Below are positions 1-64,000 of a stretch of DNA of 64,000 bases, piece after piece. Source of the DNA: Enterococcus malodoratus ATCC 43197 (GTDB lineage Bacteria > Bacillota > Bacilli > Lactobacillales > Enterococcaceae); assembly GCF_000407185.1 (NCBI RefSeq), contig NZ_KE136481.1:575136-639135 (forward strand). Direction: 5' to 3'. A program made the translations under genes and the position numbers. The notes beneath the pieces were generated by a model, which searched no databases, was not told the DNA's origin, and saw only the letters and a program-made list of their open reading frames with translations. The stretch's first letter is position 1; each line of letters begins with the position of its first letter.

Positions 1-932
1 TATTTTTGTGCTGAGAACGCGGCAATTGCCCCGTCACCAGTAGCTGTAACGACCTGACGCAGCACTTTTGGCCGCATATCTCCTGCCGCAAAAACACCGG
101 GAATTTGCGTGCACATCGCTTCATCAGTAATTATATAGCCGTAATCATTCAATGGAATTTTTCCTTGGTAAAGTTGCGTACTCGGTACATTGCCGATAAA
201 GACAAAGATCCCAAATAGCCCATCGTCTTCATCCGCTTCAAAACGGGTTAATTCATCTGTCTCTGTATTACGGATAGTCATCGCCTCTACCATGCCGTCG
301 CCTTCGATACTTTCCACGACTGAATCAAAAATATACTCGATCTTGTCATTGGCTTTCGCTTGCTCAACCGCAATCGCATCAGCGGTCAGATCGCTCAAGT
401 TTTGAATGATCGTTACTTTACGTGCAAAGGTCGTAATGAACATCGCTTCCTCGACCGCTGAATTTCCGCCGCCGATTACAAATACTTCCATATCTTCAAA
501 AAAGGCACCGTCGCATGTCGCACAATAAGAAACACCTTTTCCTGCCAGCTCACGTTCCCCAGTACAACCGATCTCTCTTGGAAATGCACCATTGGCACAA
601 ATCACCGCATGGGATTCGAAAACGCTACCATCTTTACACGTTATTTTTTTGACCGTTCCTTCTAATTCCAAATCGGTAACTTCTTTACGTAATTGAATCT
701 CCGCACCAAACTGCTGGGCCTGATCCGCCATTCGTTTGATCAATTCCGGACCAGAGGTTTCTTCTTCGCTCATCTTGATCGATCCTGGAAAATTAGCGAT
801 TTCATGTGTGGAAACAATTTGTCCGCCTAATTTTGTTTTTTCTAAGAGCAACACCTTCAACCGTGCTCTTGCATTGTATAGAGCTGCCGTTAAGCCGGCT
901 GGCCCGCCGCCGATAATAATCACATCGTACAT
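1..932 (-). CDS. trxB: Thioredoxin reductase of the glycine reductase operon (3' end cut by window edge)
   Basis: An FAD- and NADPH-dependent reductase that keeps the thiol chain feeding glycine reductase reduced. The ATG at 930-932 follows a GGGAGGAG ribosome site. The protein opens MYDVIIIGGGPAGL, the FAD-binding motif, and carries the redox pair CATC in SYCATCDG at about residue 140. A second GGGNSAVEEA dinucleotide motif follows, and the FAD-contacting AAGD lies near the end. About 310 codons are present, close to full length for the family (roughly 305-320), so only the last few residues or the stop are missing. It is the last visible gene of the grd operon, 84 bp after grdB. In Clostridium grd operons a dedicated thioredoxin reductase (GrdT) is co-transcribed, and that is the likely role here. 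It could also serve general thioredoxin recycling. Confidence 0.9.
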   Translation of the reverse strand, partial: MYDVIIIGGGPAGLTAALYNARARLKVLLLEKTKLGGQIVSTHEIANFPGSIKMSEEETSGPELIKRMADQAQQFGAEIQLRKEVTDLELEGTVKKITCKDGSVFESHAVICANGAFPREIGCTGERELAGKGVSYCATCDGAFFEDMEVFVIGGGNSAVEEAMFITTFARKVTIIQNLSDLTADAIAVEQAKANDKIEYIFDSVVESIEGDGMVEAMTIRNTETDELTRFEADEDDGLFGIFVFIGNVPSTQLYQGKIPLNDYGYIITDEAMCTQIPGVFAAGDMRPKVLRQVVTATGDGAIAAFSAQK

Positions 933-980
933 ATCCTTAAGCTCCTCCCATAAATAAGAAAATACTTTTTTCCGTTCTAA

Positions 981-1010
981 GTTGCCTGAATGAACACTCA
1001 CTCAGGCAAC
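981..1010 (-). other. Intergenic hairpin between grdB and trxB
   Basis: The 9-bp arms GTTGCCTGA (981-989) and TCAGGCAAC (1002-1010) are perfect inverted repeats around a 12-nt loop. No T-run follows on the minus strand, so it is not a typical terminator. An mRNA processing or stability element that sets grdB versus trxB levels is possible; this is inference. Confidence 0.5.
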
Positions 1011-1016
1011 CATCAA

Positions 1017-2318
1017 TTATTCAAATACGGTTTGTTCGTCCACTGGAGTCGTCATTGCCTTCAACGCATTTTCAACAATCCCGCGACGAAGTTTTTTCTC
1101 TTCCTTCAAGCTTAGGTTTGGATTTCCTAGTGGATGAGGAATCGCAATAGCTGGGACGATTCGATTGGCTCCAACTGTTTGCGAAATTGGAACTACTGTA
1201 CAGATATGAACTACAGGTAGACCGGTTTTCTCAATTTCTTTTACCATCGTTGCACCGCAACGAGTACAGGTTCCTCAGGTGGATGTCAAAATGACAGCAT
1301 CGACACCATCTGCTAGTAATTTTTGAGCGATTTCGGCCGCGTATTTCTTGGCATTCGCAACAGCCGTTCCATTTCCGACTGTTGTGTAGAAATAATTGTG
1401 CAGGCTGCCGATCAGCCCTTCTTGTTCCATCTCTCTCACTATATCTAATGGCAATACTCGGTTTGGATCTTGGTTTGCATAAACAGGGTCATACCCACCG
1501 TGAGCCGTTTCATAAGAATCCGCAGACAAAGTATCAATATTCTCGATTGAATACGTTCCATACTTTGAAGCACTGCTGGATTCGATACGATCTGGATTGC
1601 CTTTAGGAACAATTCCACCAGAAGTCACAAGCGCAATTCTCGCTTTAGATAGATCACTTATCGCTGTGGCTGGCGCGACGTTATCAAATTCAGGCATAGG
1701 AAATTCGGTCGTAAATTCTTGGTCATTCACTTTCTTAACCAGCATCTCCACGGCTCGTGCTGAACCGCGTTTTTCATCCTGAAAATTTTTCCGATAACGA
1801 ACAAAGTAGTTATCTGCTTCTGGTGAAACCTGTTCCTTTCTCAACAATTTCAACGCGAGATTTGCAATCACAGGCACTGCTTTTCTCATACCTGCCGCGC
1901 TATTTCTAGTCGGCACGATATAGGCACCCTTTTTGTACATTTCTACTCCAGGGTTTTCTTCGTACATCCCGGTCACAGCCGGAATGCCAAGCTCAGTCAT
2001 GACCGCTTGAGCTACTTCGCCACAAGCGATTCCATAACGGCCGGCATTAAACGCGGGGCCTGCAACAACAATATCTGGTTCAAATTGTTTGATACGATCT
2101 AATACATCCTTTTTGGCACTATCCAAGTTCTCATTAAAGAAACTATCGCCGCACACAACGGTGCCGATGATTTCTGCTTCATCGCCAAATGAATTCATGT
2201 AAGCAAGACCTGGTCCTACTACTTTGGCTTCTGAAAATGGTTGGATATCCGCCTTTTCTTCACCACCGATTCCAGCATAAAACTGGTTGATGTAGTGAAC
2301 AACTTTAAACTTAGTCAT
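1017..2318 (-). CDS. grdB: Glycine reductase component B, selenoprotein subunit GrdB
   Basis: The substrate-specific gamma subunit of glycine reductase. It binds glycine and, through its selenocysteine, yields a Se-carboxymethyl intermediate that is passed to GrdA. The ATG at 2316-2318 starts a 433-codon frame interrupted only by a TGA at 1275-1277 (codon 348). It sits in the context LTST-U-GTCTRCG, the known GrdB selenocysteine site, so the gene is intact rather than split. After the UGA the frame runs 85 more codons to 1017. Clostridial GrdB is about 436 residues with Sec near 350. A 7-bp hairpin lies 11 nt after the UGA. The gene follows grdA after 18 bp. Translation as full length requires selA, selB, selC and selD elsewhere in the genome; none is in this window. 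Confidence 0.95.
1247..1263 (-). promoter_or_regulatory. Candidate bacterial SECIS hairpin in grdB
   Basis: On the minus strand TCGTTGC pairs perfectly with GCAACGA around a GGT loop. The stem begins 11 nt downstream of the UGA at 1275-1277. A short stem with a G/U-containing apical loop just after the UGA is the known form of bacterial SelB-binding SECIS elements. No equally clear hairpin is seen after the grdA UGA. Confidence 0.6.
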
Positions 2319-2336
2319 AAGACGCTCCTTTACTAA

Positions 2337-2810
2337 TTAATATTTGGAGTATTGATTCCTCATTTCCGACACCTCTTCAATGATGTCATCAACATCTAAA
2401 ACCATTTCCATCATGCCGATTTGCTCTTCAAAAACATCTGGGTCGACAACTTCTTTAAATTCTGGCTCTACAGCGTGATATACAGCTAAACCTAGCTGTT
2501 CATTGGTTAATGGACCGGCATACGTAGGGTCTCCGTTCGTTACAGTTTCAGCAGCTAAACCAGCTGCTTCTCCTTCGGCAGCACCGATCAGAACAATAAC
2601 ATTCTCTGCTCCGAAGTTTTCTGCTGCTTCTTTTACTCTACGTTGATTTTCTAAGTCCATTGCCCCAGCGGCCGTTCAGACGAAACATTCTGTGGATGAG
2701 AATATTACTTCTGAACCAGTACCCTCGATACAAGCTTCAATTGCTTGTCCTGGAATACCGTCACGGTCGCCGATCACTAAGACTTTTTTATTTTTAAAAT
2801 CTAAAGTCAT
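2337..2810 (-). CDS. grdA: Glycine reductase protein A, selenoprotein GrdA
   Basis: The small selenoprotein shared by glycine, sarcosine and betaine reductases. It takes the Se-carboxymethyl group from component B and hands it to component C as an acyl thioester. The ATG at 2808-2810 opens [18 protein letters not shown]. An in-frame TGA at 2676-2678 is codon 45, in the context [16 protein letters not shown], matching the GrdA motif [13 protein letters not shown]. The full product is 157 residues, like clostridial GrdA (about 158). Conventional gene calling would start at the ATG at 2658-2660, after the Sec codon, and lose the active site. It lies 23 bp after grdE and 18 bp before grdB. Confidence 0.95.
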
Positions 2811-2833
2811 TAGTATTTCCTCCCTATTTAATT

Positions 2834-4120
2834 TTAAACGCCTTTTGCAGACATTTTGTTAAAACCTAGTTCATTGGTTGCACCGGTAATTGCCTGGATT
2901 TCAACTTCAATCGTGCCATCGTCTTTCAAGCTGCCATCAAAGCCGCCTGCGATCACATCGAAATAATCTAATTGTCCGATCAAGCGATCCATTTTTGGTA
3001 ATCGGATCGTTTCATTGGCATTTCCGCCAGTTACTACAGCAGTTGCTAATTTATCCGCATCCGCCAACGACTGACTAGCCCCGTCTCTTCCAGCATATTC
3101 ATCTGTTACAATCACTGTTTTGATGCCTTTTTCTTCGACCTTCTTACAGTTCATGATCAAGTCCGTATCCGGATTTCCGAATCCTTCTTGAGAAATGATC
3201 ACTCCATCTAAGCCTAAATACTCAGTTAATTTCGCAACAAAGTCACTTGAACGATGTTTGTCTTTCAAATAAACCGTTTCGTTCGTAACAATCACACCTA
3301 AGAAATTGATTTCTTTGCCATGTTGCTTGTACAAGTCTGCGATTACCGGATTATTCAAATGGTGATAAGTCGTATTCTTATCACAGGCAGACACACAGTT
3401 TCCGCTGATGATTGCCCCATCCATCACCTCTGTTGGGTACAATATCGTTGGCACAATGTGCTTTGCATCTGTTCCATACACATACGTGTCATGAAGCAGC
3501 CCTTGTGTTTGGAGCATGTAGACATACCCTATTTTAGGCAGATCCGGATATTGCTGAATCTGTTGTAAAAGCGGCAGTGTCTCAAATGTTTCAATCTGAT
3601 CCGGCACAACCGCTTCCCCAAATTTGCCGATATAATCAGCCGTTTTTAAGCCCGCAAAGCGAGCCGCTTCTTCGTAAAGATGCGGATCAAGTCCTTCTTG
3701 CGGTTTTAAAACTAAACAGATTTCCAGCAATTGTGAAAATGGGGTCAGTTCAGAACCCGGACCCTGCATATCCACAATACCTTCTTGAAATCCGACAATT
3801 TTTCCAACCGTCATGACGGCACAGCCCTTCAATACATGCGTCCGGCCGCTGCCAACAATATCCACTTTATTGATTACCCCGGGAAAAATACCTGTTGTTG
3901 AATCAACTTTACACCTTGGTTCGATTACATCTTTGACTGGTGTAATGCGAACGCTATCCCCCGGTTTGGCGATTTCGATCACGCAATCTGCCAGACGATC
4001 ATCGGTTAAAACTAATTCTTTGATTTTCGCTGGATCAAGATAAAGCGTGCCCCCCTCAATCTTTTCTTCTTCGCCTAAGACAACTTCCTTGATTTCGATG
4101 TTTCCAATTTCGAGTTTCAT
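2834..4120 (-). CDS. grdE: Glycine reductase component B, pyruvoyl proprotein GrdE
   Basis: A proprotein that self-cleaves into the alpha and beta subunits of component B. The pyruvoyl group formed at the new N terminus binds the amino group of glycine as a Schiff base. The 428-residue product carries [16 protein letters not shown], with the expected Asn241-Cys242 cleavage point; Cys242 is the residue used in clostridial GrdE. Together with GrdB it gives glycine rather than betaine specificity, because betaine reductase uses GrdH/GrdI with a different fold of the operon. It lies 40 bp after grdX. Length and motif position match the family, so I see no sign of degradation. Confidence 0.93.
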
Positions 4121-4160
4121 TTATTCACCTCAGTTCTGATTGGTTGCAAATCGTTGAACG

Positions 4161-4547
4161 CTACCTCAGCACCTCCATTCTGTCCAACGTGCTTTGCGCG
4201 ATATAAAAATCTACGAAGGCAAAATCCTTCAACACCGCTAAGGACCAATTAGGGCGTTGTTTATTTTTGATAAATTTTTCGTAGACCGCTATCGCTGATT
4301 CAATATATTCTAAACTCTCAATATCGATGTATTGAGAAGTGGTCTCTGTGACAAAAATTGTTTTGTAATAGGTTTCATTTGGTTTGATGCTGCCGCTTAA
4401 AGGATGAGAGAGCAAAACAACATGCTTTTCGATAATTTGCTGCTTTACCTCAACCAGCACTTCACCGTAAGAGCCGTCAATAAAGCTGAGAAGACTGGCT
4501 TGATTGATCTTTTCTTTAACCATTGGATTGTTTGTTATAATAATCAT
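4161..4547 (-). CDS. grdX: GrdX family protein, first gene of the glycine reductase operon
   Basis: A 128-residue protein of unknown biochemical role that is typically the first gene of clostridial glycine reductase operons. The N terminus IIITNNPMVKEK is characteristic of GrdX. There is no signal peptide, membrane segment or obvious catalytic motif. The gene sits directly downstream of the glycine riboswitch and terminator (4611-4830), with about 63 bp to its ATG. Its position and sequence support the name; the function is not established. Confidence 0.85.
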   Translation of the reverse strand: MIIITNNPMVKEKINQASLLSFIDGSYGEVLVEVKQQIIEKHVVLLSHPLSGSIKPNETYYKTIFVTETTSQYIDIESLEYIESAIAVYEKFIKNKQRPNWSLAVLKDFAFVDFYIAQSTLDRMEVLR

Positions 4548-4610
4548 CTGCTCACCGCCTGTATTGTGTTTTATTTCACATGGCGTTTATCAATTAAACC
4601 TCTGATTCAC

Positions 4611-4648
4611 AAAAAAGAGGACAACAGCACACTGTGCCGCTGTCCTCT
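4611..4648 (-). terminator. Riboswitch-controlled intrinsic terminator ahead of grdX
   Basis: On the minus strand AGAGGACAGCGGCAC pairs with a GTGCTGTTGTCCTCT arm and is followed by TTTTTT (4611-4616). The 5' arm overlaps the 3' side of the second glycine aptamer (AGAGGACAG). Glycine binding would therefore compete with terminator formation, the known arrangement for glycine ON switches. Confidence 0.85.
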
Positions 4649-4826
4649 GTCACTAGCCTGAAAGATTCGCTCTATTTCTAGAGTTTGCTTCTTCGGCGCA
4701 TTTCTGCTCTTCAGAGTTCAATCCAATTACGGTCCATTTACCTGAGATGTTCACTGTAAAATCAGCATGTCTCACAGCTTATACCTTCGGTGGCAGATTC
4801 ATCTGCACTCTCCCGCAATCTTCACT
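4641..4826 (-). ncRNA. Tandem glycine riboswitch controlling the grd operon
   Basis: Two consecutive glycine aptamers can be read on the minus strand. The first has GCGGGAGAGTGCAGAT, GCCACCGAAGGTATAAGC and ATCTCAGGTAAATGGACCG. The second has GAAGAGCAGAAATGCG, CGCCGAAGAAGCAAAC, then TTTCAGGCTAGTGACAGAGGA. The GCCGAAG-type core, the CUCAGG/UCAGG segment and the closing GGAC/GGACAG are hallmarks of this family. A short linker joins the aptamers near 4733. The leader precedes grdX, so glycine should raise transcription of the genes that consume it. Boundaries are approximate. Confidence 0.9.
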
Positions 4827-4831
4827 TTATT

Positions 4832-4845
4832 TGAAAACGCTTTCT
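4832..4845 (-). promoter_or_regulatory. Candidate CcpA cre box in the grd leader start
   Basis: Minus-strand AGAAAGCGTTTTCA differs from the TGAAANCGNTTTCA-type consensus at one conserved position. It begins 8 nt after the -10 element at 4854-4859, so CcpA bound there would block early transcription of the grd operon. Confidence 0.6.
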
Positions 4846-4853
4846 ACAAATTG

Positions 4854-4882
4854 ATAGTAACAAGTTCGCTTGAAAAATACAA
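4854..4882 (-). promoter_or_regulatory. Sigma-A promoter of the grd operon
   Basis: Minus-strand TTGTAT (4877-4882), a 17-nt spacer and TACTAT (4854-4859). It lies about 25 bp upstream of the riboswitch, which is where the leader transcript should begin. Upstream, from 4883 to 5092, I see no other element. Confidence 0.6.
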
Positions 4883-5092
4883 CCCGATTTTCTTCTTATT
4901 TTCGATAAAATGGGGTAAAGCTTTTTGGTTCGACAACAGAAACAATTAAATTCGAACTGTTATTTTTAAATTATTGATAGATTTCGGGTAAACAACTCAT
5001 GGCAAAGTAAATAGACCGGACAATTCCTCCGCTTCTGTTCTCCTCAAAATTTACCTAACTCGTTATTTTCCTCAATAGATTCCTAGTAATAA

Positions 5093-5623
5093 TTATTGAT
5101 CAGTGTTAACTTTCACTACCATTACTATCTTTGCAGGATCGACGGCTTCATCAAAATAAATATCTTCAAGCGTTCCACCTTCTGGCATAACCGCCAATAC
5201 TAGTGATAGTGTCTGTTCCTCATTTATCTCATTAGGATCTATCCCCGCAGGTAATTCAAATCTTTGTTCTATAATACCTGACTGGATGATTCTCTCTTCT
5301 ACCGTTATTTCACGAAGAAGTTCTGCCGAATTCGCTTCGGAGTCCGTTATTTGCGAGGTTGATCGCTCTGATTCTGTTCCGGTATCGGGCAATGACGGCT
5401 CTTTTGATTTATCAAATATTGGTGTTACCGTTCTTTCGACAAATTTTGCGCTGACAACATCTTGAAATAAGCCAACACCGTCCTTTTCGAATAGGTTGAT
5501 CGCCGAGAGCTTTTCTAACGAGGTTTTGATTTCCTCAGGCGATCTATTCGGGTCAGCATTCTTCATGCGCCAACGATGCTTCTTATCAGCACTATTTTTA
5601 AAAGTTGCGGCGAGACTCAACAT
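5093..5623 (-). CDS. DUF2922-containing protein
   Basis: A 176-residue protein of unknown function. The ATG at 5621-5623 is chosen because GGAGGG sits 6 nt before it; an ATG 18 nt upstream has a poorer site. Residues 1-70 match the DUF2922 pattern: an LSLAATFKNSADKKHRW opening, a PEEIKTSLEKLSAINLF stretch, and a VERTVTPIFD end. A second segment (about 105-176) contains PAGIDPNEINEEQTLSL and ends in a beta-rich MVVKVNTDQ. It resembles a second, divergent copy of a similar small fold. No signal peptide or membrane segment is seen. It follows the 5664-6047 gene by 40 bp and probably shares its promoter. Function unknown. Confidence 0.6.
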   Translation of the reverse strand: MLSLAATFKNSADKKHRWRMKNADPNRSPEEIKTSLEKLSAINLFEKDGVGLFQDVVSAKFVERTVTPIFDKSKEPSLPDTGTESERSTSQITDSEANSAELLREITVEERIIQSGIIEQRFELPAGIDPNEINEEQTLSLVLAVMPEGGTLEDIYFDEAVDPAKIVMVVKVNTDQ

Positions 5624-5663
5624 AGTATTCCCTCCTTCCATTTCAAATTTGCTTTTCTATCTG

Positions 5664-6047
5664 TCATGAACCTGCCAGACTAGCTAGTGGTTCCTTAATA
5701 AACTGCGTAAATAACTTTTCTAGTTTTTCTACTACGAAAGAGAGCGTTGTAAATAGACGCGCTGTTAACAGCCGCCATTCTTTTTCAGCAAAGTACTCTT
5801 TAAAATATATATAGTAACGGCGTAAAGCACGCGTTGATTTTGTTTTTAAAAATAGATGTCTTACTAAATCCTTGCGGAAGAATGAGAAATCATCTTCACT
5901 TAATTCATCACGCACTTGAAGCGCTATCAAAATTTTAATTGTTGAATTTTCATCACGGGTTTCTTCATAATAGTTCATCATTCTTTTTTCCAACGTAGCT
6001 CTTTTTAGCGAGAATAGCTGTTGCGGTGTAAAGGGTTGATTGCTCAT
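5664..6047 (-). CDS. Hypothetical protein, partner of the DUF2922 gene
   Basis: A 127-residue basic protein that I do not recognise. It is rich in Arg, Lys, Phe and Tyr (for example RALRRYYIYFKEYFAEKEW), is predicted mostly helical, and ends in an amphipathic helix. There is no clear membrane span or signal peptide. The ATG at 6045-6047 is preceded by an AAGGAAGAATGA ribosome site. It is the first gene of a two-gene unit with the DUF2922 gene, behind a strong promoter at 6089-6118. Confidence 0.55.
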   Translation of the reverse strand: MSNQPFTPQQLFSLKRATLEKRMMNYYEETRDENSTIKILIALQVRDELSEDDFSFFRKDLVRHLFLKTKSTRALRRYYIYFKEYFAEKEWRLLTARLFTTLSFVVEKLEKLFTQFIKEPLASLAGS

Positions 6048-6088
6048 TTCATTCTTCCTTTCTTGAATTTACTTGTGAATATGCTTTG

Positions 6089-6118
6089 ACTATAATCCTC
6101 GAAAATAACCATTGTCAA
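6089..6118 (-). promoter_or_regulatory. Promoter of the DUF2922 unit
   Basis: Minus-strand TTGACA (6113-6118), an 18-nt spacer and TATAGT (6089-6094), about 42 bp before the start of the hypothetical gene at 6047. Confidence 0.6.
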
Positions 6119-6229
6119 ACGAGTTTAATCATTAAAAGTAACATTCACAAATGAGCAAGCCTTGGTAATACAATACTTACAGACATAAATTAACTATACT
6201 TTTTCTTTTTTTGCTTTTATCTTTAAAAA

Positions 6230-6262
6230 TAAAAAAATTCCGGCACTATATCTCGTACCAGA
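6230..6262 (-). terminator. Terminator of the MarR gene
   Basis: Minus-strand TTCTGG pairs with CCGGAA around a 14-nt loop and is followed by TTTTTTT. It lies just after the stop of the MarR gene. Confidence 0.6.
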
Positions 6263-6272
6263 ACTTCACACT

Positions 6273-6683
6273 TTATTGAATTTTCTTGAGTAATTGCTTC
6301 AGCTGCTGCTGTTCTTCTTCTTCAAGAGAACTCGTGATTTGATTTTCCAAGTCACGGAAAATTTGTTGAATTTCCTTAATCAAATCCTGTCCCTTTTCCG
6401 TCAAATATAGCTTTTTCTGCCGCTCATTATCCGCAGGAATTTCGCGATAAATGTATGCCTGTTTTTCCAGTGTCTTCAAAATATTTGTGACTGTCGCATC
6501 TTGCTTACCTAAATATACAGCCAATTTTTTTTGAATCGTTCCTGATGAATTCGCAATAAAATTAAGGGTCCTTGCCTGATGCGTAGTTAGCCCAATCTCC
6601 TTCAACCTTGTTTCGATATACTTTTGCTGCATAAGCCCTGCTTGATAAAGATTCTCCGATAAATTATCTGCGTTTGTCTTCAC
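6273..6683 (-). CDS. MarR family transcriptional regulator
   Basis: A winged-helix repressor of 136 residues, normal for MarR. I place the start at the GTG 6681-6683 because AAGGGG lies 8 nt upstream; the longer frame to 6758 would run through the divergent promoter. The DNA-binding region includes TTHQARTLNFIA, then TIQKKLAVYLGKQDATVTNILKTLEKQ (helix-turn-helix), then the wing with ADNERQKKLYLTEKG. The C terminus is a Glu/Gln-rich helix for dimerisation. It diverges from the SDR gene at 6835, with a palindrome at 6788-6805 as the likely operator. The effector is not predictable. Confidence 0.82.
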   Translation of the reverse strand: MKTNADNLSENLYQAGLMQQKYIETRLKEIGLTTHQARTLNFIANSSGTIQKKLAVYLGKQDATVTNILKTLEKQAYIYREIPADNERQKKLYLTEKGQDLIKEIQQIFRDLENQITSSLEEEEQQQLKQLLKKIQ

Positions 6684-6751
6684 TGCCAACACCCCTTCTT
6701 GCCTATCATAACATAAATCGAGCATCATTACTTTTATATACAACAGTTTTA

Positions 6752-6780
6752 TTGACAAATATCACTTCAAGGCGTATGAT
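6752..6780 (+). promoter_or_regulatory. Promoter of the SDR gene
   Basis: TTGACA (6752-6757), a 17-nt spacer and TATGAT (6775-6780), 54 bp upstream of the SDR start. Confidence 0.75.
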
Positions 6781-6787
6781 GCAGATA

Positions 6788-6805
6788 AAGTTGTAACTAC
6801 AAGTT
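6788..6805. promoter_or_regulatory. Candidate MarR operator
   Basis: AAGTTGTA-AC-TACAAGTT is an 8-2-8 inverted repeat with one mismatch per arm. It sits 7 bp after the -10 box of the SDR promoter, so a bound repressor would block initiation. Confidence 0.55.
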
Positions 6806-6834
6806 TTAATTTGCTATAGAAAGTTGGAAAACAA

Positions 6835-7536
6835 ATGAAAGAACGAATCGTTTTAGTTACAGGCGGAAGTACCGGATTAGGCCATACTGCAGCAAATCGG
6901 CTAAAAAAATTGGGTTATCACGTCTATATTTCTTCTCGCAATGAAGAAAAGGCGGCAAAAGCAGCCGCTGAGATTGGTGTTTCTTATATCGCATTAGATG
7001 TTACTGATGAGGCCTCAGTAATTGCGGCCGCTGAAGCTATCAATGCCAAAGAAGGTCGTCTCGATATACTGATTAACAATGCTGGAATTCCCGGCGGTTA
7101 TGCAGCTCCTGCAGATATCGACGCAGAAACAATGCGGCATGTGTTTGAAACAAATGTTTTTGGTTTAGTTTCTGTTACCCATTACTTCATAGACCTATTG
7201 AGTCAATCAGATTTTCCCGTTATTGTGAATGTCAGCAGCGGTCTAGGTTCCTTCGGTCAAGTTCAAAATCCTGATAAAATCGAATCTAAAGTTAATTCTT
7301 TAGCCTACAGTTCTTCGAAAGCTGCCGTTTCTATGTTAACTGTTCAATATGCAAAAGGACTACCCAATATAAAAATTAACGCCGTTGACCCTGGTCCTAC
7401 CAAAACCGGCGACAACTTCAGCAATGGTATGCAGACTTTGGAAGAAGGTTCTGATGCGATCGTAAAATTAGCAACCATCGATGAAAATGGCCCCACAGGC
7501 GGCTTCTTCAATCGCGAAGGCGTCATTCCTTGGTAA
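6835..7536 (+). CDS. Short-chain dehydrogenase/reductase
   Basis: An NAD(P)-dependent oxidoreductase of the classical SDR fold, 233 residues. The cofactor motif TGGSTGLG is at residues 9-16, the NNAG motif at about 81-84, the catalytic Ser in VNVSSG near 134-135, and Tyr158 and Lys162 in YSSSK. The PGPTKTG segment follows. SSRNEEKA after the second beta strand suggests NADP(H) preference. The divergent MarR gene and the operator-like palindrome suggest induction by a small, perhaps toxic, molecule. The substrate is unknown; the relatives are annotated as carbonyl reductases. Confidence 0.85.
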   Translation: MKERIVLVTGGSTGLGHTAANRLKKLGYHVYISSRNEEKAAKAAAEIGVSYIALDVTDEASVIAAAEAINAKEGRLDILINNAGIPGGYAAPADIDAETMRHVFETNVFGLVSVTHYFIDLLSQSDFPVIVNVSSGLGSFGQVQNPDKIESKVNSLAYSSSKAAVSMLTVQYAKGLPNIKINAVDPGPTKTGDNFSNGMQTLEEGSDAIVKLATIDENGPTGGFFNREGVIPW

Positions 7537-7550
7537 TAATTCAATAAAAA

Positions 7551-7576
7551 TGATCTCAATTGAGACCATCTTTTTT
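7551..7576 (+). terminator. Terminator of the SDR gene
   Basis: TGATCTCAATTGAGACCA forms a near-perfect hairpin followed by TCTTTTTT, 15 bp after the SDR stop. Confidence 0.7.
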
Positions 7577-7653
7577 GTTTTGAATTTACAAGCATCTAAA
7601 TCATCAATGCTTCAAACACATGCTATGATTAATAAAAAAAGCAGGTGATTCCT

Positions 7654-8343
7654 TTGACAGAAGATCGCTCAGAAAAACTTTGTAAGATTTCGCAGCTTGA
7701 TAAGGCGCTTCAAACCTTTATCTTGAAATCAGATGGGCAATTAAGTCAACAGTCGCTGATCTCTTACACAAGTCTTTTGAATTTTCGGATTCAATACCTC
7801 AGCCAACAGTTAAAAAAAGAAGATACCGCTTCAAAACAATTTGATCATGAACTGAAACATAAGATTCGAACCGAACATGCCCATACCCAAAATGTGAACG
7901 ACGCTCTGAAATCAAAAGAAACAGTTGGTCAAAGAGTCGCCGACGGCATCGCAAAATTTGGCGGAAGCTGGACTTTTATTATTTTGTTTATTTTAGTGCT
8001 AATTGCCTGGATCATTCTAAATACCCTACCGTTATTTTTCGAGCCTTTCGACAAATTCCCTTATATCTTATTGAACTTAGCACTCTCTTGTTTGGCTGCG
8101 ATTCAAGCACCCATTATCTTGATGAGTCAAAATCGTCAGGCTGATCGTGACCGTGTTGAGGCAGATAATGACTACGAAATAAATTTGAAATCCGAAGTCG
8201 AGATTCACCTGCTCCATGAAAAAATCAACTATCTGATGGATACAAAATGGCAGCACTTGATCGAGCTGCAACAGCTCCAAATTGAACTTTTGCAAGAACT
8301 GACAGCAGAACAACAACATGCTAAACAGACACAAGAAGAGTAG
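7654..8343 (+). CDS. DUF1003 family membrane protein
   Basis: A 229-residue protein with two central membrane segments (about 105-130 and 137-160). They are flanked by RVADGIAKFGGSWTF and MSQNRQADRDRVEADNDYEINLKSE, the characteristic DUF1003 blocks. The N-terminal 95 residues and the Gln/Glu-rich C terminus (IELQQLQIELLQEL) are predicted cytosolic and helical. The TTG at 7654-7656 is taken as start because AGGTGA lies 5 nt before it; an in-frame GTG at 7645 overlaps that ribosome site. The family is widespread; its function is not established. Confidence 0.8.
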   Translation: MTEDRSEKLCKISQLDKALQTFILKSDGQLSQQSLISYTSLLNFRIQYLSQQLKKEDTASKQFDHELKHKIRTEHAHTQNVNDALKSKETVGQRVADGIAKFGGSWTFIILFILVLIAWIILNTLPLFFEPFDKFPYILLNLALSCLAAIQAPIILMSQNRQADRDRVEADNDYEINLKSEVEIHLLHEKINYLMDTKWQHLIELQQLQIELLQELTAEQQHAKQTQEE

Positions 8344-8344
8344 A

Positions 8345-8386
8345 AAAACTGCTAAACACCCATTAAAGAGAGTGTTTAGCAGTTTT
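8345..8386. terminator. Bidirectional terminator
   Basis: AAAACTGCTAAACAC (8345-8359) pairs perfectly with GTGTTTAGCAGTTTT (8372-8386), with A- and T-runs on both sides. It lies between the convergent DUF1003 and WYL genes. Confidence 0.9.
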
Positions 8387-8402
8387 TTAACTATCAAATG
8401 GA

Positions 8403-9308
8403 TCAATAATTTTCCAAAACCTTTTCGATTTCCTTACGCATTCTCACCTTCATATATTCTGGTTCAAGAATTTCAACATGCTTGCCAAAAGACAGTAAAT
8501 GCCTGACTAGCCAATCATTATCCGCGTATTCGTAAGTCACGTGAAAATAGCCTTCTTGGTCCACAGTCATGCACGACTCATCATATTCATCAAATAAGCG
8601 ATAAGAAATTTCCGGAGAAAATTTCAGCACAAAGGGAATCATCTGATAGTGATCTTCATAATTGGTCTTTATTGTTGTATCTTTGGGCGCCGCGCGTACA
8701 AATTTTTCGTCCAGCAATGTTAAATTCTTTATGCGGGATGCACGGAATAAACGAAAATCCAGTATATACTGACAGTAAGCTTGAACGTACCAAGCGTTAT
8801 TTTTAAAGATCAGGCGAACAGGTTCAACGGTTCGTTTATTCTGCTTAAGTTCTGAAGTAAAATAGTCGAAGGTCGCAACATTTTTATTGATAATTGCGTA
8901 TTGCAGCTGAGAAAATTTCTCTTTTTCTTTCTCTTGACTGCCAAAAGAAGAAAAATCAATCTCCAACCAATCAAAACGTTCATTGGAACTAAAAAGAACA
9001 TCCACTTTATCCAGCAGCATCTCTGTATTGGGGATTTTGGTCGCTTTTAGCAGTTGTAATCCGTGAAGAATTTTTTCCTGCTCTTCCTGCGAGAAGACTG
9101 TTTTGTTGATCGTGTACTGCTCCATGATCCCCACTCCGCCTTTTCTGCCCTTCAATGTAAAAATCGGAATATTCGCCATTGAAAGTGTATCGATGTCTCT
9201 AATAATCGTTCGTTTTGACACCGCGAAATAATCCGCCAACTCCTGCGTCGTTATTTTTTCTCTACGGATCAATAAAAAAATCATTTTCAATAAACGTTCT
9301 ACCTGCAC
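8403..9308 (-). CDS. HTH/WYL-domain transcriptional regulator
   Basis: A 301-residue regulator of the YafY/DeoR-like WYL family. Residues 1-60 form a helix-turn-helix (TTQELADYFAVSKRTIIRDI). Residues of about 140-210 contain the WYL core: VEPVRLIFKNNAWYVQAYC, then FRLFRASRIKNL. The C-terminal WCX-like part includes DNDWLVRHLLSFG. It diverges from the MFS exporter at 9403 with a perfect 18-bp palindrome between them. WYL domains sense small ligands or nucleic acids; here a drug- or metabolite-responsive repressor of the exporter is the simplest reading. Confidence 0.85.
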   Translation of the reverse strand: MQVERLLKMIFLLIRREKITTQELADYFAVSKRTIIRDIDTLSMANIPIFTLKGRKGGVGIMEQYTINKTVFSQEEQEKILHGLQLLKATKIPNTEMLLDKVDVLFSSNERFDWLEIDFSSFGSQEKEKEKFSQLQYAIINKNVATFDYFTSELKQNKRTVEPVRLIFKNNAWYVQAYCQYILDFRLFRASRIKNLTLLDEKFVRAAPKDTTIKTNYEDHYQMIPFVLKFSPEISYRLFDEYDESCMTVDQEGYFHVTYEYADNDWLVRHLLSFGKHVEILEPEYMKVRMRKEIEKVLENY

Positions 9309-9339
9309 CTAAAGACCTCCTTCAAATAAATACTTATTA

Positions 9340-9357
9340 GTGACAGCTAGCTGTCAC
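9340..9357. promoter_or_regulatory. 18-bp perfect palindrome, candidate WYL operator
   Basis: GTGACAGCTAGCTGTCAC equals its own reverse complement. It lies 31 bp upstream of the WYL start and 45 bp upstream of the MFS start, placed to control both. Confidence 0.6.
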
Positions 9358-9402
9358 CATTTCTTTTCTATAGTTAAGTATACATTATTCAAGGAGGCTG
9401 TT

Positions 9403-10641
9403 ATGAAGCATCAGACAAACAATTTTTATTCAAAAGATTTTTTGATTTTAATTTTAGGACAGATCATCTCACTTTTTGGAAATGCTATTCTGCGATTTTC
9501 GATTCCTTTGTATTTATTGTCTAGCAGCGGTTCAACCATTGCTTTCAGTCTAAATCTTGCTATTTCCGTTTTACCGATTGTTTTTCTTAGTCCGATTAAT
9601 GGTTTAATTGCTGATTTATTTCCTAAACGAAACACGATGATTCTATTAGATTTAACGACTTCGTTGATTGCATTATCTGGACTTTTCGTTTTAAAAAGCG
9701 CTCAGCCTTTTTTTCTTTTTACAATAATTACTCTATTGCTCTCAATTATTCAAGCAATCTATCAGCCAACCGTTTTATCTAGTATTCCGCTTTTGATTCC
9801 TAAAAGGGCAGTCGGTAAAGCCAACGCGCTAGTCAATCAAGTACAGTCTCTAGCGAATATCATTGGACCAACCTTAGGCGGCATTCTATTTCATTCTTTT
9901 GGAATTCAATCCATTATTGTGCTGGCAATTATCAGTTTTGCTGTTTCAGCACTGGTTGAATGCTTTATGCAAATTCCCAAGTTGGGAATAAAAAAAGGCA
10001 ATTCATTGTTTCGTACAATCAAAGAAGATATGCTCGCCTGTTTTGACTTTTTTAAACATAAAAGAATTCTTTTAGAGATTTCTTTGCTGGTAACAACCTT
10101 CAATTTATTTTTTGAATCAATGTTACTCATTGGCATCCCTCAGATTATTTTAAATCTGCTGCATTTAGATAGTACCTTTTACGGTCTGACACAAGCCGCC
10201 CAATCACTTGGCGCGCTTGCAGGCGGCCTGATCCTAACGATTTTTATTGATCGATTTCAAATAGCTCGCAGTTATTGGTTTTTCGCAAGTACCTTGCTAT
10301 TTCTCTTGCCGATTCCGATCGTGATGCTTTTGAAGCTTCCAGCTATTTCCATAGCCGCTGTCATCTGTCTTTGCTGCTTTCTTTTTATGATATCCAGCAC
10401 GATTTTTAGTATTATGATGATCAGTTTTATTCAGTCGATCACACCACATCACTTAATGGGTAAAATTATCTCCTACGTTTATGCATTAACGACTTGTGCG
10501 CGGCCGGTTGGCCAACTAATCTATGGTTATCTTTTTGAGGCTTATTCCAATTACGCGGCGTTTATCTTCTTCGCGACTATCTTGATGAATGTCTTCGTTT
10601 CATTTTACGCGAAAAAAATTCTATCAAAAATAAGAACTTAA
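9403..10641 (+). CDS. MFS transporter, DHA3-like efflux family
   Basis: A 412-residue membrane protein with about 12 hydrophobic segments, typical of MFS drug exporters of the macrolide-efflux or EntS-like kind. The ATG at 9403 is chosen because AAGGAGG is 5 nt upstream; the longer frame would cross the palindrome. Motif-A-like NGLIADLFPKRNTM follows segment 2. NALVNQVQSLANIIGPTLGG follows segment 4, a conserved DHA3 region. It diverges from the WYL regulator and ends at a bidirectional terminator. Substrate unknown. Confidence 0.85.
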   Translation: MKHQTNNFYSKDFLILILGQIISLFGNAILRFSIPLYLLSSSGSTIAFSLNLAISVLPIVFLSPINGLIADLFPKRNTMILLDLTTSLIALSGLFVLKSAQPFFLFTIITLLLSIIQAIYQPTVLSSIPLLIPKRAVGKANALVNQVQSLANIIGPTLGGILFHSFGIQSIIVLAIISFAVSALVECFMQIPKLGIKKGNSLFRTIKEDMLACFDFFKHKRILLEISLLVTTFNLFFESMLLIGIPQIILNLLHLDSTFYGLTQAAQSLGALAGGLILTIFIDRFQIARSYWFFASTLLFLLPIPIVMLLKLPAISIAAVICLCCFLFMISSTIFSIMMISFIQSITPHHLMGKIISYVYALTTCARPVGQLIYGYLFEAYSNYAAFIFFATILMNVFVSFYAKKILSKIRT

Positions 10642-10695
10642 AATCATAAAGAGTATTCCCTTTAATTTCTTACGATTCATTTTTGCTAGATAATA

Positions 10696-10743
10696 AAAAG
10701 ACTAACGAACGTCTCCTGTTACGAAAACGTACGTTAGTCTTTT
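10696..10743. terminator. Bidirectional terminator
   Basis: AAAAGACTAACG (10696-10707) pairs with CGTTAGTCTTTT (10732-10743), and further pairing is possible inside the loop. It sits between the convergent MFS and APH-like genes. Confidence 0.85.
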
Positions 10744-11677
10744 AAAGGTAATCAATCGTTTTGTCTTCCAACAGAATATTCTCTTCATAGCCCTTCAACC
10801 CTTGTTGAATCTCGGCGACACTATCTTCGAACAGTTCCGTCATACCAAACTCTTGGCCTAAATAAATATTTTCAAGCTGATTATAAAAATCAACAAATCC
10901 CAATTTCTTTTGTATTTCGCTTGGATCAATCTCACAAGCGATCATAAGCTTTTGGACAAATTCTTGATCGAACCCTTCCTCGTAATCAAACATGAGACAG
11001 ACGAATTCCATATCACGATCATAAATCGCCACATCGCCAAAATCGATCAGTCCGCAAATTTGATTGGTTGCTTGATCGTAATACACATTACTCGCACCAA
11101 AATCATTGTGAATCAAACATTTTTGGTAGTGAAAATCCTGTTGTAATATTCTCCGATATACCTCATCAATTTCTAGTTGGACAGATTTAGGAAGTAGCGG
11201 ATAAGCCGCTTGCTTAATCACTTTGTACTCATATGCTGCCTTAGTTTTTTTATCTACTTCGAGACCTTCGATTGATTCCGGCAATTTTATCCCATGTAGC
11301 GTCTTGAAAAAAGCAGCCAGTTCTTTGTTCAAGTTCTCTTTTTCTTCAGTTGTTAGTGATTGTAAAATATCAGCGGTTAACGGGACACCGTTGATTTTTT
11401 CATGACCAACAAATTCTAATTGATGCTTTCTATTGGACTCACCCACAAAGCAAATTTCAGGAACCTTCAATGGGACTTGGTCTTTTATTTCTCGTAAAAC
11501 CACCGCTTCTTTATACAAGTTTCTAGCCGCTCGGGTATGTCGGGGAAATTTGAAAACATAGGACTGATTGAGTAAAAATGCGTCACTATCGAACCCCGAG
11601 CCTAGAAATTCAAAATTTTCGATCACTAAATCAGGATAAACTTTTTCGATTGCTGCTTGAGCTTCTAACTTATTCAT
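10742..11677 (-). CDS. Aminoglycoside phosphotransferase (APH) family kinase
   Basis: A 311-residue protein of the APH/choline-kinase fold. The nucleotide-binding Lys is in SYVFKFPRH (about 39-47). The catalytic loop LIHNDFGASN is at 189-197, with Asp192 as base, and the metal-binding IDFGD is at 211-215. Length and the VFKFPRH region resemble APH(2'')-type enzymes found in enterococci. The catalytic loop has GASN rather than the resistance-enzyme form I would expect, so real aminoglycoside resistance is uncertain. Its ATG overlaps the stop of the EamA-GNAT gene by 8 bp, implying translational coupling and a linked role. It may phosphorylate another small hydroxylated compound. Confidence 0.75.
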   Translation of the reverse strand: MNKLEAQAAIEKVYPDLVIENFEFLGSGFDSDAFLLNQSYVFKFPRHTRAARNLYKEAVVLREIKDQVPLKVPEICFVGESNRKHQLEFVGHEKINGVPLTADILQSLTTEEKENLNKELAAFFKTLHGIKLPESIEGLEVDKKTKAAYEYKVIKQAAYPLLPKSVQLEIDEVYRRILQQDFHYQKCLIHNDFGASNVYYDQATNQICGLIDFGDVAIYDRDMEFVCLMFDYEEGFDQEFVQKLMIACEIDPSEIQKKLGFVDFYNQLENIYLGQEFGMTELFEDSVAEIQQGLKGYEENILLEDKTIDYL

Positions 11678-13043
11678 TGGTCACCTCGTCTTTTAAGTCT
11701 AATTGCAAATACAATACTTCGAAAGGTAAATGGTCAAACTGTTTGGAGCAGACAATCTCATAGCCATTTTTCTGATACCATTTTTTTAATCGTCGATTCT
11801 CTTTAATGATTCCGATATCAATCTGTTCTATTCGATCTTCAGCTGCGATCTTCCGTGCCTTGTCCAAAATGAATTCTCCGTATTGGTTACCTCGCTCACT
11901 TGGAACCACAGCTACTTTTTCCAAGGTTGCCTGATACCCATCATGATAAACCAGCTCAAAAAATCCGATCATCTTCTTACCAAGGTACACACCGAAAAGC
12001 TGCTGTCCCTTGTCCAAATCGATTTTTAAATGTTTTGCTTGTGTAAAAGCACCGTTCGTCGGACAATTATCCAGCGTCAGGTCAAAGTCATTCGCCACCG
12101 TGGCAAAGCTTTCTCGAATAACCTGCGCAGCCGTTGCTAACTCAGCATTTCCGATCCGTTTTATCCGTACTTTTTTGGAAAACAGCTGATCACTATTGAA
12201 TAGGATCAGTCCTGCTAAAATAATTATTCCGCCGACGATCGTTGATACTTCGGGAAACTCCTTGGCAATCACCAAGCCTAAAACCGTCGTAAGTAATGGC
12301 GTCACATACATATAGTTGCTGACGGATGCCACATTCTCCGCTACCTCAAAAGCTTTCGTCCAAGAAACGTAAGCAATCGCACTGGAAAAAATCCCCATAA
12401 TTAAAACAAGAATAATTATCTGCATCGAGATCCCCTGCACCTCATTGATGGTTCGCGGTAGAAAAATCGCCAGCATGATCGTGCCCGCAAAAATACTCAT
12501 CATCGTACTTTGAATCGCAGAATATTTTTGAACCAGTTTTTTTTGTAGTAAATTGTAGGCAGCTAACAAAATCGCAGCCAAGAAAAGCCAATTTAATCCA
12601 TTACTGATCGTAAATCCTTTATTCACTATTGTGATGATCATAACCCCTAGAAAAGAAACGCCTGTGGCAATCCATTGTTTTGTCGTTATTTTTTCTTTAT
12701 AGACAAAACGTGAAAGCAAAGCGGTAATCATCGGAACTGTTGCGACGATTACACTGCTGGTCGCCGCATTCACCTCTTTGACACCCTTATTAAACGCGAT
12801 CATGTAAAGAAAAAAACCGGTCGCTCCCGTCAAAACGATCAGACCCAGATCTTTGCTCTCAACCTTGCGCAGCTTTAGTAATGGTATGAGGCAAATCAAA
12901 ACGAGGGAGGCGATCAAATAGCGTAGAAAACCTAGGGCTTCTGAAGATAATTCCTGCATCACTAATCGCGATAAAACAAATGCTAAGGACCAACAGATAA
13001 TTGTAATGATGGCATAGACATGGAAGCTTCTCTCTTTTTTCAT
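11670..13043 (-). CDS. EamA (DMT) transporter fused to a GNAT acetyltransferase
   Basis: A 457-residue fusion. Residues 1-290 hold about ten membrane segments of the EamA/DMT exporter fold; the repeats start with FVLSRLVMQEL and with NLLQKKLVQKYSA. From about 300 on the chain is soluble, with GNAT features: VRIKRIGNAELATAAQVIRESF, the acetyl-CoA region VAVVPSERGNQYGEFILDKA, then NRRLKKWYQKNGY. EamA proteins are normally about 300 residues, so the C-terminal domain is extra. No internal stop or second ribosome site is seen at the joint. The downstream APH-like kinase overlaps its stop. A combined modify-and-export function for one compound class is inference. Confidence 0.82.
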   Translation of the reverse strand: MKKERSFHVYAIITIICWSLAFVLSRLVMQELSSEALGFLRYLIASLVLICLIPLLKLRKVESKDLGLIVLTGATGFFLYMIAFNKGVKEVNAATSSVIVATVPMITALLSRFVYKEKITTKQWIATGVSFLGVMIITIVNKGFTISNGLNWLFLAAILLAAYNLLQKKLVQKYSAIQSTMMSIFAGTIMLAIFLPRTINEVQGISMQIIILVLIMGIFSSAIAYVSWTKAFEVAENVASVSNYMYVTPLLTTVLGLVIAKEFPEVSTIVGGIIILAGLILFNSDQLFSKKVRIKRIGNAELATAAQVIRESFATVANDFDLTLDNCPTNGAFTQAKHLKIDLDKGQQLFGVYLGKKMIGFFELVYHDGYQATLEKVAVVPSERGNQYGEFILDKARKIAAEDRIEQIDIGIIKENRRLKKWYQKNGYEIVCSKQFDHLPFEVLYLQLDLKDEVTNE

Positions 13044-13137
13044 TTTTGGCCCGCCTTTCTTATCAACTTCTCATGAATCAACCATACAGGAAAACACAAC
13101 TCACGACTACTGCAAAAATAGAAAATGCAGAAACAAT

Positions 13138-13170
13138 TTAAAAAAACTCACGAGAAATTCTCGCGAGTTA
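13138..13170 (-). terminator. Terminator of the esterase-padR unit
   Basis: Minus-strand TAACTCGCGAGAA pairs with TTCTCGTGAGTT and is followed by TTTTT. It overlaps the end of the PadR gene. Confidence 0.7.
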
Positions 13171-13689
13171 TTGTTTGTAATCAGTTAATTGCTCCTGAAA
13201 CCATTCGAGATTGACCTCATGATGCCGCTTTGAATTTTCCATCATTTTGACAAAATTCGGCCGCAGTTGATCAGGAGACGTTAATGCCAGTTCGATTAGA
13301 TGAATTTTTTCTTGCGTTTGCTGGATTTGTTTCTTCAGCAATTGTTCCATTTCTTCAGTGCTCACTTGATCAACAAAAAGCATTGGAGTATAAAAGGGAA
13401 AAGTGATTGGTTCGTTCTTACTGCCATATTGCACGAATCGCCGTTCAAACTCCTTTTCTCCTAGCTCGGTAAGTGTATAGCGATTTTTTTCCTTTTCGAC
13501 GAGTCCCTGTTCGATCAATATTTTCTGAATCATTCCCTTTTCTTCTAGCTGCTGCAGATTGTAATAGAATGACCCTTTGGTAAATTTCACAAAATATTGA
13601 AAATAATTAGCTTCCATATCAGAAAGCAACTCATAGCCATAGGAAGCGGGCTTCTCTTTCAGCAAACCTAAAATTAAGAGTGGGATCAT
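13168..13689 (-). CDS. PadR family transcriptional regulator
   Basis: A 173-residue regulator. The winged helix occupies residues 1-90: MIPLLILGLLKEKPASYGYEL at the start, KGSFYYNLQQLEEKGMI as recognition helix, then YTLTELGEKEF in the wing. The remainder is a helical dimerisation part typical of PadR subfamily 2 (VEKEKN... LLKKQIQQTQEKIHLIEL). It follows the esterase gene by 17 bp in the same direction. The inverted repeat over the esterase promoter (14580-14603) is the obvious candidate target, giving autoregulation. Confidence 0.85.
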   Translation of the reverse strand: MIPLLILGLLKEKPASYGYELLSDMEANYFQYFVKFTKGSFYYNLQQLEEKGMIQKILIEQGLVEKEKNRYTLTELGEKEFERRFVQYGSKNEPITFPFYTPMLFVDQVSTEEMEQLLKKQIQQTQEKIHLIELALTSPDQLRPNFVKMMENSKRHHEVNLEWFQEQLTDYKQ

Positions 13690-13706
13690 TTTTTCACCTC
13701 AATCAT

Positions 13707-14549
13707 TTACTTAGCGATCTCTGCAAATTTTTCCATGAACGTCTGATAATCAATCTTTCCAAGGGCGAAATCACGACTCAATAAATAAATTCTTTCATTT
13801 TTGGTCGTTTCTCTGCCATAAATTTTGCTTAATCTTTCGTCTTCATCGCCTAATGCATGAGAGATATTTGCTTTCTTTGTAAAAGCCTCGTAATAACGGA
13901 TACCAAACTGGCGTTGTGATTCAGCATTGATATGGATGCCATCCGGGTTCGAGGATAGGTTTTCTGCGCTGACTAGATAACAATTTTCTTCTTCCGCGAC
14001 TACTTTAGCCATTTCACGATTGATTTCTTTAAATTCTGTCGCGCTCAAGCCAAAACCGCTTTTACCTAAAAAGTCCGGCAATTCTCCAACAATGATCGGC
14101 ACATCCGGCAAGCCTAATTCGTTCCGAAAAAAATCAAATACAGCTTTCAATTTTTCAGCATACACCGAATGCTTTCCATTTAAACTGTCATTTTCTCCTT
14201 GATGCCATAAAATGCCGATTAGTTCACTTGTCTCCATCGCAAATTTAGCCTCGGCGATCGCGTGGCGCGCCAGCATTTGATCTGCGCCCCATTCGTCAAT
14301 CGAGCTGCCGCCTTCCGCACAGGGAATCAATCCAAGTTTTTCTTCTGGATGATCTTGTGCCCAAGCCGCCGCAAATGATGCCGCTGGTCCAACACCCGCA
14401 ACTTCACGGTCAAAATGGATCGGTTCGGCCATCATTTGCCAGCGTCCGTTTCGCAGCATTTCAATATTTTCGTTATAAATTGCTGGAACGTCGCTTAAAT
14501 AACCGCGTCCAGCCATATTAGATTGTCCAATTAATAGTAGTGATTTCAT
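13707..14549 (-). CDS. SGNH-type carbohydrate acetylesterase (SASA/DUF303 domain)
   Basis: A predicted cytosolic esterase of 280 residues that removes acetyl groups from sugars. The start at the ATG 14547-14549 has GAGGTG 7 nt upstream. GQSNMAGR at residues 8-15 holds the nucleophile Ser. The block LIPCAEGGSSIDEW and the LWHQGENDS segment are typical of sialate O-acetylesterase/acetylxylan esterase relatives, and NPDGIHIN supplies the catalytic Asp-His. There is no signal peptide, so it acts on imported substrates. The extra C-terminal 50 residues (GRETTKNERIYLLSRDFA and on) are not part of the core. It heads an operon with padR behind a promoter carrying an inverted repeat. Confidence 0.82.
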   Translation of the reverse strand: MKSLLLIGQSNMAGRGYLSDVPAIYNENIEMLRNGRWQMMAEPIHFDREVAGVGPAASFAAAWAQDHPEEKLGLIPCAEGGSSIDEWGADQMLARHAIAEAKFAMETSELIGILWHQGENDSLNGKHSVYAEKLKAVFDFFRNELGLPDVPIIVGELPDFLGKSGFGLSATEFKEINREMAKVVAEEENCYLVSAENLSSNPDGIHINAESQRQFGIRYYEAFTKKANISHALGDEDERLSKIYGRETTKNERIYLLSRDFALGKIDYQTFMEKFAEIAK

Positions 14550-14579
14550 TTTCTGCACCTCAATTTCTTTGCTTGCTAA

Positions 14580-14608
14580 ACTATAGTCCAATTAGACTAT
14601 AGTGTCAA
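14580..14608 (-). promoter_or_regulatory. Promoter with embedded PadR-like operator
   Basis: Minus-strand TTGACA (14603-14608), a 17-nt spacer and TATAGT (14580-14585). The spacer and -10 are spanned by a perfect 9-bp inverted repeat ACTATAGTC-N6-GACTATAGT (14580-14603), so repressor and polymerase would compete directly. Confidence 0.75.
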
Positions 14609-14621
14609 TTTTTTTAAATTA

Positions 14622-14650
14622 AAAAAAGCCTTTCTAGATTGAAAGACTTG
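14622..14650 (-). terminator. Terminator of the 111-residue membrane protein gene
   Basis: Minus-strand AAGTCTTTC pairs with GAAAGGCTT and is followed by a TTTTTTT run. Confidence 0.7.
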
Positions 14651-14703
14651 TTAAAAAAGATTTTTATGTCGTATTTTGATTAAATTAATTTCGGTACATG
14701 CTA

Positions 14704-15039
14704 TTAGTTTAGTAAAAAAAGAACCAATACCATGCTATTTCCTAAAGCCGTCAATAGCGGTCCGATCATTTTAAAGGTGCTTATTTTTATTCCGATAATT
14801 CCGTCAAAAAGTTGGACACCAATCATAATGATTGAGACAGCTATCAAATATGGATTTGAATGAATAATTAAAAGTCCGATCGCCGTCAAAAACAAAGATA
14901 AACTTCTTGATACTGCATATTTAGCAGTGATAATCGCTTCACTAAGTTGTTGTTTAGCCTTTAGAAATGCTTCAATCGAAAAACCTAAACTTACACCGGC
15001 ACTAATTAGTGTAAAAATTGCACAAAGATAATAGAACAT
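14704..15039 (-). CDS. Small membrane protein, unknown function
   Basis: A 111-residue protein with four hydrophobic segments (about 1-25, 45-62, 65-80 and 90-111) and short loops. I do not recognise a named family with certainty. The start at 15037-15039 is preceded by an AAGGAGGAAAAAATGAC-type ribosome region. It stands alone between the esterase unit and EIIA, with its own terminator. A DUF4267/DoxX-like small integral membrane protein is possible. Confidence 0.6.
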   Translation of the reverse strand: MFYYLCAIFTLISAGVSLGFSIEAFLKAKQQLSEAIITAKYAVSRSLSLFLTAIGLLIIHSNPYLIAVSIIMIGVQLFDGIIGIKISTFKMIGPLLTALGNSMVLVLFLLN

Positions 15040-15153
15040 AGTGTCATTTTTTCCTCCTTACTAGAAATTGATTTCTTAAATCTTAACACAAATACAACTA
15101 GTGAAGCAGGCGTGACTCTTATTATTTCCACTCCTTAAAAGGATAGTATGCTC

Positions 15154-15182
15154 AAAAAAACTTCCATAAATTTGGAAGTTCT
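15154..15182 (-). terminator. Terminator of the EIIA gene
   Basis: Minus-strand AACTTCCAAATTTATGGAAGTT folds into a perfect hairpin followed by TTTTTG. Confidence 0.75.
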
Positions 15183-15196
15183 CAAAATTGATGATT

Positions 15197-15664
15197 TTAC
15201 TTTAAAACCGCCGCGATTTCTCCAATCTGTTTTTCCCCAGGATTGATGACCACTTCTTTGTTCTGCATTTCAGGAAAAACTACGATTACGATACTATCCT
15301 TTTTATTTTCTGCCAAAAAAGCTAAATCAACTTGGACTAATGGATCCCCTGCTTTTACTTTTTGTCCCTCATGGATCGTTGAACTAAAACCATCACCGTT
15401 CAATTCTACCGTGTCCAATCCAATATGGATCAAGATATCCAATCCGTCCTCCGCTTCCAGTGTCAATGCGTGTAATGACGGAAAGATGGATTTGATCGTC
15501 CCTTTAATTGGGGCGCAGATCTTGCCATCCGATGGTTTAACCGCAAAGCCTTCCCCCATCATCTTGTCTCTAAAAACTGGATCATTTACCTCTTTTAAAT
15601 CTACTACTACTCCATTTACTGGTGTATGGATCTCGCTGCTTTTGTTCTTAAATAAACCAAACAT
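15197..15664 (-). CDS. PTS glucose-family EIIA protein
   Basis: The cytosolic phosphocarrier that passes phosphate from HPr to an EIIB. Its 155 residues match the Crr/EIIA-Glc family. His65 lies in SLHAL, and the phosphorylated His80 lies in DILIHIGLDTV. The EIICB encoded at 20144-21760 has no EIIA domain, so this separate EIIA is its likely partner, although the two lie apart. The start has GAAGGGAG upstream. It is divergent from the RpiR regulator, which may control it. It could also serve other EIIA-less glucose-family PTS. Confidence 0.85.
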   Translation of the reverse strand: MFGLFKNKSSEIHTPVNGVVVDLKEVNDPVFRDKMMGEGFAVKPSDGKICAPIKGTIKSIFPSLHALTLEAEDGLDILIHIGLDTVELNGDGFSSTIHEGQKVKAGDPLVQVDLAFLAENKKDSIVIVVFPEMQNKEVVINPGEKQIGEIAAVLK

Positions 15665-15785
15665 TTGTTAGACTCCCTTCTAGATTGTTTAAAATGACTA
15701 CTCAATATACCGCTGACTTTTTTTCATTACTGTTAGTGTATAATACAAAAGTAAGGGTTTTATTATTTTGCTTAGGGGTGTAGAA

Positions 15786-16508
15786 ATGGATCTAGAATTA
15801 GTGACTAAAGGGAAACAATTATCAGATAACGACCGCACAATCTTAACGTATCTAGCCGCTCACGTAAATGAGTTAGACGGAGTTTCGCTGAGAAAGATTG
15901 CGGCAACATTGTATACTTCGCCTGCGACGATTGTTCGATTGGCACAAAAACTAGATTTTTCTGGTTACTTAGAGCTGTTCTACTTTTTGAAAAACCAATA
16001 CCAGCCCCACAACCAACTCGTGGAAGCAACCGTAGATATTTCTATTCCGACTGAAAAGATTGCCCCTTCGATTCTAAATATGAAAAAGATTTATCAAGAA
16101 AATCAAGGCAAATTCATTACTATCTACGCTACCGGCTTTTCAAGTATTGTCGCTGAATATTTGTACAAAAAACTGCTAGTCAATGGGATCAAAACGCTTT
16201 TCGTTAACGCCGCTGATTCTTCAGGCATCATTAATAACAATGCCGATAATATCAGTATGCTGATCGTCATTTCTAAATCCGGCGAGACGCAAAAGGTTAT
16301 TGAAAAAATGCACTTTTCCCAAGAACGACAGATTCCAACGATTTTATTTACTGGTAACAGCCAGTCAAGGGCCACTGAAGCTGCGACGATCATCTTCGAA
16401 GTGGCTGATGAACGTCCCTTAGATAGTCAAAATATCAAATACAACAGCTTCTTCGGAAAATTGATGCTGTTGATGGAATATATCGTGCAAGAATTTACCC
16501 AGAGCTGA
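15786..16508 (+). CDS. RpiR family transcriptional regulator
   Basis: A 240-residue regulator with an N-terminal helix-turn-helix (LRKIAATLYTSPATIVRLAQKLDFSGY, residues 37-63) and a C-terminal SIS domain of about residues 100-235 that binds sugar phosphates (KSGETQKVIEKM is the SIS core). The ATG at 15786 follows AGGGG; a longer frame has no ribosome site. A TATAAT at 15739-15744 is the probable -10. It is convergent with the gluconokinase gene, the two stop codons being directly adjacent. Likely targets are EIIA and the PTS/GH4 genes, where TGAAAC/GTTTCA repeats lie upstream. Confidence 0.85.
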   Translation: MDLELVTKGKQLSDNDRTILTYLAAHVNELDGVSLRKIAATLYTSPATIVRLAQKLDFSGYLELFYFLKNQYQPHNQLVEATVDISIPTEKIAPSILNMKKIYQENQGKFITIYATGFSSIVAEYLYKKLLVNGIKTLFVNAADSSGIINNNADNISMLIVISKSGETQKVIEKMHFSQERQIPTILFTGNSQSRATEAATIIFEVADERPLDSQNIKYNSFFGKLMLLMEYIVQEFTQS

Positions 16509-17885
16509 TTACTCAAAATAATGATTAGCGATCTGCTTATACGCCTCTTGTTGATTTAAATTTGGGAGATACGCCTGCTGAATTTCTTCCGCCATCATTT
16601 CAGGTTGTTCTAATAGATAGTACAAACCAAAAATCGGTTCATTTTGCGGTGCATAGTAGCAAGCATTCCCAAAGACATCGGCGGCTAGCTGCCCTAATGC
16701 TGGTGTTTGAAAGAAACCGCCGCTGACCGACAACTCCTGATCGCTTGCGACAAGTTTTACCAGTTGACGAACATTTAACAAAACGCCCTCGATCACACTG
16801 CGGATCATATCCATTCGCGTATGCTCCAAGGTCAGATCATAGAAACCGCCTTTGATCTCATTGCTCCAGTAAGGCGCGCGTTCTCCATTTAAGTACGGCC
16901 AAAACCGCAGCCCCTTCGCTCCCGCCTCTGTTTGTGCCAATAAATCAGGCAGCATCGAGTAGAATTCCGCTGGATGTTCAGCCAAATGATTGGCCGCCCA
17001 GGCTAAAATGACTCCGCCATTATTCGAAGGAGCTCCGCTCACCAGCAAATCCTCTTTTAAATAGTAACAAAAGTTTTGTTTTTCCTGATCCAGCTGAGCA
17101 GTTTTCGTGATTTGACGAACCGCCGCACTCGTCCCGATTGTCAGACTGGCGGTTCTGCCCGTAGAATAGTAGCTGGCATAAGCAGCCAAAGTCCCATCAC
17201 TCGCTCCAATAGTCACTTGAATATCCGAAGAAAAACCAAATAATCTGCGGATAGCCGGCAGCATCTCAAAAGATTGGTCGGTATCAACTGCCGTAGCTAA
17301 CTGTTCTACGCTAATCCCAAGATAGTCTAGGATTTCATTACTCCATTGTTTTTTCCGTAAATCAAACAATCCCGTAGCCGATGCCGTGGCGTAATCAATC
17401 GTTGATGTCCCTGTAAAAAAGCTCATCACCAATTCTTTAAGTCCGTACCATTTTGTTTCCTCTGGATAGCGTTTTATCTCTTGGAAATAGAGCAGCTTCG
17501 CAAATGGAGACATGGCATGAATCGGTGTTCCAGAGACTTCATAAAAGTGAGCAGCTAAGCTGGTTTGCTTAAATGGTTCAATGACCTCTGCCGCTTGCAG
17601 ATCCGACCACAGGAAAATTTGCTTCGTTTCATTATCCGGCATCAAACTATGCATCGCCGTACTAAAACTAAGCCTCATGATTTTTTTTCGCAGACCTGCC
17701 GGAATAGCCAAAATACCCGCCTGTAAAATGGTCAAAAGTTCATTTCCGTCTTGATACTTAATCCGCTCATCGCCATAAGTTTGAAGCGGCAGCTCACTTG
17801 TATAAAGCAGCTCATTTTCTTCAATTACCCCCAGCTTAATCGCGGTTGTTCCAATATCGATTCCTAAAAAAACTGACAAAATCAT
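16509..17885 (-). CDS. gntK: Gluconokinase, FGGY family
   Basis: Phosphorylates gluconate to 6-phosphogluconate with ATP. The 458-residue chain starts with the phosphate-binding FLGIDIGTTAIKLGV. GTPIHAMSPFAKL is close to the motif conserved in FGGY gluconokinases. SLTIGTSAAVRQI and VSGGFFQTPALGQLAADVFG belong to the second ATPase lobe. It is somewhat shorter than most gluconokinases (about 500). ATGA overlap with the stop of the gnd remnant shows translational coupling. The preceding gene is disrupted, so 6-phosphogluconate must be handled by another enzyme, such as a second Gnd or the Entner-Doudoroff route. Confidence 0.8.
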   Translation of the reverse strand: MILSVFLGIDIGTTAIKLGVIEENELLYTSELPLQTYGDERIKYQDGNELLTILQAGILAIPAGLRKKIMRLSFSTAMHSLMPDNETKQIFLWSDLQAAEVIEPFKQTSLAAHFYEVSGTPIHAMSPFAKLLYFQEIKRYPEETKWYGLKELVMSFFTGTSTIDYATASATGLFDLRKKQWSNEILDYLGISVEQLATAVDTDQSFEMLPAIRRLFGFSSDIQVTIGASDGTLAAYASYYSTGRTASLTIGTSAAVRQITKTAQLDQEKQNFCYYLKEDLLVSGAPSNNGGVILAWAANHLAEHPAEFYSMLPDLLAQTEAGAKGLRFWPYLNGERAPYWSNEIKGGFYDLTLEHTRMDMIRSVIEGVLLNVRQLVKLVASDQELSVSGGFFQTPALGQLAADVFGNACYYAPQNEPIFGLYYLLEQPEMMAEEIQQAYLPNLNQQEAYKQIANHYFE

Positions 17886-18731
17886 TCATCCTTTACAAAG
17901 GCGTGTCCGCCAAACTGATTGCGCAATAATGCGACAAGTTTCTCACTTATCTTATCACAATCCTCTGAAGCAAAGCGCGTCATAAGTGACTGAGTGATCA
18001 CCGGCAGATTAACTTTCAGCCGCAACGCTTCCTCTACCGTCCATTTTCCTTCCCCAGATGACGGAATCACTCCAGCGATTTCTGTCATATCCAGACGTTC
18101 TTGATATACTTTTTCAGTCAGTTCCATCAACCACGAACGAATCACTGATCCATGATTAAAAACCTGAGCGACTTCCTCCAGCTGATAATCATATGGACTA
18201 TGATGCAGTAAATTGAAGCCTTCACCGATTGCCTGCATCATGCCGTATTCGATTCCATTATGAACCATCTTAAGATAATGTCCGCTTCCTGCCGATCCGC
18301 TGTAAATACATCCTTTATCAACGCATAAATCAGTAAACAACGGCTTTAATTTTTCAAAAATAATTTGTTCACCCCCGACCATCATACACGCGCCATTTTT
18401 CGCTCCTGCAACACCACCAGATGTCCCGACATCGATAAAATGAATGCCCCGCTTCAATCACTATATCCCCCGCACTCAAATGATTGGCGACCTCAACTAC
18501 CATCTTATTCGTCAAAATCCCTGCCGGCAACATTAGCCAAACGATCTGCTGCGTATTGTTGTTCGTTAAGAGACTCTTGATATCGGTATAAAAAGTCCCA
18601 CCCATTTTTGAGAAAGTTTTCCCAGTCTCGGGATTAATATCAAATCCTTTTACCTGATGCTGATGCCTCAATAGATTTTCAGCGATCCCCATTCCCATTT
18701 TTCCTAAGCCGATCATTGCGATCTCCATCAT
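17882..18731 (-). pseudogene. gnd: 6-phosphogluconate dehydrogenase, broken by an internal frameshifting deletion
   Basis: The short (GndA/YqeC-like) form that oxidatively decarboxylates 6-phosphogluconate. Codons 1-95 (18731 to about 18447) are a normal Rossmann domain with IGLGKMGMGIAENLL and reach GDIVIEAG. The frame then continues out of phase and stops at 18369. The rest (GIHFIDVGTSGG, the 6PGDH signature YLKMVHNGIEYGMM, and on to 17882) is in another frame. Family members have about 15-18 residues between EAG and GIHF that are absent here. The junction reads AAGCGGGG, which encodes the end of EAG in one frame and KRG in the other, fitting a deletion between short direct repeats. It is followed by gntK with an ATGA overlap. 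Confidence 0.85.
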
Positions 18732-18752
18732 TATTCCTCCTGATTTTTTAGA

Positions 18753-18808
18753 AAAAGGGATTGTAACGACAATGATTCTAATGAATCACTGCGGTTACAT
18801 CCCTTAAA
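18753..18808 (-). terminator. Long hairpin terminator after the GH4 gene
   Basis: Minus-strand AAGGGATGTAAC... pairs with ...GTTACAATCCCTT over more than 20 bp with small bulges, around GATTCATTAGAATC, followed by TTTTTC. It separates GH4 from the gnd remnant, so gnd-gntK would depend on read-through or a separate promoter. Confidence 0.7.
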
Positions 18809-18810
18809 AT

Positions 18811-21760
<2,950 letters not shown>

Positions 21761-21841
21761 TTTATCTCCTTCTTTTTATGATGTGTTCAGTATACGGGGC
21801 GCATTTCCAAAAATATATAGATACCGCTTACAACTCAACTC

Positions 21842-21866
21842 GTTTCACGATCTGAAACACGTTTCA
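21842..21866. promoter_or_regulatory. Candidate RpiR operator upstream of the PTS gene
   Basis: Plus strand GTTTCA-N5-TGAAAC-AC-GTTTCA gives alternating inverted repeats, about 80 bp before the EIICB start. The TGAAAC...GTTTCA form resembles operators of RpiR-type regulators, one of which is encoded at 15786. Confidence 0.5.
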
Positions 21867-21884
21867 TCAATAAGACAAAAAAAC

Positions 21885-21915
21885 GAGCTTCCTATAGTCA
21901 GTAGAAAACCCGTTA
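21885..21915 (-). terminator. Probable terminator of the secreted-protein gene
   Basis: Minus-strand AACGGGTTTTC can pair imperfectly with GAAGCTCGTT and is followed by TTTTTTG, shortly after the stop at 21929. Confidence 0.5.
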
Positions 21916-21928
21916 TAGTATATTCCTT

Positions 21929-23026
21929 TTATTTTGATTGATCCTTATCTGAAAGTAAGTCATCAATACTTAGTTGAATGACATGGTCCACTAATACTGG
22001 ATTTCTTGATCGATAAGGCCATGCGCCGCCCTCAAAAACGGCAAATAGCTGGTTGTTATCCACCGAAATTTGTTCGATATACGGCGGAGTATCAATCTCA
22101 AATGCGGCATCCTTTATCGAGAAAAAATGATCGACTTTATCAAGATCGAAAAAGTAAATTTTGCCGGGACGATCCGGCCCCCATGATTGCGACATCAGTA
22201 AATAATCCTTGTAAAAGGTTACTCCTTGAATCATATCCAAGGTTTTCCATGACCCCAGTGAACGGGCAAATTGCGAAGATGGAACCGGCGTTAATCCAGC
22301 TTTTTTCTGCTTGCCTTGGTCAAAGCTAGAAACTTTTTCCTGTGAAGCGATCGATAGTTCCCCTTGATCATTTAGGCGATAGGTCGCCATCCGTCCGTAT
22401 TCATTCAGCGTAAAATACCCGACGACCAAGACACCAGATGTATAGGTCAATGCGGATGCATGAGAAACCTCTTTTAAAGAAATCTGCTGATGATAAGAAA
22501 TGATCCGCTGATTTCCCATCTGATAGGCTTCCATTTCCTTCAAATCAATCGATGAAAGACCCGCAACAAGCTCTCCTGTTGTTACCCACACACGCTTATG
22601 GTCCGGATCATACGTGATTCCACCAAGATGCGGATGTCCTGGCAACACGACTGTCTTTATAAACTGATGTGTTTGACGATCCAGCATGTAGATTACCGAA
22701 TGATGCGCGTGATCGTGACTGTATGCCGAAATCAAAATATATTTCTCCGTCAACGCAATTCCCTGCGGCGTCATCGTTCGACTATCTGAAACATCATTCG
22801 TTTTCAAACTAAGTGTCTGCGCTTCGTACAGGCCCGGAATTTTGTACATTCCAAGATCATCCTCTTCAGACTTATCCGAAAAAGCCGCTCGATAAAAATG
22901 ACCATACGGCTCCAGTTTCTTCTGCTGCTGATCGACCGTCAGCCCCTGATTATCCGCCTTTGCCTGTAACGGAAAAATGAAAAAAAAAGTCAGTAAAAAG
23001 ACTAGTCCATATCTTTTCTTGTACAT
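21929..23026 (-). CDS. Secreted protein with beta-propeller-like repeats, unknown function
   Basis: A 365-residue exported protein. Residues 1-24 are a signal peptide (two Lys-Arg groups, hydrophobic VFLLTFFFIFPL, then AKA before the cut). The mature part has short repeated beta-rich blocks: MTPQGIALTEKYILISAYSH, HLGGITYDPDHKRVWVTTG, then IQGVTFYKDYLLMSQSW. These look like blades of a six- or seven-bladed propeller. Searches would probably find related Firmicute proteins with no assigned role. No sortase motif or membrane anchor is seen, so it should be released or loosely wall-bound. It is monocistronic. Confidence 0.7.
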   Translation of the reverse strand: MYKKRYGLVFLLTFFFIFPLQAKADNQGLTVDQQQKKLEPYGHFYRAAFSDKSEEDDLGMYKIPGLYEAQTLSLKTNDVSDSRTMTPQGIALTEKYILISAYSHDHAHHSVIYMLDRQTHQFIKTVVLPGHPHLGGITYDPDHKRVWVTTGELVAGLSSIDLKEMEAYQMGNQRIISYHQQISLKEVSHASALTYTSGVLVVGYFTLNEYGRMATYRLNDQGELSIASQEKVSSFDQGKQKKAGLTPVPSSQFARSLGSWKTLDMIQGVTFYKDYLLMSQSWGPDRPGKIYFFDLDKVDHFFSIKDAAFEIDTPPYIEQISVDNNQLFAVFEGGAWPYRSRNPVLVDHVIQLSIDDLLSDKDQSK

Positions 23027-23138
23027 TGCCAGAACTCCCAGCTATCAGATTTTTTTATTTCTTCCACTTTATTTTACTAACAAAACCATAGCAGAAATCT
23101 CTAAGAACGACAATTAAAGCGACCTTATAATGGCTAAC

Positions 23139-23172
23139 AAAAAACGAGCCTCCCATAATAGGAAACTCGTTA
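23139..23172 (-). terminator. Terminator of rpmE2
   Basis: Minus-strand AACGAGTTTCC pairs with GGGAGGCTCGTT around TATTAT and is followed by TTTTTTG. Confidence 0.8.
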
Positions 23173-23196
23173 AAGTCTGTTTGAACAGAATTTTGA

Positions 23197-23460
23197 TTAT
23201 TCCGCAGCGTTTGTGTCTTTGATACCGTATTTTTTGTTGAAACGGTCCACACGTCCATCTGCTTGCGTGAATTTTTGACGTCCAGTGTAGAATGGATGAG
23301 AGTCTGAAGTAACTTCGACACGGATTACTGGGTAAGTATTTCCGTCTTCCCATTCAACAGTTTCTTGTGAAGATTTTGTAGAACCTGACAAGAATTTGAA
23401 ACCTGTTGTTGAGTCCATAAATACTACTGGATGATATTCTGGATGAATTCCTTGTTTCAT
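23197..23460 (-). CDS. rpmE2: Ribosomal protein L31 type B
   Basis: A component of the large ribosomal subunit, 87 residues. The ATG at 23458-23460 is preceded by AAAGGAGCG; the frame open further upstream is not coding. [20 protein letters not shown] and [10 protein letters not shown] are typical of L31. The zinc-binding CXXC of type A is absent, so this is the zinc-independent type B form, often raised under zinc limitation in other bacteria. It follows rho, the usual neighbour in enterococci. Confidence 0.95.
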
Positions 23461-23559
23461 AGTTTTTTTCGCTCCTTTGCCCTGAATCATTTGCTGGTTC
23501 AGAGTTATTTTTGCAATTTGCAACATGAATATACTATCATGAATGATTCGACAATGCAA

Positions 23560-24855
23560 TTATCTTTTTTGATTTCTGCGCGGTGTTTTTCCGCCGAAGG
23601 AAACATCCTTGAAAGCTTTGAAAACATCATCGTTATTCTTTGTCTTTTTCAGGAAATTCACAAATTGTGAAGTATACTCCAACGAGTCTCCTGTCATATT
23701 ATTCCGGAGTTTGAAGATTTCTTCAAGACGTGTTGGGGACATCAGTAATTCTTCTTTACGAGTCCCAGATTTCTTGATGTCGATTGCTGGGAATACCCGA
23801 CGTTCTGATAATTCACGAGACAATTGTAATTCTAAGTTCCCTGTTCCCTTGAATTCTTCATAGATTACATCATCCATCCGACTACCAGTGTCAACTAGAG
23901 CCGTCGCCAAAATCGTCAGACTGCCACCTTCTTCAATATTACGAGCCGCACCGAAGAATTTCTTAGGTTTATAAAGTGCTGCAGGATCGATCCCGCCGCT
24001 TAATGTTCGACCACTTGGCGGTACAACCAGATTGTAGGCCCGAGCCAACCGTGTGATACTGTCCATTAAAATGACCACATCGCGTTTGTCCTCGACTAAA
24101 CGCATTGCACGCTCTAGTACCAGCTCTGATACACGTGTGTGATTTTGCGGTTGCTGATCAAATGTCGAATAAACAACGTCACCTTTAACACTGCGCTCTA
24201 AGTCAGTGACTTCTTCAGGGCGTTCATCGATTAATAATACGATCAGTTCGACATCGGGATAATTGTCAGTGATACCATTGGCGATTTCCTTAAGGATGGT
24301 GGTTTTACCAGCCTTAGGAGGAGCAACGATCAAGCCACGTTGACCAAATCCGACTGGTGAGAAGATATCGATCATTCGCGTAGACAAACGACCAGATGTT
24401 GTTTCCAGAACGAGCTGTTTATCTGGATATAGAGCTGTTAATGCTGGAAAATGCGGGCGTTCTTTGGCCTCTTCCGGATCTTTACCATTGACACTTTCCA
24501 CATGCATCAAGCCATAGTAACGTTCTGATTCTTTTGGCGGACGGGCCTTCCCAGCCACCTTGTCCCCATTTCGCAAACCGAAACGGCGGATCTGTGAAGA
24601 AGAGATATAGATATCTTCCGCACTTGATCCATAATTAATTGGGCGCAAGAAGCCGTAGCCGTCTTGTCCCACAATATCCAAGACTCCTTCCATGTAAAAG
24701 AAGCCTTGTTTTTCTGCCTGTGCTCGAATGACAGCTAAAGATAATTCTTTTTTGTTCATTTGACTATAATAAGGGATCTTGAAATCCTTCGCATATGCAT
24801 AAATCTCTTTCAGCGTCTTATTTTCGAGTTCCGCCATTGTTAAATAATCGCTCAT
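23560..24855 (-). CDS. rho: Transcription termination factor Rho
   Basis: A hexameric RNA-dependent ATPase that ends transcription. The 431-residue chain has the N-terminal Rho domain ([16 protein letters not shown]), the cold-shock-like RNA-binding domain (about 55-125, with GYGFLRP and [13 protein letters not shown]), and the ATPase with P-loop APPKAGKTT at about 178-186. The Q-loop/R-loop [13 protein letters not shown] follows. Its ATG overlaps the murA stop, so the two are translationally coupled. Confidence 0.97.
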
Positions 24856-26126
24856 TATTCCGCCTCTTCCTCGTCGATCATTTCGATAGTAGCACCAAGA
24901 GCCGTTAGTTTCTCAATAATATGATCGTAACCGCGTAAAATGTATTCCACATTAAAAATCGTTGTTTTGCCTTCTGCCATTAATCCAGCAATAACTAAAC
25001 AAGCCCCTGCACGCAAATCAGAAGCGACTACTTCGGCACCGTGTAAATGATTTGACCCGTTTAATACGATCAAATTCCCTTCCACGCGAGCTGCTGCCCC
25101 CATTCGCACTAATTCTGGGATATGATTCACTCGTTTTGAATAAATCGTATCGATGATTTCAGCTGTGCCTTCCGCTTTCAGCAATAAAGGCGTTAACGGC
25201 TGCTGCAAATCAGTCGCAAAGCCTGGATAAGGTGATGTTGTCACATCCACCGCTTTCAGATTTTTAGAGGGTAATACTTCGATGCTGTCTTCTGAAATGT
25301 TCATTTCTACACCGATTTCTTCCAGCTTCGCGATAAAGCTCTCAATGTGTTCGTAAATAACATTATGAACTGTCACACCTTCGCCCATCGCCGCAGCCAA
25401 TGCTAAATAAGTACCAGCTTCGATCCGGTCTGGAATGATTGAATGGACACAGCCATGTAATTCTTCTACACCTTCGATACGAATTTCATCTGTACCAGCA
25501 CCACGGATTTTTGCGCCCATATTGTTTAATAGCGTAGCAACATCAATGATCTCAGGCTCTCTTGCTGCGTTTTCAATGATTGTCTTGCCTTTAGCTTTAA
25601 CGGCCGCCAGCATAACATTAATGGTCGCACCAATAGAAACCACATCCATAAAGATGCGATCGCCTTTCAGACCTTCTTCCTCTGTACGTAAATAAATGAC
25701 TCCATGTTCGTTTGAAACCTCTGCGCCTAGGCTCTCGAAACCTTTGATATGAAGATCAATCGGACGAGGGCCTAAGAAACATCCTCCTGGCAAACCAACG
25801 ACTGCTTCACCGAATTTTCCAACTAATGCGCCCATAAAATAGTACGAAGCGCGTAATGAATTGATTTTTCCACTTGGCATTGGGATCGACACAATGTTGC
25901 TTGGATCAATGACCATCCGATTATCCGCAAAAGAAACTTCCGCACCCATGATTTCTAAAATCTCGATCAATGAATGAACATCTTGAATATCTGGAACGCC
26001 TTCTAATGTTACCGGCGAGTCTGCCATGATTGCTGCTGGGATCAATGCGACCGCGCTGTTTTTCGCGCCGCTAATTGTAATATTACCTGATAATGGTTTT
26101 CCACCATGAATTTCGATTTTTTTCAT
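24855..26126 (-). CDS. murA2: UDP-N-acetylglucosamine 1-carboxyvinyltransferase (second MurA)
   Basis: Catalyses the first committed step of peptidoglycan precursor synthesis, transferring enolpyruvate from PEP to UDP-GlcNAc. The 423-residue chain has [11 protein letters not shown] near the N terminus and the catalytic Cys116 in [13 protein letters not shown], the residue attacked by fosfomycin. [13 protein letters not shown] is present near the C terminus. Low-GC Firmicutes usually carry two MurA copies; linkage to fba and rho points to the MurZ/MurA2 copy. Confidence 0.93.
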
Positions 26127-26395
26127 TTATTTTCACCTAATTAATTATTTTTAAGTTTATAGACCAATATCCATTCTAGCATATTATTGCTTGCATAAAA
26201 AGGAAGCATTCCTAAAACTCAATAGAAAATAAATAGGTCTTTCAAGATCAAGTAAGTTTTGTTTATAGCGCAGCGGTTATTCGGTTCCTTTTTCTTCGTT
26301 TCAGCGTCATTTTCGGCATTTCAAAGAGTCCTCTACCTGTAAAAGTGATCGGCCAAATTTTCAAAAGGATTTTGTAAAATCTCCCTTTTTAAAGA
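26127..26395. other. Intergenic region between fba and murA2
   Basis: No open frame or RNA gene is seen in this A/T-rich stretch. It must hold the promoter of murA2-rho-rpmE2. I could not pick a convincing -35/-10 pair. Confidence 0.5.
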
Positions 26396-26427
26396 AAAAA
26401 AAGCCTCGAAGCAAATGCTCCGAGACT
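26396..26427 (-). terminator. Terminator of fba
   Basis: Minus-strand GTCTCGGAGC pairs with GCTTCGAGGC around ATTT and is followed by TTTTTTTTC. Confidence 0.85.
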
Positions 26428-26438
26428 AGAAAAACAAA

Positions 26439-27308
26439 TTAAGCTTTGTTTGCTGAACCGAACCAGTCAATATGTTCTTCAGCATCTTTAACGATTGCAG
26501 CAACACCTGGTGCTAACAATTTACGAGGGTCAAAGCCTTTTCCTTCTTTATCTTTGCCAGCTTCGATATATTCACGAGTTGCTTTAGCAAATGATAATTG
26601 GAATTCAGTGTTAACGTTAACTTTAGAAACACCCATTGTGATAGCTTTTTGGATTTGTTCTTGAGGAATACCTGATCCACCGTGTAATACTAAAGGAACA
26701 TCAGAACCTACAGCATCAGCGATAGCTTGTAAGTGGTCGAATGCTAGACCTTTCCAGTTTTCAGGGTATACGCCGTGAATGTTACCGATTCCGCATGCTA
26801 GGTAATCAATACCTGTAGCAACCATTTGGACACATTCGTCAATGTCAGCTAATTCGCCAGCACCGATGATTCCGTCTTCTTCGCCGCCGATTGAACCAAC
26901 TTCACATTCTACAGAGATACCTTTAGCGTGAGCTTTTTCAACAACGTCTTTAGCCAATTTCAAGTTTTCTTCAAATGGAAGATGAGAACCATCAAACATG
27001 ATTGAAGTGTAGCCAACTTCGATACATTCTAAAGCAGCTTCATAATCACCATGGTCTAAGTGGATAGCAACTGGTACAGTGATACCCATTGAGTCAACTA
27101 AATCAGTGATGATGTCTTTAGCAACTTTGTATCCGCCCATGTATTTTGCAGCGCCCATTGAAGTTTGGATAAGAACTGGTGCTTTTTTAGCTTCTGCAGC
27201 TTTTAAAATCGCTTGCGTCCATTCTAAGTTGTTTGTGTTGAATCCACCAACTGCATATCCGCCTTTACGTGCTGCTGATAAGAATTCTGCTCCTGATACT
27301 ACTGGCAT
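26439..27308 (-). CDS. fba: Fructose-bisphosphate aldolase, class II
   Basis: Cleaves fructose-1,6-bisphosphate into dihydroxyacetone phosphate and glyceraldehyde-3-phosphate. The 289-residue chain has the zinc ligands in VAIHLDHGD (about 80-88) and CEVGSIGGEEDG, the phosphate-binding LHGGSGIP, and NVNTEFQLSF. The AGGAGG ribosome site is strong and codon use is that of a highly expressed gene. Monocistronic, between pyrG and murA2. Confidence 0.96.
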   Translation of the reverse strand: MPVVSGAEFLSAARKGGYAVGGFNTNNLEWTQAILKAAEAKKAPVLIQTSMGAAKYMGGYKVAKDIITDLVDSMGITVPVAIHLDHGDYEAALECIEVGYTSIMFDGSHLPFEENLKLAKDVVEKAHAKGISVECEVGSIGGEEDGIIGAGELADIDECVQMVATGIDYLACGIGNIHGVYPENWKGLAFDHLQAIADAVGSDVPLVLHGGSGIPQEQIQKAITMGVSKVNVNTEFQLSFAKATREYIEAGKDKEGKGFDPRKLLAPGVAAIVKDAEEHIDWFGSANKA

Positions 27309-27449
27309 AAAAAATTCCTCCTAAGGTTTTTTACTATTTGGTTAAGCTGTGCTTAACTAACGAGTTAATTCTATCAAAGTTTTTACATCTTTGCTACTCC
27401 CAACCTTTCAATAAAACCTTTACATTTCAACTTTTTTGCTTTTTTTGTA

Positions 27450-27480
27450 AAAAAAACTGAAAGGCGCGAACACCTTTCAG
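27450..27480 (-). terminator. Terminator of pyrG
   Basis: Minus-strand ACTGAAAGGTG pairs with CGCCTTTCAGT around a short loop and is followed by TTTTTT. Confidence 0.85.
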
Positions 27481-27489
27481 TCAAATTTA

Positions 27490-29100
27490 CTATTTTGCTT
27501 CTTTACTTTCCAATGACGCACCAACAAAAGCCTTGATCAACGGTTGCGGACGATTTGGACGAGAAATTAATTCTGGATGGAATTGGCAGCCAACAAAGAA
27601 TTTATTTTCTGGAATCTCCACGATTTCAACTAGACGGTTATCAGGCGAAATTCCTGAGAAAACTAGTCCTTGATCTTCAAATAATTGACGGTATTGGTTA
27701 TTGAATTCATAACGATGACGGTGACGTTCTTGGATCACCTCTTCATTGCCATAAGCCGCAGCCGTTTTGCTGCCTTTTTTCAATTTACATGGATATAAAC
27801 CAAGACGCAATGTTCCGCCTAAGTTTTCAACATTTTCTTGATCAGCCATCAAGTCGATAATGTTGTTTGCTGTATCTGGCACTGTTTCTGCTGAATTCGC
27901 ATCTTCAAGGCCAGCCACATTACGGGCAAACTCCACGCAGGCCATTTGCATACCTAAGCAGATTCCTAAAAATGGTACATCGTTTTCACGCGCATAGCGG
28001 ATTGCTTCGATTTTCCCTTCGATCCCACGATCACCGAAACCGCCAGGAACAAGGATACCGTCTGCATCGCTTAATACTTCTGCTACATTTTCACGAGTCA
28101 CATCTTGTGATTGAATCCACTCTATTTCAATATCTGAATCAAATGCGAAACCAGAATGTTTCAATGCTTCCACAACAGAGATGTATGCATCTGGCAACTC
28201 TACATATTTCCCAACTAAAGCGATTTTTACTTTCTTCTTAAGGTTCAAGACTTTTTCTTCAAGCGCACGCCATTCAGTCATGTCGGCAACCGGTACATCC
28301 AATTTCAAATGATCACAAACAATTTGATCCATCCCTTGTGCTTGTAACGCTAACGGAATGGAATAAAGGGTTTCAACGTCGCGAGATTCAATTACTGCTT
28401 CTGGTGCAACGTCACAGAATTGCGCCAATTTATTTTTCGTTCCTTGTGATACGGGTTGTTCCGTACGAACGACTAAAATATTTGGTTGGATCCCTAAACC
28501 GCGTAGTTCTTTTACACTGTGTTGTGTTGGTTTAGTTTTCATTTCGCCGGCAGCTTTCAAGAATGGAATCAATGTGGTATGAATGTACATCACATTATCC
28601 GCGCCAACTTCCGCTTTCATTTGACGCAAAGCTTCTAGGAATGGCAATGATTCAATATCCCCAACTGTTCCGCCAACTTCAGTGATGATAACATCTGAAT
28701 CCGTCATCTTCGCAGCACGCATGATTTTTGATTTGATCTCATTTGTGATGTGCGGGATAACTTGGACTGTCGCACCTAAGTATTCGCCTTTACGTTCTTT
28801 GCGAATAACTTCTGAATAGATTTTTCCTGTCGTTACGTTGGAGTATTGATTCAAGTTGATGTCGATAAAACGTTCATAGTGACCCAAGTCCAAGTCCGTT
28901 TCAGCACCATCATCCGTTACAAAAACTTCTCCGTGTTGGTAAGGACTCATCGTACCTGGATCGACATTGATGTAAGGATCAAATTTTTGAATAGTTACTT
29001 TTAATCCTCTATTTTTAAGCAAACGACCTAATGATGCTGCCACGATCCCCTTGCCGATTGATGAAACTACGCCGCCAGTTACAAAAATATACTTTGTCAT
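27490..29100 (-). CDS. pyrG: CTP synthase
   Basis: Makes CTP from UTP, ATP and glutamine. The 536-residue chain has the synthetase domain (1-265; [12 protein letters not shown] at the N terminus) and a class-I glutaminase domain from about 290 with the nucleophile Cys in LGICLGMQ and the His-Glu in CQFHPE. The leader at 29140-29226 has the sequence features of CTP-controlled attenuation. The strong GAAGGAG ribosome site fits. Confidence 0.97.
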
Positions 29101-29139
29101 AAATGAAAAAACTCCTTCATACTAATTTGCAGGAAACGT

Positions 29140-29185
29140 CTAGAAAAAACAAAGAAAGCTCCCTATCCAATTTGAATAGGGAGCT
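29140..29185 (-). terminator. pyrG leader attenuator
   Basis: Minus-strand AGCTCCCTAT pairs perfectly with ATAGGGAGCT, followed by TTTCTTTGTTTTTTC, between the promoter and pyrG. The CCCT-containing 5' arm can pair with a poly-G transcript start, the antiterminator mechanism known in Bacillus subtilis and Lactococcus. Confidence 0.85.
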
Positions 29186-29225
29186 ATGAATTCACTAAAC
29201 ACTTGACCCTTACTAAAAGGGTGCC

Positions 29226-29262
29226 CAAGCAGTATAATACCGACACTTGAGAAAAATGTCAA
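29226..29262 (-). promoter_or_regulatory. pyrG promoter with GGGC transcript start
   Basis: Minus-strand TTGACA (29257-29262), a 17-nt spacer, TATTAT (29234-29239), 7 nt, then GGGC from 29226. The GGGC start is the feature needed for G-reiteration when CTP is low in B. subtilis pyrG. Confidence 0.85.
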
Positions 29263-29290
29263 CTGTAATTATTAGTTACTTAATTTTCTT

Positions 29291-29740
29291 TTAATCAAAT
29301 AATCTGCCAAACAGGCTTTTCTTTTTCTTCGAGCCTTCTTCATCCTTCGAAGCTGTCGGCGGATATTTCTCTTCTATATCAATGATCTCTTCATTCACCG
29401 CATGGTCCGTCACCAATAATACGCCAATACTATCTTCTGAATCGACCGTCGCGTCATTCACGATGGTAAAATCGGCGGAATTTTTAGAAGCTAGTGCAAT
29501 AAAGTCTTTCTGCACCTTTTCATCGACAGCACCATTGATCAATAATTTGCCTTCTGGATATTTTTGAATCTCCGTAATCAAATGGTCGCGATCCTGTTGA
29601 TTCTTCATTTCTCTTACCGTCATACTCACAAAACAACGTTCGCGAAACGTGCCTAAATATTTACGCTGTTCATCGGGATTAATCCGTGCCGCGCCAAAAC
29701 GTCCCTTATCTAAATGTTGCTGCAATTCATCTTTTACCAT
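29291..29740 (-). CDS. DUF1694 (YueI-like) protein
   Basis: A 149-residue cytosolic protein of unknown role, similar to YueI of Bacillus. The ATG at 29738-29740 is preferred because the homologous block starts at MVKDELQQHLDKG. FRERCFVSMTVREM and KYPEGKLLINGAVDE are the conserved stretches. The C terminus ends in a basic KKKKSLFGRLFD tail. No catalytic motif is evident. It lies between pyrG and the divergent SulP gene. Confidence 0.75.
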   Translation of the reverse strand: MVKDELQQHLDKGRFGAARINPDEQRKYLGTFRERCFVSMTVREMKNQQDRDHLITEIQKYPEGKLLINGAVDEKVQKDFIALASKNSADFTIVNDATVDSEDSIGVLLVTDHAVNEEIIDIEEKYPPTASKDEEGSKKKKSLFGRLFD

Positions 29741-29864
29741 CTCTCTCACTTCCCCATAAATAAATTTCCTTTGGCTCCAGTATATCAAAATCGTCAGAAA
29801 AATGCTGAATCTCTGCTAAAAGTAATCAAAAACTAAATGTTGACTAGAAAACATAAGAAAACCA

Positions 29865-29893
29865 TTGTACTTTTATCGTTACTCTTTTATAGT
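29865..29893 (+). promoter_or_regulatory. Promoter of the SulP gene
   Basis: TTGTAC (29865-29870), a 17-nt spacer and TATAGT (29888-29893). Confidence 0.5.
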
Positions 29894-29921
29894 TAAAGAT
29901 GGTTTTAAAATGTTTGGCAAA

Positions 29922-29946
29922 AGCCCGTTTACTTACGGGCTTTTGT
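29922..29946 (+). terminator. Leader hairpin upstream of the SulP gene
   Basis: AAAAGCCCGT pairs perfectly with ACGGGCTTTT around TTACTT in the transcribed leader, 25 bp before the GTG start. The tail is only TGTCGTATTTTC, so it may act as an attenuator or weak terminator. Confidence 0.5.
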
Positions 29947-29970
29947 CGTATTTTCAAAAAGGAGTGTTTT

Positions 29971-31590
29971 GTGATCAAGCGTTATATGAATTTGTTACAA
30001 CAGGAGTTTCGCCATTACTCTAAGGGAAAACTCCAAAAGGATTTATTGTCAGGTCTGACTGTTGCTGCGGTAGCACTGCCCTTAGCTTTGGCTTTTGGTG
30101 TTTCCAGCGGAGCCGACGCTGCGGCCGGAATGATTACGGCTATTATTGCAGGTCTCGTTATTGGCACTCTTTCAGGCGGATTTTATCAGATTTCTGGTCC
30201 GACTGGTGCAATGGCTGCCATCTTAACTGGGATTATCGCCTCGCAAGGGTTAGCAGGTGTTTTAGTCGCCACCTTCATCGCAGGTATCATTTTACTGATA
30301 GCCGGATTATTTAAGCTTGGAAGTCTCACTTCCTTCATCCCGTCACCGGTTATTACCGGGTTTACTTCCGGTATCGCCATCATCATTGCTTTAGGACAGA
30401 TCGACAACTTTTTCGGTACATCATCAAGCGGTGATAGTGCTTTAGCAAAACTGATCAGCTACCGATCCGGTTTTTCACCAGATCTGCCTACCTTGATTTT
30501 AGGTATAATCGTTTTACTATTGCTGATCTTTTATCCAAAAAAATGGAATCAGATCTTACCTGCTTCACTGGTCGCTATTATTCTAGCAACTTTTGCTTCT
30601 ATTATATTTAATCTGCCAGTCGCAAAAGTTGGCAAAATTCCAACATCACTACTAACTAGCGAACGTCTTCATCTAGCAACCCTTAATCTCTCGTTAGTAA
30701 AGCAATTATTCTTACCTGCGGTTAGCATCGCAATGCTGGGTATGATAGAAAGCTTACTCTGCGGAGCTTCTGCCGGACGCATGACCGGAAAAGATCTCGA
30801 CAGCAATCAAGAATTGATCGCTCAAGGAATCGGAAATATGATTCTGCCCTTCTTTGGCGGTATCCCGGCAACAGCCGCGATCGCAAGAACCAGTGTGGCA
30901 ATAAAATCGGGTGCGCAAACACGGTTGGCCGGAATTTTCCATGCACTCTTCCTATTTCTATCGATGATTATTTTTGCACCAATCATGTCACAGATCCCAA
31001 TGGCCGCTCTTGCCAGCGTTCTGCTTATTACAAGCTGGCGAATGCACGAATGGACGACTATTAAAACGATGATTAAGCAGAAAAATCGTACAGCGATTCT
31101 TCTATTCGTTGTAACCATGCTGAGCACGATCATTTTCGATTTGAGCATCGCAATCGTGATCGGTGTCATCTGCGGCTGTATTTTCTTTATCGCAAAAAGC
31201 GCCCGTATTTCTATTATCACCGAAGAGATTGATTGGACAAGAATGGATCTGCCGCATTCTGAGGCTGGCTCTGATTGGGCAGTCATCTACATCACCGGTC
31301 CGTTGTTCTTCATGTCGGCGAATCAGTTGAAAAGGGAACTTGATCTGGCCATCGACAAAGAAGGCATCATCTTTTCACTGCGCGGTGTTCCAAGTATCGA
31401 TTTAACTGCGCGAGACACCTTTGCCGATTATTTCTCAGTTGCTGCGTTAAACAATCAAAAATTGATTTTCACTTCGATGCAGCCTGAGGTTGAAAAACAA
31501 TTCCAGCAATTATGGGATAAGCAAGCTCATTGTCCCATCCAGCACCCCACTGTTGCACATGCACTTCATGCATTGCATCAAGCATACTAA
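29971..31590 (+). CDS. SulP family anion transporter with STAS domain
   Basis: An inorganic anion permease (sulfate, bicarbonate or a related ion) of 539 residues. The GTG at 29971 is chosen because AAGGAG lies 6 nt upstream; the longer frame runs through the leader hairpin. DLLSGLTVAAVALPLALAFG and GPTGAMAAIL are the SulP signature regions in the first membrane segments. There are ten or more hydrophobic spans to about residue 420. A STAS domain follows (about 430-535, with FSLRGVPSIDLTARD). The substrate cannot be told from sequence. Confidence 0.85.
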   Translation: MIKRYMNLLQQEFRHYSKGKLQKDLLSGLTVAAVALPLALAFGVSSGADAAAGMITAIIAGLVIGTLSGGFYQISGPTGAMAAILTGIIASQGLAGVLVATFIAGIILLIAGLFKLGSLTSFIPSPVITGFTSGIAIIIALGQIDNFFGTSSSGDSALAKLISYRSGFSPDLPTLILGIIVLLLLIFYPKKWNQILPASLVAIILATFASIIFNLPVAKVGKIPTSLLTSERLHLATLNLSLVKQLFLPAVSIAMLGMIESLLCGASAGRMTGKDLDSNQELIAQGIGNMILPFFGGIPATAAIARTSVAIKSGAQTRLAGIFHALFLFLSMIIFAPIMSQIPMAALASVLLITSWRMHEWTTIKTMIKQKNRTAILLFVVTMLSTIIFDLSIAIVIGVICGCIFFIAKSARISIITEEIDWTRMDLPHSEAGSDWAVIYITGPLFFMSANQLKRELDLAIDKEGIIFSLRGVPSIDLTARDTFADYFSVAALNNQKLIFTSMQPEVEKQFQQLWDKQAHCPIQHPTVAHALHALHQAY

Positions 31591-31598
31591 AACGTTCA

Positions 31599-31632
31599 AA
31601 AGAGCTGCAAGAAATTTTCTCGCAGCTCTTTA
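31599..31632 (+). terminator. Terminator of the SulP gene
   Basis: AAAGAGCTGC pairs with GCAGCTCTTT, with further AGAAA/TTTCT pairing inside, 10 bp after the stop. Confidence 0.85.
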
Positions 31633-31655
31633 TTTCTGAATAATTTAATCCGTCA

Positions 31656-32360
31656 CTATTCCATTTCTTCTAGCTGTTTACGTCTCATTTCTTCTGTTTG
31701 CTTATTTAAATCATTTTCAGCCTGAGACAACTCTTCAAAAGTCAAGATTCCATCGTTATTCAGATCCGCTTGAGAAGTTTCTTCGCTGATCACTCGTTCA
31801 CCGTTTGGCAAGACGCGAAGAACCGTGACAGCTGCTCCACTAGGACTTACCAACACCTTACCAACCTGATCATCCTTTTGAGGCTGTTCAGCTGATGCCT
31901 CCGGAGTTGCCGGCGCTGCCGACTGATTCGTTTCACTATACGGTTGTGGTACCGCCACTTCACTGGATGTTGAGGATTCTTCGGTACGCAAATAACTCTT
32001 AGACGGTTCTATCTTAATCTTCTTTTCCGCCTCTTCGCCGTTCACTTTCGAAGTCAATGTCAGTTCTTTGGTTTTTGGTTCGGTCAATTGGTACTCGATG
32101 CGAAACAGACCATGCTCATCCGCGGTTTCTTTTTTATCATCCACAGAAACTGTCGCATTTGGATCAGTCGTACCAGTGATAATTGCTTTGCCTAGTTCAT
32201 CGGTTTCAAACGTTTTGAAACTAATAATTTCAAGTTTCTTTTTTTCTTCAGAAGAGGACTCTGAAATACTAGACTCTCTCTTTTGCTCTTTATCTGTATT
32301 ACACCCCGCCAACAAAAAAATACTCGCTGTAACAACCGCTAATCCAACAATCTTTTTCAT
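31656..32360 (-). CDS. Lipoprotein with Ig-like domain and C-terminal calcium-loop motif
   Basis: A 234-residue surface lipoprotein. The ATG at 32358-32360 follows GGAGGG. The signal peptide ends in the lipobox LLAGC, Cys near residue 19. A Ser/Glu-rich linker leads to a bacterial Ig-like domain (about 45-120, with ITGTTDPNATVSVDD and DEHGLFRIEY). A Pro/Ala/Ser-rich stretch follows, and near the C terminus DLNNDGILTFEEL fits an EF-hand-type calcium loop (D-x-N-x-D-G...E). Function unknown; an exposed adhesin-like or calcium-responsive role is a guess. It is monocistronic. Confidence 0.75.
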   Translation of the reverse strand: MKKIVGLAVVTASIFLLAGCNTDKEQKRESSISESSSEEKKKLEIISFKTFETDELGKAIITGTTDPNATVSVDDKKETADEHGLFRIEYQLTEPKTKELTLTSKVNGEEAEKKIKIEPSKSYLRTEESSTSSEVAVPQPYSETNQSAAPATPEASAEQPQKDDQVGKVLVSPSGAAVTVLRVLPNGERVISEETSQADLNNDGILTFEELSQAENDLNKQTEEMRRKQLEEME

Positions 32361-32465
32361 AAATCCCTCCAAAATTTAGTATAAAAATAGATACCCTATC
32401 TCTTTTCACATCAGCTAATAGATTATTTGTATTATCCAAATTATTCTTAATAATTCAATTATAAC

Positions 32466-32506
32466 AAAAGAAATCTCGTTAAGAAATATATTCTTAACGA
32501 GATTGA
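32466..32506. repeat. 13-bp inverted repeat upstream of the lipoprotein gene
   Basis: ATCTCGTTAAGAA and TTCTTAACGAGAT are perfect arms around a 5-nt centre. On the minus strand TTTCTTTTGTTATAAT follows, so it is either a terminator after eno or an operator next to a TATAAT box of the lipoprotein gene. Confidence 0.6.
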
Positions 32507-32602
32507 TCAGTAGAGAAAAACTAAGAAAGAGAATAAACCAAAGGAGTTTGTCCCTTTATGCGTATTTCCTCGCTTAATTTTTTTATCATAAATATATATA
32601 AA

Positions 32603-32634
32603 AAAGCTGTGGTGCAAAAGCACCACAGCCTTAA
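32603..32634 (-). terminator. Terminator of the glycolytic operon after eno
   Basis: Minus-strand GGCTGTGGTGC pairs with GCACCACAGCT around TTTT and is followed by TTTTTT. Confidence 0.9.
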
Positions 32635-32659
32635 TCGTTTATCCGTTGTTCAAAGCTAA

Positions 32660-34045
<1,386 letters not shown>

Positions 34046-34088
34046 TCACGAGCAGTTGCAAACAAAAGCTGCAATTTTCTTAAAAAAA

Positions 34089-34844
<756 letters not shown>

Positions 34845-34900
34845 TTAAAAAAACTCCTTTTCATTATCTGTCTAGTGTCACAAGTGCGACACTTTTCGAA

Positions 34901-36091
34901 TTATTTATCGTTGATTGCTGCAAGACCAGGTAATTCTTTGCCTTCAAGTAATTCAAGACTTGCGCCGCCGCCTGTTGAAATGTGAGTGAACTTGTCAGCG
35001 AAGCCAAGTTGTTCAGCTGCTGCTGCAGAATCACCGCCACCGATGATTGTTGTAGCATCTTTCAAGTTTGCGATTGCTTCACAAACACCAATTGTTCCAC
35101 GAGCAAAGTTACTCATTTCGAACACACCCATAGGTCCGTTCCATACAACTGTTTTTGCGCCTTCTAATGTTTGAGCAAACAAAGCGATTGATTCTGGTCC
35201 AATATCAAGACCCATTTGTCCTGTAGGAACATCACCAGTATGTTCTTCCGTTGGAACGTCATTTGAAAATTCAGCCGCTGTGATTGAATCAACTGGTAAG
35301 ACTAATTTGTCGCCTGCTGCTTCGATTAATTCTTTCGCTAATTCCACTTTATCAGCTTCTACTAATGAATTGCCGATTTCCATGCCTTTAGCTTTGTAGA
35401 ATGTATAAGTCATTCCGCCGCCGATCAAGATTTTGTCCGCTTTAGGAATTAAGTTTTTAATTACGCCGATTTTGTCAGAAACTTTCGCGCCGCCTAAGAT
35501 CGCGATCATAGGACGTTTAGGTTCTTCAACAGCTTCGCCGATGAATTTGATTTCTTTTTCCATCAAGAATCCAGCTACAGTTGGAATTCCAGTAGAAGCA
35601 ATACCTACGTTAGAAGCGTGAGCACGGTGAGCAGTACCAAAAGCGTCATTGACGAATACATCGCCTAATGAAGCCCAGTATTTACCAAGTTCAGCGTCAT
35701 TGCCGCTTTCTTTTTTACCGTCGATATCTTCATAACGAGTGTTTTCAAATACAACTACGTCGCCGTCTTTCATGTCTGCGATTGCTGCTTCTAATTCAGA
35801 ACCACGAGTTTCAGGTACAAACGTTACGTTCTTACCTAATAATTCGCTTAAACGTTCAGCAACAGGTTTTAATGATTTGCCTGCTTTGTCTTCTTCTGTT
35901 TTCACACGTCCTAGGTGAGAGAACAAAATTGCTTTGCCGCCTTGTTCTAAAATGTAGTTGATTGTTGGTAACGCCGCTTTAATACGAGTGTCATCAGTAA
36001 TCACGCCATCTTTAACAGGAACGTTGAAGTCCACACGAACTAAAACTTTCTTGTCTTTCAAGTCAAGATCCTTAACTGTCATTTTTGCCAT
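34901..36091 (-). CDS. pgk: Phosphoglycerate kinase
   Basis: Makes ATP from 1,3-bisphosphoglycerate and ADP. The 396 residues include [12 protein letters not shown] at the N terminus, the substrate-binding FSHLGR, and the hinge and nucleotide region [13 protein letters not shown] with [15 protein letters not shown]. It lies 149 bp after gap, with a terminator-like hairpin between them. Confidence 0.97.
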
Positions 36092-36170
36092 GAAAGAAAA
36101 CCTCCAAATAATTTTTTTGTATTCCTTTATTATACAACTCTTTTCGCAAAAAGAGCGAATGATAAACTTA

Positions 36171-36203
36171 CGAAAAAAACGGAGAAGCGCGTTGCTTCCC
36201 CGC
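36171..36203 (-). terminator. Hairpin between gap and pgk
   Basis: Minus-strand GGGGAAGC pairs with GCTTCTCC around AACGC and is followed by GTTTTTTTC. In the middle of the cluster it probably lets only part of the transcripts continue, raising gap over the downstream genes. Confidence 0.75.
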
Positions 36204-36240
36204 CTTGTTCAGACAATGTCATTTTCGTTTAAACTAAATC

Positions 36241-37242
36241 TTAAAGTTTAGCGAAGTATTCTAAAGTACGAACTAATTGAGCTGTGTATGACATTTCGTT
36301 ATCATACCAAGCAACAGTTTTAACTAATTGTTGTTCGCCAACTGTCATTACTTTAGTTTGAGTTTCGTCAAATAATGAACCGTAAGTCATGCCTACGATA
36401 TCTGAAGAAACGATTTCGTCAGTGTTGTAACCGAATGATTCAGTTTCTGCTGCTTTCATAGCTGCATTTACTTCATCAACAGTAACTTTTTTGTTAAGAA
36501 CAGTAACTAATTCAGTTAATGAACCAGTTGCAACAGGAACACGTTGAGCAGCTCCGTCTAATTTACCGTTCAAATCAGGGATAACTAAACCGATAGCTTT
36601 AGCAGCACCAGTTGAGTTAGGCACGATGTTTGCTGCAGCAGCACGCGCACGACGGAAGTCACCTTTAGGATGAGGTCCATCAAGAGTCATTTGGTCACCT
36701 GTGTAAGCATGGATAGTTGTCATTAATCCTTCAACAACACCAAATTCGTCATTTAAAGTTTTAGCCATAGGAGCTAAACAGTTAGTAGTACAAGAAGCAC
36801 CAGAGATAACTGTTTCGTCACCAGTTAAAGTTTCGTGGTTAGTGTTGTAAACGATTGTTGGAACATCGTTACCACCAGGAGCTGAGATAACAACACGTTT
36901 AGCACCAGCTGTTAAATGTTTTTCAGCAGCAGATTTTGAAGTGAAGAATCCAGTACATTCTAATACGATATCTACTCCTAGTTCTCCCCATGGTAATTCT
37001 TCAGGGTTGCGGTTAGCAAGAACTTTAACTTCTTTGCCGTTTACGTTGAATGAACCTTCATGAACTTCAACAGTTCCGTTAAAGCGACCTTGAGTTGTAT
37101 CATATTTTAACAAGTGAGCCAACATTTTAGCGTCTGTTAAGTCGTTGATTGCCACAACTTCCAATCCTGCTACATCCTGGATACGGCGGAATGCTAAGCG
37201 TCCGATACGTCCAAATCCGTTAATTCCAACTTTTACTGTCAT
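36241..37242 (-). CDS. gapA: Glyceraldehyde-3-phosphate dehydrogenase
   Basis: NAD-dependent oxidation and phosphorylation of glyceraldehyde-3-phosphate. The 333 residues start with [15 protein letters not shown] (Rossmann) and have the catalytic Cys151 in [12 protein letters not shown]. The NDLTD motif after the second strand suits NAD. It follows cggR by 36 bp, as in the gapA operon of other Firmicutes, where CggR represses it in the absence of glycolytic flux. Confidence 0.97.
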
Positions 37243-37278
37243 TTAAGATTTCCTCCTTATGGAATCAAAAAAATATAT

Positions 37279-38322
37279 TTATTTTAAAGGGGATTTCCCT
37301 TTTAAAATCTCATTTGCGGCGGCTTCATCAGTGATGAGCCACGTTTGTTTTGGAGCATTTTTCATATACGCGGTAATGGCTTTGACTTTGCTCTTGCCAC
37401 CCGCGACTGCTAGAACCGTTGGCATCTTTTGGATATCTTCTAAAGATAATCCGATGCGTGGCACTTTATGAACGATTGCTCCATGTTCGTCGAAAAAGTA
37501 ACCAAAGGATTCTGCAACTGCATTTTTTTGTTTCAAACGAACAATCTCATCTTCCGACATTTTTCGTCTGGCTGCCATATGGACAGCTCGACCAATACTG
37601 TGAACAACACAATTGGCCTCTTTGATCATCGCCAACACAGTTCTGATTGAAGGTTCTTTCAGTAACGTGTGGTAGGCTTCTTCACTTAATTGTTCCGGAA
37701 CATATAATGCTCGGTGTTCTCCATGAGCATTGGCGGCCATCAAAGCACTTACCGAATTCGCTTGAATGGATACTGCTTCACCAATTCCGCCTCTTGCAGG
37801 AACAAAAAGGTTATGACGTTTTGTTGTTTCCAACGGGCTGACGTGTCTTGCGACTTCCGCCATCGTCGTACCGCCCATGACTGCAATAATATTTCGACCC
37901 TCTGGTAGTTGCCGTTGTAAAGCCTCATCAACTAACTCGCCAAACTCACCGATTACTTTTTCCTGCTCGTCACTGTTACCAGAAACGATCAAACAACGTT
38001 CGATTTCAAAAAGTGAAGCAAGTTGTTTCTCCAACTGATCCATGCCAGTGAACTGCTCCATCAAAAGTTCCAGATGTTGCAAGAGCCCTTCGCCTTTTTC
38101 AGTTAATAACATCCCACTCTTTGTTGCGTCAATCAAACGCTGATCTCTAAGATAATCCGTCTCACCACGTAAAACACGTTCTGTAAGACCCAATGAATCA
38201 GCTAAGTTTCTTCGACCAATCGGCTGCATCCAGAAGATATTTTGCATTATGCGATATCTCTTTTTGACAACCTCTAACACATCAGGGGCGATTGCTTCAA
38301 GTACTCTTAGTTCACTTAACAA
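37279..38322 (-). CDS. cggR: Central glycolytic genes regulator CggR
   Basis: A SorC-family repressor of the gap operon whose ligand in B. subtilis is fructose-1,6-bisphosphate. I place the start at TTG 38320-38322 because GGAGGA lies 6 nt upstream and the chain then has 347 residues, near B. subtilis CggR (340). The longer frame would cross the operator. The N-terminal part resembles an RpoN-like helix-turn-helix (GRRNLADSLGLTERVLRGETDYL). The C-terminal sugar-binding domain starts near residue 90, with VMGGTTMAEVA and VPARGGIGE. Confidence 0.9.
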   Translation of the reverse strand: MLSELRVLEAIAPDVLEVVKKRYRIMQNIFWMQPIGRRNLADSLGLTERVLRGETDYLRDQRLIDATKSGMLLTEKGEGLLQHLELLMEQFTGMDQLEKQLASLFEIERCLIVSGNSDEQEKVIGEFGELVDEALQRQLPEGRNIIAVMGGTTMAEVARHVSPLETTKRHNLFVPARGGIGEAVSIQANSVSALMAANAHGEHRALYVPEQLSEEAYHTLLKEPSIRTVLAMIKEANCVVHSIGRAVHMAARRKMSEDEIVRLKQKNAVAESFGYFFDEHGAIVHKVPRIGLSLEDIQKMPTVLAVAGGKSKVKAITAYMKNAPKQTWLITDEAAANEILKGKSPLK

Positions 38323-38337
38323 AGGAATTCCTCCGTT

Positions 38338-38373
38338 GGACTTAAGTAGTCCCTCATAGACTTTTAGCGACCC
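38338..38373 (-). promoter_or_regulatory. Candidate CggR operator
   Basis: Minus-strand GGGTC-GCTAAA-AGTCT is followed after 4 nt by GGGAC-TACTTA-AGTCC. This tandem GGGAC-N6-GTCC-like arrangement resembles the B. subtilis CggR operator. It sits just ahead of the cggR ribosome site. Confidence 0.65.
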
Positions 38374-38472
38374 ATGAATTTTAAAAAAAATGCAAGAAAG
38401 CCAAATCAATCATTTGAAATTTGCAGATTTCTTACATGACAAAGTGTAACAGTTTTAAGCCTGCTACGCAAG

Positions 38473-38500
38473 GAAAAAGCCAAGAATTTTTACTTGGCTT
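38473..38500 (-). terminator. Terminator of rpoN
   Basis: Minus-strand AAGCCAAG pairs with CTTGGCTT around a 9-nt loop and is followed by TTTCC. It overlaps the rpoN stop. Confidence 0.65.
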
Positions 38501-39800
38501 AATCGAAACGTTTTCTTTTCGATGAACTGGGAATATTTAGTGCATCGCGATACTTCGCAACAGTCCGTCGAGATATTTTTTGTTCTTTTTCTGCAAGCAG
38601 TTCAACAATTTTTTGATCCGATAACGGTTTGCGTTTATCTTCTTCTTCAACTAATGAAGCAATCAATTGTTTGACTTCATCGGCAGAGGTGTCTTCATCA
38701 TTGACCTTATTAACGAAAAAGCCGCGTAGTTCGAAAACACCAAAGTCAGTTTCAATATATTTCCCATTGACTGCCCGACTAATGGTTGATTCGTGGACTT
38801 CTAATTGTTTCGCGATATCTTTTAACATCAGTGGTTTTAGAGCACCCTTTTTTTCTTCAAAGAATGCCGCTTGCTCTTGAACAATGATTTTTCCAACTTC
38901 TAAAATGGTATCTTTTCGTTGACCAAGTGTTTTGCTCAACCATTCAAATTGCTGCAGTTTTTCCTTTAGATAAACTTTTGTTTCTTCATCCGCCTGCTTT
39001 TTCAGTCGATTGAAGTAGTTCTCTTGGAAATTCAGCCGTAGTTGTCCGCGCTTATTCGACAGCACAACTAACTCCCCTTCTCGTCTCACTAGTGTGAGAT
39101 CTGGGATGATGAAATTCGAATCCTGTCCACCAAAGCTCGCGCCTGGAAATGGATTCAATGTACGAATATAATCTAGAATCTGCTGAACTTGCGCCAGACT
39201 AATTTGATAATTTTTTGCGATCTGTTCAAATTTTCTTTTCGCGATTGCCTCAAATGATTCTTCTAATAGAAGATAAGCCAGTTCTGGAGCGTAATCATCC
39301 TGTTCGGTCTGCAACATCAAACATTCTTGCAGATCTCTTGCCGCAACACCTGGAGGGTCTAATTGTTGTAAAAGCGTTAATGCATCCAAGTATTGAATAT
39401 CCGTTGCCTTTAGTTCTTCTTTGATTTTTTCTTCGTCGACCTTTAGATAGCCATTTACATCGACATACTCCACTAAAACCAGCATGATTTCTCGAATGAA
39501 GGTATCTCGATAATTCAAATGAATCTGATTGATTAAATGCTCAAATAAAGAGACCGGATGATCTGCGATTTGGATAAACGATTCCTCTTTGACCGTTCCG
39601 CTATGCATCTGCATCAAATCACTTTGAATTTTTGGCGCTATCACTTCAAACAGCGGATTCTCTAAAGAGACCGTTTCAACGTAGTCCTGCAGCTCTTCAG
39701 TATTAAATTGTAAGATTTGAATAGCCTGCTGCAATTCTTGCGTCATCGCCAGTTTTTGGGTTTGCTGCTGCTTTTGCGAATAACCTTGTTGAAACTTCAT
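38499..39800 (-). CDS. rpoN: RNA polymerase sigma-54 factor
   Basis: The alternative sigma factor for -24/-12 promoters that need an enhancer-binding activator. In low-GC Firmicutes these are usually LevR-type regulators of mannose-class PTS operons. The 433-residue chain has the Gln-rich activator-binding region (QQTQKLAMTQELQQAIQILQ), the core-binding middle, the helix-turn-helix (LKDIAKQLEVHESTISRAVNGKYI), and the RpoN box near the C terminus as SRRTVAKYR. Its location upstream of cggR-gap is as in other enterococci. Confidence 0.95.
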   Translation of the reverse strand: MKFQQGYSQKQQQTQKLAMTQELQQAIQILQFNTEELQDYVETVSLENPLFEVIAPKIQSDLMQMHSGTVKEESFIQIADHPVSLFEHLINQIHLNYRDTFIREIMLVLVEYVDVNGYLKVDEEKIKEELKATDIQYLDALTLLQQLDPPGVAARDLQECLMLQTEQDDYAPELAYLLLEESFEAIAKRKFEQIAKNYQISLAQVQQILDYIRTLNPFPGASFGGQDSNFIIPDLTLVRREGELVVLSNKRGQLRLNFQENYFNRLKKQADEETKVYLKEKLQQFEWLSKTLGQRKDTILEVGKIIVQEQAAFFEEKKGALKPLMLKDIAKQLEVHESTISRAVNGKYIETDFGVFELRGFFVNKVNDEDTSADEVKQLIASLVEEEDKRKPLSDQKIVELLAEKEQKISRRTVAKYRDALNIPSSSKRKRFD

Positions 39801-39852
39801 ATACTTTCCCCTTGTTTTTTTAAAATTATATGCTAAACTAATAAACGTGCTC

Positions 39853-39924
39853 GCGCCCTTAGTGTAGTGGATATCACGTAAGATTCCGGTTCTTGAGACG
39901 GGGGTTCGATTCCCTCAGGGCGCA
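39853..39924 (+). tRNA. tRNA-Arg (anticodon CCG)
   Basis: A 72-nt cloverleaf. The acceptor arms GCGCCCT and AGGGCGC pair perfectly. The anticodon stem TAAGA/TCTTG holds the loop TTCCGGT with CCG at its centre. The T arm is GGGGG-TTCGATT-CCCTC. The discriminator is A. The 3' CCA is not encoded and must be added. A terminator follows. Confidence 0.92.
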
Positions 39925-39935
39925 TATTTTTTTAC

Positions 39936-39969
39936 GACACTTCTCTTTTTTTGAGAAGTGTTTTTTTGT
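39936..39969 (+). terminator. Terminator of tRNA-Arg
   Basis: ACACTTCTC pairs with GAGAAGTGT around a T-rich loop and is followed by TTTTTT. Confidence 0.85.
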
Positions 39970-40087
39970 TAACTTGAAAAAGTATCAAATAAATTTGATC
40001 CCTATGAGGTTCATTATACTTTTTTAAAGGACACTTATCAATTTTGATTCAATCGTGAAGAACGATATAACTCAATAATAATAACTA

Positions 40088-40132
40088 TTAACCTCTCTAA
40101 ATTGGACTTATGTCCCGCTTAGAGAGGTTAAT
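40088..40132 (-). terminator. Hairpin after the P450 gene
   Basis: Minus-strand TTAACCTCTCTAA pairs with TTAGAGAGGTTAA around a 17-nt loop. The tail is only moderately T-rich (TAGTTATTATTATT). Confidence 0.6.
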
Positions 40133-40155
40133 TGATTTGATAAAGTTACTATTAA

Positions 40156-41415
40156 TTATTTTTTGTAGAGTACAGCCTTGTCCTTTGGAAATGTTGGAAA
40201 TTGATTCATTGGAATCGCCCAATCTTGTTCAGGAATTGAAAACTCATACTTATTAACTAATTGATCAGAAAAAACACGTAAGGTGTGCAACGTGATCCAT
40301 TCACCAGCACAGCGATGCATTGCTTTAAACTTTCCACCGCCTTGGGCGATCATTTCATATTCTTCATCATAAGAAATATGTTTTTCCTTACCTATAAAAC
40401 GAGTGATTCGGAAAATTTCTGGTGATTCGATCGTTCGTTCATCGTGATTGGTTCCATATAGATCTAAAACTACCCAGCTATCTTTAGGGATCATATAACC
40501 ATCAATTTCCACATCTTGTTTTGCAAAGGCCGGCAACATTGGGAAGAATGGATAATAACGGCGCATTTCTTGGATAAATGAATCCTGCAGCTTATCAAAC
40601 TCTGCGCGCAGCCGTTGATAAATATCGGGACGGCTGAATAAAGCATGTCCCATTAAAGCAATCCAAACAGTCAATGCAACAGTCGGACGAATCACATTCA
40701 GTAATTCAACTGCGGCAACATCAATTGGAAGCAGTTCGCCTTGATCGTCTGTTGCATTGGCAAAAGCGTAAAGAGCAACATCCTCTTTGCCGGCAACCGG
40801 ATTTGTTCGAGCATCTTCGATCAGCTTTTGGGCCCATTTTTCTGATTTCTTGCGATTTTCGATTCCTTTAATGTGTGTCGCAGGATTTGTTACGGCTGAA
40901 CTGATCATAGAGATTTGGTATTCGGCTACGCGGTCGATCTCCGCTCGGGTCATTTTGGATAGATCAATGCCTGCCCATTCACAAATCGAACGGAACAAAA
41001 CATCTTTAGCCAAATCGAATAATTCGAACTCGCCTTGTTGCTGATTCAGTTTATGCGACAAGTTATTATCCAAAATACGATGATACTCTTCCATCCTTTT
41101 TGGAGTCATCAGATCCATAAAAATAGTTTTTCTATATTCATGTGCTTTGCCATCCAAGGTTTGAACACCATCTTCTCCAAACAATGTTTTCAAAACGATT
41201 TTCGGCATGGCACCCTCTCGTTTAAAATTTCTCGGATCATAAAATTTCTTGGCCGCCTCTTCTCCATAAACGGCAATTACCTCTTTGTTTAACAAACGTG
41301 CTTTTACTACTGGCGCATCCGCCTCTTTGCGTAATTCGGAAAGCAATAGATAACCTTCATCCAAGCGTTCCGTAACATCGGTTAATTTAATTTTTATTTC
41401 TGGTACCTTTTTCAT
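40156..41415 (-). CDS. Cytochrome P450, CYP152-type fatty-acid peroxygenase
   Basis: A soluble P450 of 419 residues that should use hydrogen peroxide, not a reductase, to hydroxylate fatty acids. The heme ligand is Cys369 in FKAMHRCAGEW, the CYP152 form. Arg243-Pro244 in NVIRPTVAL is the carboxylate-binding pair of this family (Arg242 in BS-beta, Arg245 in OleT). LFG places Phe at 79, and residue 85 is Gln in GVQTLDG. BS-beta hydroxylase has Gln at this place, and the decarboxylase OleT has His, so hydroxylation is predicted. There is no membrane anchor and no redox-partner gene nearby, consistent with a peroxygenase. P450s are uncommon in lactic acid bacteria, which suggests acquisition from bacilli. 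Confidence 0.9.
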   Translation of the reverse strand: MKKVPEIKIKLTDVTERLDEGYLLLSELRKEADAPVVKARLLNKEVIAVYGEEAAKKFYDPRNFKREGAMPKIVLKTLFGEDGVQTLDGKAHEYRKTIFMDLMTPKRMEEYHRILDNNLSHKLNQQQGEFELFDLAKDVLFRSICEWAGIDLSKMTRAEIDRVAEYQISMISSAVTNPATHIKGIENRKKSEKWAQKLIEDARTNPVAGKEDVALYAFANATDDQGELLPIDVAAVELLNVIRPTVALTVWIALMGHALFSRPDIYQRLRAEFDKLQDSFIQEMRRYYPFFPMLPAFAKQDVEIDGYMIPKDSWVVLDLYGTNHDERTIESPEIFRITRFIGKEKHISYDEEYEMIAQGGGKFKAMHRCAGEWITLHTLRVFSDQLVNKYEFSIPEQDWAIPMNQFPTFPKDKAVLYKK

Positions 41416-41500
41416 AGTAATCCCCTTTCTATTTATCTGTTAAATTTATACTATCGTGTTTTTTGAAAAAGAACAAAATGAAGCGCTTGTGAAAAAAGGC

Positions 41501-41531
41501 AAAAAAAAATAGATCCAATTGATCTATTTTT
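41501..41531 (-). terminator. Terminator of rpoE
   Basis: Minus-strand AAATAGATC pairs with GATCTATTT around CAATTG and is followed by TTTTTT; it overlaps the end of rpoE. Confidence 0.8.
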
Positions 41532-42135
41532 CTTCTTCTTCGTCATCATCATCAAATTCATCGTCGTCATCATCGATCACGCTTAGATCATCTTCGATTC
41601 CGCCTGGGACATCTTCCTCATCGTCCTCATTGGCATCAGCGCCGATCTCTTGTAAGTCAGAGTTGTATGCTGCGATTTCGTCATCATCATCGTCGTCATC
41701 GTCATCGATTTCATCTTCTTCATCGTCAGCTAACAAGTCTGTATCTTCAGGATCATCGTCGTTATAGTCGATTGCATCGTCATCACCATTAATGAAGGCA
41801 TTAACTTTCTTGCGTTTCTTACGACGCGGTTTGTCTTCTTCATCATCTTCTAAGCCATGGTTCACTTCTTCATCGATTGAATCAATCGCGTACCATGAAC
41901 GTAATCCCCAGCGATTATCGCCTAGAGAAATAAAACTTCCATCAATATTCAAATCGGTATAAAATTGTGCTAATGCATCACGAATCTCACTGTCTGATTT
42001 GCCAAGATAGTTTTGGATTTGATTGACTAAATCCGAAAAATCCATTACCTCTGCGCGTTCTTCCAGAATTGCGTGTGCCACTTCAATCATTGACAATTCA
42101 TCTTTGTTAAAACCATCAAAAATACTAAGTTCCAA
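41524..42135 (-). CDS. rpoE: DNA-directed RNA polymerase delta subunit
   Basis: Stimulates recycling and promoter selectivity of RNA polymerase in Firmicutes. The N-terminal 90 residues form the folded domain ([21 protein letters not shown], then [10 protein letters not shown]). A basic patch RRKKRKKV and a long Asp/Glu tail of about 100 residues follow, as in all delta subunits. I place the start at TTG 42133-42135, giving MELSIF, which matches the family; the GTG three codons upstream lies too close to AAAGGA. Length is 203 residues. Confidence 0.92.
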
Positions 42136-42208
42136 GTATGACACGTCCTTTCAAAGTCTACTCCTTATCATACAAAATCAAAAGCCAAAAAGCAAACCTT
42201 TCTTGTCC

Positions 42209-42643
42209 TTAGGTAGTAAATTCTAAGACCATCTGATATTCGCCGACTTTTTCGTCTTTCATATGCAAGGAATAATCGATCGTAATGATACCTGAAAATG
42301 GGCGGTCTTTTAAACTAATATGCATATTTTTCGCATAGGTGGTAATAATGAACATGCCAAACGGTGTCTTATAGCTCGTTTCCATCTTCTCACGATAAGC
42401 AAAACGCATTCGCATACGCGCCTCACCTGAACGAATCAATTGAACTTGAGAATCAGATGTAACCTTTACGGTAACCGGTACCTCTTGACCATCAGGTTGA
42501 ATTTCTTTGTAGCGAATGTACAGCGTATCTCCCATCTTGATTACCTGACCTGGGAGATCAAATACGAAGTCTTCTGTCTCATTATTTTGAGTGACTTTCG
42601 TTTGAACGTTAATTTTTGCGGGAATGCCTTCTTTTATATCCAC
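42209..42643 (-). CDS. DUF1934 (YwiB-like) beta-barrel protein
   Basis: A 144-residue cytosolic protein with the calycin-like DUF1934 fold. The start is the GTG at 42641-42643 with GGAAGGAG about 10 nt upstream; the longer frame reads through that ribosome site. KINVQTKVTQNNETEDFVFDL at the start and FGMFIITTYAKNM in the centre are family blocks. Function unknown. It is commonly near rpoE in Firmicutes. Confidence 0.75.
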   Translation of the reverse strand: MDIKEGIPAKINVQTKVTQNNETEDFVFDLPGQVIKMGDTLYIRYKEIQPDGQEVPVTVKVTSDSQVQLIRSGEARMRMRFAYREKMETSYKTPFGMFIITTYAKNMHISLKDRPFSGIITIDYSLHMKDEKVGEYQMVLEFTT

Positions 42644-42786
42644 AGAACTTCCACTCCTTCCATTATTTATTTTTATCGGTTTTATTTTTTTTGTCAACTA
42701 CTTCTGCTTTTTGAGCGACTTAATTACTTACTTTCCGTTTTTTTGTTTATAATAGGAAAGAAAACAAGGAACGAGAGGAAGATTCG

Positions 42787-43596
42787 ATGAAAAAATCAAT
42801 GCTTTTTGATCAAGGCCAGCTACCGGATAATGATTTGTACAATCCCTTTGCTTTGACGGATGTATTGACAGAATTCAGCGGCGAACAAGATCAGCCAATC
42901 ATTCATTTTTGGCAGTTGCCGAAGACATTGATTTTGGGAATGAAAGATAGCCGTGTCACCTATTTTGGTGATGCGCTAAAAACAGTTCAAAAAGAAGATT
43001 ATCGTCTGCTTTTACGTAACGCTGGTGGTTTAGGTGTAATCAGCGATGCTGGCGTTTTAAATATTTCTCTGATTCTCCCTAAACAAACGATTTCTGCGTT
43101 GTCGATTGATGACGGCTATCAAGCCATGGTGGATTGGCTGGAGCAAACTCGTTTTGGTAAAATGGGGCTCGAAGTCGGAGAAGTTGCCGATTCCTATTGT
43201 CCAGGAAAATATGACCTTTCGATCAATGGGAAAAAAATTGCCGGTATTGCTCAACGACGTGTTAAAGACGGCGTGGCAATTATGATGTATCTTAGCGTCA
43301 ATGGTGATCAAAATTTACGTGGAAAGATCGTTCGTGCTTATTATCAAAGCGGGCTGCGAGATCAATTTGGCGTCGATTATCCGCCTGTCAATCCGGCTAG
43401 TATGACAACGTTGGATGCTGTCACTTCATTTGATGTATCAATCGATTCCGTCAAAAAAGAGTTATTACAAGTAATGCCGCATAATGATCAGACAGCCTTT
43501 CTATCAAACTTCTACCAACTAGAAGAATATCAACAACGTATCAAAAACATGCAGCAACGCAACTCGATTATTCAGGAGGTACTCAATGACCTATAA
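42787..43596 (+). CDS. lipL: Lipoyl/octanoyl transferase of the LipL family
   Basis: Transfers an octanoyl or lipoyl group between carrier proteins, such as from GcvH to dehydrogenase E2 subunits. The 269-residue biotin/lipoate ligase fold has the RNAGGLGVISD loop and the LipL catalytic Cys138 in DSYCPGKYDLSINGKKIAGIAQRR, where lipoate ligases lack this Cys. The start follows GAGAGGAAG. It overlaps the HD-domain gene by 11 bp. An alternative name would be lipoate-protein ligase A, but the Cys favours LipL. Confidence 0.8.
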   Translation: MKKSMLFDQGQLPDNDLYNPFALTDVLTEFSGEQDQPIIHFWQLPKTLILGMKDSRVTYFGDALKTVQKEDYRLLLRNAGGLGVISDAGVLNISLILPKQTISALSIDDGYQAMVDWLEQTRFGKMGLEVGEVADSYCPGKYDLSINGKKIAGIAQRRVKDGVAIMMYLSVNGDQNLRGKIVRAYYQSGLRDQFGVDYPPVNPASMTTLDAVTSFDVSIDSVKKELLQVMPHNDQTAFLSNFYQLEEYQQRIKNMQQRNSIIQEVLNDL

Positions 43597-44935
43597 ATAT
43601 CAAATGCTACCGCTGGAAAAAGTTTTTCGCGATCCAGTTCATAATTATATCCATGTTCAACATCAGGTGATTTTGGATCTGATTAATTCAAAAGAAGTTC
43701 AACGTTTGCGCCGAATCAAACAACTCGGTACTACTTCATATACCTTTCACGGAGCAGAACATAGCCGTTTTTCTCATTCACTGGGTGTTTATGATATTAC
43801 TCGCCGAATCTGTGATATTTTTCAACGGAATTACTCACAAGAAAAATACGGAAAAGACGGTTGGGATGACTCACATCGCTTAGTCGCTTTATGTGCTGCT
43901 TTATTGCATGATGTTGGTCACGGTCCTTATTCACATACATTTGAGCATATTTTCCACACGGATCACGAAGCTTTGACTGTGGCAATCATCACTTCACCGG
44001 AAACTGAGGTCTTTCAAATTCTCAACAATGTTGAAGAAGGATTTCCTGAAAAAGTCGCTAGTGTCATCACAAAAACTTATGAAAATCCGCAGGTTGTCCA
44101 AATGATCTCCAGCCAAATCGATGCTGACCGAATGGATTACTTGTTACGCGACGCCTATTATACTGGTACTGAATACGGCACTTTTGATTTAACACGTATC
44201 CTGCGGGTCATTCGTCCTTACGAAGGTGGAATTGCTTTTTCCATGAACGGAATGCACGCCGTAGAAGATTACATCGTTAGCCGCTATCAAATGTATGTCC
44301 AAGTTTATTTCCACCAGGTTTCTCGTGCAATGGAAGTACTATTGGAGCATTTATTGGATCGTGCCCATGAATTGTATCAAGAGAATGCAGACATTTTTAC
44401 CCTGCATTCACAATTTTTGATTCCTTTTTTAAATGAGGACTTTTCATTAGAGGATTATTTAAAATTGGATGACGGTGTACTAAACACCTATTTCGCTCAG
44501 TGGATTGAGGAAAAAGATTTGATCCTAAGTGATTTAGCTTACCGCTTTTTAAATCGAAAACCTTTAAAATCCATCACAGTCGATTCTAGTGAGAATCCGC
44601 TGTTGATTGAATTGAAATCATTAGTTGAAAAAGCAGGTTTTAATCCACGTTACTATACAGCAATCAATTCTAGCTACGATTTGCCGTATGATCTTTATCA
44701 TCCAGAGAAAGGCAGTCACCGAACACAAATCGAGCTGATGCAAAAAGATGGTTCATTGATTGAACTATCGAAAGCCAGCCAATTAGTCTCTGCCCTGACT
44801 GGTCAAGGACAAGGTGATGTTCGCTTTTACTATCCTAAGGAAATGACGCAACAGGATAGCAAAAATTCGGATCTTTTCGATGATTATTATCAGGCTTTCG
44901 CTAAACATATTCACAACGGCGCTCTCGTTGAATAA
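43586..44935 (+). CDS. HD-domain deoxynucleoside triphosphate triphosphohydrolase
   Basis: A 449-residue enzyme of the SAMHD1-like HD superfamily. Metal-binding residues lie in HSRFSHSLGVYDI (His), LLHDVGHGPYSHTFEH (the HD pair) and QIDADRMDYLLRDAYYTG (Asp). The closest known relative is the E. faecalis dNTPase EF1143, which hydrolyses dNTPs to nucleoside plus triphosphate and is regulated by nucleotide binding. It starts inside lipL with an AGGAGG ribosome site, so it is coupled to it. Confidence 0.88.
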   Translation: MTYKYQMLPLEKVFRDPVHNYIHVQHQVILDLINSKEVQRLRRIKQLGTTSYTFHGAEHSRFSHSLGVYDITRRICDIFQRNYSQEKYGKDGWDDSHRLVALCAALLHDVGHGPYSHTFEHIFHTDHEALTVAIITSPETEVFQILNNVEEGFPEKVASVITKTYENPQVVQMISSQIDADRMDYLLRDAYYTGTEYGTFDLTRILRVIRPYEGGIAFSMNGMHAVEDYIVSRYQMYVQVYFHQVSRAMEVLLEHLLDRAHELYQENADIFTLHSQFLIPFLNEDFSLEDYLKLDDGVLNTYFAQWIEEKDLILSDLAYRFLNRKPLKSITVDSSENPLLIELKSLVEKAGFNPRYYTAINSSYDLPYDLYHPEKGSHRTQIELMQKDGSLIELSKASQLVSALTGQGQGDVRFYYPKEMTQQDSKNSDLFDDYYQAFAKHIHNGALVE

Positions 44936-44937
44936 AT

Positions 44938-44973
44938 AAAAAAACTTTCTGATCGCTCAGAAAGTTTTTTTAT
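44938..44973. terminator. Bidirectional terminator
   Basis: ACTTTCTGA pairs with TCAGAAAGT around TCGC, with A- and T-runs on both sides. It lies between the convergent HD and Nudix genes. Confidence 0.9.
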
Positions 44974-45400
44974 TTAGCCATTCTTCTACTGCCCATTTAT
45001 GACTGCCGCGTTTCAATAATTCAATTGCCTTGGTTGGTGATTCCCAGCTGCTGCTGTTTCCCTCTTCCAACGGTGCAGATATTTTTTTCCAGCTTTTCGT
45101 AGAATAAAAATAGCCTGGATTGTAAAAGAAAGTTGCTCGATGACGTGAATAGAAGTATTCATCTGCTTGTCCTAAATAATCTGACAAGACTACTTCAAAG
45201 CCTAATTCTTCAAGCATTTCGCGCTCTATCGCCTCTTCTTTCGTTTCATTCCCTTCGATTTCTCCACCAGGTAAAAAGAAAGCGCCATTAGGAGCTTGTA
45301 CAAGTGCAATTTTTCCTTCTTCATTCATTAAAATTGCGTAAGCTGCATAACGTGCTTGATAATTATTTTCGGCCTCTTTTACGCCAAACACTGGGATCAT
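44957..45400 (-). CDS. Nudix hydrolase
   Basis: Hydrolyses nucleoside diphosphates linked to another group. The Nudix box GEIEGNETKEEAIERE followed by MLEELGF is complete at about residues 46-68. The 147-residue length is that of single-domain Nudix enzymes. AGGAGGG lies 5 nt before the ATG. Its 3' end runs into the bidirectional terminator. The substrate is not predictable. Confidence 0.85.
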   Translation of the reverse strand: MIPVFGVKEAENNYQARYAAYAILMNEEGKIALVQAPNGAFFLPGGEIEGNETKEEAIEREMLEELGFEVVLSDYLGQADEYFYSRHRATFFYNPGYFYSTKSWKKISAPLEEGNSSSWESPTKAIELLKRGSHKWAVEEWLNKKTF

Positions 45401-45537
45401 TGGTGCCCTCCTGCAAAATGTATTTACTGGTTAGTTTACATTAAAAAAAACTCATAAACAACCGTTGAGCATAATTGCTGGCAAATTCATGATTTATGTT
45501 ATGATATTTTTATCAGTTAATAGGAGGATACTAATTT

Positions 45538-45906
45538 ATGAAAATGGCACACACTTGCGTTCGCGTAAAAGATCTAGCGGCATCAGTAAAATTTTATCAG
45601 GAAGCATTCGGTTTTGAAGAATCACGTCGTCGTGATTTTCCAGATTCAAAATTTACTTTAGTCTACTTAACTTTACCCGGTGATGATTATGAGTTGGAAT
45701 TAACTTACAACTATGATCATGCTGCTTATGATTTAGGTGATGGCTACGGGCATATCGCGATTCGTTCAGAAGATATTGAAAAACTTCATGAGGATCAAAA
45801 AGCAAAAGGGTTCAATGTTACAGATATGAAGGGCCTGCCAGGCACTGATCCTTCGTACTATTTCATCACTGATCCAGATGGTTATAAAATCGAAGTGATT
45901 CGCTAA
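45538..45906 (+). CDS. gloA: Glyoxalase I-like (lactoylglutathione lyase family) protein
   Basis: Likely detoxifies methylglyoxal. The 122-residue vicinal-oxygen-chelate fold has MAHTCVRVKDL at the start (first metal His), LELTYNYDHAAYDLGDGYGHIAIR (Glu and His) and DPDGYKIEVI (last Glu). Length and motifs equal bacterial GloA. TAGGAGG precedes the ATG. Confidence 0.88.
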   Translation: MKMAHTCVRVKDLAASVKFYQEAFGFEESRRRDFPDSKFTLVYLTLPGDDYELELTYNYDHAAYDLGDGYGHIAIRSEDIEKLHEDQKAKGFNVTDMKGLPGTDPSYYFITDPDGYKIEVIR

Positions 45907-45944
45907 AAAAGAGTCAGCCCAATCGTGGGCTGACTCCTTTTTAT
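45907..45944. terminator. Terminator after gloA, possibly bidirectional
   Basis: GAGTCAGCCCA pairs with TGGGCTGACTC around ATCG and has an A-run before and TTTTT after. It overlaps the 3' end of the AraC-type gene. Confidence 0.9.
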
Positions 45945-46897
45945 TTCTTTAATGGGCAGGAGATTCGCTGTATGCTCTCGCCGCATAAGCTGCTTCGATA
46001 CTCTTTCATATAGATTGATGGCGTTCGACCGAATTTTATTTTAAATTTCCGGCAGAAATATGACGTATCGCAAAATGCCCATTTTAACGCTATTTCTGTA
46101 ACTGTTAAATGACTATTTACTAAATCTTGAGCCGCATGGCGTAATCGTTCATTGGTAAGATACTTGCTGAAGGTCAATCCTTGCTCCTCAAACAATTTTT
46201 GAATGCTTCGTTGAGAAAGATTAAATTCAGTGGCGACTAAGGATAAATTCAGTGTTTCGTTGGACAGATGGTGGCTGATATAATCTTGAATTTGAGCAAA
46301 TACCTTTGTATTATGCCGATTAGGAAACTTGTCTTCACTTTGAATTAACCATTGACAAAGCACCTCTAAATAATTGTCAATAATCAGTACACGATCGTCT
46401 TCTGAAAGTCCGCTCAATTGTTCTTCAATCGAAAACGTGTAATCAAACATAATCTTGCCTAATCCCTGGCGGCAATTTAATTTCATACAGAAATCTTCCA
46501 TGTTGGGAAGTTTCGCTGCCAACATTTTATATGGAAATAATAAATTGATCCCTTCAACACGAGATAAGCGCTGATACCCACCCTTGCCTGATAAATCAAA
46601 AAACAAACATTCGTCCTTATCCAGGAAAATACTTTGGTAGTTAAAAGAATGACATTCTTGCCCGGAACGAATAAATCTTAACCCAAAATATTTTTGATCA
46701 CGACGTTCATTTGTAAAGAAACCGGTGGACTCCTCATGATCGCTAAACGTCATGACTAAATCATTTACAACATGAATTCTAGAATAGTGCATAGCAACTT
46801 CTTCTTCAGAAAAAAGCGAATAACTAAAATTGACGTGATCTAAGTTCTCAATATACTCTTGCGGATCGGTGAATTCTAACGATAATGACTTTCTCAT
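45941..46897 (-). CDS. AraC family transcriptional regulator
   Basis: A 318-residue regulator with an unassigned sensing domain (about 1-205) and a C-terminal pair of helix-turn-helix motifs (LSLVATEFNLSQRSIQKLF, and VTEIALKWAFCDTSYFCRKFKIKFGRTP). GGAGG precedes the ATG. It diverges from the OYE-family gene at 47062 over 164 bp, so that gene is the expected target. The ligand is unknown. Confidence 0.85.
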   Translation of the reverse strand: MRKSLSLEFTDPQEYIENLDHVNFSYSLFSEEEVAMHYSRIHVVNDLVMTFSDHEESTGFFTNERRDQKYFGLRFIRSGQECHSFNYQSIFLDKDECLFFDLSGKGGYQRLSRVEGINLLFPYKMLAAKLPNMEDFCMKLNCRQGLGKIMFDYTFSIEEQLSGLSEDDRVLIIDNYLEVLCQWLIQSEDKFPNRHNTKVFAQIQDYISHHLSNETLNLSLVATEFNLSQRSIQKLFEEQGLTFSKYLTNERLRHAAQDLVNSHLTVTEIALKWAFCDTSYFCRKFKIKFGRTPSIYMKEYRSSLCGESIQRISCPLKK

Positions 46898-47061
46898 CTA
46901 GAAACCTCCAAATCATTCGTAAAAACAACAAAGAGTCTGCGTAATTATTCAATTCAGCAACCAAGAAAATACTTAGAATAAGAATATAGGCATTAGTCAA
47001 TATCCTTTTGTGATTAGTGTAACAAATAGACGCAGGCTTATCAATCAATGAAGGGAGAAAC

Positions 47062-49068
47062 ATGATGAAGCAAAAGTATAAACCATTATTTGAACCATTC
47101 AACATTGGTCATGTCGAGATTAAGAACAAATTCTGTATGGCACCTATGGGAACTTTAGCACAGACGGATGAAACCAATAGCTACACACCCGACGCAGTTG
47201 ATTACTTTGAAGAGCGGGCTCGCGGCGGTGTAGGCTTAATTATAACTGGTGCCAATTGGGTAGAAAGTGCGATCGAAAAACACAATGATGCCTTTTTCCC
47301 AAGTCCCGTGACAAATGAAAGTGTTTATGAAAAAATCGGTAAAGAAATCACAGATAAAGTTCATCCCTATGGTACTAAAATTTTTATGCAACTAACGGCT
47401 GGTCTAGGAAGGAGCGCCCTGCCGACAGCATTAAAAGATACGGATTTTGTCGCTCCTTCAAAAGTCATGAACCGCTGGATTGATGAAGAATGCCGAGCAT
47501 TAACAACGGAAGAAGTCGAGGCAATCGTTCGTGGATTTGCAGAATCGGCCCACATCGCTCAAAAAGTCGGCTTCGATGGTGTTGAAATCCATGCCATGCA
47601 CGAAGGATACTTATTGGATTGCTTCACCATGACTTTATTCAATCAGCGGGAAGATAAATACGGCGGTGATCTGCGCGGCCGTTTGACCTTTCCAATCGAA
47701 ATCTTAAAGGCTATTAAACAGCGTTGCGGCAAGGATTTTCCGGTCATTTTACGTTTCAGCATCAAGAGTTACATTAAACAGTTAAGACAAGGGGCCGTTC
47801 CCGGTGAAGAATTTACAGAATTAGGTCGCGATGTCGAAGAATCATTGGAGGCCGCAAAAATCTTACAAGAAGCTGGCTATGATGGTTTCGATGCTGACGC
47901 AGGAACCTACGATGCCTGGTATTGGGCACATCCGCCTATGTATTTTGAAAAGGGCATGTACTTGCCGCTTTCAGAGCGATTAAAAAAGGTAACAAATGTG
48001 CCCGTCGTTGTTGCAGGTCGGATGGAAAATCCTGACATGGCAGTTGAAGCTTTGCAGAATGGAAAAATCGATGCTGTAGGAATTGGTCGGCAATTGTTGA
48101 CTGACCCTGAGTACGTCAACAAAGTAATGATTGACGATTTGGCAGACATTCGTCCCTGCTTAGGTTGTCATGACGGCTGCTTTGGTCGATTACTTGAGGG
48201 AGGCCGCGGTTCCTGTGCAGTAAATCCGCAATGTGGTCGAGAAAACTTTGTCAGAATCGAACCAGCGGTCAAACAGAAAAATATTCTGGTCGTTGGTGGC
48301 GGCCCGGCAGGCCTGGAGGCGGCCAGAGTAAGTGCTCTTCGCGGGCATCAAGTCACTCTATTTGAAGCAAGAGAGAGTGTTGGCGGATCTTTGTTGGTAG
48401 GAGGAATCCCTGCCTTTAAGCATGATGATTTAGATTTAGTCGAATGGTACAAACATCAAATGCAGAAACTGAATGTTGACGTACATTTAAATGAGGAAGC
48501 AACAAAAGAAAAAATTCGTGATTTGAAACCTGACGCGATTTTTGTAGCCGAAGGTTCGACACCGATTCAACTAAAACTTTCTGGCAGTGAAAATAAACCC
48601 GTTCATTTGGCAGATGAGGTTTTGAAGAATCAAGTTTCTCTAGGTCAGCAATGCACCATCATTGGCGGCGGCTTGGTTGGTTGTGAATTAGCTCTGCATT
48701 TAGCATTACAAGGCAAAAAAGTATCTATCGTTGAGGCCTTACCTGACATTCTTAAATCAGGCAGCCCACTACCTCCTATGAACGAATGGATGTTACGAGA
48801 TCTATTAGCTTTCCATAATGTAGAGATTCTTACAAATACACAGGCGAAAGAAATTACTTCAGATGGTCTGAAAATCACTGTAGGCGAAAATGAACAAACG
48901 ATCGCCGCTGATAATATCATTATTGCTGTCGGTTATCGTGCAAAAGGTACGCTTTTTGAAGAGCTTCGTTATGAGTCCCCTTACGTCTATCGGCTAGGTG
49001 ATAGCGCCAAAGTGCGAAATATTCGAGCGGCTATTTGGGATGGCTTTGAGGTTGCGCGAACAATTTAA
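47062..49068 (+). CDS. Old-yellow-enzyme family NADH:flavin oxidoreductase (dienoate/enoate reductase type)
   Basis: A 668-residue flavo-iron-sulfur reductase like 2,4-dienoyl-CoA reductase, BaiCD and trimethylamine dehydrogenase. Residues 1-345 form the FMN-binding TIM barrel (KNKFCMAPMGTLA, FDGVEIHAMHEGYL and VVVAGRM). A 4Fe-4S cluster is held by CLGCHDGC and the later CAVNPQC (about 363-392). The FAD/NADH part follows with VVGGGPAGLEAARV and a second IIGGGLVGCELAL. It should reduce activated double bonds such as unsaturated acids or steroids. Alone with the divergent AraC gene; the substrate is unknown. Confidence 0.85.
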   Translation: MMKQKYKPLFEPFNIGHVEIKNKFCMAPMGTLAQTDETNSYTPDAVDYFEERARGGVGLIITGANWVESAIEKHNDAFFPSPVTNESVYEKIGKEITDKVHPYGTKIFMQLTAGLGRSALPTALKDTDFVAPSKVMNRWIDEECRALTTEEVEAIVRGFAESAHIAQKVGFDGVEIHAMHEGYLLDCFTMTLFNQREDKYGGDLRGRLTFPIEILKAIKQRCGKDFPVILRFSIKSYIKQLRQGAVPGEEFTELGRDVEESLEAAKILQEAGYDGFDADAGTYDAWYWAHPPMYFEKGMYLPLSERLKKVTNVPVVVAGRMENPDMAVEALQNGKIDAVGIGRQLLTDPEYVNKVMIDDLADIRPCLGCHDGCFGRLLEGGRGSCAVNPQCGRENFVRIEPAVKQKNILVVGGGPAGLEAARVSALRGHQVTLFEARESVGGSLLVGGIPAFKHDDLDLVEWYKHQMQKLNVDVHLNEEATKEKIRDLKPDAIFVAEGSTPIQLKLSGSENKPVHLADEVLKNQVSLGQQCTIIGGGLVGCELALHLALQGKKVSIVEALPDILKSGSPLPPMNEWMLRDLLAFHNVEILTNTQAKEITSDGLKITVGENEQTIAADNIIIAVGYRAKGTLFEELRYESPYVYRLGDSAKVRNIRAAIWDGFEVARTI

Positions 49069-49073
49069 ATAAA

Positions 49074-49110
49074 AATGGCGCTCATTGGAATTTTTCCAAC
49101 GAGCGCCTAT
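49074..49110. terminator. Terminator between the OYE gene and ntpJ
   Basis: GGCGCTCATTGGAA pairs with TTCCAACGAGCGCC around TTT; one mismatch. It serves the convergent genes. Confidence 0.85.
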
Positions 49111-49115
49111 TTAGT

Positions 49116-50474
49116 TTATCCGATCATGACACTTTCTTCAGGAAGTTTATAGTGACCACTATTTCCTTTGGTCAAACGCATTGTTAGCGAGAATCCAACA
49201 GTCAGGATACCAACTCTGCCAATATACATTAAGCCAATGATCAATAGTTTTCCCATAATACTCAAACTTGGAGTCAATCCCATCGTCAGCCCGACAGTAC
49301 CAAAGGCTGAGAATGTCTCAAATAAAAGGTATTCTATTCCACGAAAACGCGGCAAGATCTCAGTTACAGACATTAACATCGTCACACCAATACATAAACT
49401 CAAAGTAATAAAGAACAAAGTGAGCGCCCGAGATACTACCGATGGACGAATCGTCCTCCGAAAAGCCTCAGCATGTTCTCTTCCCTTCAACATAGAAATT
49501 GTTTGGACTAGTAAAACACCAAATGTGGTCGTTTTTAGTCCACCAGCAGTCGAGCCCGGCGTTCCGCCAATAAACATTAGCACAATCGTAAAAAGAATCC
49601 CGGCTTGACTAACATTTCCGTAATCAACAGAAAAATATCCAGCCGTTCGCGCCGTTACCGACATAAAAAGCATATTTGCAAAACGATCTATTGGCGACGA
49701 GCCCGCTACAATATAGCGCCCGCCAGATTCGGATACATAAAAAACAAGCGTCCCGACAACCAATAAGCTAAGAGAGACGGTCAAAGCCAGCTTACTATGC
49801 AAACTCAGTTTTCTCGTCTTCTTATAATTCATCAGATCCTGCCAAACAATAAAACCTAACCCTCCGGCAATAATCAGACTTGAAATTACCAACAGTACAT
49901 AGGCATTGTCTTGAAAGCCAACCAGGCTATCACCAAACAAATCAAAACCAGCATTGCAAAAAGCCGAGATCGAATGGAAAATCGAATACCAAAGACCTTT
50001 TACAACACCGTAAGTCGGAATAAAATCAAAAGCAAGCAGAACTGCTCCCAATAATTGAAACCCTAATGCAAAACGAAAAATATAATACATGAGCCGCATA
50101 ACACCTGACAAACTATCAAGATTTAAAGACTCCTGCAAAATAATGCGTGTCAGCAGTCCCACCTTTTTCTTCATAATTGCAAAAAATATGAACGGCATCA
50201 TCATAAATCCCAGCCCGCCGACTTCAATCAAAACTAAAATAATCAACTGACCACCTATGTTCCAGTGCTCACTTGTCGTCAATGTCGTTAAGCCTGTTAC
50301 ACAGGTCGCCGACGTTGCCGTAAATAATGCATCGATAAATGGAGTTCCCTCGCCAGTTCGTGTAAACACAGGCAAAGTAAGCAGCAAACCTCCCAGCAAA
50401 ATAATTCCGCCAAAACCTAACGCGATAAATTGAATTGGATAAATTCTAAACGGCCAGCGTTTCTTTTTAGTCAT
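49116..50474 (-). CDS. ntpJ: K+ transporter subunit NtpJ (KtrB/TrkH family)
   Basis: A 452-residue membrane protein of the Trk/Ktr K+ channel-like family. It has four repeated membrane-pore-membrane units; the filter regions include ATCVTGLTT near residue 55, HSISAFCNAGFD and FGTVGLTMGL. In E. hirae ntpJ closes the V-ATPase operon but supports K+ uptake independently of the ATPase. Here a strong terminator (50488-50520) separates it from ntpD, and no ntpH-like frame lies between. Its ATG at 50474 falls right after the terminator, so expression needs read-through or a promoter within ntpD. Confidence 0.9.
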   Translation of the reverse strand: MTKKKRWPFRIYPIQFIALGFGGIILLGGLLLTLPVFTRTGEGTPFIDALFTATSATCVTGLTTLTTSEHWNIGGQLIILVLIEVGGLGFMMMPFIFFAIMKKKVGLLTRIILQESLNLDSLSGVMRLMYYIFRFALGFQLLGAVLLAFDFIPTYGVVKGLWYSIFHSISAFCNAGFDLFGDSLVGFQDNAYVLLVISSLIIAGGLGFIVWQDLMNYKKTRKLSLHSKLALTVSLSLLVVGTLVFYVSESGGRYIVAGSSPIDRFANMLFMSVTARTAGYFSVDYGNVSQAGILFTIVLMFIGGTPGSTAGGLKTTTFGVLLVQTISMLKGREHAEAFRRTIRPSVVSRALTLFFITLSLCIGVTMLMSVTEILPRFRGIEYLLFETFSAFGTVGLTMGLTPSLSIMGKLLIIGLMYIGRVGILTVGFSLTMRLTKGNSGHYKLPEESVMIG

Positions 50475-50487
50475 CTTTTCCTACCTT

Positions 50488-50520
50488 CAAAAAAAGGTAC
50501 TACTTTCTCAAGTAGTACCC
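50488..50520 (-). terminator. Strong terminator between ntpD and ntpJ
   Basis: Minus-strand GGTACTACTT pairs perfectly with AAGTAGTACC around GAGA and is followed by TTTTTTT. The ntpD stop lies inside it. Confidence 0.9.
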
Positions 50521-51140
50521 ATATTTTTAACTTTAATCATGCGTGTTACTTCCGCACGTTCATTTTCTTCCAGCTTCATTTGGATGAAGTAAATTGTCTC
50601 TTCCAGCTGTGGAATCGTCATATATTCCAACGCGTTAACCCGACGCCGTGTCTTTTCGATTTCTTTTGCCATCAGCTGACAGGTCTTTTCGATCTCAGTT
50701 AGTTCCAAAAGTTTTGGCAAAACTTTGGTAAACTTTTGAATACTTTGATCTAGTTCGTCATTAGAATTTAGAAAACCATATTCCAACGGTCCATCAGCTA
50801 AATCTTTTCCATGTTGAAAATTCATGACAGGTACTTTTACACTCATGACGTCCTTTTCAATCACATCAAGTGTTACTCGTTCTTTAGGAACAGCTAATAA
50901 TTCCTCAATATACTTATCATTTAAGAGCGCATCCGCCACCGAGAAATTCTTCATCGCCTGCTGCAATTCTTCCTCTACCTCGGCGCGCATCACATTATTC
51001 TTTTTTACTAACAAAATGAAACGACGCATTAACTCATCTTGCTTATCTTTTAATAGCTTGTGTCCCCTACTTGCTGTTGTTAATTGTTTTTTTAGACGAG
51101 TTAGTTCCATCCGCGTAGGGTTCACATTTAATTTCACCAT
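50508..51140 (-). CDS. ntpD: V-type Na+-ATPase subunit D
   Basis: The central rotor shaft subunit, 210 residues. [20 protein letters not shown] is the family start, and the chain forms two long coiled-coil helices (N- and C-terminal; [23 protein letters not shown] near the end). It follows ntpB by 4 bp. The small intermediate ntpH of E. hirae is not seen after it. Confidence 0.95.
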
Positions 51141-51144
51141 AGGA

Positions 51145-52521
51145 TCAAACTCCCTCTGTTAAATATTCATCCAACATATCATCTTTGATCCGTTTTAACT
51201 CAGTCCGCGGCAGCATCGCTAAGAGCTCCCAACCGAGATCTAAGGTTTCTTCGATAGAACGATTTTCATAAAATCCTTGATTGACATATTCTTCTTCAAA
51301 TCGCTCCGCGAATTGTGCATAAATTTTATCAACATCGGATAACGCAGAATCGCCTAACACCACTGCTAATTCTTTGGCCTGTTTTCCTTGTGCATAAGCC
51401 GCAAACAATTGATTCATCGTTGGCGCATGGTCTTTTCGAGTCTTCCCTTCACCAGTCCCTTTATCTTTTAAACGGGATAACGAAGGCAAAACATCGATTG
51501 GCGGCTGAATGCCGTTTTTATCTAATTCTCGAGATAAAATAATCTGCCCTTCCGTAATATAACCTGTCAAATCGGGAATTGGATGAGTCTTATCATCCTC
51601 GGGCATCGTAAGAATCGGAATCTGTGTTACCGAACCTTTCAAGCCGCGGATCCGACCTGCACGCTCATATAAAGTTGCCAAATTGGTGTATAGATAGCCG
51701 GGATATCCTCGACGTCCAGGCACTTCACGACGAGCTGCCGATATTTCACGTAAAGCTTCACAATAGTTCGTCATGTCCGTCATAATGACCAGCACGTGCA
51801 TACCTTTTTCATAAGCCAAATATTCAGCCGCTGTCAAAGCCATTCGAGGTGTTGCAATCCGTTCAATCGCTGGATCATTCGCCAAGTTCATAAAGACAAC
51901 AGAGCGATCGATCGCACCTGTCTGGCGGAAGTCTTCCATGAAGAACTCTGCTTCTTCAAAGGTAATCCCGATTCCAGCAAAAACTACTGCGAAATCATCA
52001 TCCTTGTTTAGCACTGTCGCTTGACGAGCAATCTGTGCCGCCAACTCTTTATGTGGCAAGCCAAAACCTGAGAACACTGGTAATTTTTGTCCCCGAACCA
52101 AAGTATTTAAATGATCAATCGCGGAAATACCCGTTTGAATAAACTCATCCGGATAATCTCGAGAAACAGGATTGATTACTTCCCCGTTAATATCAACATT
52201 TTTTTCTGCCAAGATTTCTGGACCACCATCTTTAGGACGACCAAGCCCATCAAATACACGACCAACCATATCTTCAGAAACGCCAAGTTCTAAAGGATGT
52301 CCGAGAAAACGAGCAGTCGATTCTTTTAAATTGATCCCGCTGGTTCCTTCAAAAATCTGAACCAGCGCTTTGTCTTCATGCACTTCTAATACTTGACCAC
52401 GACGAAGTTCGCCGTTGTTCAAACGAATCTCAAGCAGTTCCTCATATTTGATTCCTTCAACTTTATCGATCGCCATCAAAGGGCCGACCACTTCATTGAT
52501 CGTACGATATTCCTTAATCAT
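51145..52521 (-). CDS. ntpB: V-type Na+-ATPase subunit B
   Basis: The non-catalytic subunit of the V1 hexamer, 458 residues as in E. hirae. It lacks the P-loop found in NtpA ([10 protein letters not shown] at that place) and has [22 protein letters not shown], typical of B subunits. Its start overlaps the ntpA stop by 8 bp. Confidence 0.96.
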
Positions 52522-54295
52522 CGGTCATCCCTCCTTCAGCAATAATCAATTGGATCTGTGCAACAATATCTGCATTGATTTGATCTAATTTTTCTAATTG
52601 TGTTTCCGGTATATACTTGCTGCGAGCGATTTGGTCACGTAAGGCAACCGTTCCATCCATGATTTCTTTCAAGTACGTACCTAACTCTAATGCTCTTTGA
52701 CCTTCAGTATTGAAAGTCAAAATATTTTGCATCATCTTAAATTGTTTTTCTCTTGAGCTGAACGTATCAACATCATCAAATGCATTTTGTTGTAGATAGT
52801 CCTCTCGCATTGATTTAGAAACCTCTAGCGTAAGACGATCCTTTTCTGATAAAGAATCAATCCCTACTAAACGCACAATTTCATTAAGCTCAGATTCCTT
52901 TTGCAGCATACGCATACCTTCTGCGACCATTTTTGACCAGTCCGCCTGCAAGTCATTATCTAAATACTTGCCGACCTCCGAAGAATACAACGAATAGCTT
53001 TGTAACCAGTCAATCGAAGGGAAATGGCGTTGTTGTGCCAAAGTGGCACTCAATCCCCAGAATACTTTTACTACACGCAGTGTATTTTGTGTAACGGGTT
53101 CGGAATTGTCTCCTCCAGAAGGTGAAACCGCACTGATAGCCGTGATTGATCCTTCTCTGCGATCACTTCCTAAGGCAATGACCCGACCAGCACGTTCATA
53201 GTACTCTGCCAAACGGCTTCCAAGATATGCTGGATAACCTTCATCTCCAGGCATTTCTTCCAAACGTCCGCTCATTTCCCGTAGTGCTTCCGCCCAACGC
53301 GAAGTTGAGTCAGCCATGATAGCGATGTTATATCCCATATCGCGGAAATATTCTGCAATCGTGATCCCCGTATAAATCGACGCTTCACGAGCTGCTACCG
53401 GCATATTTGATGTATTGGCAATTAAAATTGTCCGATTCATTAATGATTCGCCTGTTTTCGGATCAATTAGTTCTGGAAATTCATTCAGAACATCCGTCAT
53501 TTCGTTGCCGCGTTCTCCACAACCAACGTAGACAACTAAGTCAACATCGGCCCATTTAGCAATTTGATGCTGAACAACGGTTTTTCCAGCCCCGAACGGC
53601 CCCGGTACTGCGGCGGCTCCACCCTTTACTACTGGGAAAAAGGTATCAATTACCCGCTGTCCAGTAATCATTGGAGCTTCTGGATTCAGTTTTTCTGACA
53701 CTGGACGTCCTCGACGAACAGGCCATTTTTGTAACATCGAAAATTCTTGAGGACCGCTTGATGTCTCAATCACATATACGGGCTCATCGATCGTAAATTC
53801 ACCTGATGAGATTTTTCTTAATGTGCCCCTAATCCCATTTGGTACCATGATTTTATGTGTAATGATCTTTGTTTCTTGAACAGTACCAACTACATCGCCT
53901 GCTGATACAGCAGTGCCTTCTTCGATAGCCGCTTCGAACCACCATTTCTTTTCATGATCTAAAGCAGGTATTTGTACCCCGCGACTCAAAAAATTGCTAT
54001 TGGTTTGTTCTTTGAATGTATTTAACGGACGTTGGATACCATCAAACATTTGAGAGACGATTCCCGGTCCTAATTCTACGGAAAGTGCTTCTCCGGTTGT
54101 TTTTACTGGTTCGCCTGGTCCAATTCCCGCAGTTTCTTCATATACTTGAATGGATGCTACGTCACCACGCATTTCAATGATTTCGCCGATAACCCCAAGG
54201 TCACCTACATAACAAATATCTTGAATGGCTGCTTGCTCCATTTTTTCTGCCAGCACTAGTGGACCAGAAACTTTTATTATTCTACCTTCTTGCAA
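52514..54295 (-). CDS. ntpA: V-type Na+-ATPase catalytic subunit A
   Basis: The catalytic subunit of V1, 593 residues as in E. hirae. The P-loop GPFGAGKT is at residues 232-239, followed by [13 protein letters not shown] with the catalytic Glu and [19 protein letters not shown]. It works with NtpB in the A3B3 ring. The gene lies 13 bp after ntpG. Confidence 0.97.
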
Positions 54296-54308
54296 GTCAT
54301 TAGCTCCT

Positions 54309-54620
54309 TTATAAAATATTCTGTCCGACCGCTCGTTCGACTTGTCCTTGGATCATGGACTTGCCGATCCCTAATGTTCCCTCATGATTAGGAATCAGCA
54401 CAATCGCCGGAATCATCTTTTCTTCATAGCGTTTGATAGTGTCGGGAACAAGCTGAGCAAACTCTTCAGTAATATAAATGATGCCGTACTCATTCTTCGC
54501 CATCTCATCAATTTGTTGCCGAATGATTTGTTTATCCTTTGTTATTCGAGTATCGAAGTCAAAAAGTTTAAATGGTAAGACTGAGTCTTTATCACCAATC
54601 GCACCGATTTTATGTGCCAT
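54309..54620 (-). CDS. ntpG: V-type Na+-ATPase subunit G (V1 F-like)
   Basis: A rotor-associated subunit. I take the ATG 54618-54620, giving [20 protein letters not shown] and 103 residues, the E. hirae length. A start three codons upstream is also open. [12 protein letters not shown] and [11 protein letters not shown] are family motifs. It overlaps the ntpC end by 11 bp. Confidence 0.93.
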
Positions 54621-55605
54621 AAGTCTCACGCATCCTCTCTTTTATTTGTTCCTCCGACAAGCCGACTCTCTTACCTGTGATAATTAACCGTAGATTCTTT
54701 ATTTCAATGGCCTTCGCATTTAACAAAGCCAATACTGGTAACGGTCCGAACGCCTGTGTTTGAGCCGTTTCGTAAAAGCTAGTCAAATAATCATCACAAA
54801 GACGTTCTAACTGGCTCAAATTAATTACATTATTTTGAATAATTGTTTCCATCATTTCACCGTACGAGGTCATTTTCAAGTAATTCGTAAATTGCTCAAG
54901 GTCGCCCTCTACACAATCCAGCAGCTCTTCTTTAAGAATGCTGCCATGACTAGACAACGCCGTCGACATGAAATTTCGACTTCTCTTTTGCTTGATTCCT
55001 CGTGCTACCATTAAAATATTTGTAAAATCGATAAAGCTGACGACTTCTTTGGTCAACTCTGATTCATCAATCGAATCCGCAATTTTCCGTTGGCTGTACA
55101 AGTACTTCCGATCCAAGATAATATCAATTCCTTGTAAACTGTTGGATTCTTCAAAATGTTCACGAACTTCTTGGATACTTTCAAGTAAAAAACTTGGTAA
55201 TCCACTTGCCTGGCCCGTTCGAATGGCCGTTTTGATTTGTTCTAATGAATAAAAACCATCGTAAATGAAGAGCTCATCAAAATTTTGGTCTAATAACTCA
55301 GCTTTAATCAGGGCTTTAAGATTATGGAAAGTAAAACGCATTGTGTAGATCCAGACCACCTTCGGATCAGGAACGATCTCTACTAACTCCTTCAGTAAAT
55401 CCTCTTGCGCATGACCTAAAGCCTCTTCAAAACTCTCAGAAAACTCCTCTGTCAAATACTCGCCATAAATTGTGCCTCTAAACAAAGTTTCAACATCTGC
55501 CAAATCTTCAGCCTTCAGCATTCGTTCCAGTAGATCGGGCGTTAACAGTTCCAATTCTTTCAAACGAACCAGCGGATTCAATTCATGATAACTAGATTGT
55601 TTCAT
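54610..55605 (-). CDS. ntpC: V-type Na+-ATPase subunit C (d-like)
   Basis: Connects the rotor shaft to the membrane c-ring, 331 residues (about 335 in E. hirae). The all-helical chain has [16 protein letters not shown] at the start and [19 protein letters not shown] near the end, the family signature. It is unusual in being separated from ntpE by 187 bp, while the other operon genes nearly touch. Confidence 0.93.
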
Positions 55606-55792
55606 TCAATGCCTCCTAATTCGTAGTTAATAGGCTAATTTTTCAATAAAATAGTTTGATTCTTACTGTGTTTATCGTTTCGTTAGATATCTCTTGGCTA
55701 AAAGACTTTTCTGTCCTTAAATGACAAGAAAAGCAGGATTGACATTCCAATCCGCATTATTCTATTAGCAACAGACTATTTCCAATTAAAAT
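55606..55792. other. 187-bp gap inside the V-ATPase operon
   Basis: No credible frame is seen. A hairpin GGATTG-N6-CAATCC (55736-55753) is followed on the minus strand by TGCTTTTCTTGTC, so it could be a processing site or partial terminator that adjusts membrane versus V1 subunit levels. Confidence 0.5.
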
Positions 55793-56380
55793 TTACTCAA
55801 AAAGTGTTTGAGCGACTTGGAAACTATCTCTTTGCTGAATTTCTCTCACCAAGCTTTGATAAAGAAAGTTATACTGTACGCCATCTTTGTCCAAAACGAA
55901 GCCAGCTTGATCAGCAACAGAATTTTTTCCCATAACTAGTCGATAAGCAAGCCGTTGATTCTGCTCAATCAGCCATTCATCAGTAAATATCGACTTTGAC
56001 TTTTCTCCAGAAATAAAAACTAACTCACCTTGCAGGTCCATTTTCGCCAATGCATTATGAGCAAACTTTTGTTGCTCTTTCACAGACCAACTTTCCATCT
56101 GAGCTACCGCTTCAACAAAAACACGCTCTAGAATAGCTTGCTTTTGATTTAAGATCATCTGTTTTTGGGCAACATGTTGTCGATTAGTCGCCTGCTTATA
56201 GTTATTCTCTAAATTCTGTAAATTTTTCTCCAAACGCTTTTGGTGTTCAGCATCTATTTCCACTATTTCTGCTTGGAATTCTTGGTCAATTCGTGCCGTT
56301 TCTTTTTCTTTTAGCTGATGCTGCTCCAGATCGGCTTGCTGGTTTAACTGCTCGACTATCTTTTCGATTGCTTCCATCAA
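55793..56380 (-). CDS. ntpE: V-type Na+-ATPase subunit E
   Basis: Peripheral stalk subunit, 195 residues. The N-terminal 100 residues are one highly charged helix (EKIVEQLNQQADLEQHQLKEKE). The C-terminal part is globular, with AGFVLDKDGVQYNFLYQSL. It pairs with NtpF to form the stator. The ATG lies 8 bp after the ntpK stop. Confidence 0.92.
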   Translation of the reverse strand: MMEAIEKIVEQLNQQADLEQHQLKEKETARIDQEFQAEIVEIDAEHQKRLEKNLQNLENNYKQATNRQHVAQKQMILNQKQAILERVFVEAVAQMESWSVKEQQKFAHNALAKMDLQGELVFISGEKSKSIFTDEWLIEQNQRLAYRLVMGKNSVADQAGFVLDKDGVQYNFLYQSLVREIQQRDSFQVAQTLFE

Positions 56381-56388
56381 AAAACTCC

Positions 56389-56862
<474 letters not shown>

Positions 56863-56877
56863 CTAAAATCCCTCCAA

Positions 56878-58839
56878 TTATTTTTCTTGTTTAATATTTA
56901 CATATTTTTCTTCTGTCTTTAAAGGACGAAACGCACGTCCGCCACCTTCATAAAATTTACCGAAAAACTCTACATACTGTAACCGAGCGCCATGAACATA
57001 GGCCGATAATAGTGATAAAAAGATGTTTAATCCATGTAAAGCTACCATCAATAATATTCCGACACTAAAACGTGCAATTGGAGGCATGTAGCCCACTAAC
57101 ATATTGAACGCTGCCGCAATACTACCTCCAGAGATTCCTAATGCCATCAGACGTGTGTAACTAACTAAATCGCCAATATAGCTAGTGATTCCGTATAGAT
57201 TGTAAGCACCCGTGGCTAATCCTTTGATTTTTGATTTTGCTTGAAGCATTGGTGTGAAGACGATCATTAGCGCACTTACTACTGCCAAAGTTACACCAAT
57301 TAGAAATAACGGCTGACTATTTAGAATCATTTTTCCTAATCCGCCTACAATCGCTCCAACCATAATTCCTTGCCAAGCAAATCCATCTGAGATAGCCCCT
57401 AAATAATTTTTGGCTTTGATGTTTTCTTTGGCTGCTAATCCCAACCCGATAAAAATCTGAATTACCCCAAAGATGATTGATAATATCAGAATACTGATCA
57501 CATCTTCGCTAGTTGAAAGAATTGGTTTGTACCCCAGCGAAAAGCCAAAGAACGAATTGTAAATCAATCCCCACAAAATGGTAGGTACCGCTAAAATTTG
57601 GAAAAAATGCATAAACCGTTCCATTCCTCGCGGCAATATTGAACGTAAAGCAATTGTAGTCGCTATCAGCATCAATGCACCATAACCCGCATCTGCCACC
57701 ATCATCCCGAAAAAGACAAAGTAAAAAGGCATAAACCAAGGTGTCGGATCAACCTCATGATACTTCGGCAAACTATACATTTCCGTCAACATCTCAAAAG
57801 GCTTGACTATCGCATTATTCTTTAATTTTGTTGGAATTTCTTCATTAATTTCAATATCTGTGGGTTCTTCAATTTCCAAATAAAGATTCTCTTTACCAAT
57901 CAAATTACCCATAAATGATTCAAAGTCATTGTAGGTTTCAGTTTCTAGCCAACCTTGGATCAAAAAGACTTTATCATCTTTAATAAAATGATTGTGAATC
58001 AGCCAACGATTTTTGCGTGCTAGCAATACCTCTTCGGCCGTTTCCAACTCCTCAATCACAATTTTTTTCTGACCAATCAGTTGAGCTAATCTTTTTTGTT
58101 CCTCAACTAGTTCAAGATTCTCTCGTTGAATCCTTGTCAATTCTGCTTTAGGTAGTTGAACTCGGTTATAAATAAATGCGACTATACTAAATTGTCGAAC
58201 TAGTTCTTGAACAGTTCCCTGTACAGCACGTAAATATAACAGAACAAAATTGACAATATGATCATCGCTATAAATAATTTCATAATGAATCTGTTCATTC
58301 TTTAGTTGCTGCTCAAATGAGTCCCAAATACTTGCATCCGCCGTTCCTAGAAAACATTTCGTTGAATGTAATGAATACTCTTTTGGTAAAAAATCTAACG
58401 CTTGCCATTTTTGTAGAAGGCTTTCTTGAGTCTGCAGTTCTTGTTGTTTCGCATTTGCTTCTGAAAAAAGTCGCTCCAATTCTTGAATGCTTTCTAGTTC
58501 TGACAGTAAAGCTGCTTCGTCAAAATTTCCCTCTAATGATCTAAGGGTTGCATGTTGTCGTTTGAGATGAAGCCCCTTCTCTCGACTACTTCCATGATGC
58601 TCGACAAATCGAATAGCATGAGTTATTTGCTCTAACTGTTGATCAATTTTTGCAAGTGTATCTTGACTGGGTAAAGGATCGACTTCATTAAAATATTTCT
58701 CCACCCATTCATTGCTGACTGTTTGTTGGAAAAGATCTCGAATTTCGACTCCTTGAAATCCTTGGATCGCAGATAGAATTTGTTCGCTATGTCCTTGCTG
58801 GGCGATCAGCGTCAGCTTGCTCATTTTACTAACTGCCAT
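56878..58839 (-). CDS. ntpI: V-type Na+-ATPase subunit I (a-like)
   Basis: The membrane stator that forms the ion half-channels, 653 residues. The N-terminal half is cytosolic and coiled-coil-rich. From about residue 360 there are seven or eight membrane helices. SYTRLMALGISGGSIAAAFN contains the essential Arg that faces the rotor glutamate. Its start overlaps ntpF by 11 bp. Confidence 0.95.
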   Translation of the reverse strand: MAVSKMSKLTLIAQQGHSEQILSAIQGFQGVEIRDLFQQTVSNEWVEKYFNEVDPLPSQDTLAKIDQQLEQITHAIRFVEHHGSSREKGLHLKRQHATLRSLEGNFDEAALLSELESIQELERLFSEANAKQQELQTQESLLQKWQALDFLPKEYSLHSTKCFLGTADASIWDSFEQQLKNEQIHYEIIYSDDHIVNFVLLYLRAVQGTVQELVRQFSIVAFIYNRVQLPKAELTRIQRENLELVEEQKRLAQLIGQKKIVIEELETAEEVLLARKNRWLIHNHFIKDDKVFLIQGWLETETYNDFESFMGNLIGKENLYLEIEEPTDIEINEEIPTKLKNNAIVKPFEMLTEMYSLPKYHEVDPTPWFMPFYFVFFGMMVADAGYGALMLIATTIALRSILPRGMERFMHFFQILAVPTILWGLIYNSFFGFSLGYKPILSTSEDVISILILSIIFGVIQIFIGLGLAAKENIKAKNYLGAISDGFAWQGIMVGAIVGGLGKMILNSQPLFLIGVTLAVVSALMIVFTPMLQAKSKIKGLATGAYNLYGITSYIGDLVSYTRLMALGISGGSIAAAFNMLVGYMPPIARFSVGILLMVALHGLNIFLSLLSAYVHGARLQYVEFFGKFYEGGGRAFRPLKTEEKYVNIKQEK

Positions 58840-59149
58840 ATTCTGAGATCACCCTTTCAATAATTTGTTCAATCGTCTGTTCTTTTTTTCCTTGGTAATT
58901 TTCTTCCATTTTTCTAATCGCATCTTCTGCACTTGTAGTTAAATCACGTTCATCATCTTCTAACTCACGAGCCAAAACTCGCTCTCTTTCAGATAACTTA
59001 TTAGAGAAATCTATTTTCAATTTCTCTCTTTTTGCTTGCAGCAATTGTTTTTTTTCTGCCTCATATGCAGCCAATTCGGCCACGAGTCGTTCTTTGACTC
59101 TTTCAATTTGTTCCTCAGCAGATTTTATTTTCTCTAAAGCTTCTAGCAC
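58829..59149 (-). CDS. ntpF: V-type Na+-ATPase subunit F (peripheral stalk)
   Basis: First gene of the operon. It makes a 106-residue, almost entirely helical, charged protein (EKIKSAEEQIERVKERLVAEL) that forms the stator coiled coil with NtpE. The GTG at 59147-59149 follows AGGAGGG by 5 nt. The structured leader 59169-59253 lies directly upstream, so control of the whole operon would act here. Confidence 0.88.
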   Translation of the reverse strand: MLEALEKIKSAEEQIERVKERLVAELAAYEAEKKQLLQAKREKLKIDFSNKLSERERVLARELEDDERDLTTSAEDAIRKMEENYQGKKEQTIEQIIERVISEYGS

Positions 59150-59168
59150 ACAAACCCTCCTTTACAAT

Positions 59169-59253
59169 ACAAAAAGAGCGCAAAACTCCTAAGGTCGTTC
59201 TTCTCACCCCTTGAAGAACACGATCCTTGAAGCTTACGCCCAACCTTTTTTGT
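59169..59253 (-). ncRNA. Structured leader RNA of the ntp operon, candidate Na+ riboswitch
   Basis: On the minus strand ACAAAAA (59247-59253) pairs with TTTTTGT (59169-59175) to close a domain. Inside, GGGCG can pair with CGCTC. A long arm AAGG-A-TCG-TG-TTCTTC pairs with GAAGAACGACCTT around AAGGGGTGA, with the single A and TG as bulges. Unpaired GTAAGCTTC and AGGAGTTTT remain in the junction. It ends 6 nt ahead of the ribosome site region of ntpF. Na+-sensing riboswitches (the former DUF1646 motif) are known to precede V-ATPase and Na+ transport genes; assignment to that class is from memory and needs a model search. Confidence 0.55.
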
Positions 59254-59462
59254 ATTTATTCAACAACTACAGTATATCAAAAAAAGGAATACCCGTAACT
59301 ATTTTTCAATAAAAAGCACAAAAAATTCCTATCCTTATAGATTAAAATGATCCCTTATTATAGTAGGTTCTCACAAAAAATAATATAAGAAAATTTAAAG
59401 AACGAATTACTTGCTTTTTAAGTTTTGACTATGGTATCAAAAGATATAAGGAGTGGTCGAAC
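59254..59462. other. Intergenic region between the ntp leader and the amidotransferase-like gene
   Basis: A TATACT on the minus strand about 30 bp before the leader is the likely -10 of the ntp promoter; the -35 is weak. The remaining A/T-rich part must contain the promoter of the gene at 59463. No frame or repeat stands out. Confidence 0.4.
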
Positions 59463-60188
59463 ATGAAAAAAAATATTATTGGCATTGCAGCAAACCAACA
59501 CTATCAGAATAATCAAGATTTTTTTGATCAACAATTTACTTACAGTCCTCAAGGATTTATTGATGGCGTTCACCAAGCGGGAGGAGTTCCTATTTTATTA
59601 CCCATTAGTGATCCTGAACTTGCTAGTGATTACATTGCATCAATCGATAAATTATTGTTAGCCGGCGGTCAGGATGTTACACCTTTTCTTTATGGAGAAG
59701 AACCTCATCCAAAATTGGGTCCGACAAGCATTGCTCGCGACTCTTTTGAGATGGCATTAATTAAAGAGGCTATCAAGCAAGGCAAGCCGATCTTTACAAT
59801 TTGCCGTGGCACACAGCTGTTGAATGTTACTTTAGGTGGTACTTTGTATCAAGATTTATCCCAATATCCCGATTGGGAAGTAAAACATGACATGTTCCCT
59901 ACCGTTCCGGACTTTGGTTTGCATTCGATTACTGTCAAAGCAGATTCTTCATTAGCTCCGCTGTTTGGTGAACGTGAACAAGTGAATTCCTATCACCATC
60001 AAGCCATCAAAGAGTTAGCTGAGAGTCTCGTACCTATCGCATGGGCGCATGATGGCATCATTGAAGCTATCGAAAGCCGCGAAACAAATACAAAAATTCT
60101 CGGTGTGCAATGGCATCCTGAATTAACCCGTAAAAATGATCCAAAAGAACAAAGTCTATTTGATTATTTCGTGAATGAATTCGAGTAG
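59463..60188 (+). CDS. Gamma-glutamyl-gamma-aminobutyrate hydrolase family protein (PuuD-like)
   Basis: A class-I glutamine amidotransferase-like hydrolase of 241 residues. The nucleophile Cys114 is in FTICRGTQLLNV, and the His-Glu pair in GVQWHPE near residue 220. ARDSFEMALIKEAIKQGKP is typical of the PuuD/peptidase C26 group. It should cut gamma-glutamyl amides, as in polyamine breakdown, but no puu genes lie nearby. AAGGAG precedes the ATG. Confidence 0.83.
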   Translation: MKKNIIGIAANQHYQNNQDFFDQQFTYSPQGFIDGVHQAGGVPILLPISDPELASDYIASIDKLLLAGGQDVTPFLYGEEPHPKLGPTSIARDSFEMALIKEAIKQGKPIFTICRGTQLLNVTLGGTLYQDLSQYPDWEVKHDMFPTVPDFGLHSITVKADSSLAPLFGEREQVNSYHHQAIKELAESLVPIAWAHDGIIEAIESRETNTKILGVQWHPELTRKNDPKEQSLFDYFVNEFE

Positions 60189-60213
60189 TTTTAACCAAAA
60201 TAGAAAACAGTGT

Positions 60214-60246
60214 AAAGACCAAACTCAAAAATCGAGATGGTCTTTT
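60214..60246 (+). terminator. Terminator of the PuuD-like gene
   Basis: AAAGACCA...CTC pairs with GAG...TGGTCTTT and is followed by TTC. Confidence 0.75.
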
Positions 60247-60385
60247 TCTAGTTCTGAATATTTTTAGGTCAAAATACACAAAACAAAATATGTTTTTTAA
60301 CTATAAATCCTACTTTAGTACCATTTCATTATTTTCTAGTTATGGGAAAATCAATCCATAGCTTTTCGCTAAAAGGAGGAAAATA

Positions 60386-61063
60386 ATGAATGCAATTGAA
60401 GTAAAAGATGTGAAAAAGGTTTATGGCTCCGGCCAAGCGACCTTTGAAGCATTAAAAGGGGTTAGTTTTACGATTAAGAAAGGTGAATCTATCGCGATCA
60501 TTGGAAAAAGTGGATCTGGCAAATCAACTTTGATGCATATTTTGGCGCTATTAGACCGACCAAGTTCTGGAAAAATAGCCTTACTGAATCAAGATACACG
60601 ACAAATTAAAAATAGTGCGTTAAACAAAATGCGGAATGAAACATTTGGATTTGTATTCCAGCAATTCTTCATCAATCCGAAAGATACTGTTTTATCAAAT
60701 GTCTTATTACCTTTAAAAATTGCTGGTATTACTAACAGACAAAGAAAGCAAATGGCCTTAGAAGCTTTGGAGGCCGTCGAACTGAGCGATAAAGCGAACA
60801 ATAAAGCAAATGATTTATCTGGTGGACAAAAACAAAGAGTTTGTATTGCACGAGCAATCGTTAATCAACCAGAAATTATCTTCGCAGATGAACCGACAGG
60901 AAATTTAGACTCTGCAACTGGGGAGAAAATCGAAAAATTATTGTTCAACTTGAATCATAAAAAAGGCATTACTTTGATTATCGTAACGCATGACCCGGAA
61001 TTGGCAGCTCGATGCGATCGGCAGATTCATATAAAAGATGGTCTTCTATTGGAGGGCATTTAA
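60386..61063 (+). CDS. ABC transporter ATP-binding protein, MacB/LolD type
   Basis: The 225-residue ATPase of an export-like ABC system. Walker A GKSGSGKST (about 38-46), the Q-loop in FGFVFQQF, the signature LSGGQKQR, Walker B IIFADEPTGNLDS and the H-loop IVTHD are all present. GGAGG precedes the ATG. The permease gene begins 1 bp after its stop, so the two form one unit. Such pairs in enterococci often relate to peptide or antibiotic resistance or envelope stress; no specific role can be read here. Confidence 0.93.
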   Translation: MNAIEVKDVKKVYGSGQATFEALKGVSFTIKKGESIAIIGKSGSGKSTLMHILALLDRPSSGKIALLNQDTRQIKNSALNKMRNETFGFVFQQFFINPKDTVLSNVLLPLKIAGITNRQRKQMALEALEAVELSDKANNKANDLSGGQKQRVCIARAIVNQPEIIFADEPTGNLDSATGEKIEKLLFNLNHKKGITLIIVTHDPELAARCDRQIHIKDGLLLEGI

Positions 61064-61064
61064 T

Positions 61065-62336
61065 ATGAAATTATTTGATATCATAAAATCTGCAAGTTCG
61101 AATCTGTGGCGCAACAAAGGGCGGACAGTTCTGACCGTAATTGCTATTTTTATCGGAGCCTTTACAATTTCTTTGACAACTGGAGTCAATAATGGCGTTA
61201 ATGACTATATCGATCGGCAAATTAATGGTGTCGGTGGTGAAGATCAATTGATGGTTTTTCCTGAATCTCAAATGAGGTCTGGTAGTGATGAACCGCAGAA
61301 GTATGATCCTGATAAAGCATCTGGGGCAGATGCAGACTATTTAACTGCAAAAGACCTTGATAAAATCAAGGATACGAAAGGAATAACCAAAGTTGAACCT
61401 TTCCATTTCTTAGCAACAGATTATGTCCAACGAAATGATGGAGAAAAATATTTGTTGTCTGCAGTTAGTGTTAGCGATATTTCGATTGATTTAGAAGCAG
61501 GACGGGAAGTTAGCAACTCTGGCGAGAACTATGAAATCAACATAGCACCGGAATATATGAAAGCTTTAGGTTTTAAAAACGCTAAGTCTGCTCTTAACAA
61601 AAAAATAAACGTTTCTATAAGCAGCCAAGCGACCGGCGAACAAGAAATCGTGGAGGCAACAATCGTAGGTGTTCGTAATGTCAGTCTCATTCAACAAGGA
61701 CAGTCCATTATGAGTAAGGCTTTATCTGATAAAATTGTCAGCGTGAATGAAAAAGGAATGCCTGAAAATATGAAAAATAAATATGGAACCCTTTTTGCTA
61801 CGATGGATAAAAACTTATCAGATAAACAAATTGATCAACTGAAAGAACGTTTGACTAAGAACGGATTCAGCGCTATGACGGTCGAAGATGAAATAGGTAT
61901 GATTCGCCAAGTAATCAATGCCATCACAGGAGTCCTAACTCTATTCGGTGCAATTGCATTATTGGCTGCGAGTTTTGGAATTATCAACACCTTATACATG
62001 TCCGTTCAAGATCGTACTCGAGAAATCGGCCTAATGAAGGCGATGGGAATGGGACGGTTCAAGGTCTTTCTAACCTTTAGTGTCGAGGCCCTATTGATTG
62101 GTTTCTGGGGCGGTGTGACAGGGATAGCTGGAGCAATCGTTGCTGGTCATTTTCTAAATGATTTTGCTATGACTTCATTTCTAGATGGCTTAACTGGGCT
62201 AACCTTATTGCAGTTCTCTTGGCCATCAATGCTGATCATTTTAGTTGTTATCATGCTAATCGCATTTCTGGCGGGGACTTTCCCAGCAAATCGTGCTGCT
62301 CGATTGGATCCAATTGACGCATTACGTTATGAATAG
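61065..62336 (+). CDS. ABC transporter permease, MacB/FtsX type
   Basis: A 423-residue permease. The first membrane helix is at about 20-40 (VLTVIAIFIGAFTISL). A periplasm-side MacB-PCD-like domain spans about 45-290. Three helices (about 290-410) belong to the FtsX domain with REIGLMKAMGMGRFKVFLTFSVEA. FPANRAARLDPIDALRYE is the classic C terminus. The ATG at 61065 follows GGAGGG. It is an exporter or mechanotransmission type. Confidence 0.92.
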   Translation: MKLFDIIKSASSNLWRNKGRTVLTVIAIFIGAFTISLTTGVNNGVNDYIDRQINGVGGEDQLMVFPESQMRSGSDEPQKYDPDKASGADADYLTAKDLDKIKDTKGITKVEPFHFLATDYVQRNDGEKYLLSAVSVSDISIDLEAGREVSNSGENYEINIAPEYMKALGFKNAKSALNKKINVSISSQATGEQEIVEATIVGVRNVSLIQQGQSIMSKALSDKIVSVNEKGMPENMKNKYGTLFATMDKNLSDKQIDQLKERLTKNGFSAMTVEDEIGMIRQVINAITGVLTLFGAIALLAASFGIINTLYMSVQDRTREIGLMKAMGMGRFKVFLTFSVEALLIGFWGGVTGIAGAIVAGHFLNDFAMTSFLDGLTGLTLLQFSWPSMLIILVVIMLIAFLAGTFPANRAARLDPIDALRYE

Positions 62337-62381
62337 AAAAAGAGCCGCTGCAAAGTTTATCCTTTTGCAGCGGCTCTTTTC
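62337..62381. terminator. Bidirectional terminator
   Basis: AAAGAGCCGCTGCAAA pairs with TTTGCAGCGGCTCTTT around a short loop, between the convergent ABC permease and AGCS genes. Confidence 0.92.
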
Positions 62382-62397
62382 AATTTAGATGTTCATT

Positions 62398-63849
62398 TTA
62401 TTCATCATCAAAAGATGTATCTGCCAGTGGAACTGAGGACAAATCATCTGTTTCACTCGCTGATAATCGAGCGAAATAAGATTTTGTTTCTTTGATAACA
62501 ACCGGACTCAATAAGATTAAAGCAATAATATTAGGAAATGCCATCAGACCATTAAAAATGTCAGCAATCGTCCAAACAGCCGAAACAGTTAGGTAAGGCC
62601 CGATAAAAACGGCAAAAATATAAACGAAACGGAAGGCAGATGAAAATTTTGTATTTCCACCAGTCAAATAACTTAAGCAGCGCTCTGAATAATAGTTCCA
62701 TCCTAAAATTGTTGTAAAAGCAAAGAACGCTAAACAAATCATTAGTAGAAGCGAAGCGACTGTTTGAGAAAGAGGTAAAGCTTCCGAAAATGCATAGATC
62801 GTAACGGCAGAACCTTCCAGTCCTGTTTTCCAAGCCCTAGTTAAAATAATTGCCATTCCTGTCATATTACAAACGACTAAAGTATCAATAAAAGTACCTG
62901 TCATAGATACTAAACCCTGACGCACTGGTTCTTTCGATTGCGCAGCAGCGGCTGCAATCGGAGCACTACCCAATCCGGATTCATTTGAGAAAATCCCTCG
63001 AGCCACTCCTTTTTGCATGGCAATCATCATCGCCCCCATTGCTCCGCCTGAAACAGCACGCAAACCAAAAGCACTTTGCACGATTTCTACAATTACACTT
63101 GGCAATTTTGAAATATTAATTATGATCATGAACAAGCATAAGCCTACATAGATAACGATCATTAACGGCACGATAATTTCAGATACGCGAGCTATTCGCT
63201 GTACCCCGCCAATTAGAACAATTGCTACAAGAATCGTGACCACAACTCCCGTAATAATGACTGCCCAAGAATATTCGTTTCCAAAGAGAGTAATTGTGTT
63301 TACTTTTTCCGGATCAAAAAAGGTTTCTGCTGCCGATGTAATCCCATTGATCTGCGCGATTGTACCAATTCCAATTAGACCAGCAATGGCTCCAAAGAAA
63401 GCAAACATTTTCGCCAACCATTTCCATTTATGTCCTAACCCGTTTTCAATGTAATAGAATGGTCCGCCTAGAGCTTTGCCATGGTCATCAAATGTACGAT
63501 ATTTGACTGCCAATAACCCTTCAGCATATTTTGTTGCCATCCCCAATAATCCTGCAAGTTCCAACCAAAATAATGCACCTGGTCCCCCAGCAACAATTGC
63601 TGTTGCAACCCCGACAATATTTCCAGTACCAATGGTCGCTGATAAGGCCGTACACAACGCTTGAAAGCTTGTGACATCCCCTTGTCCGCCCTCTTCATTT
63701 TTCACCATATACTTAAGTGCTAGAGGTAAGCGACGAATTTGAATCATCCGACAGCCAACAGTTAAAATAATGCCAATTCCTAGAATTAAGACAATCATTG
63801 GGGCGCCCCAAATCATAGAATTAATTTTCGTTAAATAATCACCCATCAA
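62398..63849 (-). CDS. Sodium:alanine/glycine symporter (AGCS family)
   Basis: A 483-residue Na+-coupled amino acid importer. SATIGTGNIVGVATAIVAGGPGALFWLELAGLLGMATKYAEG is the AGCS core in two parts. KGVARGIFSNESGLGSAP is the second conserved block. About eleven membrane segments and a Ser/Asp-rich cytosolic C terminus follow. It lies at the right end of the window on the minus strand and may supply glycine or alanine. Because Na+ export by the neighbouring V-ATPase builds the Na+ gradient, the two are functionally linked. Confidence 0.9.
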   Translation of the reverse strand: MMGDYLTKINSMIWGAPMIVLILGIGIILTVGCRMIQIRRLPLALKYMVKNEEGGQGDVTSFQALCTALSATIGTGNIVGVATAIVAGGPGALFWLELAGLLGMATKYAEGLLAVKYRTFDDHGKALGGPFYYIENGLGHKWKWLAKMFAFFGAIAGLIGIGTIAQINGITSAAETFFDPEKVNTITLFGNEYSWAVIITGVVVTILVAIVLIGGVQRIARVSEIIVPLMIVIYVGLCLFMIIINISKLPSVIVEIVQSAFGLRAVSGGAMGAMMIAMQKGVARGIFSNESGLGSAPIAAAAAQSKEPVRQGLVSMTGTFIDTLVVCNMTGMAIILTRAWKTGLEGSAVTIYAFSEALPLSQTVASLLLMICLAFFAFTTILGWNYYSERCLSYLTGGNTKFSSAFRFVYIFAVFIGPYLTVSAVWTIADIFNGLMAFPNIIALILLSPVVIKETKSYFARLSASETDDLSSVPLADTSFDDE

Positions 63850-63877
63850 AACCCTCCCATTTTCTTGCTATTTTACC

Positions 63878-63891
63878 ATAAAACGTTTTCA
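63878..63891 (-). promoter_or_regulatory. Candidate cre box upstream of the AGCS gene
   Basis: Minus-strand TGAAAACGTTTTAT matches the CcpA consensus TGAAANCGNTTTCA except in the last two bases. It is 29 bp before the ATG, at a position that would block transcription. Confidence 0.5.
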
Positions 63892-64000
63892 CAAACTTCC
63901 TTTCAAATAAAAAAAAATCTACATATTGTTTTTGCCTACTGGAAAAGTGATCATTTCAACATTGTGAAATACAAAAAAACACATGAAAAACCAACAAAAG

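Follow-up and report, generated by a model that had tools for sequence, protein, structure and literature searches.

The window, a stretch of 64,000 nucleotides from Enterococcus malodoratus ATCC 43197, carries the genes of a glycine reductase on its minus strand, in the order grdX, grdE, grdA, grdB and trxB, followed by trxA, grdC and grdD. The last three lie on the same contig (C1), just beyond the window edge and downstream of trxB. The features in the window are as follows.

4643..4829, minus strand: glycine riboswitch, probably tandem, upstream of grdX (aptamer 1 at 4825-4720, aptamer 2 to 4643)
4616..4648, minus strand: intrinsic-terminator hairpin of 15 pairs, then a T run; the 5' arm shares bases with the strand that closes aptamer 2 on its 3' side
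4161..4547, minus strand: grdX, 128 aa; NCBIfam NF038093 (GrdX), 128.8 bits against a cut-off of 40
2834..4120, minus strand: grdE, proprotein of component B; PF09338, 673.1 bits; Asn241-Cys242
2337..2810, minus strand: grdA, selenoprotein A, 157 aa, with CxxU; PF04723 and NF040748 match across the TGA
2676..2678, minus strand: TGA codon of grdA (Sec45), in ECFV-U-TAAGAMD; sole in-frame TGA
1017..2318, minus strand: grdB, selenoprotein B, 433 aa, with UxxC (U348-G-T-C); TIGR01917
1275..1277, minus strand: TGA codon of grdB (Sec348), in LTST-U-GTCTRCG; sole in-frame TGA
1237..1274, minus strand: SECIS_4 (RF01990), 65.3 bits (gathering score 38; E 2.5e-13)
3..1001, minus strand: trxB-like thioredoxin reductase gene, running past the window start

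The grd operon, its leader and its substrate

The predicted glycine reductase gene set is chromosomal and, judged by family models, complete and of the clostridial type. Scored across the TGA, GrdA reaches 262 bits on the whole-protein model NF040748 (cut-off 130) and GrdB reaches 680.8 bits on the glycine-type model TIGR01917 (curated cut-off 602.2). GrdC (NF040746, 786.9 against 450), GrdD (NF040747, 555.9 against 350) and TrxA (154.9 against 140) also exceed their cut-offs, as do the products of two ackA genes in the genome, and the TrxB protein, being partial in the window, scores below whole-protein cut-offs. No Pfam match was found for GrdX, and no solved structure was matched by the GrdB sequence. 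The original prediction had placed a grdE with Asn241-Cys242, which we take to be the proprotein cleavage site, beside grdA and grdB, as is indeed the case, and trxA, grdC and grdD, which it had named as genes to look for, were all found adjoining the operon. It had included neither grdX, nor the glycine riboswitch, nor the position of the Sec genes on a different, plasmid-like replicon.

In the leader, aptamer 1 matches RF00504 with 57.1 bits (gathering score 32), and the tandem model RF03166 has a match at 4829-4643, whose 65.5 bits (E 1.9e-12) fall short of its gathering score of 110. Among nine relatives searched, RF00504 exceeds its gathering score for two aptamers in four, for one aptamer in two and for none in three. 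Five terminator-like sites were found in the region against a shuffle mean of 4.1, so that the 15-pair stem alone is notable. Twelve of 18 relatives have a hairpin that begins in this element, and L046, one of these relatives, shows a compensatory change. The overlap between the terminator and aptamer 2 is also supported by an alignment of seven leaders. From its position and pairing, the terminator hairpin is likely the expression platform of the glycine riboswitch. Four sigma-70-like sites were found between positions 900 and 5200, none of them on the operon strand.

In the clostridial enzymes, protein B (GrdE/GrdB) binds glycine via a carbonyl group formed by cleavage of GrdE, the selenocysteine of GrdA accepts the carboxymethyl group, and GrdC and GrdD release acetyl phosphate, from which acetate kinase makes ATP, with TrxB and TrxA re-reducing GrdA. 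Enterococci, on the other hand, ferment sugars, and the operon may serve mainly to detoxify glycine or to dispose of reducing power, with little gain of ATP. A glycine-controlled leader would suit such a role, as it does at the glycine cleavage operons described as detoxifying glycine (PMC11477304). However, grdC, grdD and the two ackA genes are intact, so that a route from acetyl phosphate to ATP should be available, and an energy role also suits a genome with three Sec-dependent reductases, which makes a main role in detoxification or disposal of reducing power rather unlikely. Under the favored energy role, glycine reduction would yield ATP.

It is also conceivable that sarcosine, or a range of N-methylglycines, is reduced instead of chiefly glycine, given that the GrdF model for sarcosine gives GrdB 688.8, slightly above its glycine-model score, and that GrdE scores 659.7 on the GrdG model. 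Neither protein reaches the respective cut-off (800 for GrdF, 780 for GrdG), however, whereas GrdB exceeds the cut-off of the glycine model TIGR01917 and a glycine riboswitch heads the operon, and sarcosine or a range of N-methylglycines is accordingly improbable as the main substrate. The family cut-offs and the riboswitch together point to specificity for glycine over sarcosine.

Selenocysteine decoding genes and contig C2

The expectation that the genome must carry Sec machinery proved correct. Four genes, selA (C2:6-1343), selB (C2:1184960-1186822), selD (C2:1182920-1183831) and that of tRNA-Sec (selC, C2:11836-11928, from a search in which 150 of 300 candidates were scored), are each over the cut-off once in the genome. 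All of them lie on contig C2 (1.19 Mb), none with the chromosomal grd operon, and they are close to a D-proline reductase (prd) operon. C2 encodes two Sec-dependent reductases, for proline and for betaine, and it holds the only RepA_N match in the genome.

Like C2, the megaplasmids of Enterococcus raffinosus and Enterococcus gilvus (pCX012922, pCR1A and others) have sel and prd genes and a homologous RepA, which is 79-84% identical in six records (five E. raffinosus, one E. gilvus). The sel-prd region of C2 is covered over 97% of its 16 kb by the five E. raffinosus plasmids, at about 82% nucleotide identity, and over 52% by the E. gilvus plasmid. A betaine reductase operon is present on E. gilvus pCR1A, as on C2, and two of the five E. 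raffinosus plasmid records have matching grdA and component-B matches. When the ends of C2 are joined, they align in one piece to E. raffinosus pCX012922 (505 nt, 81.4%, 9 gap openings). From this homology and one draft assembly, we infer that C2 is a separate plasmid-like replicon.

If C2 were instead part of the chromosome, or had become fixed in the lineage as a chromid, there would be no true plasmid dependence. This would agree with an assembly that is a draft of five contigs, and with the presence of selB in 19 of 20 genomes of the genus, by which the element is rarely absent. Set against it are the restriction of RepA_N to C2, the presence of the same RepA and sel genes in plasmid records of relatives, of which two were seen to be circular, and contig ends that fit a known plasmid as one piece, so that little probability attaches to a chromosomal or fixed C2. 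A plasmid-like C2 remains the preferred reading.

The grd operon, in turn, appears to lie apart from such plasmids. The first 6 kb of the window gave no plasmid match by megablast, whose identity limit relatives may fall under; since this null result is weak alone, GrdA and GrdE were searched as proteins against the E. raffinosus and E. gilvus megaplasmids, with best matches of 71% and 37.5%, respectively. The glycine-type grd genes of E. raffinosus are 93-97% identical, a level not reached on the megaplasmids. The chromosomal grd operon thus probably depends on plasmid-borne recoding, because the genes for reading UGA (selA, selB, selD and selC) lie on the second replicon.

Reading of the UGA codons

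That grdB and grdA each have one in-frame TGA in an otherwise open frame, as first proposed, is borne out by the profile matches across the TGA, by SECIS_4 and by conservation. The Rfam SECIS_4 match begins at the base right after the grdB TGA. Among the GrdB loci of named genomes (best 80 of 320), the Sec codon is TGA and the only stop of the match in all 80, and exactly one in-frame TGA is found in every grdA match of the genus search (19 of 19) and of the order search (33 of 33). Codons and synonymous sites were compared with 17 of the 18 relatives L042-L059, a gapped one being dropped, and as the rows are related the resulting counts are not a probability. At fourfold sites of grdB, identity to the relatives is 76.5% over codons +1 to +13, compared with 48% before the TGA. 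After the TGA, synonymous differences exceed non-synonymous ones in both grdB (539 against 164) and grdA (450 against 189), and the frame beyond it is therefore under protein-level constraint. At the grdA TGA, no Rfam SECIS match was found, the predicted hairpin is only weak, and synonymous constraint is modest, with 16 of 144 windows reaching the same level.

It is very improbable that the UGA codons are ordinary stops in truncated or decaying genes with non-functional downstream parts: although both frames end at the TGA if Sec is not decoded, and a recognizable SECIS was not found at grdA, truncated genes and pseudogenes are ruled out by the protein-level constraint after the TGA in both genes, by SECIS_4 at grdB and by the conserved TGA (80 of the best 80 of 320 GrdB relatives), and the genome holds a full Sec set. 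A wholesale code change was also rejected, as TGA terminates several open reading frames near the operon and on C2, and a tRNA-Sec is present. The original prediction that automated annotation would truncate both proteins did not hold for a relative, as the RefSeq-derived annotation of E. gilvus pCR1A reads through the TGA, giving GrdA (155 aa) and GrdH (439 aa) at full length and naming them selenoproteins; truncation is therefore not general.

With UGA read as Sec, the locus is very probably a glycine-controlled chromosomal glycine reductase operon whose decoding genes lie on a megaplasmid-like replicon. Glycine would bind the leader riboswitch, and the closed aptamer 2 would take up bases of the terminator 5' arm, so that the terminator would be prevented and transcription would continue into grdX-E-A-B-trxB-trxA-grdC-D. 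SelB with Sec-tRNA would decode the UGA of grdA and grdB as Sec, with SECIS_4 guiding grdB, by a route that would rely on selA, selB, selD and selC of the RepA_N megaplasmid-like replicon. The analysis establishes the sequences and motifs, the RNA elements, and the order and location of the genes; from these, expression, Sec insertion, enzyme activity, the direction in which the switch works and the dependence on a plasmid are predicted.

Distribution and comparison with known systems

By its nearest named relatives, the genome appears to belong to the Enterococcus avium group, with GrdB at most 95% identical to those relatives (best of 320 found). Other genomes of that group have their operon genes in the order seen here. 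The tree was made by a quick method from the best 80 of 320 relatives, picked by likeness to the window. Of the 20 genomes searched in the genus, 15 have grdA, which in 13 belongs to a glycine-type operon, whereas grdA was not found in the 85 other genomes searched in the family. Most of the genomes whose genes were tallied by contig are drafts. Glycine reductase, which had been called unusual for an enterococcus, is thus a normal trait within its own genus, and the description fits only beyond it. A very recent foreign insertion was rejected, as one or more of the 12 flanking genes tested are also found in 9 of the 18 relatives L042-L059. The G+C of the operon (0.432) is slightly above that of the remainder of the window (0.399), which counts against this rejection. 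The genome paper of Enterococcus durans lists grdB, selA and selB (PMC8894896), which is at odds with the family search, where grdA was found in this genus only.

The grd operon of Clostridioides difficile and other clostridia has the same components and Sec positions, and a glycine riboswitch is described upstream of that of C. difficile (PMC11477304). Clostridial GrdB is 62-70% identical to the GrdB here. The gene order differs, as many of the clostridial loci fetched have trxB-trxA ahead of grdE and others have the order grdE-grdB-trxB-trxA-grdA, and the host here is a lactic acid bacterium. The Terrisporobacter plasmids pTM1, pTP1 and pTG1 (21 kb) encode selA, selB, selC and selD with D-proline reductase, and the glycine, sarcosine and betaine reductase genes are chromosomal (PMC10564238); the pTG1 map was also examined. 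These Clostridia offer a precedent for the split between plasmid Sec genes and chromosomal reductase genes, but on a plasmid of 21 kb, whereas the replicon here is enterococcal, of the RepA_N type, about 1.19 Mb in size and includes betaine reductase.

Among Lactobacillales, Enterococcus faecalis was in 2006 the sole member known to bear selD (PMC1794560). It has an orphan selD and non-Sec selenium use, without the Sec trait (PMC2432076, PMC1794560), in contrast to the complete Sec set here; selenium use, predicted here from the genes, would be common to both. A 2016 survey reports GrdB in 146 organisms, with enterococci absent from its main text, although its supplement may list some (PMC5029168). 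In a term search, the main texts of two E. raffinosus genome papers contained no mention of selenium, selenoproteins, glycine, betaine, proline or Stickland, and among the titles and abstract beginnings searched, none announced that avium-group enterococci have glycine reductase or decode Sec.

On balance, UGA-as-Sec is somewhat more likely than not to be a plasmid-encoded trait in the avium group, one that chromosomal genes use in trans. The conserved grd operon would then work only in megaplasmid-bearing cells and may help to keep the plasmid, and the Sec machinery and D-proline reductase would form a plasmid-borne cassette that recurs in Terrisporobacter, Ligilactobacillus salivarius and enterococci. 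Both the proteins and their operon were already known from clostridia and relatives are named in plasmid records; what is new is the host, the context and the proposed dependence. One enterococcal genome here combines three Sec-dependent reductases with the whole decoding set, which predicts selenium-dependent fermentation of amino acids and betaine in avium-group enterococci, and it offers a simple example, open to testing, in which a plasmid would determine how the code of a chromosomal pathway is read. Betaine reductase would release trimethylamine. Avium-group records include isolates from human urine and faeces.

The glycine reductase operon and its in-frame UGA codons

The locus is a real and well-supported selenocysteine (Sec)-dependent glycine reductase operon of ordinary biochemistry, with the following genes in the window.

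4547-4161, minus strand: grdX (ORF lists, made both with TGA as a stop and with TGA as Sec; NCBIfam GrdX model match)
4120-2834, minus strand: grdE, with Asn241-Cys242 (Gly_reductase model match)
2810-2337, minus strand: grdA, TGA at 2678-2676, Sec at residue 45 in CxxU (GRDA model match)
2318-1017, minus strand: grdB, TGA at 1277-1275, Sec at residue 348 in UxxC (GRDB model match)
from 1001, minus strand: trxB-like gene, only its start in the window (ORF lists)

The positions originally predicted for both TGA codons and for Asn241-Cys242 agree exactly with the ORF lists. The rest of trxB and then trxA, grdC and grdD, the last three of which the prediction had proposed to look for, adjoin the window on the same contig (C1); trxA, grdC and grdD each exceed curated cut-offs, and the trxB score comes from a partial protein only. 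GrdB scores 680.8 against the glycine-type model TIGR01917 (cut-off 602.2) and falls under the cut-offs of the sarcosine (688.8; cut-off 800) and betaine (549.6; cut-off 775) models. Given the full grd operon and two acetate kinase genes over cut-off, the genome encodes the route that PMC13188914 summarises, from glycine through acetyl phosphate to ATP. GrdX, which lacks a Pfam match, opens many of the grd operons examined.

Judged from sequence, the in-frame TGAs and the signals surrounding them are more than chance. The Rfam element SECIS_4 begins with the base that directly follows the grdB TGA (65.3 bits, E 2.5e-13), and the GrdB Sec codon is TGA, the sole stop within the match, in all 80 loci fetched (the best 80 of 320). 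One in-frame TGA is likewise present in all grdA matches from the genus (n=19) and order (n=33) searches. In a comparison with 17 relatives, identity at fourfold-degenerate sites is 76.5% over the 13 grdB codons 3' of the TGA versus 48% 5' of it, and 9 of 418 sliding windows match the higher value. The corresponding values for grdA are 81.2% and 61.1%, a weaker signal since 16 of 144 windows attain its level, and the Rfam search returned no SECIS at the grdA TGA.

Upstream of grdX lies a glycine riboswitch, whose aptamer 1 occupies 4825-4720 (57.1 bits); the tandem model fits 4829-4643 (E 1.9e-12), yet under its gathering score. The 3' strand that closes aptamer 2 (CAGAG) doubles as the 5' arm of a hairpin of 15 pairs with a T run behind it (4648-4616). 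Terminator-like sites across the region are about as numerous as in shuffles (5 versus 4.1, sd 2.4), so the case rests on the length, place and conservation of this hairpin. Counted by eye, 12 of 18 relatives have a hairpin whose start lies in the equivalent element (CAGAG or CAGGG), one of them (L046) with a two-sided compensatory change. The other six are five Vagococcus loci (L055-L059) and L051, which was left out of the count and whose alignment has a similar stem but no strong T run. This layout predicts an ON switch, in which glycine would close aptamer 2, break the terminator and turn the operon on. In Clostridioides difficile, grd transcription rises with glycine and an ON switch has been suggested (PMC11477304). 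None of the four sites from a simple promoter scan lies on the strand of the operon, and therefore no promoter is proposed. Elsewhere in the window, a Na+ riboswitch aptamer (RF03071) lies at 59198-59245 on the minus strand (44.9 bits versus 40.5).

Sec machinery on a probable megaplasmid

The genome (4.62 Mb, five contigs, 99.35% complete) carries the Sec machinery that the original prediction had deemed necessary, and carries it on a second contig, C2 (1,188,036 bp). There, selA, selB, selD and tRNA-Sec (150 of 300 candidates scored) each exceed their cut-offs exactly once, and all matches off C2 in the whole-genome search, including those on C1, are below cut-offs. On sequence grounds, C2 resembles a circular megaplasmid. 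Its ends fall between a cysteine-desulfurase-like gene and selA and, when joined, align in one piece to the E. raffinosus megaplasmid pCX012922 (505 nt, 81.4%, 9 gap openings), and the genome's only RepA_N match sits on it. This RepA is 79-84% identical in six plasmid records, five from E. raffinosus and one from E. gilvus, which also hold selB along with the sel-prd region (query coverage 97% in the former, 52% in the latter). None of these six plasmids has glycine-type genes, because their best GrdA matches reach about 71% and their best GrdE matches 37.5%, both in the same three records (the others having PrdA-like matches only), versus 93-97% in E. raffinosus drafts (L043, L047). The window's operon thus probably depends on the megaplasmid for UGA reading.

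At least six selenoproteins are predicted in the genome: two GrdA, GrdB, GrdH, PrdB and PrdC. C2 encodes a betaine-type series (L021:14266 to L022:7774, two fetched loci), trxB-trxA-grdA-grdC-grdD-component B-grdH, with a transporter gene annotated as BCCT in the homologous E. gilvus series; its GrdH scores 803.3, over the betaine reductase cut-off of 775, and grdH has its own SECIS_4 (46 bits versus 38). The series is preceded by a trans-4-hydroxyproline dehydratase gene (1285 bits versus 1100), beside which lies a likely activase gene. C2 also holds a D-proline reductase operon of prdC (one TGA within the matched part), prdA and prdB with its TGA, followed by selD-yedF-DUF3343-like-selB-desulfurase-selA, as named by comparison with the plasmid relative. 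The RepA_N gene is no more than about 30 kb from both the prd genes and selD-yedF-selB-desulfurase-selA (L024, L023, L132, L136, covering roughly 1158-1188 and 1-20 kb of C2). At C2:800000-815000 (L134), G+C is low (0.322) and an IS21-type element also found on Listeria plasmids is present.

The split arrangement is already known in kind from Terrisporobacter and Ligilactobacillus salivarius plasmids. As described in PMC10564238, 21-kb Terrisporobacter plasmids carry selA, selB, selC, selD and proline reductase genes, with glycine/sarcosine/betaine reductase on the chromosome, the same split as in E. malodoratus; the gene map of one such plasmid, pTG1, includes tRNA-Sec (L137). A similar sel-prd block occurs in five L. 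salivarius plasmid records, with tRNA-Sec in the one viewed whole (L138). The enterococcal split is a new instance of this arrangement, and no description of it was found in the literature searched (mostly titles and the starts of abstracts, and main texts only). Its interest lies mainly in the host and in the probable megaplasmid dependence for reading UGA. The union of D-proline reductase with selA, selB, selD and tRNA-Sec on plasmids of distant Bacillota would be a recurring plasmid cassette.

Distribution and history of the operon

Glycine reductase had been expected to be unusual for an enterococcus, which holds for the family, where grdA occurs in 15 of 105 genomes, every one in the genus, but not for the genus, with 15 of 20. 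In the order sample, grdA is found in 27 of 395 genomes and 12 of 80 genera. Judged by neighbours, a glycine-type operon is present in 13 of the 20 genus genomes and a betaine-like one in six, including one of atypical order (G008, L029). Within the same genomes, selB is present in 19 and prdB over cut-off in 18; of the 18 that have both, 16 place the two on one contig, separated by 6 to 29 kb. The glycine-type operon is on the selB contig in none of 13 cases and the betaine-like operon in four of six; as most genomes are drafts of many contigs, the separation of the glycine-type operon from selB across the genus is suggestive only. Four genomes (G004, G005, G012, G019) have selB without grdA, and all of these except G005 have prdB. 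Named enterococcal GrdB relatives include E. avium, E. raffinosus, E. pseudoavium, E. hulanensis, E. devriesei, E. viikkiensis and E. hermanniensis, and further relatives are found in Vagococcus, Loigolactobacillus rennini, Aerococcus and Facklamia, then in clostridia and their kin. Truncation of both proteins by automated annotation, also anticipated, is not the general outcome, since GrdA and GrdH of the E. gilvus megaplasmid pCR1A are annotated through the TGA and named.

A tree of 83 GrdB sequences, built by a quick method from rows picked for their similarity to the window, unites all 25 Lactobacillales rows (SH-aLRT 96) in a mainly clostridial surrounding. L. rennini GrdB nests inside the Enterococcus-Vagococcus part, and within the limits of that sampling the pattern fits a single acquisition from clostridia with exchange afterwards. 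Operon order is common to avium-group genomes and at least one flanking gene is shared with the window in 9 of 18 relatives, consistent with inheritance within the group. In Loigolactobacillus, Vagococcus and Aerococcus loci (L053, L058, L061, L068, L075), selA, selB or selD matches adjoin grd, unlike the split seen here.
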